From contig MWCQ01000021.1 of the NCBI GenBank assembly GCA_002070105.1, positions 1 to 40,316 of the forward strand: 40,316 nucleotides of DNA. The letters run 5' to 3'. Shown here piece after piece: positions 1 to 40,316 of the stretch. The stretch is from Firmicutes bacterium ADurb.Bin193. GTDB lineage: Bacteria; Bacillota; Clostridia; Monoglobales; Firm-18. The notes beneath the pieces are model-generated. The model did not search any database. It saw nothing but the letters and a program-made list of their open reading frames with translations, and was not told the DNA's origin. The position numbers and the translations under genes were made by a program. The stretch's first letter is position 1; the number at the start of each line of letters is the position of its first letter.

Positions 1-17
1 CTAAAGATTTTTTTCCT

Positions 18-43
18 CACCGGCTTAGCCGGTGGTTTTTTTT
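18..43 (+). terminator. Rho-independent terminator of a gene left of the window
   Basis: A 7-bp GC-rich perfect stem (18-24 with 28-34) with a 3-base loop is followed by a run of T to 43. It would end a rightward transcript that enters from outside the window. Confidence 0.8.
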
Positions 44-59
44 CGCTAAAGCTTTAACT

Positions 60-95
60 AAAAAAAAAACAGGCTGCGCCCGGCAGCCTGTTTTA
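60..95. terminator. Bidirectional hairpin terminator
   Basis: An 8-bp stem (70-77 with 83-90) has an A-tract on its left and TTTTAT on its right. It can serve rightward transcripts and the leftward gene that ends at 172. Confidence 0.7.
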
Positions 96-171
96 TATCA
101 TTTCCCATATCCCCAAAACGCCGGCGGCACAAAAAGCCCGGTTGGGCCGGGGTGATGCGCCGACGCCGGCA

Positions 172-630
172 TTATTGACGATATAGCCTTTTATACAGGA
201 AGGCTTCCGAAATGATTGTGAGAAAGCATAAAACCAGATAGTTCTGGTAGAAATTATGCACAATCGTGAATTTTCCGAGCAGGTTGCAGCACGCGATCAG
301 GTTGGATATATAGGCCATAAAGGTAATGACGATGGCAAAAAGCAAAAGAATAAGAGCCTTCCTGGAAGGTTCTTTTTTCATGTAATTCATCATAAAAAGC
401 CCGCTCCCCGCACCAAACACCAGGTGGAAAAAGGGCACGTTCCCGATGGGCAGGAACGGGTTGTTGAAAATGTGGAGATCCAAAGGGATCAAAAAAGCCT
501 CCTGCACCGCTATGACGATTGCCGCAATCAAAGCCACAGGAAGCAGTTCCTTAATTCTTTTCGGCTTAATAAAGATAAAAATTGCCGACCAGACTATGAT
601 TGAATAAAGTAAATTCAAATATCTTTGCAT
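172..630 (-). CDS. Small multi-pass integral membrane protein of unknown function
   Basis: The ORF encodes 153 residues when started at the ATG at 630. A GGAGG sequence at 636-640 sits just upstream of that ATG; an in-frame TTG at 642 would overlap the ribosome binding site and is rejected. About four to five hydrophobic segments are visible: residues roughly 5-22, 30-45, 65-80, 90-112 and 125-145. Charged residues (a KPKR cluster near 23 and KKEPSRK near 85) separate the helices, as in a small helical membrane protein. No catalytic motif is visible. It resembles the uncharacterised membrane proteins common in Clostridia and Bacilli, but no function can be assigned. It is monocistronic and ends against the terminator at 60-95. 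Confidence 0.7.
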   Translation of the reverse strand: MQRYLNLLYSIIVWSAIFIFIKPKRIKELLPVALIAAIVIAVQEAFLIPLDLHIFNNPFLPIGNVPFFHLVFGAGSGLFMMNYMKKEPSRKALILLLFAIVITFMAYISNLIACCNLLGKFTIVHNFYQNYLVLCFLTIISEAFLYKRLYRQ

Positions 631-736
631 GGCTTCCTCCAACAGTTTATTGTAATAACAGTATTATCTGTTTTATGCCGGAATTTATGCATTTGTGCGG
701 GCAGGCGGGGTAAAAAAGGACTCTACGGGGCGTTGA

Positions 737-765
737 TTGAATTTTTTTCGTTTTACGGGTATGAT
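737..765 (+). promoter_or_regulatory. Sigma-A promoter of the HTH-desulfoferrodoxin gene
   Basis: TTGAAT (737-742) and TATGAT (760-765) are separated by 17 bp. They point right towards the gene at 944, leaving a leader of about 170 nt. Confidence 0.7.
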
Positions 766-785
766 AAATAATATCTGCTGGGGTC

Positions 786-863
786 TGGTGTTTTAAAAAC
801 ACCAAATCCGAATCGCAAGGTCTTTATGCTGATTTGCTCAAAAGCCTTGTGCTCCGGCAAATC
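786..863 (+). promoter_or_regulatory. Palindrome and stem-loop in the 5' leader
   Basis: A 9+9 bp palindrome around one central base lies at 786-804, close to the expected transcription start. It could be an operator for the XRE regulator encoded downstream. A second arm pair (831-837 with 857-863, GATTTGC/GCAAATC) can form a stem-loop further into the leader. Both are visible directly; the regulatory role is inference. Confidence 0.4.
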
Positions 864-943
864 AAAAATGCCTTGAAACCGCGAAGCAGCAGTATTTTTT
901 ATTTATTCAGCAGCTATTAAACATACAAAAAGGAGGCCAGACG

Positions 944-1528
944 ATGGATCATGGCAGAATAGGCGCTTTGATTTTAGCCCTGAGAAAGGAAAAAGGTATG
1001 ACCCAGAGGCAGATAGCCGACGTTATGCACATCAGCGACAAAACCGTTTCAAAGTGGGAACGCGGCCTGGGGTGTCCCGATGTATCGCTGCTGGGCGGGC
1101 TTTCCAAGGTGTTGGGCGTTGATCTGGAAAATATGCTGGAAGGCGACCTTAAAAAAAAAGACACAGACGGAGGGAATATGAAAGCCATTAAATTTTATAC
1201 CTGCGGAAGCTGCAATAATGTGATAACCGCCATGAGCGGCTCGACCGTGTCGTGCTGCGGCAGAAAGCTTTCGGCGCTGGCCGTTCAGCCGGAGGACAGC
1301 GATCACAAAATAAGCCTGGCCGATATCGACGACGAATATTACGTCACCGTCGACCACCCCATGCGCAAAGACCACTATCTCTCATTTGCCGCACTGGTAT
1401 GCTATGACAGGGCGCTGCTCATAAAGCTCTACGCCGAGCAGAGCGCGGCATTCAGACTACCTAAAATGCGCCGCGGCAAACTCTACATTTGTTGCAGCGG
1501 ACACGGCCTTTTTGTAAAAGAAATATAA
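944..1528 (+). CDS. XRE-family HTH protein fused to a complete desulfoferrodoxin-like domain
   Basis: This 194-residue protein has three parts. Residues 5-60 are an XRE/Cro helix-turn-helix (TQRQIADVMHIS..TVSKWERG). Residues 84-107 match the desulforedoxin-type rubredoxin-like iron site, with C87, C90 and the adjacent pair C104-C105. Residues 115-194 match the superoxide reductase (neelaredoxin) domain. All five expected ligands of the mononuclear Fe centre can be aligned: H121, H138 (in HPM), H144 (in HY), C184 and H187 (C-x-x-H followed by GLF). The Glu-Lys pair that normally precedes the first His is replaced by Ser-Asp, so catalysis may be altered. AGGAGG at 931-936 fixes the ATG at 944. 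A redox, superoxide, O2 or NO sensing regulator is a reasonable inference; a reductase carrying a DNA-binding anchor is the alternative. Confidence 0.85.
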   Translation: MDHGRIGALILALRKEKGMTQRQIADVMHISDKTVSKWERGLGCPDVSLLGGLSKVLGVDLENMLEGDLKKKDTDGGNMKAIKFYTCGSCNNVITAMSGSTVSCCGRKLSALAVQPEDSDHKISLADIDDEYYVTVDHPMRKDHYLSFAALVCYDRALLIKLYAEQSAAFRLPKMRRGKLYICCSGHGLFVKEI

Positions 1529-1619
1529 CAAGAAACGCAAAAGCCCCACTGCGGCGGCAAAAAAAATGCCATACCGCCTCAAACGCATGGTTTCGTTTTT
1601 TTTATGCGGCATCCTTCAC

Positions 1620-1931
1620 TTACAATAACCGCACGCGTGCAAGCCGTGCGCAGCGCGTCGAGCAGTACATCCCACCGTCCACACCAGTATAGAAACGTCT
1701 TGAGCATACGGGACAGATACGCCCCGCGCTTCTCAGCGCCGGCGTGTCACGCACATAGTCCGGGCACGCATATACCAGATAGGAACGCACGAAAAGCTCA
1801 CCGTCGTCGGCGCGCATGCGTATTTTGGTCGGCTTGGCCTGCCAGCCCGGATGCGGTACACACCGTCTTATCCACTCGCACTTATGGGCATAAGCGTTTG
1901 CACAGCTCCAGCACAGTGTTTCCTGGTCCAT
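1620..1931 (-). CDS. Cys-rich zinc-finger-like small conserved protein
   Basis: Starting at the ATG at 1931 (a GGGG-rich ribosome binding site lies upstream), the product is 103 residues. The open frame extends to 2045, but those extra codons look non-coding. The first half has a CWSC pair, further Cys residues, and the pattern PGW.A.PTKI ... SYLVYACPDY, which resembles small Cys-rich proteins found in Firmicute chromosomes and phages. The second half carries C-P-V-C about 16 residues before C-STR-C, a plausible zinc ribbon. Function is unknown. The reverse strand carries several overlapping spurious frames. Confidence 0.6.
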   Translation of the reverse strand: MDQETLCWSCANAYAHKCEWIRRCVPHPGWQAKPTKIRMRADDGELFVRSYLVYACPDYVRDTPALRSAGRICPVCSRRFYTGVDGGMYCSTRCARLARVRLL

Positions 1932-2060
1932 AGTCAAAAATACCCCTTTCGGTTTTGCGCCGCTCCTTGCGCATATACTACAGCATATGCAGCTACGCGC
2001 CACAATGCTATTACGGACGGCAGATGGCGCAAAAGGGTTGCCCATGCCAAAATATTAAGG

Positions 2061-2089
2061 TTGACAATCCTGCCGCTTTGTGCTATTAT
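2061..2089 (+). promoter_or_regulatory. Sigma-A promoter of tRNA-Val
   Basis: A perfect TTGACA (2061-2066), a 17-bp spacer and TATTAT (2084-2089) end 12 bp before the tRNA. Confidence 0.85.
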
Positions 2090-2101
2090 GTTTTTCGTTG
2101 C

Positions 2102-2178
2102 GGAGGTATAGCTCAGCTGGTTAGAGCGTTTGCTTGACGTGCAAAAGGTCGCAGGTTCGAATCCTGCTACCTTCACCA
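2102..2178 (+). tRNA. tRNA-Val (anticodon GAC)
   Basis: The acceptor stem GGAGGTA pairs with TACCTTC. The D arm, a 5-bp anticodon stem with loop TTGACGT, the T arm and an encoded CCA end (2176-2178) are all present. The anticodon GAC reads valine. The 3' half from the anticodon loop onward is duplicated at 3450-3499. Confidence 0.93.
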
Positions 2179-2183
2179 AAACA
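2134..2183. repeat. attL-like direct repeat, copy 1 (50 bp, inside tRNA-Val)
   Basis: Fifty bases starting at the anticodon loop and running 5 nt past the CCA are identical to 3450-3499. The flanking bases differ on both sides, so the repeat is exactly 50 bp. Confidence 0.9.
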
Positions 2184-2190
2184 TAAAATT

Positions 2191-2225
2191 AAAACCCTTA
2201 CAGGCTCAATGCTTGCAGGGGTTTT
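2191..2225 (+). terminator. Hairpin terminator just inside the left element end
   Basis: AAAACCC (from 2191) pairs with GGGTTTT (to 2225) and is followed by GATTTTATT. It can end the tRNA transcript in its present, interrupted context. Confidence 0.6.
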
Positions 2226-2433
2226 GATTTTATTCTGTTTGAGTTCGTGAATATGCATATTAATGCACGTACTACATAAATACTGCAACTTCGAAAATTT
2301 TTGTTTTTATTCATATATAGTTACACCATATCTTAGGTACTACCTGAGGCTGCACTGTGCACCCCATATCCTTCCTTTCTGTATTTATTTACACTGTAAA
2401 AAGTCACCTAAAAATTAGTGAAGACTGAATTCC

Positions 2434-3000
2434 TCAAATATCAATATCACTTTTTCCCCTATACATAATTTCAGCCTCGCGCCTTGCCCTGACAGCATCT
2501 TGATAGCTCTCAAAATAACCGATAAAAACAGAGCCGGTTTTTCCCGCTGTAATTTCAACCTTCCACTTCCTGTTCCGCAGTACCCATTTGACACCCGGAA
2601 TCTTTTTCCCATTATGTATTGCGTTATTTTGTTCAGCTTCCGGAAAGTGAATAACCCCATTTGGGTTGTTTTGGAACTCACTCTCGCAATCGCGAACAAA
2701 GCGGCATATATTAACAAACCTGTCCAGTATCAAGCCAATCATGCTTGACGATAATCCGCACAGCTTAGCAAGTTCCGCTTGCTCAATTTTGGCTCCTTTA
2801 TAAATGCTTTCGATCCACATCTGCAGAATGTCTCTATCCCGCTGGCGCTTAATTCCGGCAAATGCTGAATCAATAATGTGCTGAGCGTATGCTTTATCAA
2901 TGTATTTATTTATATTGTGGTCATGCCGCACAATGAAATTATATTTGTTTATGTTAAGTACTACCGATGCGGCAATCGCTATACTGCAAAAGCGGGCCAT
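2434..3000 (-). CDS. AP2-domain DNA-binding protein of the tRNA-Val element
   Basis: The open frame gives 188 residues. Residues about 130-180 (GVKWVLRNRKWKVEI ... GYFESYQDAVRARREAE) match the bacterial AP2 DNA-binding domain found in phage and mobile-element proteins, often next to HNH or integrase domains. Residues about 50-110 are helical and include AELAKLCGLSSSMIGLIL, which could be a helix-turn-helix. No nuclease motif is seen. The start is uncertain: there is no clear ribosome binding site before 3000, and the first residues overlap an ORF on the other strand. It is probably a regulator or a remnant of the mobile element. Confidence 0.6.
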   Translation of the reverse strand: MARFCSIAIAASVVLNINKYNFIVRHDHNINKYIDKAYAQHIIDSAFAGIKRQRDRDILQMWIESIYKGAKIEQAELAKLCGLSSSMIGLILDRFVNICRFVRDCESEFQNNPNGVIHFPEAEQNNAIHNGKKIPGVKWVLRNRKWKVEITAGKTGSVFIGYFESYQDAVRARREAEIMYRGKSDIDI

Positions 3001-3306
3001 TATTTCGGATTACGCACTGTGGAATGAAAAGGCATACGCCGACAACGACATCTATTGGTTGTTGTTAAAAATGGCCGACTATATCAATTAAGCCTTCATA
3101 CCCTCCTTATTAATTTGGTGCTGGACCAGAAAGAGATAGAACGCTTCTACTGCGACGAAACGGTCCAGGCGTACTACCCAGGCAGCAAGCGGTTACAGGA
3201 ACTGCTGGGCCAGATTATCGACAATAACGTCATGTGGGATAAGACAAAGCGTGTGGCGATAATCGACCTTGACGCGCTAGAAAAAAATAATACACAGAAC
3301 AACTAA
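2955..3306 (+). pseudogene. Frame-broken ORF of the tRNA-Val element
   Basis: Two adjacent frames look like parts of one protein. The first (2955-3091) reads LLLKMADYIN and stops. The second frame covers the next stretch and ends at 3306 with VAIIDLDALEKNN. Joining them needs one shift close to 3088-3094 and would give about 115 residues. The family is not recognised. Chance open frames are a possible alternative, but the second part has the composition of a real helical protein. Confidence 0.4.
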
Positions 3307-3449
3307 CCCTTACTACAATCTGTACTACAACGCGTAGGAAAAACAAGTCTAAAATGGGTAAGTTCAGGGCAACAAAGGACAAACACAAAAAAGAATAAAA
3401 CCCACTAAACCCGCGATATAGCGGACTTTGCCGCTTGTAGTATCTCTTA

Positions 3450-3499
3450 TTGACGTGCAAAAGGTCGCAGGTTCGAATCCTGCTACCTTCACCAAAACA
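3450..3499. repeat. attR-like direct repeat, copy 2 (50 bp)
   Basis: This is an exact copy of 2134-2183 without the 5' half of a tRNA. Its upstream sequence gives no D arm or acceptor stem, so it is not a second tRNA gene. Confidence 0.9.
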
Positions 3500-3509
3500 C
3501 ATCGTCCCG

Positions 3510-3549
3510 ACAAAATGCGCCCTGAATGCCAATTCAGGGCGCATTTTGT
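3510..3549 (+). terminator. Probable native tRNA-Val terminator
   Basis: A perfect 18-bp stem (3510-3527 with 3532-3549) with a 4-base loop begins 10 bp after the right att copy. Before insertion it would have stood directly behind tRNA-Val. Confidence 0.65.
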
Positions 3550-3722
3550 GTATGCAAATCCGGTTTAGATATTTTATCGGCGTCTGCGGCATTTCGGGCG
3601 CACTTTAAGCGCAGGGTCCGATTTAAAAATATTTTGATTTCCTGCTCTGGTATTTTTAGACACAGCATTTTTTGTGCATGAAAAAGCGTGTTTGCGCAGA
3701 AGATAAAGCCGAGGTGATTTAA

Positions 3723-3908
3723 ATGTCAGCAATGAAAGACAAATTCCACGACCTGTATGCCTTAATAGAAGCCGACGACGAAGCAAACAGCTATTTTTAC
3801 GCGTTGCCGGACTATGTTCAGGAGCAGATCGAAACACGCTCCGACGGCGTGAACTCTTTTGCAAGCCTGAAGGACTACGCCGAAAACCTGCTGCGCGGGG
3901 ATGACTGA
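3723..3908 (+). CDS. Small conserved hypothetical protein (61 aa)
   Basis: The ATG at 3723 is preceded by AGGTGA at 3711-3716. The 61-residue product is acidic and helical (YALIEADDEANSYFYALP ... NSFASLKDYAENLL), with a predicted soluble fold and no membrane segment. Similar short proteins occur in Clostridia without known function. It lies 61 bp upstream of the TVP38-type gene and may share its transcript. Confidence 0.65.
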   Translation: MSAMKDKFHDLYALIEADDEANSYFYALPDYVQEQIETRSDGVNSFASLKDYAENLLRGDD

Positions 3909-3969
3909 GCCGCACAATGGCAGGCCGGTACTGCGGTAAATCCATATTGCACTGTCAGGGGGGAAAAGC

Positions 3970-4935
3970 GTGTTTGCCTACTTTTTAAAATTAAAAGCAA
4001 GGATAGACCCTTTTCTCATTCGGGACGGCGCTCATCTGAGCAGGCAGCAAAAGCACAGGCGGCGCACATATATCCTGTGCTTTGCTGCGGCCGTGCTTAC
4101 GCTTTTGTGTGCCGGGGCCTTCGCCGGCGAACCGCTCATACGGCTTGCGGCGGCTTGGGCAGGCACAAGTACGCCGGACTCCCCGCTTACCCGTATCATG
4201 TTTGTTGCCTTGCGCACACTCCAGACAGTGGTATTGTTTTTGCCGGGAGAAGCGGTGGAGCTTTTGGGCGGCTGGCTGTTCGGCACTGCCACAGGTACGC
4301 TTTTATGCCTTGTCGGCTCGGCGGCCGGCTCCTGCGCCATACTGTATATGGTCAGGCGCTTTGGCGAAAAGGCGGCAGCGCTGTTTATCCGCCGTGAAAA
4401 GCTTGCCTCACTGTCTTTTTTTAAGGGCAGCAAGCGGTTTAATCTTCTGATATTCCTGCTGTTTTTAATCCCCGGCACGCCTAAAGATGCCATAACCTAT
4501 GCCGTTGCGCTTACGCCAATGCGTATGCGTGACTTTGTGCTGCTGTCAACCATAGCACGCATTCCGTCAGTACTGACTTCGGCGATTGTGGGCGAAGCGG
4601 CGGTTGCGCAGGCCTACACACTGGCCTCTGCCATCCTTGTGGCAAGCGGGCTGTGCTCACTGGGCGGCATAGTGCTGTTTCGCCGTATGCTGCGCCGTGG
4701 GCGCATCCAAACTGTCAGCCATTCCGGCAAAACCGGCATGCAGCCTGTGAAAAATTTGCCGTATGTGCCATCAAAGCCCGTTCCCGCAGCGCCTTTGGCC
4801 GGAACCTATGATGCGCCGGCCTTTTCAGCGTCTGCGGCGGCGTTTGCACCCGCAATGACCGCATCCGGCGTATCCGACGCAACCACTCCCCTCGAAATCG
4901 GCCATACCGCGGCTTCAGACCCGCAAATAACCTGA
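3970..4935 (+). CDS. TVP38/TMEM64 (DedA-superfamily) membrane protein
   Basis: The protein has 321 residues from a GTG start that follows a run of G at 3959-3963. The SNARE-associated core spans about residues 85-210. The first signature is FLPGEAVELLGGWLFG (90-105) followed by G-x-x-x-G-S-x-x-G and a basic MVRRFG. The second signature is IPGTPKDAITYAVAL, near residue 166. A membrane segment near 33-52 precedes it and one near 215-235 follows. Family members are thought to move lipids or ions across the membrane, but the substrate here is unknown. The last 80 residues are an Ala/Pro-rich tail absent from typical members and probably disordered. Confidence 0.8.
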   Translation: MFAYFLKLKARIDPFLIRDGAHLSRQQKHRRRTYILCFAAAVLTLLCAGAFAGEPLIRLAAAWAGTSTPDSPLTRIMFVALRTLQTVVLFLPGEAVELLGGWLFGTATGTLLCLVGSAAGSCAILYMVRRFGEKAAALFIRREKLASLSFFKGSKRFNLLIFLLFLIPGTPKDAITYAVALTPMRMRDFVLLSTIARIPSVLTSAIVGEAAVAQAYTLASAILVASGLCSLGGIVLFRRMLRRGRIQTVSHSGKTGMQPVKNLPYVPSKPVPAAPLAGTYDAPAFSASAAAFAPAMTASGVSDATTPLEIGHTAASDPQIT

Positions 4936-5106
4936 GCGAAGCGTGATTTATCCGCCGGATTCTCCCGATCAGGGCACGGCAGCGGTAAACAGCCGATTGC
5001 CCGGGATAAAGGCCATGCTTCTTTTTAGTTTTTAAGCTTGCTTGACCTCCGCCGGACGCGACCTTGCCATCTCACGTAAACGGCTGAAACCTTTTTGCGA
5101 AAAACA

Positions 5107-5157
5107 AAGTAAGGCTTTGCTTTTTCCTTTCATGCGTCAGCCGTGGCAGCAGATGCA
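5107..5157. repeat. Imperfect 51-bp intergenic repeat, copy A
   Basis: It begins AAGTAAGG and ends CAGATGCA. It matches 5331-5382 with a few substitutions and a 1-bp length difference. A more diverged relative lies near 10635-10690. Confidence 0.7.
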
Positions 5158-5303
5158 CGATAAACGCATGAAACTTTTTGCGGAGCAAAAGGCAAAGTTT
5201 TGGTCAAACTTTTTTAAAAGTTTGCAGGGTTTTTAGGGGCGGAGCCTCTAAATCGCCGTCCGCAGACGGCGAAATCCTAATCGTATAAGAGCTTTTTTCT
5301 TTG

Positions 5304-5336
5304 TTACTTTCTTTTTGCGATAGAAAAAGAAAGTAA
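5304..5336. repeat. 13-bp inverted repeat hairpin overlapping repeat copy B
   Basis: Bases 5304-5316 are the exact reverse complement of 5324-5336, with a 7-base loop. AT-rich hairpins of this type are common in dispersed intergenic repeats of Clostridia. Confidence 0.6.
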
Positions 5337-5382
5337 GGTTTTGCTTTCCAGCTTTCATGCGTCAGCCGCGGCAACAGATGCA
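5331..5382. repeat. Imperfect 51-bp intergenic repeat, copy B
   Basis: The second copy of the element at 5107-5157 stands directly upstream of the promoter at 5390. Confidence 0.7.
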
Positions 5383-5389
5383 GCAGGCC

Positions 5390-5419
5390 TTGACACCGCA
5401 GACCGCCTTCATATATAAT
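5390..5419 (+). promoter_or_regulatory. Strong sigma-A promoter far upstream of the sulfatase
   Basis: Perfect TTGACA (5390-5395) and TATAAT (5414-5419) are 18 bp apart. Transcription would cross about 370 nt before the sulfatase ATG, so this is either a long leader or a non-coding transcript. Confidence 0.65.
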
Positions 5420-5797
5420 AAAACACAAAAAAGCCGTGCGCTGATTACATAGTCTCCGTACAAGTTAAAATGTTCAGATTTTGGGCGAATTGTATTTTCT
5501 AAGAAACGGATCATACGGCAGTACCAGACGGCAAAATGCAGACCATACCTGTTGTCGCGTGCTGTTTCCGAACAGTATACCTTTGTGGGCTTCTATTCTT
5601 AGCCTGCTTTTGCTGCGCATGAAAAAAAACAAGCTGTGACCGGAGCGCAGAAGAGAATGCGGCGGAAGGATGCGGGCGTATTAAGGATGCACCAGAGCAA
5701 GACAGACGCATGGCTTGGGAAATCGCGCATGAGCCTGTGTCACAGGTCATTAACGTTTATTTTAAGTAAACTATACATGCTCTAGGGGGGTAGAAAG

Positions 5798-7315
5798 ATG
5801 AAAAAGCCAAACATATTGCTGGTATTCACCGATCAGCAGCGCTACGATACCATCGAAGTGCTGGGCAATCCTGTGATAAAAACGCCTGTTCTAAACAGCC
5901 TGGCGGAAAACGGCACGGCATTTGCCAGGGCCTATACGCCATGCCCGGTCTGCGTTGCCGCAAGATACGCCATGCATACGGGACAAATGCCGCACCGGAC
6001 GGATGTTGTCAAAAACAGCAAAATGCCCGACGGCAGACAGAGCTTTATGGATATTCTTTCAGAAAACGGTTACCAAACCTTTGGCACAGGCAAGATGCAT
6101 TTTACGTTCAATACGGGGTTAGGTACGCTGTGGGGCTACGAAAAAAGGGCCACATGCGATGTGGAACGCCCTGAGGACAACGATTTCTACCAGCATATCA
6201 AAAGCAGGGGCTACGGGCATGTGGTGGATTATAAAGGCGTGCGAAGCGAAATGTATTATATCCCGCAGGTGTCTCAACTGCCGGCGCATCTTCATCATTC
6301 GGCGTGGACTGTAGATACGTCCATAGATTTTCTTGCGGGAAGGGATAAGGACAAGCCGTTTTTTATGATGACCTCGTTTGAAAAACCCCATCCGCCGTTT
6401 GAGCCGCCCGTGCCCTGGAATAAACTCTACCGCGGGCCCGACATGCCGTTGCCTAAGCGGCCGGAAGCCGGAGAAACGCTTCTTACTGCGTGGAACAAGT
6501 ATCAAAACAGATACAAGCACAGGGATCAAGGTGTTGACGACAACCTTATCCGGATGCTAAAGGCCAGCTACTACGCCGAGGTATCCTATCTGGATTACTG
6601 CCTGGGCAGGCTGTTTGACTATATGGCTGGCGAGGGCCTTATGGATAATACGCTCATCCTGTTTACTTCGGACCACGGCGAGATGCTGGGCGACTACAAC
6701 TGCTTCGGAAAGCGGTGCTTCCTTGATTCAGGGGCCAGAATTCCCATGCTCATCCGCTATCCCGGCTGCGAAAAGGGCAATATATGCGCCACGCCCGTGT
6801 CCCTGATAGATATCCTGCCCACATTTTTAGAATTTGCCGGTATCCCCGCCGCAGACAGCTACTCCGGCGAGAGTCTGTTTGGCATTATGGCCAACACCAG
6901 CGCCAGGGATACCGTTTACGGCCAGTACGACAGGGAAGGGCGCGCCTTGTATATGGCGGTCAATACCGAATACAAGTATATCTATTCAGCTCCCGACAAT
7001 AAAGAATTTTTGCTTGACCTTGTCGCAGACCCGGAGGAAACCCGCAACAAAGCCTATAATCCCCTGTACATTGAAAAAACCAGGCAGATGAGAGAGCAAT
7101 TGATCAACTACTTTAAAAACGAAGGATATACAACACCCCTATCCCCGGACGGATGGAAGGCATATCCCCGGCAGGAAATGCCGGATGATCCCGACGCATA
7201 CCTGATGTTTCAGGATCCACCCGAAAGCATACCGCATATTCCGGGCTATGAAACTGCTTCAAATTTAAGAAAATATTATAAAAATTCGCATCATGCCGGA
7301 TTGGGATGGTATTAG
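5798..7315 (+). CDS. Type I (formylglycine-dependent) sulfatase, Cys type
   Basis: This 505-residue protein belongs to the alkaline phosphatase-like sulfatase family. Metal-binding D12-Q13 lie near the N-terminus (FTDQQR). The residue to be converted to formylglycine is C52 in C-V-A-A-R, a C-x-A-x-R variant of the usual C-x-P-x-R. K99/H101 (GKMH), K196/H198 (EKPH) and D292-H293 (FTSDHGEMLGD) complete the active site. A Cys-type site in an anaerobe implies maturation by a radical-SAM anSME, which is not encoded in this window. There is no signal peptide, so it is probably cytoplasmic. A G-rich ribosome binding site at 5785-5790 supports the ATG. The gene ends 3 bp from the convergent metY-like gene. 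The substrate cannot be told from the sequence. Confidence 0.88.
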   Translation: MKKPNILLVFTDQQRYDTIEVLGNPVIKTPVLNSLAENGTAFARAYTPCPVCVAARYAMHTGQMPHRTDVVKNSKMPDGRQSFMDILSENGYQTFGTGKMHFTFNTGLGTLWGYEKRATCDVERPEDNDFYQHIKSRGYGHVVDYKGVRSEMYYIPQVSQLPAHLHHSAWTVDTSIDFLAGRDKDKPFFMMTSFEKPHPPFEPPVPWNKLYRGPDMPLPKRPEAGETLLTAWNKYQNRYKHRDQGVDDNLIRMLKASYYAEVSYLDYCLGRLFDYMAGEGLMDNTLILFTSDHGEMLGDYNCFGKRCFLDSGARIPMLIRYPGCEKGNICATPVSLIDILPTFLEFAGIPAADSYSGESLFGIMANTSARDTVYGQYDREGRALYMAVNTEYKYIYSAPDNKEFLLDLVADPEETRNKAYNPLYIEKTRQMREQLINYFKNEGYTTPLSPDGWKAYPRQEMPDDPDAYLMFQDPPESIPHIPGYETASNLRKYYKNSHHAGLGWY

Positions 7316-7318
7316 GCG

Positions 7319-8596
7319 CTATATCTGTCCGAGCGCCTGCCGCAGATCCGCGATAATGTCGTCAATGTTTTCCAATCCCACTGACAGCCGGATCAAATCG
7401 GGCGCAATGCCCGCCTCCCTTAACTGCACATCCGTAAGCTGGCGGTGGGTATGGCTTGCCGGATGCAGGAGGCACGTTTTACTGTCCGCGACATGGGTGA
7501 CGATGGAAGCCAGCTTCAGGCTGTCCATAAACTTGATGGAGCGCGCCCTCCCGCCTTTTATGCCAAACGCCAGCACGCCGCAGGAGCCGCCGGGCAGGTA
7601 TTTAGCGGCCAGGGCATGATATTTATCGTTTTTCAGGCCGGCATAACTGACCCAGGCGATTTTTTCCTGATTCTCTAAAAACTCTGCCACCGCCAAAGCG
7701 TTTTCACAATGCCGCTTCATCCGAAGATGAAGCGTTTCCAGCCCAAGGTTTAAGTAAAACGCATTCTGCGGAGACTGAATCGCGCCAAAGTCGCGCATCA
7801 ATTGGGCCGTTGCCTTTGTGATATAGGCGCCCTTTCCGAATTTTTCGGCATATGTTATGCCATGGTAGGATTCATCCGGCGTGGTCAGCCCGGGAAACTT
7901 GCCGGCGTGCGCCATCCAGTCAAAATTGCCGCTGTCTACTATGCAGCCTCCCACACCTACGCCGTGCCCGTCCATATACTTCGTTGTGGAATGCGTAACA
8001 ATATCCGCTCCCCACTCAAACGGCCTGCAATTGACCGGCGTCGCAAAGGTATTGTCAACAATAAGCGGAACGCCATGCGAGTGCGCCAGTGTTGCGAATT
8101 TTTCAAAATCAAATATTGTGACTGTCGGGTTGGTAATCGTTTCCCCAAATACAGCCTTGGTGTTGGGCTTAAAATATTTTGCCAATTCCTTTTCGGGCAG
8201 ATCCTGGTCGACAAAGCTGCACGTAATACCCATTTTCTTCATGGTCACGCCAAACAGATTGTAGGTTCCGCCATAAATGGCGGAGGAAGCGATAAAATGG
8301 TCGCCGGCCTGACATATATTAAAGATGGCATAAAAATTTGCCGCCTGGCCCGACGAGGTCAGCATGGCGGCAGCGCCGCCCTCCATCGCGCATATTTTTG
8401 CCGCCGCGGCATCGTTTGTCGGATTTTGCAGTCTGGTATAAAAATACCCTTCCGCTTCCAGGTCAAACAGCTGCCCCATTTCATCACTGGTATCATATTT
8501 AAACGTGGTGCTCTGGAAAATCGGCAATTGCCGCGGTTCCCCCTTTTTGGGCTTCCATCCCCCATGTATGCACTTTGTTTCTATCCTGTTTTCCAT
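7319..8596 (-). CDS. metY: O-acetylhomoserine sulfhydrylase (MetY-type, PLP enzyme)
   Basis: The product is 425 residues, the usual length for the Cys/Met metabolism PLP-enzyme family, and should be cytoplasmic. K206 in the motif STTKYMDGHG is the expected Schiff-base lysine, and D181 in IVDNTFATP contacts the PLP ring nitrogen. The N-terminal YTRLQNPT and the C-terminal RLSVGLE signature fit the O-acetylhomoserine (thiol)-lyase branch, which forms homocysteine from O-acetylhomoserine and sulfide. A GGGGGA ribosome binding site precedes the ATG. Its own promoter and the lysR terminator lie upstream. A cystathionine or methionine gamma-lyase activity is possible but less likely given the sequence and length. 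Confidence 0.88.
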   Translation of the reverse strand: MENRIETKCIHGGWKPKKGEPRQLPIFQSTTFKYDTSDEMGQLFDLEAEGYFYTRLQNPTNDAAAAKICAMEGGAAAMLTSSGQAANFYAIFNICQAGDHFIASSAIYGGTYNLFGVTMKKMGITCSFVDQDLPEKELAKYFKPNTKAVFGETITNPTVTIFDFEKFATLAHSHGVPLIVDNTFATPVNCRPFEWGADIVTHSTTKYMDGHGVGVGGCIVDSGNFDWMAHAGKFPGLTTPDESYHGITYAEKFGKGAYITKATAQLMRDFGAIQSPQNAFYLNLGLETLHLRMKRHCENALAVAEFLENQEKIAWVSYAGLKNDKYHALAAKYLPGGSCGVLAFGIKGGRARSIKFMDSLKLASIVTHVADSKTCLLHPASHTHRQLTDVQLREAGIAPDLIRLSVGLENIDDIIADLRQALGQI

Positions 8597-8646
8597 GTCT
8601 ATTCCCCCAAACTGAAATTTATTTTAGAAGGTGCCATTAGTATAAC

Positions 8647-8675
8647 AGTATAAACTATTTTAATACCATTGAAAA
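8647..8675 (-). promoter_or_regulatory. Candidate promoter of the metY-like gene
   Basis: On the minus strand, TTTTCA (8675-8670) and TATACT (8652-8647) are 17 bp apart. The -35 box is weak, as expected for an activator-dependent promoter, and repeated AGTATA motifs overlap the region. LysR control is inference. Confidence 0.45.
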
Positions 8676-8683
8676 ATACAAAA

Positions 8684-8728
8684 ATACGCCTGTTTGATAT
8701 AGCTTTATACTATATCAAACAGGCGTAT
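8684..8728 (-). terminator. Strong terminator of the lysR gene
   Basis: A perfect 19-bp stem (8684-8702 with 8710-8728) has a 7-base loop. On the minus strand it is followed by TTTTTGTATTTTT. It lies between the LysR gene and the metY-like gene and separates their transcripts. Confidence 0.85.
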
Positions 8729-8772
8729 GTGCCATGGCGCTATAGCCATGCGGTTATCGGTGCGTCAGTGTT

Positions 8773-9684
8773 CTATGGCAGATAGTCACACACATGTTTT
8801 TTTAACGCGTCCATGTATGAGCGGCCGTACCGGCTAAGCGGCATATTCTTTTGCGTGATCGTCCCCACGCGCATATATTCTTCCACCATAAGCGGCCTGG
8901 CTATGATATTTTCCCCGTTCAATTCCCTGCTGATCACGCCGGTGCTGACCGTATAGCCGTCCAAGCCAACCGCAAGATTAAACAGGGTCGCCCTGTCCCT
9001 CACCCTGATATTTTTGTTACGGTCGAGCGTACTGAGGATCTCCTCCGAAAAATAAAAGGAATTATAAGCGCCCTGCTCAAATGAAATATACGGATACGCC
9101 TCCAGCTCCTCTAAGGTAAGCATGTCCCGGCCGGCCAGCGGATGCTTTGAGCTGATGAACACATGCGGCTTTGCCACAAAAAGTTCCGCAAACTCAAGAC
9201 GGTTCTGCTTAATGAGCTTCATGATCACTTCTTCATTTTTGGATGAAGTATACAGGATACCTATTTCGCTTTTCAGTCTGCTGACATCCTGGATAATCTC
9301 ATAGGTTTGAGTTTCCCTGAGCGTAAAAGCGTATTGATTTGCGCCAAATTCACGGATCACATCCACAAACGCGTTTACGGCAAAGGAATAATGCTGGGCA
9401 GAAACAGAAAACCTCGGGCTGTGCGTCCTGGCATTTAAAAACTTTTCTTCCAAAAGCTCAGCCTGTTCCAAAACCTGCCTGGCGTAGGCAAGGAATTCGT
9501 CGCCCGCATTCGATGCCACAATTCCTTTATTGGTCCTGTTAAATATAGTGATCCGCATTTCGTTTTCCAGTTCTTTAATAGCGTTGGTAAGGCTTGGCTG
9601 GGAAATGAAGAGCGCTTTGGCGGCGTCACTGATTGTGCCCTTATCCGCGGCGGTCACCACATATTTTAACTGCTGTAAAGTCAA
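8773..9684 (-). CDS. LysR-family transcriptional regulator
   Basis: The product has 303 residues. Residues 1-60 form the LysR winged helix-turn-helix (LQQLKYVV ... TISDAAKALFISQPSLTNAIKELE), followed by a linker helix and a substrate-binding domain from about residue 90. The start is TTG at 9684: AGGAG lies about 10 nt upstream, and the nearby ATG is out of frame. It is followed by its own terminator and then by the metY-like gene in the same direction. Control of sulfur amino acid synthesis is therefore a natural guess. The effector is unknown. Confidence 0.88.
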   Translation of the reverse strand: MTLQQLKYVVTAADKGTISDAAKALFISQPSLTNAIKELENEMRITIFNRTNKGIVASNAGDEFLAYARQVLEQAELLEEKFLNARTHSPRFSVSAQHYSFAVNAFVDVIREFGANQYAFTLRETQTYEIIQDVSRLKSEIGILYTSSKNEEVIMKLIKQNRLEFAELFVAKPHVFISSKHPLAGRDMLTLEELEAYPYISFEQGAYNSFYFSEEILSTLDRNKNIRVRDRATLFNLAVGLDGYTVSTGVISRELNGENIIARPLMVEEYMRVGTITQKNMPLSRYGRSYMDALKKHVCDYLP

Positions 9685-9770
9685 TATTCTTCATCTCCTT
9701 TTGCTTTTGTCATCATATATCGCAGCCAAATGATCCGTTTGTTCCGTCCAGGCCAGCGCTATAGGCCGGA

Positions 9771-10217
9771 TCAACCCAGCCTTTCCGGTGCCGCCGTAAC
9801 TTTGCACTGCCATTCAACCTCAACATTGTTTTTTACAGCAAGCCATACGGGTGATATCTCCTCTGCCTTCCTCACGGCATTTTGAAGCTCTTCTTCTGAT
9901 ACGCCTGCCGCCTCAAGCATAACCTCAAAGCGGATTTTTTCAAGGGACAACGGATTTTCCCTTCTGATACCGGCTGCACTCATCCTGTATCCGGCAATGC
10001 TTTTCCCCATTCTTCTCAATATAGCCACAATTCCGGTACTGACACATCCGGCAAAGCTCATCACCAATAATTCCAGACCGAGAAAACCCTGTCCGTCACC
10101 GAGAGGCGGCGAATAATCAATCATCACCGGCGTATCCGGATTTGTTTTTGATATACTCCTAAATCCGACCTTTTGATCCGTTAGCTCCAAACTGATTTCA
10201 AGCGGCGCCATATTCAT
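9771..10217 (-). CDS. OsmC/Ohr-family protein lacking the second redox Cys
   Basis: The product is 148 residues, typical of the family. The helix with GLELLVMSFAGCVSTGIVAIL carries the first conserved cysteine (C58). At the position of the second cysteine, where family members have CPV, this protein has S122 in ISPVWLAV. Classical thiol-dependent peroxidase chemistry through a Cys pair is therefore doubtful. The ATG at 10217 follows a purine-rich GAGGAGA. The gene stands upstream of lysR on the same strand, 86 bp away. It may act in peroxide or thiol metabolism, but the missing Cys leaves this open. Confidence 0.8.
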   Translation of the reverse strand: MNMAPLEISLELTDQKVGFRSISKTNPDTPVMIDYSPPLGDGQGFLGLELLVMSFAGCVSTGIVAILRRMGKSIAGYRMSAAGIRRENPLSLEKIRFEVMLEAAGVSEEELQNAVRKAEEISPVWLAVKNNVEVEWQCKVTAAPERLG

Positions 10218-10701
10218 CCTTATCTCTCCTCTGATATTATTTTAATTGCCTTTATATGTTTTACGATGACGGATTTACACGGTAAGCGCAGCGAAAAAAA
10301 AGAAGTGAATGCGCAACCAAAACGCCCGTGCAATAAAGATGACCAAATAACCCTGTGCAGAAGCAACCCTATAATCCGCTACAGACATTCTAGCATAAGA
10401 AAGCAGAAAAGTATACATGAAATGCGGGTATCAGGATACAAAATCGGGCCGGTAAGCAACCGGGCCGCAAAACCGCATAGGCTTAAGAAAAACAGTGCTT
10501 CCAGGCTAAAGAAACACCAATAGTGTCTACACAAGCCGTCAGCGCCCTCCGGCGGCCCAAGCCCCTCAATCCCCGTCTGCAGGCGGCGGATACCAAACGC
10601 CCCGGCGTTTTTTCATTGTCGCTCTTTTGCGATAAAGCAAAGAAGGCAAGGTTTTGTTTTTTCCCTTCATACGTGTTCCGTACCTGTCATCTGTTTTCCG
10701 C
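10218..10701. other. Gene-free region with a diverged copy of the intergenic repeat
   Basis: No credible gene is visible. The part from about 10525 to 10690 resembles 5107-5382: a GC-rich stretch, then GCGATAAAGCAAAGAAGGCAAGG-like and CTTTCAT-like blocks. As at 5331-5419, it stands directly upstream of a strong promoter. Confidence 0.45.
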
Positions 10702-10730
10702 TTTACATCTGCCCGGCAATGTGGTATGAT
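10702..10730 (+). promoter_or_regulatory. Sigma-A promoter of rubrerythrin
   Basis: TTTACA (10702-10707) and TATGAT (10725-10730) are separated by 17 bp, leaving a leader of about 55 nt. Confidence 0.8.
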
Positions 10731-10790
10731 AGATGCAAGTTTTCAGCGGTATTATTAATTATAGATAAAAAACGAAAGGAGCAAAACGAG

Positions 10791-11318
10791 ATGGAACTGA
10801 AGGGATCAAAAACAGAAGCGAATTTGATGACGGCATTTGCGGGCGAATCGCAGGCAAGGAATAAGTATACGTATTATGCCTCGGCTGCGAAGAAAGAAGG
10901 CTTAAACAAAATAGCCGCAATTTTTGAAGAAACGGCAGGCAACGAAAAGGAGCATGCCAAGATATGGTTCAAGCTGCTTCATGGCGGTATGCCCGACACG
11001 GCTGCCAATTTAAAGGATGCTGCCTCAGGCGAGCATTACGAATGGACCCAGATGTATGCCGAGTTTGCCAAAACGGCGGAGGAAGAAGGCTTTGGCAAAA
11101 TCGCTTATTTGTTCAGTGAAGTGGCCAAGATAGAAAAAGAACATGAAGAGCGCTACCAAAGGCTGCTGGCAACGCTTGAGGCCGGCGAGCTGTTTAAAAG
11201 CGACGCCGAGCAGGCATGGATATGCACCAACTGCGGCCATATCCACTACGGCAAAGAGGCGCCTGAGAAGTGCCCTGTGTGCGATCATCCGCAGGCGTAT
11301 TTCGTTATCCGCGCATAA
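10791..11318 (+). CDS. Rubrerythrin
   Basis: The product is 175 residues from the ATG at 10791, which AAAGGAG precedes; the longer open frame from 10719 starts inside the promoter region. The ferritin-like diiron domain covers residues 1-130, with E19, E52/H55 (EKEH) and E115/H118 (EKEH) as visible ligands. The C-terminal rubredoxin-like domain has C145, C148, C161 and C164. Rubrerythrin reduces hydrogen peroxide with electrons from rubredoxin or NADH-linked donors in the cytoplasm of anaerobes. It is monocistronic, with its own promoter and terminator. It fits the oxidative-stress theme of the desulfoferrodoxin fusion and the OsmC-like protein. Confidence 0.93.
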
Positions 11319-11345
11319 TCATGGCATATAGCCTTTAGGCATGAC

Positions 11346-11380
11346 AAAAACGGCGAAAGTACAGACTCTTCGCCGTTTTT
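11346..11380 (+). terminator. Terminator of rubrerythrin
   Basis: A 12-bp perfect stem (11346-11357 with 11369-11380) starts with an A-run and ends with a T-run. Confidence 0.85.
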
Positions 11381-11434
11381 GTGTATGCAGCGCACGCGCC
11401 AAAGCAGGTGTCTGAAGAAAGGAAGGAGATCAAT

Positions 11435-11737
11435 ATGCACATACCATCCATTGCCTTATTTGTCGCACTGGGGATACTGTTCTCTATGGGAAAAAGCGCT
11501 TTTCTGATCGCCGGCTATAACACCCTGCCAAAGGCGAAAAAAGCGCAGTATGACACCGCCGCACTGTGCAGATTTATGGGAAAAGCCATGTTTTCTCTAA
11601 GCTGCGGCATGATACTCTTTGCGCTTGGCGAGGGCTTTGATGCGCAATGGTTATTTATAGCCGGCGCTGTTGTGCTCTTATCAACAATTGTTTTCATTCT
11701 GATTTATGCCAATACAGGAAACAGGTTTAAAAAGTAA
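11435..11737 (+). CDS. DUF3784-type small membrane protein
   Basis: The product is 100 residues from the ATG at 11435, with AAGGAG at 11423-11428; the frame is open upstream, but those codons include the terminator region. Three hydrophobic segments are visible (about residues 4-20, 48-65 and 70-92). The motif GKSAFLIAGYNTLPK ... YDTAALCRFMGK is characteristic of the DUF3784 family of Firmicutes. Function is unknown. A Cys-rich small ORF follows 32 bp downstream, possibly co-transcribed. Confidence 0.78.
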   Translation: MHIPSIALFVALGILFSMGKSAFLIAGYNTLPKAKKAQYDTAALCRFMGKAMFSLSCGMILFALGEGFDAQWLFIAGAVVLLSTIVFILIYANTGNRFKK

Positions 11738-11769
11738 CGTCAGGCGCCATCTGTCAGGAGGTCAGTCGT

Positions 11770-11931
11770 ATGCTGGAAAACGGAAGCGATATCTGCAGCT
11801 GTAAGAAGAAAAAATGCGTCAGGTACGGGCGGTGCAGTGAATGCATCGCCCATCATAAGCAAATCAAAAGACCGCCGTATTGCAAACGCGTTAAGCCGGG
11901 CCCTGTGCAAAAACAGCACAGCCAAGGGTAG
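11770..11931 (+). CDS. Small Cys-rich putative zinc-binding protein (53 aa)
   Basis: This 53-residue ORF starts with ATG at 11770, 8 nt after AGGAGG (11756-11761). The product has the pattern C-x-C-KKKKC-x5-C-x2-C-x3-H-H with a C-terminal PYCKR. Such Cys/His spacing suggests one zinc site, and similar short proteins are widespread in Clostridia. It has no membrane segment and no known function. The reverse strand of the same stretch has a longer frame, but that frame has neither a ribosome binding site nor a recognisable motif. Confidence 0.65.
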   Translation: MLENGSDICSCKKKKCVRYGRCSECIAHHKQIKRPPYCKRVKPGPVQKQHSQG

Positions 11932-11938
11932 ATATCGC

Positions 11939-13816
11939 TTAGACGCACAAACAGTGCAGGGGCAGGGGCGTGGCGCTGGCCGGCGTGATATCAACTGCAG
12001 GCAATTGCGGCGAAATGAGGCAATTTGGGGGTTGACAAAAATAGCGTCTTGTGTTACACTGACCCTTGCCGGAAATCAGAAGGTGGGTTTTTGGGAACAA
12101 AATAACGCTACGGAGAGATGGCTGAGCTGGTCTAAGGCGCACGATTGGAAATCGTGTGTGGGCTAATACCCCACCGAGGGTTCGAATCCCTCTCTCTCCG
12201 CCACTTTTGTCCTCGATACTTTGATGTATCGAGGACTTTTCATTTCTGGCGATTTCAATCTGTTCTTTTATCGGCAGGCGTCTTAGTGGGTTGTCGGGCG
12301 GCGTTTGCCGTTCTCTCGCGAATTTGAATTTTATTGTGATGGAATCATCATAGACCGTTACCCTGTCTATAAAGGTTTCTATCAGGGTTTTCAGGTTTGA
12401 GAGAACGCCGTTTCTCACAAGGGTTTTTACGCTTTGAAACGCATTTTGTATATCCTCTTCACTGACCTTCGGAATGTCTGTGTCGATTTCAAACTTCATC
12501 AGCTCCTGCATGACCTCACGTTTTTCATCCTCCAGTCTGGAAAGCCTGCCGAGCAGAGCTTCCGACTGCGCTTTGATAATCAGGTCGGTCAGTGTTTCAA
12601 TATCCCTGTCAAGGTCCTTCTGCTTCTTTTTCAGCATTTTAATGTGTTCCTGCTTATCCTTGTCATTACTGTCGCAGAACTGGTTATAGTAACCCACGAT
12701 CCGGGGTATCATGCTGTCGCAGAATATTTCTTCCGCGAGCAGCCTTATGACAAAGCTTTCTATCGCATCCCGGTCCAGCGACTTTGACTCGCATTCTTTT
12801 GAACCGTTGTGCCGCTTTCGGTAATTGCAGTCGTATTTGATATAAACCTTCCCGGTCCGCTTGTCAACCCTTCTGTCGCCCGAGTACGCGCATCCGCAGT
12901 TTCCGCAGAATATTTTGCCCGACAGCAGATAGGTTTCAATCACCTTGTGGCCCTTAAAGCTTTGCTTATTCTTTTTGCGTATTTCCTGCACCGCGTAATA
13001 ATCTTCTTTTGATATGATCGCGGGACAGCCTCCGTCAATTTTTATCCATTCGCTTTCATCCTTATAGGCGTGCCCATTTCTTTTGCCATCACAATTCTTG
13101 CTCATGGCTCGGTTGAATACGTAAACTCCGCAGTATTTCGGGTTATCAAGCATTCCTGAAATACTGTTGGAAGAAAACGACTTTCCCGTTTTACTCCGGT
13201 ATCCCATGCCATTAAGCTCACCCGCTATACTTTTATACCCCACCCCTTCAAGCACCCTTTTGAACGCAAGCCGTATGATTTCAGCCTCTTTCTCATTCAC
13301 GACAAGTTTCATGGTATCCGGGTCAACGTCAAAACCCAGGGGAGGAATCCCGCCCGTGTGCTTGCAGGCATATGCGTTCTCGTTTAACCCCTTCATAGTC
13401 TCACGTCTTAAATTGAGTGAAAAATATTCCGACATTCCTTCCAGAACACTTTCCATGATAACACTTTCGGGGCTGTTATCAAGCTTTTCCAGCACCGAAC
13501 AGACGGTGATGCCACTTCGCTTGAGCTGATGCTTGTAATACGCACTGTCATAACGGTTCCGGGCAAAACGGTCCAGCTTATGTACAATAACCAATTCAAA
13601 CTCACGCTTTTTGCTGTCTTCAATCATCTGCAAAAACTCGGGGCGGTTATCCGTCGTGGCGGTCTTGGCCCGGTCCACGTATTCATGCATGATCAGAATA
13701 CCGTTCCTTTTGGCATATTCCGCTATCGCCCTTTGCTGCGCGTCAATGCTTTCGTCACGCTGATTGTCGGATGAAAACCTGCAGTAGCTGACGCCCCGGA
13801 TCAATTCTTTTGCCAT
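11939..13816 (-). CDS. Large serine recombinase (integrase), reading through the tRNA antisense
   Basis: The frame encodes 625 residues, of which about 537 lie inside the element. The resolvase catalytic domain is at residues 8-150 with Y11-x-R13-x-S15; S15 is the nucleophile. A recombinase domain follows, then a zinc ribbon (FCGNCG near residue 310 and further Cys in YDCNYRKRHNGSKEC) and a coiled-coil segment rich in K/D/E. An AGGAG ribosome binding site precedes the ATG at 13816. The last 88 residues are translated from host DNA, antisense to tRNA-Ser (SGGERGIRTLG ...), because insertion removed the native stop. The protein should catalyse integration into and excision from the tRNA-Ser gene. 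Whether the altered tail is functional is unknown. Confidence 0.88.
   Translation of the reverse strand: MAKELIRGVSYCRFSSDNQRDESIDAQQRAIAEYAKRNGILIMHEYVDRAKTATTDNRPEFLQMIEDSKKREFELVIVHKLDRFARNRYDSAYYKHQLKRSGITVCSVLEKLDNSPESVIMESVLEGMSEYFSLNLRRETMKGLNENAYACKHTGGIPPLGFDVDPDTMKLVVNEKEAEIIRLAFKRVLEGVGYKSIAGELNGMGYRSKTGKSFSSNSISGMLDNPKYCGVYVFNRAMSKNCDGKRNGHAYKDESEWIKIDGGCPAIISKEDYYAVQEIRKKNKQSFKGHKVIETYLLSGKIFCGNCGCAYSGDRRVDKRTGKVYIKYDCNYRKRHNGSKECESKSLDRDAIESFVIRLLAEEIFCDSMIPRIVGYYNQFCDSNDKDKQEHIKMLKKKQKDLDRDIETLTDLIIKAQSEALLGRLSRLEDEKREVMQELMKFEIDTDIPKVSEEDIQNAFQSVKTLVRNGVLSNLKTLIETFIDRVTVYDDSITIKFKFARERQTPPDNPLRRLPIKEQIEIARNEKSSIHQSIEDKSGGERGIRTLGGVLAHTRFPIVRLRPAQPSLRSVILFPKTHLLISGKGQCNTRRYFCQPPNCLISPQLPAVDITPASATPLPLHCLCV
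12032..12060 (+). promoter_or_regulatory. Sigma-A promoter of tRNA-Ser
   Basis: Perfect TTGACA (12032-12037) and TACACT (12055-12060) are 17 bp apart, about 50 bp before the tRNA. Confidence 0.8.
12112..12203 (+). tRNA. tRNA-Ser (anticodon GGA)
   Basis: The gene has a long variable arm, an acceptor stem GGAGAGA/TCTCTCC, a 5-bp anticodon stem around loop TTGGAAA and an encoded CCA. The anticodon GGA reads serine. It is the attachment site of the 18-kb element to its right; its last 14 bases are duplicated at 30421-30434. Confidence 0.95.
12190..12203. repeat. Left att site (14-bp core in tRNA-Ser 3' end)
   Basis: The last 14 bases of the tRNA, including CCA, are identical to 30421-30434. Bases outside this core differ on both sides. 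Confidence 0.8.
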
Positions 13817-13874
13817 ACCTTTTCTCCTTTCCTTTTAATTTACCACACACAATACTACATATTTTGCGACAAGT

Positions 13875-14066
13875 CTAGTCATCATTACTACCAAAAAATA
13901 AGTAATCATTTCCACGGGTGTCAATGTCCCGTAAAATCAACGGCGGAGGAGTGTTCAACTCCTCATGCACCGCCTCTGTAATGAAATCCATAAGTTTGCC
14001 ATCAAATAATTTTATATCGCCATACTCGATTTTCACATTTTTTAATCGCTTATCTTTTTTCTTCAA
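13875..14066 (-). CDS. Small ORF coupled to the mobilization genes (63 aa)
   Basis: The product has 63 residues from a TTG start at 14066 that overlaps the stop of the upstream gene (TTGA). GGAGG, encoded in the last codons of that gene, lies about 8 nt before it, which indicates translational coupling. The N-terminus is very basic (MKKKDKRLKNVKIEYGD) and the rest acidic. The family is not recognised. Its position suggests an accessory role in mobilization or element control. Confidence 0.55.
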   Translation of the reverse strand: MKKKDKRLKNVKIEYGDIKLFDGKLMDFITEAVHEELNTPPPLILRDIDTRGNDYLFFGSNDD

Positions 14067-14446
14067 AATTCACAGCCTCCTTCATACCTGATCGTACCGT
14101 TAATGGATTTGGCATCCTCGACGCTTTCCTCATGAGCCTCGTCCATATCTTCCTCACTCCAATTGTAATGACGCGCCAGCAGCCGGAACAGCTTTCCTGT
14201 TTCCACCGCCTGCTTAAACTGCATAGCGCCGATTCTGTTTTGCATGCTGTCGAGCATACCTTCCAGTGTACTTGTAATAACCTCGCCGAAAAAGTTTTCA
14301 TTGTTTTTTAAATGTAGATATGCTATGTAGAACTGAACGGCCTTCATAAAAAATTCGCTGTTTGAGCTGCAGTCCACCTGCGCACGCAGACATTCTGTTT
14401 CAACCAAAAGCTCAGGCTCAATGCTAAAGCTAACCTTCGTTTTCAT
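14063..14446 (-). CDS. Ribbon-helix-helix-like mobilization accessory protein
   Basis: The product has 127 residues. The N-terminal stretch KTKVSFSIEPELLVETECL followed by SNSEFFMKAVQFYIAYL has the strand-helix-helix layout of CopG/MetJ-type RHH proteins. The rest is helical and acidic. The ATG directly follows the relaxase stop (TAAATG), and GGGAGGTG lies inside the relaxase 3' end, so the two genes are translationally coupled. RHH proteins next to relaxases usually bind oriT and assist relaxosome assembly, which is the likely role here. Confidence 0.65.
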   Translation of the reverse strand: MKTKVSFSIEPELLVETECLRAQVDCSSNSEFFMKAVQFYIAYLHLKNNENFFGEVITSTLEGMLDSMQNRIGAMQFKQAVETGKLFRLLARHYNWSEEDMDEAHEESVEDAKSINGTIRYEGGCEF

Positions 14447-15556
14447 TTACACACCTCCCATCTTCATACCCATTGCCTCTTTCTTCTCCATAATTTTCTG
14501 CCATTCCTTTTTATCAATGTGACGTCCCTTTTCCATTGCGATCTCCTGCTCACAATCCCTATGAAGTATTTTAAATATCTTCAAAACCAAATCCACGAAA
14601 GCGTTTTGTACTAAACTTTTATTTTCAATATTATCCAGCCTGTCCGCTTTATCAATGATGATATTCCTAACCTTATGAAACACTTCGTTTTCCCATAACG
14701 GCGGAAACTCCACCTCGCCATCCTGATAATAACCCATAATTCTTGCCTGAATAGAACACCATTCGTCATAGATATCCGCAATACTTTTGTCCTGCGCCAG
14801 CTCCTGAAACAATTTGTTGATAACCTGCTTCTGTTCCTTTTTTAAGTAACCATAATTCTTTTTGCCTGTGGTATGTTTTAGGGATACAGACAGCTCCCCG
14901 AATAATTTTTGAAATTCATTGCTCACAGAAATATTTTTGCCTATACGCTTTGCTGTTTCAGATATTTTCTCCTTAGATTTTTCCGTAAGCTTTTCACGGG
15001 TTTGTGTTTTATAATCATATAAATGATATAATTCATCTTTAAAAATCGTTCTCGTAAGTTCCGACCGCATTACCCTGATGCCTTCCTTGGAAAGATAACC
15101 GCCACCCGATTTTGAATAGACAAGCATGTGGATATGGGGATGATCATCCTTGTCATGGAACGCCGCATACCATTGCAAGTCCTTCAGAGGAATTTTAAAA
15201 TTCTTTGCAATATCAGCCTGCTTTGATTTTAAAAGCGTCTGCCATGTTTTTGCATTGTTATACCCAAGCCGGTCAGCGTCTTCTCTTCTCAGAGATATAA
15301 TCGGCATCCAGACATTGCCCTTGTATTCCTCCAGTCCCTTCATCACAGCCGTTAAACTAACGTTATCCTGACTTGAAAACAATCCATGTGTCCCGAGCTT
15401 TTCTACCTTGGGACGGGTTGCGATATATCTTGCGTTTATACATATCCTGTTGTTAATTGATTTATCGACGCCCGGCCTTGTAGCAATATACTTTGCATTG
15501 CCGCTTGTTGCGCTGCCCTTTGCATATGGGGCCTTCATAATGACCGCCGCACTCAT
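14447..15556 (-). CDS. MOB-P family relaxase (MobP3-like)
   Basis: The product has 369 residues, typical of the MobP3 group. The N-terminus has the YIATRP motif, which here occurs twice (residues 23-28 and 44-49) and should contain the nicking tyrosine. The metal-binding His cluster HDKDDHPHIHM gives H134, H139, H141 and H143. The C-terminal half is helical and charged. The enzyme should nick oriT and stay covalently bound to the 5' end of the transferred strand. AGGAGGT lies 6 nt upstream of the ATG. The intergenic region upstream carries repeats and a strong hairpin suited to an oriT. Confidence 0.88.
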   Translation of the reverse strand: MSAAVIMKAPYAKGSATSGNAKYIATRPGVDKSINNRICINARYIATRPKVEKLGTHGLFSSQDNVSLTAVMKGLEEYKGNVWMPIISLRREDADRLGYNNAKTWQTLLKSKQADIAKNFKIPLKDLQWYAAFHDKDDHPHIHMLVYSKSGGGYLSKEGIRVMRSELTRTIFKDELYHLYDYKTQTREKLTEKSKEKISETAKRIGKNISVSNEFQKLFGELSVSLKHTTGKKNYGYLKKEQKQVINKLFQELAQDKSIADIYDEWCSIQARIMGYYQDGEVEFPPLWENEVFHKVRNIIIDKADRLDNIENKSLVQNAFVDLVLKIFKILHRDCEQEIAMEKGRHIDKKEWQKIMEKKEAMGMKMGGV

Positions 15557-15800
15557 TTTTTACCTCCTTTTTACTACGCACCTGTAACAGCACCTTACAA
15601 AATTGCCTGCATTGGCGCGTTTTTCGTGTAATAGCACCTTGTCTGGCACCTTGAGTTTGAAAATGCATCTCCATTCACAAGCCTCCGAACGGCACTGCCG
15701 GACGGTGTTTTCCCGATACGGTGCAGGTCAACTGCACCGTATCTTTATCCTGTTTCCTTTTGTTGTCCGTCCTATCCGTTGTCTTTGTCATATTTCATTC
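15557..15800. other. Candidate oriT region upstream of the relaxase
   Basis: GCACCT occurs four times in two pairs with 12-bp spacing (15578 and 15590; 15634 and 15646). A perfect 12-bp stem with a 5-base loop lies at 15715-15743, and a second short inverted motif is near 15690-15706. The location next to the relaxase start fits an origin of transfer. The nick site cannot be placed from the sequence alone. Confidence 0.45.
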
Positions 15801-15898
15801 CTCCCTTCTTTTTGAGATAGGGTCATTATACAGTTTTCTTGGATAAATTTGAGATATGAGTTTTTTGCGAAAAAATTCTAAAAATCTATCATATAGAA

Positions 15899-15927
15899 TT
15901 TACATAATCAGGGAAAGGTGATATGAT
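15899..15927 (+). promoter_or_regulatory. Sigma-A promoter of the DUF6076-like gene
   Basis: TTTACA (15899-15904) and TATGAT (15922-15927) are 17 bp apart. The expected start of transcription (about 15934) is only a few bases before the start codons at 15936-15945. Confidence 0.7.
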
Positions 15928-15935
15928 ATATTTGG

Positions 15936-16784
15936 GTGATGAGCATGAGTTTGAGGGCATATATAAAAGGCAGCGATACTCTTTATACGACGGACGGAAA
16001 TATCTTCAGATTAAAGATCGGCGAGGTTTTAACACACATCGCGAATGAAATGGATTGTGAATTGCTCGGCAATTTTGACATAGATGACGCCGTTATAAAA
16101 AAAATAAAATCTTTTTTATCATACTATACAGGTTTTTCGAATGGTGTAACGGAGTACAAAAAGAAATCGGTTTTACAGGCGTTCAGCGCATATGTGTCAG
16201 AAAAAAACAATGAAAATTTCCGTTATCATATCCCTCCGTTTATATTTAAAACAGAAAATAAGCCTGAGAAGAAAATATTTATTATAAGGAATTTAAAAGA
16301 GCTTATTGATTTTGAAATATATAACGTGCTGACAAATCACATTATTATTAAGATTTGTGGCAATTGTGGATGGTATTTTATTGCCGACAGAAAAAATCAG
16401 ATGTACTGTGACTACCCAAAGGCAGACGGTATTACTTGCCGGTCCGTCGGAGCCAATAACACATATATTAAGGCAATCAAAAAGAAACTACTAGGCGAGG
16501 AATACCTCAAGGCCAAAGGAAGGCTGCATAATCAATTTGCATACGGCAGCATACTGTATCAGAAAGACTATGAGGAAAAACTATCAGAAATTGATACTGC
16601 ATTTGATACTTACCAGAAAGAACATTCCGATAAGAATAAAACCACGCTTCTTGCATTAATTAAGCGTACTCAAAAGCGGGGTTTTACCGTCGTTTTCATT
16701 TTGAAGCTCATGGTGGCCGCCGGCGCACTGGTATGGCTGTTAAAAATAATATTGAGTTATTTTGGTATTCAATTTTTGCCGTAA
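15936..16784 (+). CDS. DUF6076-like zinc-finger protein with C-terminal membrane helix
   Basis: The frame gives 282 residues from GTG at 15936; ATG at 15939 and 15945 are equally possible because the promoter leaves almost no leader. The middle of the protein has a zinc-finger pattern: CGNCGWYFI, then YC about 12 residues on, then ITC, with SVGANNTY after it. This resembles the DUF6076 proteins carried by Firmicute mobile elements. Unusually, the last 35 residues form one hydrophobic segment (VVFILKLMVAAGALVWLL), suggesting a membrane tail. Function is unknown. Confidence 0.65.
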   Translation: MMSMSLRAYIKGSDTLYTTDGNIFRLKIGEVLTHIANEMDCELLGNFDIDDAVIKKIKSFLSYYTGFSNGVTEYKKKSVLQAFSAYVSEKNNENFRYHIPPFIFKTENKPEKKIFIIRNLKELIDFEIYNVLTNHIIIKICGNCGWYFIADRKNQMYCDYPKADGITCRSVGANNTYIKAIKKKLLGEEYLKAKGRLHNQFAYGSILYQKDYEEKLSEIDTAFDTYQKEHSDKNKTTLLALIKRTQKRGFTVVFILKLMVAAGALVWLLKIILSYFGIQFLP

Positions 16785-16820
16785 TACAAAGAATGTTCTG
16801 TCTGGTTTTTCTATAGATTG

Positions 16821-16855
16821 AAACTACCCCAAAGGCTATCTTTGAGGTAGTTTTT
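16821..16855. terminator. Bidirectional terminator
   Basis: AAACTACC and CAAAG arms pair with CTTTG and GGTAGTTT around a short loop, with T-runs on both strands. It lies between the converging genes at 15936-16784 and 16858-17364. Confidence 0.75.
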
Positions 16856-16857
16856 GA

Positions 16858-17364
16858 TTAATCTTCCGGAACGAATCCTTGTCCTTCGACATGTACACGT
16901 TCTGCACCTGTTTGGAAGTCAATTTCCTTATCCCCGTTTCTAGGGATATATGTTTCCTCTGGTGTGGGCTTAGGCATACGCTTCGGCTCATCCCCCATAT
17001 ACCCGACCATTTTGTTAATATCCCCGCCGCTGTCAACCGTTTCGCCTTGATTTGGTCCTGAGTATTCTACATATCCAAAACCCTCAACATATTTTCCGTT
17101 CTGCGGTGAATCAGCCTCCTGTGTTGGTTCTAATGTAGGAGTTGGAGTAACAGTTGGAACAGGTTGTTTTGAGGCGACACGGGCCGAAACAGGCGGCGTT
17201 GTTGGCGTGATAACAGGGGTAGGCATCGGTGTTTCTGAGATAAAACTTTCACTATGGTATGTTACCCTTACCTCAGGTGTTTCTGTGTCAAAAACGGCGG
17301 TTTGCAGCGGGACTTCTTTCGCTAAAACGGCTATTAGGATTAGGGGTATTACTTTTCTGATCAA
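16858..17364 (-). CDS. Secreted or membrane-anchored Pro/Thr-rich protein (DUF6550-like)
   Basis: The product has 168 residues from a TTG at 17364, 8 nt after GGGAGG. The in-frame GTG at 17371-17373 overlaps that ribosome binding site and is less likely. Residues 2-17 are a hydrophobic signal or anchor (IRKVIPLILIAVLA). A long Pro/Thr linker (about 40-85) follows, then repeats of the type GKYVEGFGYVEYSG and a late VHVEGQGFVPED. The layout resembles DUF6550 proteins found on Firmicute integrative elements. It should be extracytoplasmic. It lies 37 bp downstream of the DUF6809-like gene, in the same direction. Confidence 0.6.
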   Translation of the reverse strand: MIRKVIPLILIAVLAKEVPLQTAVFDTETPEVRVTYHSESFISETPMPTPVITPTTPPVSARVASKQPVPTVTPTPTLEPTQEADSPQNGKYVEGFGYVEYSGPNQGETVDSGGDINKMVGYMGDEPKRMPKPTPEETYIPRNGDKEIDFQTGAERVHVEGQGFVPED

Positions 17365-17401
17365 CTTTTTCACCTCCCGACATAAAAATCAAGCCCAGCA
17401 G

Positions 17402-17698
17402 CTATTCGCAGATATCTACAAAACAACTGTTGGGCTTTTCCATAATTTCAATTCCGAATTTTGCTCCCAGACGGAAGCCTTCAATAAAGGTTTCAAGCGA
17501 GGTCGTACCCAGTATTTCGCTTTGTGCATTGACCAGATCAATAAATAAATCCTTTTCCTTTCCCGTTAACAAAAGCAGTAACTTTTCTTCGTTATCCGAT
17601 ACCGTCTGCATCGCTTTATGAAAACTCGATCCTAGTTGAAAACTTTTAGTATTCGGATCAATATTCCCATAATACAGTTCTTCTAAAACTCTTGCCAT
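17402..17698 (-). CDS. DUF6809-like helical protein
   Basis: The product has 98 residues from the ATG at 17698, which follows GGGAGGTGG; the longer frame to 17824 lacks a ribosome binding site. The sequence MARVLEELYYGNIDP ... DNEEKLLLLLTGKEKDLF ... FIDGFRLGA-like end is a pattern seen in many small element-borne proteins (DUF6809). It is all helical with no membrane segment. Function is unknown; it is a usual member of integrative-element accessory sets. Confidence 0.7.
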   Translation of the reverse strand: MARVLEELYYGNIDPNTKSFQLGSSFHKAMQTVSDNEEKLLLLLTGKEKDLFIDLVNAQSEILGTTSLETFIEGFRLGAKFGIEIMEKPNSCFVDICE

Positions 17699-17879
17699 TC
17701 CTACCACCTCCCTTCGCGGCAACACAACAGATACCACAAAAAATGACGGAAGTCTATAGCCAAACGTAACAAATCTGTTCAATTGCTCGGAATTTTTTAG
17801 GAAATGACTTGACAAGTTCTCCATTCAGAGCTTACATAGACATAACTTTTTATTTTGGAAAAAGAAAGGTTGCTGCGCT

Positions 17880-18527
17880 ATGAATATTTTTAGTAAAGAA
17901 GACGCTTTTATAGGGGCGAATGAAGTAAGCAAAGACATTTGTATTGAGAAGATTTTTGAGCTTGCTGGTGATATCCGAGCAAGGTTGGAAAAACAGAGTT
18001 ACTTGCTTGACAAGTATATTTCTCTTATCCTTGAGACTGCAAACAACACATTGGTTTTTGAAGCAGCCACCGACGGCTTTGAATCAGGCTCAACCCTGCG
18101 TAATTTATGCAGAATCATTGTTGACGGGGAAACACAAGAAAAAGAACATCCCTTTTACGAAATTGTCAAGCAGAAAATTACAGAAAATCCCCTGCCGTAT
18201 CAGGAGAAGGTCACAAAAGTTGATATCTATTTCGCTATGCTGGCAGAGGAATACCTTGCTTTTGTCTTGGATGAATTTATTGAGGAGCAACTCTATAAAT
18301 TACGGACAAATTTAGATATTATTTATTTAAAAGAGCTATATAATCGTATTTCAGCAGTAGTTGGAGAGGATGCTATGGATAACCTGAATCTGATGTTGAA
18401 GCAGCGGTTTCTAAAGGTTCTGCCTGTCAACGCCTTTATCCAAGGCCTTACTAATGATTTGCTGTATTGTTTGAATTATAGAGATTTAGAAACGGAGAAA
18501 CTGGTATGGCAATTAATAAATGGATAA
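17880..18527 (+). CDS. Element-borne hypothetical protein (215 aa)
   Basis: The ATG at 17880 follows GAAAGG. The 215-residue product is acidic and almost entirely helical, with no Cys cluster, no membrane segment and no recognised motif. It is transcribed away from the DUF6809-like gene, with about 180 bp of shared upstream region. It converges on the defence operon across a hairpin-rich spacer. The family is not recognised. Confidence 0.6.
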   Translation: MNIFSKEDAFIGANEVSKDICIEKIFELAGDIRARLEKQSYLLDKYISLILETANNTLVFEAATDGFESGSTLRNLCRIIVDGETQEKEHPFYEIVKQKITENPLPYQEKVTKVDIYFAMLAEEYLAFVLDEFIEEQLYKLRTNLDIIYLKELYNRISAVVGEDAMDNLNLMLKQRFLKVLPVNAFIQGLTNDLLYCLNYRDLETEKLVWQLING

Positions 18528-18533
18528 TTCAGT

Positions 18534-18800
18534 AGCGACAGTTGATGTTTTTCAACTGTCACTAATCAATGCACACATATAAACAGTCTGATTTAAGGGT
18601 GTCTTTTGCTTTGCATAACACTTTGAAAATGGATGCAACCATATTTTCAAACAACAGTGTTTAAATCAGCGGTCTTTTATGTTCAGATTAAGCGTAAAAT
18701 AACGCTTAATGCCCAGTCCCATCCTATATCATAGTTTAAATCAGACTTTATTATAAACCACTATTCATTATTGAGAGGCTCAGATTGACATCAATCTGAG
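18534..18800. other. Hairpin-rich convergent spacer
   Basis: Nested inverted repeats fill this region. They include 18535-18560 (11-bp stem, one mismatch), a 12-bp perfect pair 18585-18596 with 18736-18747, an inner stem near 18688-18709, and a 10-bp stem over the stop codon of the nuclease gene (18779-18800). It separates converging genes and probably terminates both transcripts. A structured RNA is possible. Confidence 0.45.
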
Positions 18801-19757
18801 TTCACCATTAGCCATAGTCTGATATCTTAATAATTTGATAACTTTGTTTTCATATTGCTTACGCTTTTGAATATAATCAATAACATCGGCATCAAACCTA
18901 TTGGCTATAGCAGTTGTCCTAACCATATTCAAATCACCTTGAACCTTCTTTTGAATGAACCAAGATTCATATCCAATTAATTGACGTAGTGCTTTTCCAT
19001 CAAACCGATCCAACTTTACTTCGATTACGTCGTATGACATAGTCTGTAATAGATTTTGTGGGTTTCCAAACATTAATAGAATATCCATTTCGGTACCAAG
19101 ATTTGTCGGAATATAACTTAGATAATCCGTATAATTTCCAAATATGTCCTGATGCCTTTTTTTTACAAAATCATGCAATAAAAGCGCCATAAGAGTAGCT
19201 TCATAACAGGGCTTTCCCTCATTTGTTCTATGTATTTTATTCCAGAGGTTTGCTGGCTTAACGGGGTAAGGCTCCATAATAATGTTTTTTCTGATTGTAA
19301 ACGGGTTGATTTTTAAGTACTCCTGCATTAGAATTTGAAACTCGCCATCCGATATAGAGAACATAGCATTGGTTCCGCTGGCACGATTGAGTGCAAACGT
19401 CCAAATCTTTCCGGTATTTTGTAAATCATATATGTCATGTAACCGTAACGGCTTTTCAAAACTATATTCCGTACTATTCAGCCGGAAACGGAAAGGGTAT
19501 ATTTTATCTTCCCACACAATGGTTTCATCATAAAAAGCTTCACCTTCTGCTCTCCAAATTCCTCGCAGTTCTTTTAAACCAGTTATGTAAAACAAGACAT
19601 AGTCTCCATCTTTCATAATGGCAATTCTTGAAAGTAAAGCATCACTAACTGATTTCTGATTCCTTGAATCAGTCTTGGCCTCAGGCAGACCAACCAACCC
19701 TTTTTTAATGCAAGTATTATAGTTAATATCATCCAGTACAAAAATATGAGCAGGCAT
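18780..19757 (-). CDS. PUA/EVE-like modified-base reader fused to a PD-(D/E)XK nuclease
   Basis: The product has 325 residues. Residues 1-150 resemble the EVE/YTH branch of the PUA-like fold: an N-terminal IFVLDDINYNTC strand, then GDYVLFYITGLKELRGIWRA, FYD..IVW and YPFRFRL. Residues 180-320 look like a PD-(D/E)XK nuclease: E186, E223-x-D225, the core E246-V-K248 (YDVIEVKLDRF) and Q259 in LRQLIGYE, similar to NucS/DUF91-type enzymes. An AGAGGG ribosome binding site precedes the ATG. It is the last gene of the defence operon, 45 bp after the helicase. A modification-dependent (type IV-like) endonuclease is inferred; the modified base is unknown. Confidence 0.7.
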   Translation of the reverse strand: MPAHIFVLDDINYNTCIKKGLVGLPEAKTDSRNQKSVSDALLSRIAIMKDGDYVLFYITGLKELRGIWRAEGEAFYDETIVWEDKIYPFRFRLNSTEYSFEKPLRLHDIYDLQNTGKIWTFALNRASGTNAMFSISDGEFQILMQEYLKINPFTIRKNIIMEPYPVKPANLWNKIHRTNEGKPCYEATLMALLLHDFVKKRHQDIFGNYTDYLSYIPTNLGTEMDILLMFGNPQNLLQTMSYDVIEVKLDRFDGKALRQLIGYESWFIQKKVQGDLNMVRTTAIANRFDADVIDYIQKRKQYENKVIKLLRYQTMANGELRLMSI

Positions 19758-19802
19758 TTTTTATCCCTCTTTAAATATGATTTGTCCATTTATCAATAAT
19801 CT

Positions 19803-21530
19803 CTAAATTATTGTCGTTTTAGGAAAATAGTTATCTTCACCAAATAGCAGTTTAAGATTTTTTTGTGCGGTTTCACTTAATGTAGATAAATATACAAGAG
19901 CCAAATTATACTTAGCCCTAGAACAAATTACATACAACATATTCTTTGTTTTTTCAAATCTAGGTGTTCCCGCATCGGTTTCATCAAAATAATTACTAAA
20001 ATTGTAGCTTGTCTTCCAGTCGCTATCATCAACAAAACAAATAACATTATCAAATTCGGCACCTTTTGTACCGTGATCAGTAGAGAATGGTGATGTCTTC
20101 TTTACGGTATAATATAAGTTTTGAAATTGTATGTATTCTATTTTCATCAAGGTGTAAAAAAAATCATCATGCAGTTCTTGATTCTCGTAAATATGCTTGA
20201 TTTTACTCGGCTGTTTCAATAAATTATTACTCCAAACAAAATCAAAAATCTCTTGTATGTTGCTTTTACTTGTCGATTCGATTAGTCTCTGCATCAAGTC
20301 ATTTAATTTTGTTTTATCTTCCATGCAAAAAAGCTCATACGATGTTTTGGCTAATAATTTCTGTATCTTGTTGTTCTGATACAATTCAATCATTTCTTCT
20401 ATTTCGAATAGAAAATTTGCGAATGGGCAATCTCTATTATCTTTATTTTTGAGCAATTCATCTTTATTTTTAGATCTACGATTAGTTACATTCTTGTTTT
20501 CTTCATCATATAAATCATGTAATCCGAGGTACCCATTTCTTTTAGCAATAGATTTAGTTACCAAATAAAGTCGTTTAACTTCCATATCTTCTGTTATATT
20601 TAAATCATGATATATTTTACTTGATATAAACTCTTCTGTATCTAATTCAGTGTTATTAATATAATAGCAAACGCACCTTCCATGTTTTTCCTCACCTGAT
20701 TGTCGTTGCTCTATATCACTTCGTAATTTATTCAATAGGTTGATTACTTCCAATGAGCATCTATAATTTTCATCTTTGGGAATCTTTTTTAAGTTGAATT
20801 TCGAATCATCCACTTTTCCAATCGTTTGTCCATAGATCTGCTGATTATAGTCGCCGAATAGCCCGAACAAAATTGAAGAATTGTTTTTAACTTTATTTAA
20901 TAATGCATCGGCTATTTCTTGATTGGTATCTTGATATTCATCAATGAAAATTATAGGGTATGTATCCTGAATTATTTTATAAATATTATTATACTTTCCT
21001 ATCATTGCAGTTGCCAATTTAAGAATATCGTCATGGGAGACAATACCTTTTTTACGATCATAGTAAGCTTTGTATTCAATTCTTCCTTTGAATTTATCTA
21101 ATTCATCTAATGTTAGCTTGTATTTATCGGCCTTTTCTTTAGCATCAGCATACTTTTTTGTTGTTGCTTTTGTTGTCAGCAAAATATCTGTGTTTTTAGT
21201 ATATTGTGTTTTAACAATTTCAAGTAGTTCAAGCTTTAGTTCCCTTTGAAAAGGCTTTATTATATCCCACAAGAAATCATGAATAGTCTTAACATCTATC
21301 AACTGATTTGCCTGAATTCTATCAATAATTTCTTCTTTAGCAACATTCGTATATGTAATACATGCTACTTTTCTGTTTGCTACTTTTAATTGATTTCCTT
21401 TAACTTGTAGAATATAAAACAAGGATTGCACCAAACTCCAAGTCTTGCCGCTTCCGGCTCCAGCTTCAACAATGAAGCTTTCATTATTGTCAACGCATTT
21501 CATAATAAGATGTTCTACTTTGCTAGCCAT
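19803..21530 (-). CDS. UvrD/Rep-like SF1 helicase (GajB-like)
   Basis: The product has 575 residues with all major SF1A motifs: Walker A AGAGSGKT (23-30), motif Ia ITYTNVAKEEI (58-68), Walker B IIFIDEYQDTN (193-203), motif III LFGDYNQQIYG (224-234), NYRCS (255-259), motif V STDHGTKGAEFDNVI and motif VI YVICSRAK near the C-terminus. Its ATG lies inside the end of the OLD gene (16-bp overlap) and uses GGAGGG encoded by the last OLD codons, so the two are translationally coupled. OLD-TOPRIM plus UvrD-like helicase is the composition of the Gabija phage-defence system. It is somewhat longer than typical GajB (about 500 aa). Confidence 0.82.
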   Translation of the reverse strand: MASKVEHLIMKCVDNNESFIVEAGAGSGKTWSLVQSLFYILQVKGNQLKVANRKVACITYTNVAKEEIIDRIQANQLIDVKTIHDFLWDIIKPFQRELKLELLEIVKTQYTKNTDILLTTKATTKKYADAKEKADKYKLTLDELDKFKGRIEYKAYYDRKKGIVSHDDILKLATAMIGKYNNIYKIIQDTYPIIFIDEYQDTNQEIADALLNKVKNNSSILFGLFGDYNQQIYGQTIGKVDDSKFNLKKIPKDENYRCSLEVINLLNKLRSDIEQRQSGEEKHGRCVCYYINNTELDTEEFISSKIYHDLNITEDMEVKRLYLVTKSIAKRNGYLGLHDLYDEENKNVTNRRSKNKDELLKNKDNRDCPFANFLFEIEEMIELYQNNKIQKLLAKTSYELFCMEDKTKLNDLMQRLIESTSKSNIQEIFDFVWSNNLLKQPSKIKHIYENQELHDDFFYTLMKIEYIQFQNLYYTVKKTSPFSTDHGTKGAEFDNVICFVDDSDWKTSYNFSNYFDETDAGTPRFEKTKNMLYVICSRAKYNLALVYLSTLSETAQKNLKLLFGEDNYFPKTTII

Positions 21531-23635
21531 ATTAATCCCTCCTCAATATAAGTCGGAACAGACCAGCTTGTTGATGATATATACATTAAATCAAAGGCAA
21601 AATCAGATTTTTTATTATTTGTATCAATATATTCATAAATATTATAAGAATTATTTAAAATATCGTCCGCACTTTTATAATCACTAATATTACTTTTAAT
21701 ACTTTCTAATTGATCTTTCATGTTAAACATATATCGTGCATTATCTATAATAAATGCTTCTTCAAATGTGCGGCCACATTTGATATTAGTTTTTGTATTA
21801 TATGTATTTCTTTGAAACGAAACATTAACCAACTGTTTGCTGGTCTGATTAAACTTACTGAAAATTAATTCTTTAATCATTTTCTTTCCAGGCAACCATT
21901 TTATTAAAGTCTGATTTGAGGTTACCAATTGTAATATATAATCTGATGTGATTTCTTTCTTTCTATAACGAGTCATTTTAGGAGTTTTTCCATCCTTCAA
22001 AAAAACAAGATTACCATCCTTGTCCTTCTCTTGCTCAGATAGACAACTATCCACATCTGTTATAATAAGAGTTTTTATCCCCAAAAATTCAAGGAACTCT
22101 TTAAACTTAAACATGTAAGCTCCGCCAATTTCTATTATTGCAATATATTGCTCAGACAGTACACGCAGTTTCTGGTACTCAGGCCGTGACTTTATTAGAG
22201 TATCTATTTTCATAAGAAACAATGGCATTAAAAGACGTTCACATAAACCTTCGACTAAAATGATTTTATCTGCGAAAAACATATCACATTTTACAAGTGT
22301 AATATATTGCTTTAGAAACTCAATTGTGCCTTCATCAAAAGGTTCATCATGAATTTCTTTCTTTTTAGCATCGATTTCAAATTCTAGTAAATCCTTTACA
22401 GTTACAGAATACTCATTTCTATTAAAATACCTAATGTTTTCAAATTTTGCATTTGAAACTATATGAGGAGAATGTGTGGATATTATAACCTGAGCATTAA
22501 TACCATTTTGTTTCATAAACTCACTTAACTTTGTAATAAAGGTATTCTGTAGCTGTGGGTGCATATGAGCTTCAGGTTCTTCTATAAATATTAGATTTAA
22601 ATCAGAATTAAGTTCTTTAATTTGCGACCGGAAGCAAAGTATTTCAGATATGATATAGATTAAATTGCTATATCCTAATCCATTATATCTTTCTGGAAGT
22701 AAATGCTCCTGATCTTTGTAAAATAATTGTATGCCACTAAATAAATTCGTTAGAGTTACATTTGATTTTAATATAAGATCTGAACCTTCCATATTGGGAT
22801 ACCCAAAAGTAGAAAATGAAGCTGTAAAATCCCTAAAGAATGAAGCTAATTTTGTATCTATATCACCGTTTGCTTTGTCCATAGTATCAAGCAATTTTTC
22901 TAATTCAGGTAATGTCTTGTTTTCTTTTGTTTTCTCACAGTTTTTATATTCACGCTGAAAAACTGGTGCCAATTTAGAATTTGTTTTTGAATTACTATCT
23001 TCAACTTGCCTTTGTGCTGCTATAAAGTAACTACTTATAATTTTTTGAATGTCTGCATACTTCACTTCATCTGTATATATATCTTGGTAAATTGGTTTTA
23101 TAACACAACCATAAAAATCATTAATCACTTTTGATATTTCGCCCAAAATACATTGTTTATTATTTTGTTTTTTAGTAGATAACTTTGAAATGGTATTAGT
23201 CAATGAGTCAAAGAATTTTTTTGGCTCTTTAATTTTAAATGCAAACAGAATATGTAAGATATTATTATTATCTAATGTAGTTAAAAGTGGTCTAATGTTG
23301 CTCCAATTATCGTCTTTTCCATATTCAATATCTAACTCCAATTCAATTGCAGGCAGCTTGTTATCAATATTAGAAAAATAATCTTCCAGTAAGTCTTCTT
23401 TATCCTTTACAGCCAAATATTCATTATATACACTTATAAATTTTTGATGACAAGCAATCGAAAAATCATCAAATGTAAACTCTTTGGTATTCTTTAGGAA
23501 AGTTTCGAAAAGATAAGAAAATGATGTTTTACCGGAATTGTTTTTTCCCACTAAAATCGTAGTTTTCTGATCAATCCGAATAGTACAATTTTCCAATAGT
23601 CGATAGTTACGTATTCTCGCATTAGTTAATTTCAT
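21515..23635 (-). CDS. OLD-family ATPase with TOPRIM nuclease domain (GajA-like)
   Basis: The product has 706 residues from the ATG at 23635, preceded by AGGGGGAA; an upstream in-frame codon at 23656 overlaps that site. The ABC-type ATPase has Walker A GKNNSGKT (30-37), a signature-like stretch YNGLGYSNLIY (317-327), Walker B IEEPEAH (351-357) and H-loop STHSPH (386-391). The TOPRIM nuclease follows, with E462 (LVEG) and D527-x-D529 (TDVDS). In Gabija, GajA is a nucleotide-regulated DNA-nicking endonuclease. This one is longer than the roughly 580-residue GajA prototype, so it may be another class 2 OLD. It begins 50 bp after the methyltransferase stop. Confidence 0.82.
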   Translation of the reverse strand: MKLTNARIRNYRLLENCTIRIDQKTTILVGKNNSGKTSFSYLFETFLKNTKEFTFDDFSIACHQKFISVYNEYLAVKDKEDLLEDYFSNIDNKLPAIELELDIEYGKDDNWSNIRPLLTTLDNNNILHILFAFKIKEPKKFFDSLTNTISKLSTKKQNNKQCILGEISKVINDFYGCVIKPIYQDIYTDEVKYADIQKIISSYFIAAQRQVEDSNSKTNSKLAPVFQREYKNCEKTKENKTLPELEKLLDTMDKANGDIDTKLASFFRDFTASFSTFGYPNMEGSDLILKSNVTLTNLFSGIQLFYKDQEHLLPERYNGLGYSNLIYIISEILCFRSQIKELNSDLNLIFIEEPEAHMHPQLQNTFITKLSEFMKQNGINAQVIISTHSPHIVSNAKFENIRYFNRNEYSVTVKDLLEFEIDAKKKEIHDEPFDEGTIEFLKQYITLVKCDMFFADKIILVEGLCERLLMPLFLMKIDTLIKSRPEYQKLRVLSEQYIAIIEIGGAYMFKFKEFLEFLGIKTLIITDVDSCLSEQEKDKDGNLVFLKDGKTPKMTRYRKKEITSDYILQLVTSNQTLIKWLPGKKMIKELIFSKFNQTSKQLVNVSFQRNTYNTKTNIKCGRTFEEAFIIDNARYMFNMKDQLESIKSNISDYKSADDILNNSYNIYEYIDTNNKKSDFAFDLMYISSTSWSVPTYIEEGLIWLAK

Positions 23636-23685
23636 ATCTTTTCCCCCTGATTCCAATCAAAATAAACTTAAGACTGTATAACCGC

Positions 23686-25314
23686 CTATCCTCTTCCTAA
23701 TCTTCGCTTTTGGAGTTTTTTCCATATTGCTCTAAATTGCTTGCAAACTTTTGGATCAATGCCTAAAAGGCCAATCAATACTTCCTCATCAACAACATTT
23801 AGCGCTCCCTCAATGTCATCATTGTTTCGTACAATATTATCAATTTTATGTAGTAAACCCTTTTTTAGCTGCGCATCAATGCCATTAATTTTAGGTAGTA
23901 TAATATTCCCCATTTCTCCAGGCAATATTTCAAGCACACCACCACCATAGCTTCTTCCGCATATCTCTGTAAATGCAAAAGAAATACTGTTATAATATGA
24001 AAGTAAAATCGTTTCATGATCTATGTCATCATTGAATTTTATTCTGTGCATAGTATCTGTGGAAACTGCCTCACAATTATTTAATACAAATTTAGGATAT
24101 AAGTTATTTCTTCTTAGGAAGAATGCATCTGGTACCCATATAGCAGGGACAATATACCACCTATCTCTGATAGAACATTTATAACCTTTATTTTGTCCTT
24201 CCCTTTCACCCTTTTCAATATATTCTTTATGTTTGATAGGGTAATTTTCATATGAAACATCTGGGAATTTAATAAGTTGTGCTCTTTTTCCATTGTTTAC
24301 ATTTTTCAACCAGTCTTCTTTTGTAAAATATATCCCATGAGCATGAGAACTACGCCCTATTAGCGGAATCAAAACTTGAGATAAGTCATATTTCTTTGCT
24401 GTTTCATTATCAATAGAAAAATAATCATTATTTCCGGTAGTAATACCAATATTAATGATTCCACAGTCCGAAAACTTCTGAAATCGGTTATCTCTTTTTA
24501 TTTTCTGTATAAGCTTTGTTTCTTCGCTAGAGGTAAAATATTTAGTCCATTTTTCCTTAACGTGCTGCATTTCTCTATACCCATTAGCCTCAAGATTTAT
24601 TGAACTAAAATTATCTAAATCGCTCATTTCAAATATACGAATACCTTTTTCTTCATGTCCCTTCTCACCAATAAAAACTAGTACTTCTTGCTCAATATCA
24701 GGGAAAACAAGTTTTTCAAAAGTAATCAATGTTATTTTTGAAAAATGGTTAGATAAATAGAGTCTTAAATCTTCCGCATAAGCAACTTGCAAAATTTCTG
24801 CCGGAATTACAAAGGCTATTTTCCCATTCTCATTTAACATCTGTACGCATGCAACTAAAAAGCCAACCCAAGCATTAATTAACTTATTAGATTTCATGCC
24901 GTGGGAAATCAATATTTTGGATTGAATTTCTCTTTGCGTCTCAGTCAAATATTGATATCTAATATAAGGAGGATTTCCTAAAATCAAATCATATTTTGTT
25001 GTTTTATATGCTTCATTATAATAATCAAAAAAATCTTTCTGCCTTACATCGATATTTTTATATTTTGCTATACGATTTTTTAATGTTTTTACCTCTCCTG
25101 CTTCAATCTCTATCGCCCTAAATAACTCTACATTATTAATTAATCCAGCTTCAATAGCAGCATCAATGAATACACCATCACCGCAGCTAGGTTCTAAAAT
25201 TGTTTTTATGGTCTTATCGGCAGCAAAAATACTCACCATTGCACTTGCAAGCTGCATTGGCGTATAATAAGCTCCTCTTAATTTTCGATCCGTACTATCT
25301 TGCTTTAGTCTCAT
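23686..25314 (-). CDS. N6-adenine DNA methyltransferase (M.Eco57I-like companion)
   Basis: The product has 542 residues from the ATG at 25314, four bases after the stop of the type IIG gene with GGTGA just upstream; a TTG at 25335 would add seven residues and overlap. Motif X-like GAYYTP (14-19), motif I EPSCGDGVF (41-49) and motif IV NPPY (114-117) define a gamma-class adenine methyltransferase. The C-terminal half should hold the target recognition domain. Size and pairing with a protein of about 1000 residues match the Eco57I arrangement, in which a second methyltransferase protects both strands of an asymmetric site. The target sequence is unknown. Confidence 0.87.
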   Translation of the reverse strand: MRLKQDSTDRKLRGAYYTPMQLASAMVSIFAADKTIKTILEPSCGDGVFIDAAIEAGLINNVELFRAIEIEAGEVKTLKNRIAKYKNIDVRQKDFFDYYNEAYKTTKYDLILGNPPYIRYQYLTETQREIQSKILISHGMKSNKLINAWVGFLVACVQMLNENGKIAFVIPAEILQVAYAEDLRLYLSNHFSKITLITFEKLVFPDIEQEVLVFIGEKGHEEKGIRIFEMSDLDNFSSINLEANGYREMQHVKEKWTKYFTSSEETKLIQKIKRDNRFQKFSDCGIINIGITTGNNDYFSIDNETAKKYDLSQVLIPLIGRSSHAHGIYFTKEDWLKNVNNGKRAQLIKFPDVSYENYPIKHKEYIEKGEREGQNKGYKCSIRDRWYIVPAIWVPDAFFLRRNNLYPKFVLNNCEAVSTDTMHRIKFNDDIDHETILLSYYNSISFAFTEICGRSYGGGVLEILPGEMGNIILPKINGIDAQLKKGLLHKIDNIVRNNDDIEGALNVVDEEVLIGLLGIDPKVCKQFRAIWKKLQKRRLGRG

Positions 25315-25318
25315 AAAT

Positions 25319-28315
25319 TCACCGTTTGAACTCAAGCCTATAGATTTGAGTTACAATGCTTTCTATTTCGTTTATTAGTTGATTTTTTTCTCTGTTCAAA
25401 ACACTAGTAGTACCTTTATCCGGGCGATTCATCAGAGCATCATTAATGGAATATATTTTGTGTGTCTTCACGACAATGTTATCGTGCAGAGTTTTTTCGT
25501 ATATACTATTCATATCAAGTTCAACAAAAGGCAGTGTTTTCAGTACAAAGGTACCCCTCGCCGTAAATCCATTTTCAAAGTCACTACCTATAATCTCAAG
25601 TAGCTTTTCTGTATAAGGATGGCTAAGCCATGCTTGTATGTACTCAAGTCCATAAGGACTGTCTTTCTTTAAACTCACTGCACAGTATCCAGCCGTCCCC
25701 CCAGAAGCAATTAGCATATCTTTATTATCAAAAGCATACATGGGATCTTTACTCAATACTCCAACAATCAGTTTCGGGGTATTAATAAATGACCTTAAAT
25801 GCTGAGTGCGCCCATATTGATACCAGGTGTCTTCTGTTGCATCCTGAACATCCCTGACTCCTTGTGAAGACACACACTTTGGTAATAAGCGATTATAATT
25901 CGACATTAAATATTCGTATGTGCCTGAATATTCAGTTTGCATGGTTTGTATATCAAATAATTTCCCATCTTCGCCGTAAGGGAATATAATCCATTTGTCG
26001 GTTATGATGGGACTATAAGAATTCAGCCCTTTTTCGCTCTTCTTCGAAGGCTTAAAATAAGGTTTTAAAATTTTCTTTTCAATGTCATAATTTTGATTAC
26101 TCCTTGAAATAGTGAAATATTTTTCTGTTTCATTTATTATCTCATCATGCCCGAACCAATATACAGGGGTAGGTCTTTCTGCACTGGTTTGTATACCATT
26201 GTAAATATCCGCATACTTAGTGATTGAAACGGAAACTGTGTCAAGTTTTTTGAGCAATTGCAGGAATTCAATGTCGGTTGACAGTCTCCAAGGCATCTCA
26301 CTTAAAGTATCATTATTAATAGTGATAGAGTTGGTTTCTGTGCCAGCCCACAATGATGCTGCAGAATTGACCTTTGTGTAAATGAATTCATTATTCTTAC
26401 GTTTACTAATGAGTAAAATAGAGCTATAAATGGTCTTATCGTCAAATAGTTGGGCATCTCCGAAATCATCTAGACTCATTAAATAACTATTTCCTGCAAG
26501 CAATTTTCGCAGATTTTTGCCTGAACCAATTTTATAGAATTTATTAGGAACAATGTAGCAGACCATGCCGTTCTCTTTGACTTTTTCGATTGCCCGCTCG
26601 ATAAATATAAAATACTTATCGAATTGCTTATATGCTGAGTCATAACTGTTTTTATATGCCAAAACTTCTACAACGGGTAACAAACCGTGCATATCCTCAG
26701 TACTAACATACGGAGGATTACCAATAATTAAATCAAATAGATTTCCTTGGTTAATATATTGCCAATCAAGCGGAACAATTTCTATCCGTGTTGAATCATC
26801 TATGTCATCAGCTTTTAAACGATAGCTATCTATTAAGGAATTACCATAAAAGATGTTTTCATCTAAATTCGGTAATATAGGAGCAGAATCAACAACGGAT
26901 GGCGCGGTTTCATCTTCAATTAGTTTCAACAATAAAGAAAACTTTGCCACTTCAACTGCATGTATATCAATATCTATCCCAAAAATGCAGGAACATAAAA
27001 GGAATTTTTTCTCTTCAAGAGGTAATTTTTTTCTTCCATTACTTAACTCAATTAAATGCTCAGGGCTATTTGCCACATACCATTCCACACAATAGTGAAC
27101 TAGATAATCATATACTTCTTCCAAAAATATACCCGACCCACATGCAATGTCAGCTATCCTTAAATTCAGTAATTGCTCTGGAGTTTTATCAAAGCAAAGG
27201 TCAGTCATTGCTTTTGAAACCATATATTTTACAATTTCTGTTGGTGTTGTAACCACTGAACGATTTACACAATCCTTTTTCTTGGCTAGAACTATTGTTT
27301 GATTATCTGAAAGAATAAGTTGTTCAGTCAGAAATGCCTCGTAAATTTTACCTAGTAAATTTGGTTCAATAATGTTAAATAAATATGGACTCTGAGGATA
27401 GTATAATCCCTCTATCATATCAAAAATAATTTGGTTATCTAGATCAAATATAATATAGTCGCCTTCAAACAAACCAGAATTATACCGTTTATCGGCAGCA
27501 TGAAATAGCTCACCAAGTTTCTTTTTCATTAAGCCTTGATCAGCTATTGTTTCTTTTAACTTGTGATAAAGCGGCAAGTTCCGATCTTCGCAAATCCTTA
27601 AGAATACAATTTGGTTTATAAATTCTTGGACGACATCGTTCAGTACAGATATAGACTTATATTTTTTATTACAATTATAAAGATAATTGCTTAAAGAAAC
27701 TCTCCAATTATTAATCTGTTTTAAGAAGTGTTCATCAACTTGTTCGGTTTGCCTATCCAAAGTAGGGAAACGCCTATTTAAATATTCGTCAAATGCTCCA
27801 CTATAAACAGCATCTCTCGAAAGCACTTGCATGATCTCGTCTAACTTTTCTACATATTCTGAATAATGATACTTACGGTAACGAGCAACAGTTGTCTTAT
27901 CAGTATCTTTAGGTATACATGTTGTATCATAAATTATTAGGTATTCGAAATTAGTAAGTACAGCTATTTTGTGCTTGGCGTTCCATCCGTATTTCTTTGT
28001 TTGATAGGCTGGCTCTATCGCTGTAGAAACATCAACCGCGGGCTTTTTTGCTTCTACAAATAATTTTGTTACACCCTTGAGGGTAAGAGAATAATCAGGT
28101 CTATCTGTTTCATTTGAATAATTCTCCGCTATAACTTCTCTGTATTGTGGTGGTAACCCCTTTTCATTAGCTACATCCCATCCTAATATCTTTAAAAGAG
28201 GATCTATGTATTCGATTCTACATGAATGTTCATTATACGAATTTGAACTGTCCTTGTAGTATTGAAGGTTTTTTCCAAATCTCTTTACTAATGATTCAAT
28301 TTTTTGAACATTCAT
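25319..28315 (-). CDS. Type IIG restriction-modification enzyme (Eco57I-like)
   Basis: The product has 998 residues combining nuclease, methyltransferase and specificity regions. The N-terminal HsdR-like nuclease has D74 (RPDYSL) and E88-A-K90 (FVEAKKP), a PD-(D/E)XK core. A helical connector leads to the methyltransferase with motif I ADIACGSGIFL (388-398) and motif IV NPPY (533-536). The remaining C-terminal part should contain the target recognition domain. The length fits the Eco57I family, which cleaves at a fixed distance from an asymmetric site. GAGGAG lies 8 nt before the ATG. It is the first large gene of the leftward operon and appears intact. Confidence 0.88.
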   Translation of the reverse strand: MNVQKIESLVKRFGKNLQYYKDSSNSYNEHSCRIEYIDPLLKILGWDVANEKGLPPQYREVIAENYSNETDRPDYSLTLKGVTKLFVEAKKPAVDVSTAIEPAYQTKKYGWNAKHKIAVLTNFEYLIIYDTTCIPKDTDKTTVARYRKYHYSEYVEKLDEIMQVLSRDAVYSGAFDEYLNRRFPTLDRQTEQVDEHFLKQINNWRVSLSNYLYNCNKKYKSISVLNDVVQEFINQIVFLRICEDRNLPLYHKLKETIADQGLMKKKLGELFHAADKRYNSGLFEGDYIIFDLDNQIIFDMIEGLYYPQSPYLFNIIEPNLLGKIYEAFLTEQLILSDNQTIVLAKKKDCVNRSVVTTPTEIVKYMVSKAMTDLCFDKTPEQLLNLRIADIACGSGIFLEEVYDYLVHYCVEWYVANSPEHLIELSNGRKKLPLEEKKFLLCSCIFGIDIDIHAVEVAKFSLLLKLIEDETAPSVVDSAPILPNLDENIFYGNSLIDSYRLKADDIDDSTRIEIVPLDWQYINQGNLFDLIIGNPPYVSTEDMHGLLPVVEVLAYKNSYDSAYKQFDKYFIFIERAIEKVKENGMVCYIVPNKFYKIGSGKNLRKLLAGNSYLMSLDDFGDAQLFDDKTIYSSILLISKRKNNEFIYTKVNSAASLWAGTETNSITINNDTLSEMPWRLSTDIEFLQLLKKLDTVSVSITKYADIYNGIQTSAERPTPVYWFGHDEIINETEKYFTISRSNQNYDIEKKILKPYFKPSKKSEKGLNSYSPIITDKWIIFPYGEDGKLFDIQTMQTEYSGTYEYLMSNYNRLLPKCVSSQGVRDVQDATEDTWYQYGRTQHLRSFINTPKLIVGVLSKDPMYAFDNKDMLIASGGTAGYCAVSLKKDSPYGLEYIQAWLSHPYTEKLLEIIGSDFENGFTARGTFVLKTLPFVELDMNSIYEKTLHDNIVVKTHKIYSINDALMNRPDKGTTSVLNREKNQLINEIESIVTQIYRLEFKR

Positions 28316-28339
28316 ATCTAGTCTCCTCTCGTTTTAATA

Positions 28340-28513
28340 TTATTTTTTATCTTTAAGTCTAGCATCTTTAGGTTTTCCTGCATCTGCTGGTATGATCCAA
28401 ACCGTCCCAACTTTCTGAACGCCATTAATTCGTCCTTGAGAGCAAAGGACTTGTATACGCCGCCTTGTTATATTCCATTTTTCTGCTGCTTCAATTACGG
28501 ACATATATTGCAC
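28340..28513 (-). CDS. Small HTH (excisionase/MerR-like) protein leading the operon
   Basis: This 57-residue ORF starts with GTG at 28513, about 10 nt after GAGGAGG. The product reads SVIEAAEKWNITRRRIQVLC ... GVQKVGTVWIIPADAGKP, the pattern of short winged-HTH domains of the excisionase/MerR type that Firmicutes often encode next to restriction-modification genes. It ends 24 bp before the type IIG gene and shares its promoter, so it is a good candidate for autoregulation of the operon, similar in role to a controller protein. ATG at codon 4 is an alternative start. Confidence 0.72.
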   Translation of the reverse strand: MQYMSVIEAAEKWNITRRRIQVLCSQGRINGVQKVGTVWIIPADAGKPKDARLKDKK

Positions 28514-28549
28514 GATGAAAAACCCTCCTCAAAGTATAAACATAAAAAT

Positions 28550-28578
28550 ATTATATACCATTTAGCGAATAATAACAA
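28550..28578 (-). promoter_or_regulatory. Sigma-A promoter of the defence operon
   Basis: On the minus strand, TTGTTA (28578-28573) and a perfect TATAAT (28555-28550) are 17 bp apart, about 37 bp before the small HTH gene. Confidence 0.82.
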
Positions 28579-28780
28579 GTAGGAAATTATCAGCTTTTTC
28601 CAACATAAAAACCTTCCGTGTACTGAGAGTTTTAGTCTTAACAGCTTTTATATTCAGCAGGAACAGCCAATCTGTAACCGCTCCTGCTTACTGGCTACGT
28701 CATTGTAGGATTTGTTTTTGAAGAAAATTTGTTGTGACCCTTAGATGATCTCCCGAGTTTCCAATTCGTTAGATATTTCA

Positions 28781-30112
28781 TCATGTCCACCTTCCTACAT
28801 CTTTTGTTTCTTTTATCTGCCTTTCAAGCTCACCCACCGCATATAACGGCAGGTTAATTAACCCGCCATCAACCCTGAAATCCGTCATAGCGGATCTAAT
28901 CGCATATTTAGGCTGAAACATATTCCGATAGGTTTTTAAACTTTTCGCCTGCAGATTCACTTCCGCCTTTACTTCCAAAGGGACAACGCTTTCGCCGTTA
29001 TCTACCAGGAAGTCAAGTTCCGCGTTTCCCTTATCGTTTGACCAGTAGTATATGCTAAGGCTTTTCATTGTCTTTAACTGCTGCAATATATATTGCTCCG
29101 TTAACGCGCCCTTAAATTCTTCAAACAAACTGTTTCCTTCAATCAAAGTGTCCTGACGCAGCTTTGTCATGCAGGAAAGCAGGCCTATGTCAACGACAAA
29201 CAGCTTAAACGCCTTCAAATCCTCATATGCCTTTAAGGGCAAATCCGGCTTTGTTACCCTGTGCACTTTATGAACCAGACCACAATCGGTAAGCCACAGC
29301 ATTGCCAGTTCGTATTCTCTGGCGCGGGCACCTTCCTTAACCAAACCATATATAAATTTCTTATTTTCCTTAGTAAGCTGTGCCGGAATACTGTTCCATA
29401 GCATTCTGATTCTTGGAACCGTTTCATGTGGGGCGTGCTTGGAGAAATCTTGTTCGTAGGCATCCAAAATGCGCTGCTGGATTTCCCTTGCTTCATTGAA
29501 ATCCATATTTTCCGCAAAGCGGTTTACCACCTCCGGCATACCACCCACATAATAATAATATTTTAACATATCAATATATACCTGTTTAAAAGTCGCGACC
29601 ATTTGAAAATCCTGATTTTGCAGTGTCTGCACAAATTGCTCTTTTTCCATCGCCATCAGGAACTCCATAAAATTCAGCGGATATAAATCCAAAAATTCCA
29701 CCTTGCCAACGGGAAAGGAAGTTCCCTTGTGGAGCGCAACGCCGAGGAGAGAACCTGCCGCAACAATTTTGTATTGGGGCGCGTTTTCCGTAAAATATTT
29801 TAAGGAGGCCAACGCTCTCGGTACTTCCTGCACCTCATCAAAAATAATCAGTGTATTTTCGGGATTGATTTTGTGACCAGCCATCAATTCAAGCCCGGTA
29901 ATGATCCGTGCGGTATCAAGATCATAGGAAAAAAGCTCCGTCATTCTTTCGTTGTTATCAAAGTTGATATAAACAGAATTCTCAAAGCAAGTCTGCCCAA
30001 ATTCCTTCATCAGCCATGTTTTCCCGACCTGACGTGCGCCGCGAATAATAAGCGGCAGGGCGTTTTTTTTATTTTTCCACTTTTTTAACTCTTCAATTGC
30101 AAACCGATACAT
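28781..30112 (-). CDS. AAA ATPase with DUF4143 domain
   Basis: The product has 443 residues. The N-terminal ATPase has Walker A GARQVGKT (25-32) and Walker B LIIFDEVQ with D92-E93. The C-terminal DUF4143 region includes a PD-(D/E)XK-like core: ELDFLVDNG, then PLEVKAEVN. These ATPases are abundant in bacteria and archaea and often lie in mobile or defence loci, but their role is poorly defined. GAGGTGATG precedes the ATG. Its own promoter with a dyad operator is directly upstream, and the gene stops about 200 bp before the defence operon promoter. Confidence 0.85.
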   Translation of the reverse strand: MYRFAIEELKKWKNKKNALPLIIRGARQVGKTWLMKEFGQTCFENSVYINFDNNERMTELFSYDLDTARIITGLELMAGHKINPENTLIIFDEVQEVPRALASLKYFTENAPQYKIVAAGSLLGVALHKGTSFPVGKVEFLDLYPLNFMEFLMAMEKEQFVQTLQNQDFQMVATFKQVYIDMLKYYYYVGGMPEVVNRFAENMDFNEAREIQQRILDAYEQDFSKHAPHETVPRIRMLWNSIPAQLTKENKKFIYGLVKEGARAREYELAMLWLTDCGLVHKVHRVTKPDLPLKAYEDLKAFKLFVVDIGLLSCMTKLRQDTLIEGNSLFEEFKGALTEQYILQQLKTMKSLSIYYWSNDKGNAELDFLVDNGESVVPLEVKAEVNLQAKSLKTYRNMFQPKYAIRSAMTDFRVDGGLINLPLYAVGELERQIKETKDVGRWT

Positions 30113-30135
30113 AGTGATTCATCACCTCAATACAC

Positions 30136-30182
30136 ATTATAGCTTTTATAATCACAAAAGTCAATTGATTTTTGTGATTATA
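30136..30182 (-). promoter_or_regulatory. Promoter with dyad operator for the DUF4143 ATPase
   Basis: On the minus strand, TTGACT (30164-30159) and TATAAT (30141-30136) are 17 bp apart. A perfect 13-bp inverted repeat (30147-30159 with 30170-30182) with a 10-bp spacer covers the -35 box and the spacer, a typical repressor-binding layout. No regulator gene is adjacent, so the repressor is unknown. Confidence 0.8.
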
Positions 30183-30286
30183 ATGTGCATTTTTGCCCTA
30201 TGCGTGTTAAATTATTCATTTATCAAGAGGATCAAAAGCAAAGCTGTGTTAATCCTAAGATCGACACAGCTTTTACGCTTTAATCT

Positions 30287-30420
30287 TTAATCTGATGGCA
30301 GCCAATCCTGTATTCTTCCCATCTCTTTAAATTGGCTTTTGACATATTCCCTTTCCACCCATATGGTGATTGGGGTAATAAAGACAATCTGCATACTTTT
30401 ATGACACTGACGTGTTGTTT
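30287..30420 (-). other. Stored 3' end of the recombinase gene (used only in the circular form)
   Basis: If the two 14-bp cores recombine, the recombinase frame leaves the core after ...SGGER and continues leftwards from 30420 for 44 codons to a TAA at 30287-30289. The predicted tail ends IQDWLPSD. In the integrated state this piece has no promoter or ribosome binding site of its own. It is the intact 3' end that the integrated gene has lost. Confidence 0.65.
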
Positions 30421-30434
30421 CTCTCTCTCCGCCA
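30421..30434. repeat. Right att site (14-bp core)
   Basis: It is identical to the last 14 bases of tRNA-Ser (12190-12203). No tRNA precedes it. Confidence 0.8.
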
Positions 30435-30436
30435 TG

Positions 30437-30459
30437 TAAAACGTCAAGTTTTAGTATAA
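30437..30459. repeat. 23-bp inverted repeat, left copy
   Basis: It is an exact reverse complement of 31761-31783. It begins 3 bp after the right att core and overlaps the A-tract of the next terminator. Confidence 0.8.
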
Positions 30460-30490
30460 AAATAACTGTCCGAGTTGGACAGTTATTTTT
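30458..30490 (+). terminator. Strong terminator, probably the native one of tRNA-Ser
   Basis: A perfect 14-bp stem (30458-30471 with 30477-30490) begins with an A-run and ends with a T-run. Removing the element would place it about 24 bp behind tRNA-Ser. Confidence 0.8.
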
Positions 30491-30680
30491 GTGTCAAATC
30501 CCCATTTTACAAAGGTTTCGCAGTTTTGCTCTCAATTCCTCTTTCCGCTTTCGCCGGACAAAACGGCGGGAGTGCGGTCATATTTTTTGTTTCCTCAAAA
30601 ACTTATGCACCTACGGCTTATATAATTTAACAGCTAATCATTATCCGTTATGGACCGGAAAAGAAAACCACATGGAAAAA

Positions 30681-30728
30681 ATAAACCCTTTGCAAACACG
30701 CTGATTTGCAAAGGGATTTATTTTTTTT
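30681..30728. terminator. Terminator behind the XRE gene
   Basis: An arm beginning at 30681 pairs with 30705-30721, with the shared core CCTTTGCAAA/TTTGCAAAGG, and runs into a T-run. It can end the leftward XRE transcript through the A-tract on its left side, and also rightward transcripts. Confidence 0.7.
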
Positions 30729-30735
30729 GAAAACA

Positions 30736-30972
30736 TTACTTTGAGCGTAACTCAAACAATGTAGAGGGTGAAATGTCCAAAGCATCAGCAATATCAAAAA
30801 GCACCTCAAGTGATACATTCTTTTCCACGTTCGGAGCCTCGATATTACTTAAATGCGTTCTGCTTATATCAACAATTTCGCATAAGGCTTCTTGTGTCAG
30901 CCCTTTTAACTTTCGATAATACGCAATATTTAATCCCATTTGAGTATATTTACTGCTGTGTTTATTCGCCAT
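30736..30972 (-). CDS. XRE-family HTH regulator (78 aa)
   Basis: The product has 78 residues from the ATG at 30972, with GGGGGTGA upstream. It is a single Cro/CI-type helix-turn-helix (GLNIAYYRKLKGLTQEALCEIVDISRTHLSNIE) followed by a short dimerisation helix. It is divergent from the SLOG-like gene at 31138, with 165 bp between starts, and probably controls that promoter, where short inverted motifs occur. It lies inside the 23-bp inverted repeats. Confidence 0.82.
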   Translation of the reverse strand: MANKHSSKYTQMGLNIAYYRKLKGLTQEALCEIVDISRTHLSNIEAPNVEKNVSLEVLFDIADALDISPSTLFELRSK

Positions 30973-31064
30973 CTTATTGTCACCCCCAACTGCCATGCCA
31001 ATATTTTACCAAATGGCGGTTGAAAGTCACACAATCCACATCTTTAATTATTTCAATATATGGA

Positions 31065-31093
31065 TTGCAGCAGCAATCTAATTGTGGTATTAT
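31065..31093 (+). promoter_or_regulatory. Promoter of the SLOG-like gene
   Basis: TTGCAG (31065-31070) and TATTAT (31088-31093) are 17 bp apart. A small palindrome (ATTGC-AGCA-GCAAT) overlaps the -35 box and may be the XRE operator. Confidence 0.6.
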
Positions 31094-31137
31094 GCTTATG
31101 TCCAGATTGCAAATTTGATATTCAGAGGGGGATTACA

Positions 31138-31581
31138 ATGGAAACCATCTGCACATTTTTTGGTCATCGTGATGTGTTGAGCGATATTAAAGACAGCTTG
31201 ACAAAGGAAATTGAGCGGCACATTACCGAAAAAGGCGTAACCACCTTTTACGTTGGCGACTACGGCAATTTTGACCGCATGGCGGCGGGGATTTTGAGTG
31301 GGATGGAAAAGAATTATCCGCACATAGAGGTGCGCAAAGTGCTTGCGTATATTTCCGGCAAAAAGGCGGGATTTGCGCCGAGCCGGGAGGAAAACACGCT
31401 ATGTCCTGATGGTCTGGAATTTGCGCCGTGGAAGTTTGCTGTCACTCATAGGAACAGGTGGATGGTTGAGCAGTCGGATTATCTGATTTCTTATGTCCGC
31501 TCAAGCTACGGCGGTGCGTATGAGGCGTTGAAATACGCAAAGGGAAAGGGGAAAAACATTGTGAATTTAGCGGATGTTTAG
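31138..31581 (+). CDS. SLOG-superfamily (DUF1273/YpsA-like) protein
   Basis: The product has 147 residues from the ATG at 31138, preceded by AGAGGGG. It begins with CTFFGHRDV, has FYVGDYGNFDRMAAGIL near residue 40, and ends with a DYLISYVRSSYGGAYEALKYAKGKGKNI stretch, the layout of Rossmann-like SLOG proteins that bind nucleotides or nucleotide-derived ligands. SLOG proteins occur in nucleotide-signalling defence systems and in phage-type loci, but no effector domain is fused here. The adjacent divergent XRE gene suggests a small regulated module. Confidence 0.72.
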   Translation: METICTFFGHRDVLSDIKDSLTKEIERHITEKGVTTFYVGDYGNFDRMAAGILSGMEKNYPHIEVRKVLAYISGKKAGFAPSREENTLCPDGLEFAPWKFAVTHRNRWMVEQSDYLISYVRSSYGGAYEALKYAKGKGKNIVNLADV

Positions 31582-31683
31582 CAATCGGCACACAATAAGA
31601 AAGCCCGGCGATTGCCGCGCTTATGGGGGAGTGGTACGATATGAGGGCGTGGCAATGTTCCCGCCCTCTTTGCTTGGCGAAGT

Positions 31684-31731
31684 TGCACCTATGAAATGCA
31701 CCTGCAAAAAATATGCACCCCAAAATGCACC
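31684..31731. repeat. Four spaced TGCACC motifs
   Basis: TGCACC starts at 31684, 31697, 31714 and 31726 (spacing 13, 17 and 12). It recalls the GCACCT motifs upstream of the relaxase. No gene is visible between 31582 and 32140. Confidence 0.5.
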
Positions 31732-31760
31732 TATAAAGAGGTTTTGAGATAGCCGTTAAA

Positions 31761-31783
31761 TTATACTAAAACTTGACGTTTTA
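31761..31783. repeat. 23-bp inverted repeat, right copy
   Basis: It is an exact reverse complement of 30437-30459, closing a 1347-bp unit. Confidence 0.8.
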
Positions 31784-31791
31784 GACAAGTT

Positions 31792-31815
31792 GAGGGGCGT
31801 AAGCCCCTCTTTTTT
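31792..31815 (+). terminator. Rho-independent terminator
   Basis: A 7-bp GC-rich stem (31792-31798 with 31803-31809) with a GTAA loop is followed by a T-run. Confidence 0.8.
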
Positions 31816-31902
31816 GTTGCTAAAATTCCGGCAAAATTTAAAAAATATTATTACAGGCCAACCCGCTCCCTCAAAACAAAAAGAAGGGGATACCGGCCAA
31901 AG

Positions 31903-31929
31903 TGTACTGGACCCTAAAAAACGGACATT
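31903..31929 (+). repeat. IS3-family-like terminus, copy 1
   Basis: It starts TGTACTGGACCC and continues CTAAAAAACGGACATT. It matches 35936-35962 in 24 of 27 positions in the same orientation. The TG...CC...GGACA layout recalls IS150/IS3 left ends. No transposase is present. Confidence 0.5.
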
Positions 31930-32015
31930 GCAAAAGCGGCAAGGGTACTCACCTTTGATAATGAGAAAATAGTAGTGTATTCTTTTAAGTGAGTATTTTT
32001 GCAATTTTTATTTGT

Positions 32016-32044
32016 TTGTCATGCTTTTGCCACATATATATGCT
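32016..32044 (+). promoter_or_regulatory. Candidate promoter of the HMA fusion gene
   Basis: TTGTCA (32016-32021) and TATGCT (32039-32044) are 17 bp apart, about 90 bp before the ATG. Confidence 0.45.
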
Positions 32045-32140
32045 AAAATATATTTATAACAAGCTTTGAAGGTGTGAACATATACCCCACAGGAATATTA
32101 ATTATAGTTGAAATAATATTACCATTAGGAAAAAAAGGGG

Positions 32141-33535
32141 ATGAATGCGTTGGCTAAAAAACAGGCTGTTTTAAGAATAAATAATATGATATGTGCTGCT
32201 TGTGAGACAAGAATTGAAAACAAGGTTGGTGCTATAATCGGAGTTAGTTCAGTTAACGCTATCTATAAAACAGGTGTTGTGAAAGTCACATACGATAATG
32301 ATGTTGTACCAATAAAATCTATCAAAGAAGTAATAGGCAAGCTTCATTATGAAATAGTAGATGATGCAGGCGGCACACTAAGCAGTTCCGATATTGATGC
32401 AAAAACAAACAAGAAAAATAAAGGTATCTTAATAGGAATAGTGCTCATATTAGTCGCCGTATACCTAGTTTTAAGCAGATTTGGACCCCTTAACAATATA
32501 CCGCAAGTTGATGCTTCAATGGGATACTTTACTTTATTTGTTGTGGGGCTTATCACATCACTTCATTGTACTGCAATGTGCGGCGGCATAAATATATCCC
32601 AGTGTATGACCTATAAGCAAAACAGTAACAAAAAAAGTGTTCTCCTGCCGGGATTTCTGTATAATACAGGCAGAGTAGTATCCTATACGGTTGTCGGCGG
32701 GATAGTTGGCGCGTTGGGTTCTGTTATAAGCTTTTCAGGTAACGCCAAAGGGTTGATTGCACTCATAGCCGGCACATTTATGATTATGATGGGACTTAAT
32801 ATGCTAAATATATTCCCATGGCTCAAAAGGTTTACGCCACAAATGCCTAAGTTTTTAGGAAATAAGATTCATAATATAAATGGTTACGGGCCATTTGTTA
32901 TCGGGCTTTTAAACGGACTTATGCCATGCGGTCCCCTTCAGGCAATGCAAATATATGCGTTAGGTACCGGAAGCGCGATTGCGGGTGCTGCATCCATGTT
33001 TATGTTTAGCTTGGGAACTGTTCCGTTAATGTTTGGGCTTGGCGCAATCAGTTCTCTGTTAAAAGAGAAGTCTACACAAAAAATGCTTAAAGTTGGCGCA
33101 GTGTTGATAATTGTTTTAGGCGTTGCCATGTTCAACAACGGAATGGCATTATCCGGGTTCGGGTTAAGGTTCAATCAACCTTCCTCCAATTCCAATTCGA
33201 CAGCTCAGCAAAAAGTACCGGAAAACAAAAAATATGTAAACCCGGCAACAGTAAAGGGTGATGTTCAAGAAATAACTACACAGCTTGGACGGTCATACAC
33301 GCCTATAACCGTTCAGAAAGGTATTCCCGTTAAATGGATAATACAGGCTGACGCATCCAATATAACCGGCTGTAATAACGAAATGCAAATCCCCGCGTTT
33401 AATGTTATTCAAAAACTAAAGCCGGGCGATAATATAGTAGAGTTTACGCCAACCAAATCAGGAACAATCCCATACAGCTGTTGGATGGGAATGATCAGAA
33501 GTACTATTACGGTAGTTGATGACCTTAAGCCGTGA
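32141..33535 (+). CDS. HMA domain - TauE/DsbD-like membrane domain - cupredoxin-like fusion
   Basis: This 464-residue protein has three domains. Residues 8-75 are a heavy-metal-associated domain with M16-x-C18-x-x-C21. Residues about 95-345 are a polytopic UreH_2/DsbD_2-like membrane domain, with the typical SLHCTAMCGG and GLLNGLMPCGPLQ motifs. Residues 375-464 look like a cupredoxin-type beta domain, with C411 (TGCNNEM), C447, M449 and M451 (YSCWMGM) as possible copper ligands. The topology suggests a cytoplasmic metal-binding domain and an outer cupredoxin. Copper handling or export is the likely role; silver or another soft metal is an alternative. GGGG at 32137-32140 lies very close to the ATG, so GCGTTG-type downstream starts cannot be excluded. 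Confidence 0.8.
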   Translation: MNALAKKQAVLRINNMICAACETRIENKVGAIIGVSSVNAIYKTGVVKVTYDNDVVPIKSIKEVIGKLHYEIVDDAGGTLSSSDIDAKTNKKNKGILIGIVLILVAVYLVLSRFGPLNNIPQVDASMGYFTLFVVGLITSLHCTAMCGGINISQCMTYKQNSNKKSVLLPGFLYNTGRVVSYTVVGGIVGALGSVISFSGNAKGLIALIAGTFMIMMGLNMLNIFPWLKRFTPQMPKFLGNKIHNINGYGPFVIGLLNGLMPCGPLQAMQIYALGTGSAIAGAASMFMFSLGTVPLMFGLGAISSLLKEKSTQKMLKVGAVLIIVLGVAMFNNGMALSGFGLRFNQPSSNSNSTAQQKVPENKKYVNPATVKGDVQEITTQLGRSYTPITVQKGIPVKWIIQADASNITGCNNEMQIPAFNVIQKLKPGDNIVEFTPTKSGTIPYSCWMGMIRSTITVVDDLKP

Positions 33536-33916
33536 CGCTGAAGTAAGCTGTGATTGATTTAAGTATATCAAATAAAAGCAGATAGTATATTATGAAAAAA
33601 GAGATTTGTTAACGGAATGTCTTGCAGTCATTGCGGGAGGGCGGTAAACCAATCTATTTTTAAATCTTGACAAGCATACATTGTTTTCAACATTGATAAA
33701 AGAAATTTTGTCAACAGATGGTTTTTATTTTGCCCGAAGACGCTGATTTTAAGGGGTTTTCGGGCTATTATATTTTCTTTGGCAATATGTTGTATTTTCC
33801 ATAGCCACGCGTATTAATATATCGCATACTTTGCTTTAGCTTTTAGAAAAACATAGCCTTTTTCAGCAGGCCTGCACCGCCTCTTTGTGTCCCATGATAT
33901 TTTTTATATTTCCGTA
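33536..33916. other. AT-rich intergenic region
   Basis: No gene is seen. It contains a TTGACA-like sequence near 33668 without a convincing -10 box, and the terminator at 33732-33765. Confidence 0.5.
33732..33765 (+). terminator. Hairpin terminator between the metal/sulfur genes
   Basis: GCCCGAA (33732-33738) pairs with TTCGGGC (33759-33765) and is followed by TATTATATTTT. Confidence 0.6.
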
Positions 33917-33945
33917 TTGCAAAGCAATAAAAAATGTATTATATT
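33917..33945 (+). promoter_or_regulatory. Promoter of the TSUP permease
   Basis: TTGCAA (33917-33922) and TATATT (33940-33945) are 17 bp apart. A small palindrome ATTGC-AAA-GCAAT covers the -35 box. Confidence 0.55.
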
Positions 33946-33987
33946 ATGCATAGCAGATGAGATAATGTTTGACGGGGAGGAAAAAAC

Positions 33988-35874
33988 TTGTTATTTACAA
34001 AAAAGGAACAAAACTGGCAGATTGAGGCTTCACGGGTTATTCTTAAAAGCAAAAAAAGGATGGCTGTTCTATTTTTACTCACGCTTCCTATCTTTGGAGT
34101 GCTTGCGGCTCAGGCAGCGGGGGTTTTGCCACAGTTTATCGGCGGAAAACACGCCTTGATGCCGTCTGTGGTTAATGACACCATGTTTTTCGGCTCAATT
34201 TTTGTTGGCGTCATAGCGGGATTGATTACAGGCGTTATCGGTGCGGGAGGCGGATATATACTAACGCCTGCCATGATGAGCTTTGGCGTAAAAGGCATTA
34301 TGGCTGTGGGAACAGACCAGTTCCATCTTTTCGCTAAAGCAATCATGGGTACAACGATACATAAAAAGCTTGGAAACGTAAACTTCGGGCTTGCGGTATG
34401 GTTTGTGCTGGGCTCGTTCATAGGCGTACGCTTTGGCGGCTCGGTAAACCGCGCATTGTTTGACATCAACCCTGCAATGTCGGATGCTGTAATCAGCTTG
34501 TTTTACGTTGTTGTGCTTGGCTCACTCGGCATAATCGCGATAAGAGATGTCATGAAAAAAGATGAAGACCCAACGGAATCGAAGCAAACCAGAATGGCTG
34601 ATTTGATGCAATCCATCAAAATACCGCCTTATGTGAAATTTGACGGTAAGCAGCTGTCATGGCTTCCGCTGGCATTGAGCGGCGCTGTTGTCGGGTTTGT
34701 TACAGCGATAATGGGTGTGGGCGGCGGCTTTTTAACCTTCCCCATATTTGTATACAGCTTTGGCGTGTCTACATTTACAACAGTCGGGACAAATATTTTG
34801 CAAGTCATATTCACAACAGCGTTTTCGTCTATCATTGAATATGCGATTTACGGCTTTGTTTTCTACACCGTCGCTATCGGGATGCTGCTCGGTTCACTGG
34901 TTGGGGTGCAGATAGGCGCCCTGGTAACCAAGGTTATGAAAAGCGCTCAAATAAAGGTGTTTTATGCGCTCACCATCATTGCCGGCTTTGTCAACCGTCT
35001 GTTTGCGCTGCCTCAGAAACTGAATGAAATGGGTTATATCAAGGTGGCGGGCAATGCGCTTTATTGGATAGACCTTGCGGGAACGGTCATATTTTTTGTA
35101 TTAGTGAGCGCTTTTTCGTTTTGGATCTTAAGACAGTTCTTTACCAAGCTTCCCGAATTGCGTATATCGGACAAAGGCGTAATCGTTAATAAGAAGAAGT
35201 TTTGGATAGGAACGGCGGGGTTGATGGTATTCTTTGCGGTTCTTTTCGCGGGATTCACGCCAATGCATACCGGAAAAAGCGCGGTAATGTGGGCGGACGA
35301 AAAATTCAACAGCCTCACCAAAGGTTCTGTGGGAGTGAAACTGGAGCGTGTGGCTGAAGAAATTAAAGCAGTAGCGGGTATAGGTATTGATGCACAGGCC
35401 ACGGTAAAAGCGGGCAGTCCTGACGCGCTTGTTTACATACTGGACAAAAACGGAATAAACGCTAAAACCACAGGCGATAAGGTCAATTTCAACGGCGATT
35501 ATCAAAAATTGGCGACATATGCCACGCAGGACGCAAAACTTTGTTTTGATAATAGAGGCGAAGATTTAGCGGCAAAATATAATATGGAGCCTGAACAGGT
35601 AATCTATATGTGGAATGCGGCATTTACAGGAATAAACAAGACTTATTTGGCCACAGACGGCAAGATAGCTAATTTTGCTCTGGAAATTAATGAAAATGCT
35701 ATAGAGCCAGCTTATAACTTTAGCGGGATATCTCCGTCAAACGCCTCAAGCGTATGGTTTTTGTTAAGCGGATTGTTATTATTTTATGTCATCTATACGC
35801 TTTGGTATGGTTTTGCGATAATGTACATCTTTGAGGGCTTTGGCATTAATGAAGAAAAAGTTAAAAAAGAATAG
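33988..35874 (+). CDS. TSUP (TauE/SafE) permease with a large extracytoplasmic insertion
   Basis: The product has 628 residues from a TTG start 7 nt after GGGGAGG (33974-33980). Membrane helices begin near residue 25. The TSUP half-repeats are visible as GLITGVIGAGGGYILTPAMM (about 78-97) and GFVTAIMGVGGGFLTFPIFV (about 236-255), the repeated G-x-G-G-G signature of sulfite/taurine/sulfur anion exporters. Unlike ordinary TSUP proteins of about 260 residues, it has further helices near 360-425, then a soluble stretch of about 150 residues (roughly 435-585), and a final helix (SSVWFLLSGLLLFYVIYTLW). A sulfur-compound transporter is likely; the role of the soluble domain is unknown. It follows the copper-type fusion gene but has its own promoter. 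Confidence 0.82.
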   Translation: MLFTKKEQNWQIEASRVILKSKKRMAVLFLLTLPIFGVLAAQAAGVLPQFIGGKHALMPSVVNDTMFFGSIFVGVIAGLITGVIGAGGGYILTPAMMSFGVKGIMAVGTDQFHLFAKAIMGTTIHKKLGNVNFGLAVWFVLGSFIGVRFGGSVNRALFDINPAMSDAVISLFYVVVLGSLGIIAIRDVMKKDEDPTESKQTRMADLMQSIKIPPYVKFDGKQLSWLPLALSGAVVGFVTAIMGVGGGFLTFPIFVYSFGVSTFTTVGTNILQVIFTTAFSSIIEYAIYGFVFYTVAIGMLLGSLVGVQIGALVTKVMKSAQIKVFYALTIIAGFVNRLFALPQKLNEMGYIKVAGNALYWIDLAGTVIFFVLVSAFSFWILRQFFTKLPELRISDKGVIVNKKKFWIGTAGLMVFFAVLFAGFTPMHTGKSAVMWADEKFNSLTKGSVGVKLERVAEEIKAVAGIGIDAQATVKAGSPDALVYILDKNGINAKTTGDKVNFNGDYQKLATYATQDAKLCFDNRGEDLAAKYNMEPEQVIYMWNAAFTGINKTYLATDGKIANFALEINENAIEPAYNFSGISPSNASSVWFLLSGLLLFYVIYTLWYGFAIMYIFEGFGINEEKVKKE

Positions 35875-35935
35875 CCATTAAAAATACCTGTAGATCGCAA
35901 AAATGACATCCCCTTTTGTCCCCGGTCCTGTACAG

Positions 35936-35962
35936 TGCACAGCACCCTAAAAAACGGACATT
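35936..35962 (+). repeat. IS3-family-like terminus, copy 2
   Basis: This is the second copy of the 31903-31929 sequence, same orientation, three mismatches confined to its first nine bases. It lies 60 bp after the TSUP gene. Confidence 0.5.
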
Positions 35963-36025
35963 AATTTAAAATAAAAATATAACAAAAAGCTTGCCTTTTT
36001 TCCGCCATACTATGTTGGAAGAACC

Positions 36026-36187
36026 CGCCAATAGACAAAGTATTGGCGAAGCCTGTCGCATCACCCGCCAGAAAAAAATCCTTGGTTATCCGCTCGCGTC
36101 CGGATTAGCGGACAGGTCTAATAAAAACGCAGGATTTTTTTGTCAGGCAAGGCGGAAGCTGGTGGGAATACTTGGTGTCTTTCCGCC
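36026..36187. other. Hairpin-rich intergenic stretch, possible structured RNA
   Basis: Three successive perfect or near-perfect stems are visible: 36026-36033 with 36041-36048; 36072-36082 with 36131-36141, enclosing 36089-36094 with 36107-36112; and 36151-36157 with 36181-36187. The open frame that covers the region lacks a ribosome binding site and a natural composition. The terminator at 36281-36316 follows. Confidence 0.4.
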
Positions 36188-36280
36188 GGTGACAACAGCA
36201 CATGGCGAGAAAAAGACAAGTTTTTATCTATATTTTAAATTGAAACGAGTATGAGCATGATAACCGTATGATATAAAAAA

Positions 36281-36316
36281 AACAAGGCACCCTGCATTCT
36301 TGTGGCGTGCCTTGTT
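36281..36316. terminator. Bidirectional terminator
   Basis: A perfect 10-bp stem (36281-36290 with 36307-36316) is preceded by an A-run and followed by ATCTTTT. The next 245 bp up to 36563 show no gene. Confidence 0.7.
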
Positions 36317-36563
36317 ATCTTTTATCGTTATCCTTGCTTTCGGGAACGTATAAAAGTTATAATAATACTGTGAAGATATTGTTACACATAGAAAATGCCT
36401 GTAAAAGCTTCTATCGGCCTGTTTGCGCGGGCGGATAACAAGCCAGACACAGTTTCGCCGCTAATGATCAGGCTGCCCTACCATGTTGCTGCGGCGGTCT
36501 TGATGTCATGGGCTGAACATCGCGTGTGAAGCAACAGTTAAACTACTATTATCAGGAGGAACT

Positions 36564-38552
36564 ATGATGCTTTTTGACACAAAAAAAAGTCCCCATGCAA
36601 AAACTTATGCTGTTGACCAAAAAAATATAAAATGGAGAGAAGGGTTCTGGCAGGAACGCTTCAGCACCTGTGCCAATGTTACGCTTCCGCATATCCTGAG
36701 CTTGTTTGAAGATAAAGACGGCTTTTTTCACCAGGCTGAAAACTTTCGGATAGCGGCTGGTCTAAGCGAAGGCCAGTTTCGGGGCACACCCTTTGGCGAC
36801 GGGGATTTCTACAAGCTGATGGAAGGTATGATGTATGCTTATGCCAAGAGCCATGATCCCGATATTGATGCCGCATTGGATAAGCACATTGATATCATAG
36901 GAAAAGCGCAGCAGCAAGACGGCTATATTTCAACCAAGCAAATAATCGGCGAACGGATGGCCACCGGCATCAAGCGTATGGGGGATATTGAAAACTTTGA
37001 GGTGTACAACTTCGGACATTTATTTACAGCAGCATGCACCCACAAGCGGATTACCGGCAAGGACAATTTTTTAAGTATTGCCATTAAAGCCGCCGGCTAT
37101 CTTGATGACATGTACCGCGAAGCGGCCAGAACAAAGGTGGTGAAGACAGCTGTCTGCCCATCGCATTACATGGGCCTGGTTGAGCTTTACCGCACCACAG
37201 GGGACAAATGTTATCTGGATCTGGCCAAACTGTCAATATCACTGCGTGACCTTGTGCGCGATGGCACAGATGACAATCAGGATCGTATCCCGCTGCGTGA
37301 CCAGCATGAGATTGCCGGACATGCCGTGCGGGCTACTTATCTTTATGCAGGTGTTGCCGATCTTTATCTTGAAACCGGGGACGATACCCTGCTTCCGGTA
37401 TTGAATGACTGCTGGGAGGATTTGTTTCATACGAAACTCTATATAACCGGCGGCTGCGGAGCACTCTATACCGGAGCCTCTCCAGTTGGTGATTTTTTCA
37501 AGGCGCAACGGGTGCATCAAGCCTTTGGTTATAAATACCAGCTCCCAAACATAACGGCATATAATGAAACCTGTGCTACATTGGGCCATATATTTTGGAC
37601 GCATAGGATGTTTGCCATCTGTCCGCAGGCAAAGTATTTTGATTTGATTGAGCGTTCAACATACAACCTTGCTTTGGCTGCAATCAGTCTGGATGGTGAC
37701 AAGTATTTTTACGAGAATATGCTCAGGAGAACTAAAGACGTAGGCTATAAGCTGATGTGGCCTCTTTCCCGGTCTGGCTTCTTTCATTGCTTCTGCTGCC
37801 CCACCAACTTATTGCGAAGCATTATGGCGGTGTCGGAATATACCTATATGTTATCTGATGACGCGGTATGGCTTGGCCTGTACGGCTCCAGTGAGGCAGC
37901 CTTTCAACTGAATAACGGGGCTGCGTTTACTCTTGTACAGGATACGGATTATCCATGGGCCGGTGCCATCCGATTTACCTTCAAGGATGTTTCCAACAAG
38001 CAGCCGTTTATGCTGAAGATACGCATACCCAGTTGGACAGAGGAAGGCTATATCTCAGTCAGCGGTAATAAACAAGAGCTGGCGGCGGCTCATGCCAATA
38101 CTTATGTTGATGTTTTTGTGGCGGATGCCGGCACAGCGGTGATTGAGGCTGTATTTAACATGAAGGTACGCTATACGGTTGCACATACCAAGGTGGAGGA
38201 GGCTGTCAATCAGGTTGCTGTGGAAAGGGGCCCTCTCGTTTATTGCATGGAAACACCGGATGCGGATGTGGAAACCATTGACGATCTTTTTCTTTTGTCA
38301 AGCGCAAGCTTTGAGGAGATCCCCTATGAAATACAGGGCAGGAAGGTGACAGCGCTGCAAACTGAAGCGGCAATGCTTGAGAAGACAAAGAATGACCGCG
38401 ATGCGCTCTACCAGCCGTTAGGCGTAAAAGGTATCAAAAAGCTGCCGGTAAGGATGATCCCCTATTTTGCATGGGACAACAGAGGCTTTGGCGAGATGCG
38501 CATATGGATGCCCATCATGTACATTGAGAGGGGCACATCCGAGCCCTGTTAA
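36564..38552 (+). CDS. GH127-family glycoside hydrolase (beta-L-arabinofuranosidase-like)
   Basis: The product has 662 residues and no signal peptide, so it is likely cytoplasmic. An (alpha/alpha) barrel domain extends to about residue 430, followed by beta domains. The zinc-thiolate site typical of GH127 can be seen: E335 and C337 in YNETCATLGHIFW, and C411-C412 in FCCPTN, where the second Cys is the expected nucleophile. The conserved GGCGA near 296 also fits. AGGAGG at 36554-36559 precedes two adjacent ATGs (36564 and 36567). The family removes terminal beta-L-arabinofuranose from plant glycans; a related activity in GH127/GH146 cannot be excluded. It converges on a secreted carbohydrate-binding protein, consistent with plant-polysaccharide use. 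Confidence 0.85.
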   Translation: MMLFDTKKSPHAKTYAVDQKNIKWREGFWQERFSTCANVTLPHILSLFEDKDGFFHQAENFRIAAGLSEGQFRGTPFGDGDFYKLMEGMMYAYAKSHDPDIDAALDKHIDIIGKAQQQDGYISTKQIIGERMATGIKRMGDIENFEVYNFGHLFTAACTHKRITGKDNFLSIAIKAAGYLDDMYREAARTKVVKTAVCPSHYMGLVELYRTTGDKCYLDLAKLSISLRDLVRDGTDDNQDRIPLRDQHEIAGHAVRATYLYAGVADLYLETGDDTLLPVLNDCWEDLFHTKLYITGGCGALYTGASPVGDFFKAQRVHQAFGYKYQLPNITAYNETCATLGHIFWTHRMFAICPQAKYFDLIERSTYNLALAAISLDGDKYFYENMLRRTKDVGYKLMWPLSRSGFFHCFCCPTNLLRSIMAVSEYTYMLSDDAVWLGLYGSSEAAFQLNNGAAFTLVQDTDYPWAGAIRFTFKDVSNKQPFMLKIRIPSWTEEGYISVSGNKQELAAAHANTYVDVFVADAGTAVIEAVFNMKVRYTVAHTKVEEAVNQVAVERGPLVYCMETPDADVETIDDLFLLSSASFEEIPYEIQGRKVTALQTEAAMLEKTKNDRDALYQPLGVKGIKKLPVRMIPYFAWDNRGFGEMRIWMPIMYIERGTSEPC

Positions 38553-38842
38553 AGCAAAGCGCCGTAATGCGGCTGAATTTGCAAAGGCTGAATATAAAAG
38601 CCGGAGAGAAAAACATGAAGCAGCCAAACGAGAAGGAGTTCTGCAGCAGGCGCTCGAACAGCTATGGGAAAGTGTTTGCAAAGATGCGGTTAAAACCCCC
38701 GTTTTTCGGGGTTCTGTTCACTAGCCGGGAGTTTTCTTTATACAACAATGATGACAGGCGGCGTCATAAAACGCCGCCTGTCGTTAGGGTATTGTTTGCT
38801 GATAAGTTTACCTCAAGTGATAACTGCCTGGCAACTGAAACA
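38553..38842. other. Convergent intergenic region with a strong hairpin
   Basis: A perfect 12-bp GC-rich stem (38753-38764 with 38771-38782) and a weaker hairpin at 38694-38713 lie between the converging genes and probably end both transcripts, although T-runs are poor. A frame through 38554-38724 has a charged, helical composition (AAEFAKAEYKSRREKHEAAKR) but no start or ribosome binding site; it could be a gene remnant. Confidence 0.45.
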
Positions 38843-40316
38843 TTAACTACCGCTTATCACAAAGTCATCTGCATAATGTGTGCTGCTGCCAGTATTATAC
38901 ACATATATTTGCACCACCGTGTTGCTTCCGCTGTTGAAGGTCAGCGTACGCTGTACAAAGTTGAGGTACGTATTGGCACCCGAGGAAACGACGCCGCCAT
39001 TGGTCAGTATAGTTCCCCCTGTAGTCTGCACGCAGTATCTCATATTTGCGTTTGTGCTGCGGTGATAAAAGCTGAAGGTGTAGTTTGTATTGGTAGATAC
39101 CGAAATATCCTGAGTCAAAGTAGCATTACTGCCCAAACTAGCGGCATATGAGCCGCTGTTTACGGTACTGCCTATAGTACATGCAGTCTGAACCCACGGT
39201 GAAAATGCCCCTGTTTCAAAGCCTGGATTCGAAACCAGGTTGCTGCCGCCCGGAGGAGGCGTTGGCGTTGAAGTCGGTGCCGGCGTTGAAGTCGGAACTG
39301 CCCCATCCGAGTAAAGCTCAAAGTCATCGGCATAGTGGGTACCGCTCGCGGTCAGATATACATTTATCTGAACCGTGGTATTACTGCCGCTGTTGAAACT
39401 CAGCGTACGCTGCACAAAGTTGTTGTACGTATTCGCGCCTGAAGAAACAACGCCGCCGTTGGTCAGTATGGTTCCTCCGGTAGTCTGCACGCAGTATCTC
39501 ATATTTGCGTTGGTACTGCGATGATAGAACTTGAACGTATAGTCGGTATTGGGCGATACCGCTACATCCTGTGTGATAGTAGCCGTGCTGCCTAATTGAA
39601 CCGCATATGTGCCACTGTTTTTCTGAGCGCTCTGCAGGGTGCAGCTGGTCTGCGTCCATGATGCAAACGTGCCTGTTTCAAAGCCCGGGTTTTGCACTAA
39701 ATTGCCGCCCGGTGCAGGTGTTGGCGTTGGCGCCGGCGTTGGTGTTGGCGCTGGCGTTGGGGTCGGGGTCGGCGCCCCTGCAGTCGTCAGTGTCATATCG
39801 TCTATATAGTGCGTCTTGCCCGATGCCGAATCCGACACTGAAAGAATCACCTCACTGTAGCTTCCGCTGTTGAAATTGATGGTATACTCTTTCCATACGC
39901 TTCCGCCCTGATTATCCACGTAATTGGTGCCGGGCAGCAAGCCTCCGCCATCTCCCGCCGTTCTGAGTACTCTCATTCTGGCCCCGCCCGCACCGCTGGA
40001 TCTGATCCACAGCTTCCAGGTATAGTCAGTGTTGGGGCTTACCGAAACCGTCTGACCCAAATATCCCCATGTGCTTGCATTCACCAGCTTCACAGAGTAT
40101 GTGCCCGCGTGAGCCTGCTCGGTTGATATGGTAAACGGCGCGCCATAGCCCCATGAATCAAACGTGCCTGTTTCAAAGCTGGCGTTTGCAATCAGATTGC
40201 CGCCCGGAGGAGGCGTCGGTGCCACTGTCGGCGTCGGGGTGGCCGCTCCCGCTTCCAGTATCAGCATCCAGTCATACTTGCCTGAGCTGTTTGCCGGTCT
40301 TGCCGCAAAATTCTGG
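38843..40316 (-). CDS. C-terminal part of a secreted modular protein with three carbohydrate-binding-like repeats (5' end outside the window)
   Basis: The frame is open to the right edge: 16 further codons precede the first ATG at 40267 and read QNFAARPANSSGKYDW, so the true start lies outside. Three beta-sandwich modules are visible, each opening with a pattern like N-L-(V/I)-x-N-x-(G/S)-FETG-x-F-x-x-W and ending with HY(A/I)DD(F/M). They are separated by Pro/Thr linkers. This fits CBM4/9-like or related carbohydrate-binding modules attached to a secreted glycoside hydrolase. Modules 2 and 3 share an identical 20-residue-plus block beginning RSTNANMRYCVQTTGG, showing recent internal duplication. 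The upstream catalytic part cannot be seen. Confidence 0.8.
   Translation of the reverse strand, partial: QNFAARPANSSGKYDWMLILEAGAATPTPTVAPTPPPGGNLIANASFETGTFDSWGYGAPFTISTEQAHAGTYSVKLVNASTWGYLGQTVSVSPNTDYTWKLWIRSSGAGGARMRVLRTAGDGGGLLPGTNYVDNQGGSVWKEYTINFNSGSYSEVILSVSDSASGKTHYIDDMTLTTAGAPTPTPTPAPTPTPAPTPTPAPGGNLVQNPGFETGTFASWTQTSCTLQSAQKNSGTYAVQLGSTATITQDVAVSPNTDYTFKFYHRSTNANMRYCVQTTGGTILTNGGVVSSGANTYNNFVQRTLSFNSGSNTTVQINVYLTASGTHYADDFELYSDGAVPTSTPAPTSTPTPPPGGSNLVSNPGFETGAFSPWVQTACTIGSTVNSGSYAASLGSNATLTQDISVSTNTNYTFSFYHRSTNANMRYCVQTTGGTILTNGGVVSSGANTYLNFVQRTLTFNSGSNTVVQIYVYNTGSSTHYADDFVISGS

Follow-up and report, generated by a model that had tools for sequence, protein, structure and literature searches.

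A probable mobile cassette joining type IIG restriction-modification and Gabija genes, with a predicted type IV nuclease gene behind it

The operon and the element that carries it

The window, by which we mean the whole stretch of 40,316 nucleotides that was analysed, holds on its minus strand, from 28513 to 18780, six closely spaced open reading frames (ORFs), all of them intact and free of internal stops. In the direction of transcription these encode a 57-aa HTH_17 protein with a GTG start, a probable regulator (28340-28513; Pfam HTH_17, 27.2 bits); an Eco57I-type IIG restriction-modification (R-M) enzyme of 998 aa (25319-28315); a companion N6-adenine methyltransferase (MTase) of the M.Eco57I type (23686-25314, 542 aa); GajA, an OLD-family ATPase with a TOPRIM domain (21515-23635, 706 aa); GajB, a UvrD-like helicase (19803-21530, 575 aa); and a 325-aa protein with EVE and PD-(D/E)xK-like nuclease parts, predicted to be a type IV enzyme (18780-19757). 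The starts given by mechanical ORF calling were too long for two of these genes: ATG 25314, 4 bp past the stop of the IIG gene, is the likelier start of the MTase, and ATG 23635, with AGGGGG just upstream, that of GajA. With the revised starts the successive gaps are 24, 4, 50, -16 (the overlap of gajA and gajB) and 45 bp, and most of the operon's starts have a clear purine-rich ribosome binding site. The gene families and the tight packing reported in a preliminary description of this DNA are upheld by these results, the coordinates being the same or nearly so.

A sigma-70-type promoter, TTGTTA-17-TATAAT, lies ahead of the first gene on the same strand (28550-28578). The scan itself is uninformative, since it returned 58 TTGTTA-17-TATAAT-like matches in the region against 56 expected, a chance-level count; support for the promoter comes instead from a diverged copy of the locus, L202, in which both the hexamers and the spacer length are unchanged. 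The earlier proposal of a shared promoter at this site is plausible on that evidence, and the first five genes, which we refer to as the cassette, are probably co-transcribed from it.

The operon lies within a larger insertion. A tRNA-Ser(GGA) gene is found at 12112-12203, and at its 3' end stands CTCTCTCTCCGCCA (14 bases; 12190-12203, plus strand), of which the window has one other exact copy, at 30421-30434 on the plus strand (0 expected). We take these two copies as the left and right ends of the element, as joining the two flanks restores an intact tRNA-Ser 3' end. Between them lie a large serine recombinase (11939-13816, minus strand; Pfam Resolvase, Recombinase and Zn ribbon), a MobL relaxase (14447-15556, minus strand; Pfam MobL, 81 bits), small mobile-element genes, the operon and a DUF4143 ATPase. 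This is an 18.2-kb element inserted at tRNA-Ser and, judged by its gene content, a mobilizable one; the preliminary description had already called it so, and the recombinase and the relaxase bear this out.

Several further features of the element and its edge were observed. When integrated, the recombinase ORF meets no stop codon within the element: the frame passes over the 14-bp repeat at residue 538 and runs on antisense through tRNA-Ser to reach 626 codons. Circularised, it would stop after 586 residues. The AAA_14/DUF4143 ATPase gene (28781-30112), upstream of the operon on the same strand, matches the PADLOC candidate PDC-S01 with 614 bits and lies within the element and outside the conserved cassette. 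Starting 3 bp past the element's right end, a 1.3-kb stretch (30437-31783) bounded by perfect 23-bp inverted repeats contains an HTH gene as well as a weak match to YpsA/SLOG (173 aa); it is perhaps a second small insertion.

Protein families of the operon

The IIG enzyme is matched over residues 4-995 by the PADLOC profile PDLC03604 (858 bits), with Pfam HSDR_N and Eco57I domains, and contains a PD...EAK nuclease motif together with the ACGSG and NPPY motifs of a methyltransferase, so that nuclease and N6-adenine methyltransferase domains reside in a single polypeptide, as in type IIG enzymes. Adjoining it, as in Eco57I-type systems, is the separate companion MTase (PADLOC PDLC03267, 589 bits; PF22837, M_Eco57I_C), which has the expected catalytic motifs. 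This pairing is kept in relatives, the two genes forming a stable pair, amid neighbours that vary, across chromosomes, plasmids and viral contigs, and a search of plasmids with the gajB-MTase stretch as DNA returned MTase fragments only.

The OLD-TOPRIM/UvrD pair had been described as Gabija-like, and the profile searches agree. GajA combines an OLD-type ATPase with a TOPRIM domain (Pfam AAA_15 and OLD-like_TOPRIM; PADLOC PDLC00063, 596 bits), and its family profile matches the solved GajA structure 8jq9 with an E value of 2.4e-21; the adjoining UvrD-like helicase, whose gene overlaps gajA by 16 bp, matches GajB (PADLOC PDLC00135, 465 bits) and has a Walker A and a DEYQD motif. The expected catalytic motifs are present in both proteins, and gajAB is a stable two-gene pair in dozens of loci. 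The defence-system profile searches that the preliminary description had proposed as a check, made here with PADLOC, thus confirm the type IIG, MTase, GajA and GajB assignments.

For the sixth protein the matches are weaker, and both its EVE and its nuclease assignment are predictions. The EVE domain scores 22.5 bits, just below the Pfam cut-off of 23, and the same Pfam model matches all five aligned relatives (best E value 5.4e-6); a profile of the relatives gives a weak match (E value 0.0012) to a UPF0310/EVE chain of solved structure. In the nuclease part no family match rose above noise, and the conserved residues E223, D225 and E246-x-K248 follow a PD-(D/E)xK-like pattern. An AlphaFold model built from three sequences has a pLDDT of 36, too low for a usable fold.

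Genes of this kind are rare. Carriers number 6 of the 393 genomes of the class, the window's own included, with two further contigs, and searches of plasmid, phage and viral-contig sequences found none at the sensitivity used. In each of the seven further loci looked at, some of them on short contigs, the EVE-nuclease comes without GajAB or the IIG pair, and GajA matches are absent from the five other carriers within the class sample. The homology of one such locus, L001, to the window's gene is confined to the EVE ORF. In the stretch L001:5292-13760 this closest relative (84%) is followed on the same strand by a pair of large ORFs, uncharacterised and 1077 and 1324 aa long, possibly another defence locus. 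The copies in four genomes of one genus within the window's taxonomic order (L011, L012, L013 and L014) are broken, truncated or interrupted by stops, and this damage suggests that the gene decays frequently.

Conservation of the cassette and of its parts

L202, found by a wider GajA search in the phylum, is a closed genome that does not belong to the window's class. It carries the promoter followed by the HTH, IIG, MTase, GajA and GajB genes in the same order and on the same strand, with nearly the same spacing, adjoining three serine-recombinase-like ORFs, and the proteins are 88% (HTH), 82% (IIG), 85% (MTase), 92% (GajA) and 88% (GajB) identical to those of the window. This is the only other copy of the five-gene cassette that was found. 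The dN/dS ratio between the two copies is 0.07-0.11 in each of the five genes, indicating purifying selection, and dS varies from 0.34 to 1.3 across them, values at which the shared block is not a very recent copy. Identity steps from ~77% to ~94% at the MTase/gajA border, and given this step and the spread in dS, the R-M and gajAB halves may have recombined and not been inherited strictly together. The presence of the intact cassette in a distant bacterium suggests that the R-M and Gabija combination moves as a unit.

DNA homology between the window and L202 extends only from 28668 to 19817, ending 14 bp short of the stop codon of gajB, and L202 has no EVE-nuclease gene behind gajB. We therefore regard the five genes as a block and the sixth as an addition at its end. 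Loss of the EVE gene in L202, instead of gain in the window, is possible; since EVE relatives stand without the other modules, we favour addition. None of the loci compared elsewhere contains all the modules, L202 coming to five of the six genes, and the six-gene composite operon of the preliminary description is not supported: the EVE-nuclease lies outside the conserved block, and when its co-occurrence with the OLD/UvrD pair was scored in the seven other EVE-nuclease loci, as had been proposed for other genomes, no linked case was found. A six-gene unit was accordingly rejected, as was its opposite, that no two modules are ever linked, which L202 overturns. The preliminary description had also reasoned that modules occurring only independently in related genomes would speak against it; taken part by part this is mostly what we see, and the exception to it is L202, where HTH, R-M and Gabija stay joined.

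Most GajAB relatives and most IIG-MTase relatives are unlinked to each other. In a sample of 57 de-duplicated GajAB loci, 47 of which have more than 1.5 kb upstream, we looked for R-M genes upstream of gajAB, meaning within a run of no more than three same-strand genes, arranged like an operon, ahead of it. R-M or BREX genes of several types occupy this position in 9 of the 57 loci: a C5-methyltransferase motif (L040), a type II specificity subunit with a methyltransferase-like ORF (L048), a type IIG enzyme with a methyltransferase (L088), a type I methyltransferase (L114), the Eco57I type (L202), a type III methyltransferase (L206), a type II methyltransferase (L216), the BREX protein BrxL (L219) and a weak type IIG-like match (L267). 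Downstream of gajAB, among the best 25 of 86 families, at least one neighbour resembles a type II nuclease by its match. The p value of 0.007 from a Fisher test is a rough one, obtained on a non-random, GajAB-only sample with the downstream side limited to those best 25 of 86 families and with genes called by a simple ORF rule.

The first gene of the cassette has a wider distribution: of 147 genomes of the class, 76 have relatives of the HTH_17 leader. Sixteen copies stand alone and have a gene on their own strand no more than 150 bp away, and ten of these precede R-M, defence or toxin genes, the gene being that for HsdR, HsdM, a Dam-type or a C5 methyltransferase, an HKD-Snf2 helicase, one of three PADLOC candidates, Fic or DarT. 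In one locus, L228, a leader of the same kind stands directly before gajA. It is plausible that the 57-aa protein is a regulator of defence operons, in function comparable to BrxR/CapW or RptR, and it may be a portable leader of such operons. The 57-aa proteins (28340-28513 in the window; L221-L260) end in a KPxDAR tail, and some relatives are fused to longer proteins, that of L194 apparently to a Dam-like methyltransferase.

Proposed working, alternatives and related systems

We consider it likely, and hold with reasonable confidence, that the locus is a mobile five-gene cassette, probably served by one promoter, to which an EVE gene has been added behind gajB in this genome, the whole lying inside the tRNA-Ser element. 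From the sequences we infer regulation, each biochemical activity and any cooperation within the cassette as follows. The HTH protein would regulate the shared promoter, and the IIG enzyme, from what is known of its family, would cut DNA that lacks the host methylation placed by itself and its companion MTase. GajA and GajB would together make up a complete Gabija complex that works independently, a second line directed at phage DNA ends or, alternatively, at phages that defeat the R-M first line, and the EVE-nuclease would cut DNA carrying a modified base. R-M and Gabija would in this way cover different phage escape routes, and breaks made by R-M could even feed Gabija. The layered immunity proposed in the preliminary description, against unmodified DNA, modified DNA and a third signal, could reasonably be read from these families.

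The cassette might instead be pure stacked cargo, unrelated modules brought side by side in a defence hotspot, their common promoter being accidental, with L202 a transfer of the same stretch. The GajAB, IIG-MTase and EVE-nuclease relatives, nearly all unlinked to one another, are what such an origin would leave, as is the identity step at the MTase/gajA border; set against this, the five-gene block has kept its promoter and spacing at the dS observed between genomes of different classes, and R-M genes of several types recur directly upstream of gajAB. We hold this account to be quite possible, if somewhat doubtful. Far harder to sustain is a single integrated system whose R-M, Gabija and EVE-nuclease components depend on one another. 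The common strand, the short gaps and the separate ribosome binding sites would suit it, but the EVE-nuclease is missing from L202 and occurs elsewhere without the others, and GajAB and IIG-MTase are complete elsewhere as two-gene units, which leaves it very improbable.

The favoured reading, a mobile five-gene cassette with an added EVE gene, allows the possibility that R-M and Gabija have been selected together. They might be functionally coupled, Gabija keeping breaks left by R-M, or end-protected DNA, from repair or circularisation, or serving as an anti-restriction backup. Such a coupling would fit the block conserved in L202 and the R-M or BREX genes directly upstream in the sample of GajAB loci, as it would the report that linear DNA which RecBCD does not handle is the target of Gabija (preprint, PMC12407980) and the proposal that OLD-TOPRIM modules are backup effectors in BREX loci (PMC12839542); most GajAB loci, however, have no R-M neighbour, and we think it unlikely. 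The same preprint reports that phage end-binding proteins license Gabija. That there is a recurrent couple in one operon, with diverse R-M systems upstream, Gabija preventing phage DNA that is broken or end-protected from being repaired or circularised, and HTH_17 as a portable regulator, is a conjecture in which we place little trust. Were R-M and Gabija indeed to share an operon repeatedly, their joint action on DNA ends could be tested with a natural two-module cassette, and the HTH_17 leader would offer a simple mark by which to find defence operons of Clostridia. It would also be a candidate for their common regulator, a part so far ascribed to BrxR/CapW and RptR.

Those proteins are regulators of defence operons (PMC9122601, PMC12255303), and the shared feature is a small or HTH regulator encoded first in an R-M or other defence operon; the leader here differs in being a 57-aa HTH_17 (excisionase-like) protein, a putative regulator. 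Like the Eco57I-type IIG systems, the R-M pair consists of an enzyme of ~1000 aa, with an N-terminal nuclease and a methyltransferase core, followed by a methyltransferase with an M_Eco57I_C domain; unlike them, it has gajAB after it. With the Gabija system of Bacillus cereus VD045 and its relatives, the locus shares neighbouring gajA and gajB genes, encoding an OLD ATPase with TOPRIM domain and a UvrD-like helicase with intact motifs, but it represents a divergent branch, the solved GajA being reached by family profile only, and its gajAB lies behind an HTH gene and an R-M pair in a probably cotranscribed layout.

The EVE-nuclease resembles both the EVE-PD(D/E)XK proteins, predicted type IV, modification-dependent enzymes (PMC7641849), and the EVE-HNH enzyme VcaM4I, for which base flipping of 5mC/5hmC was shown (PMC7897488), in its predicted layout of an N-terminal EVE modification reader and a C-terminal nuclease. 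Its putative nuclease is PD-(D/E)xK-like and not HNH as in VcaM4I, and it is a rare protein, found in this analysis only in Clostridia-type genomes. BREX loci with OLD-TOPRIM backup modules likewise unite a modification-based first line and an OLD-TOPRIM module in one locus; here a type IIG R-M pair replaces BREX, and the Gabija pair is complete, helicase included. Clustered defence genes are a known kind, of which the R-M and Gabija cassette is a variant: the parts are known, and their union in one operon, with a predicted type IV nuclease appended, is a new arrangement.
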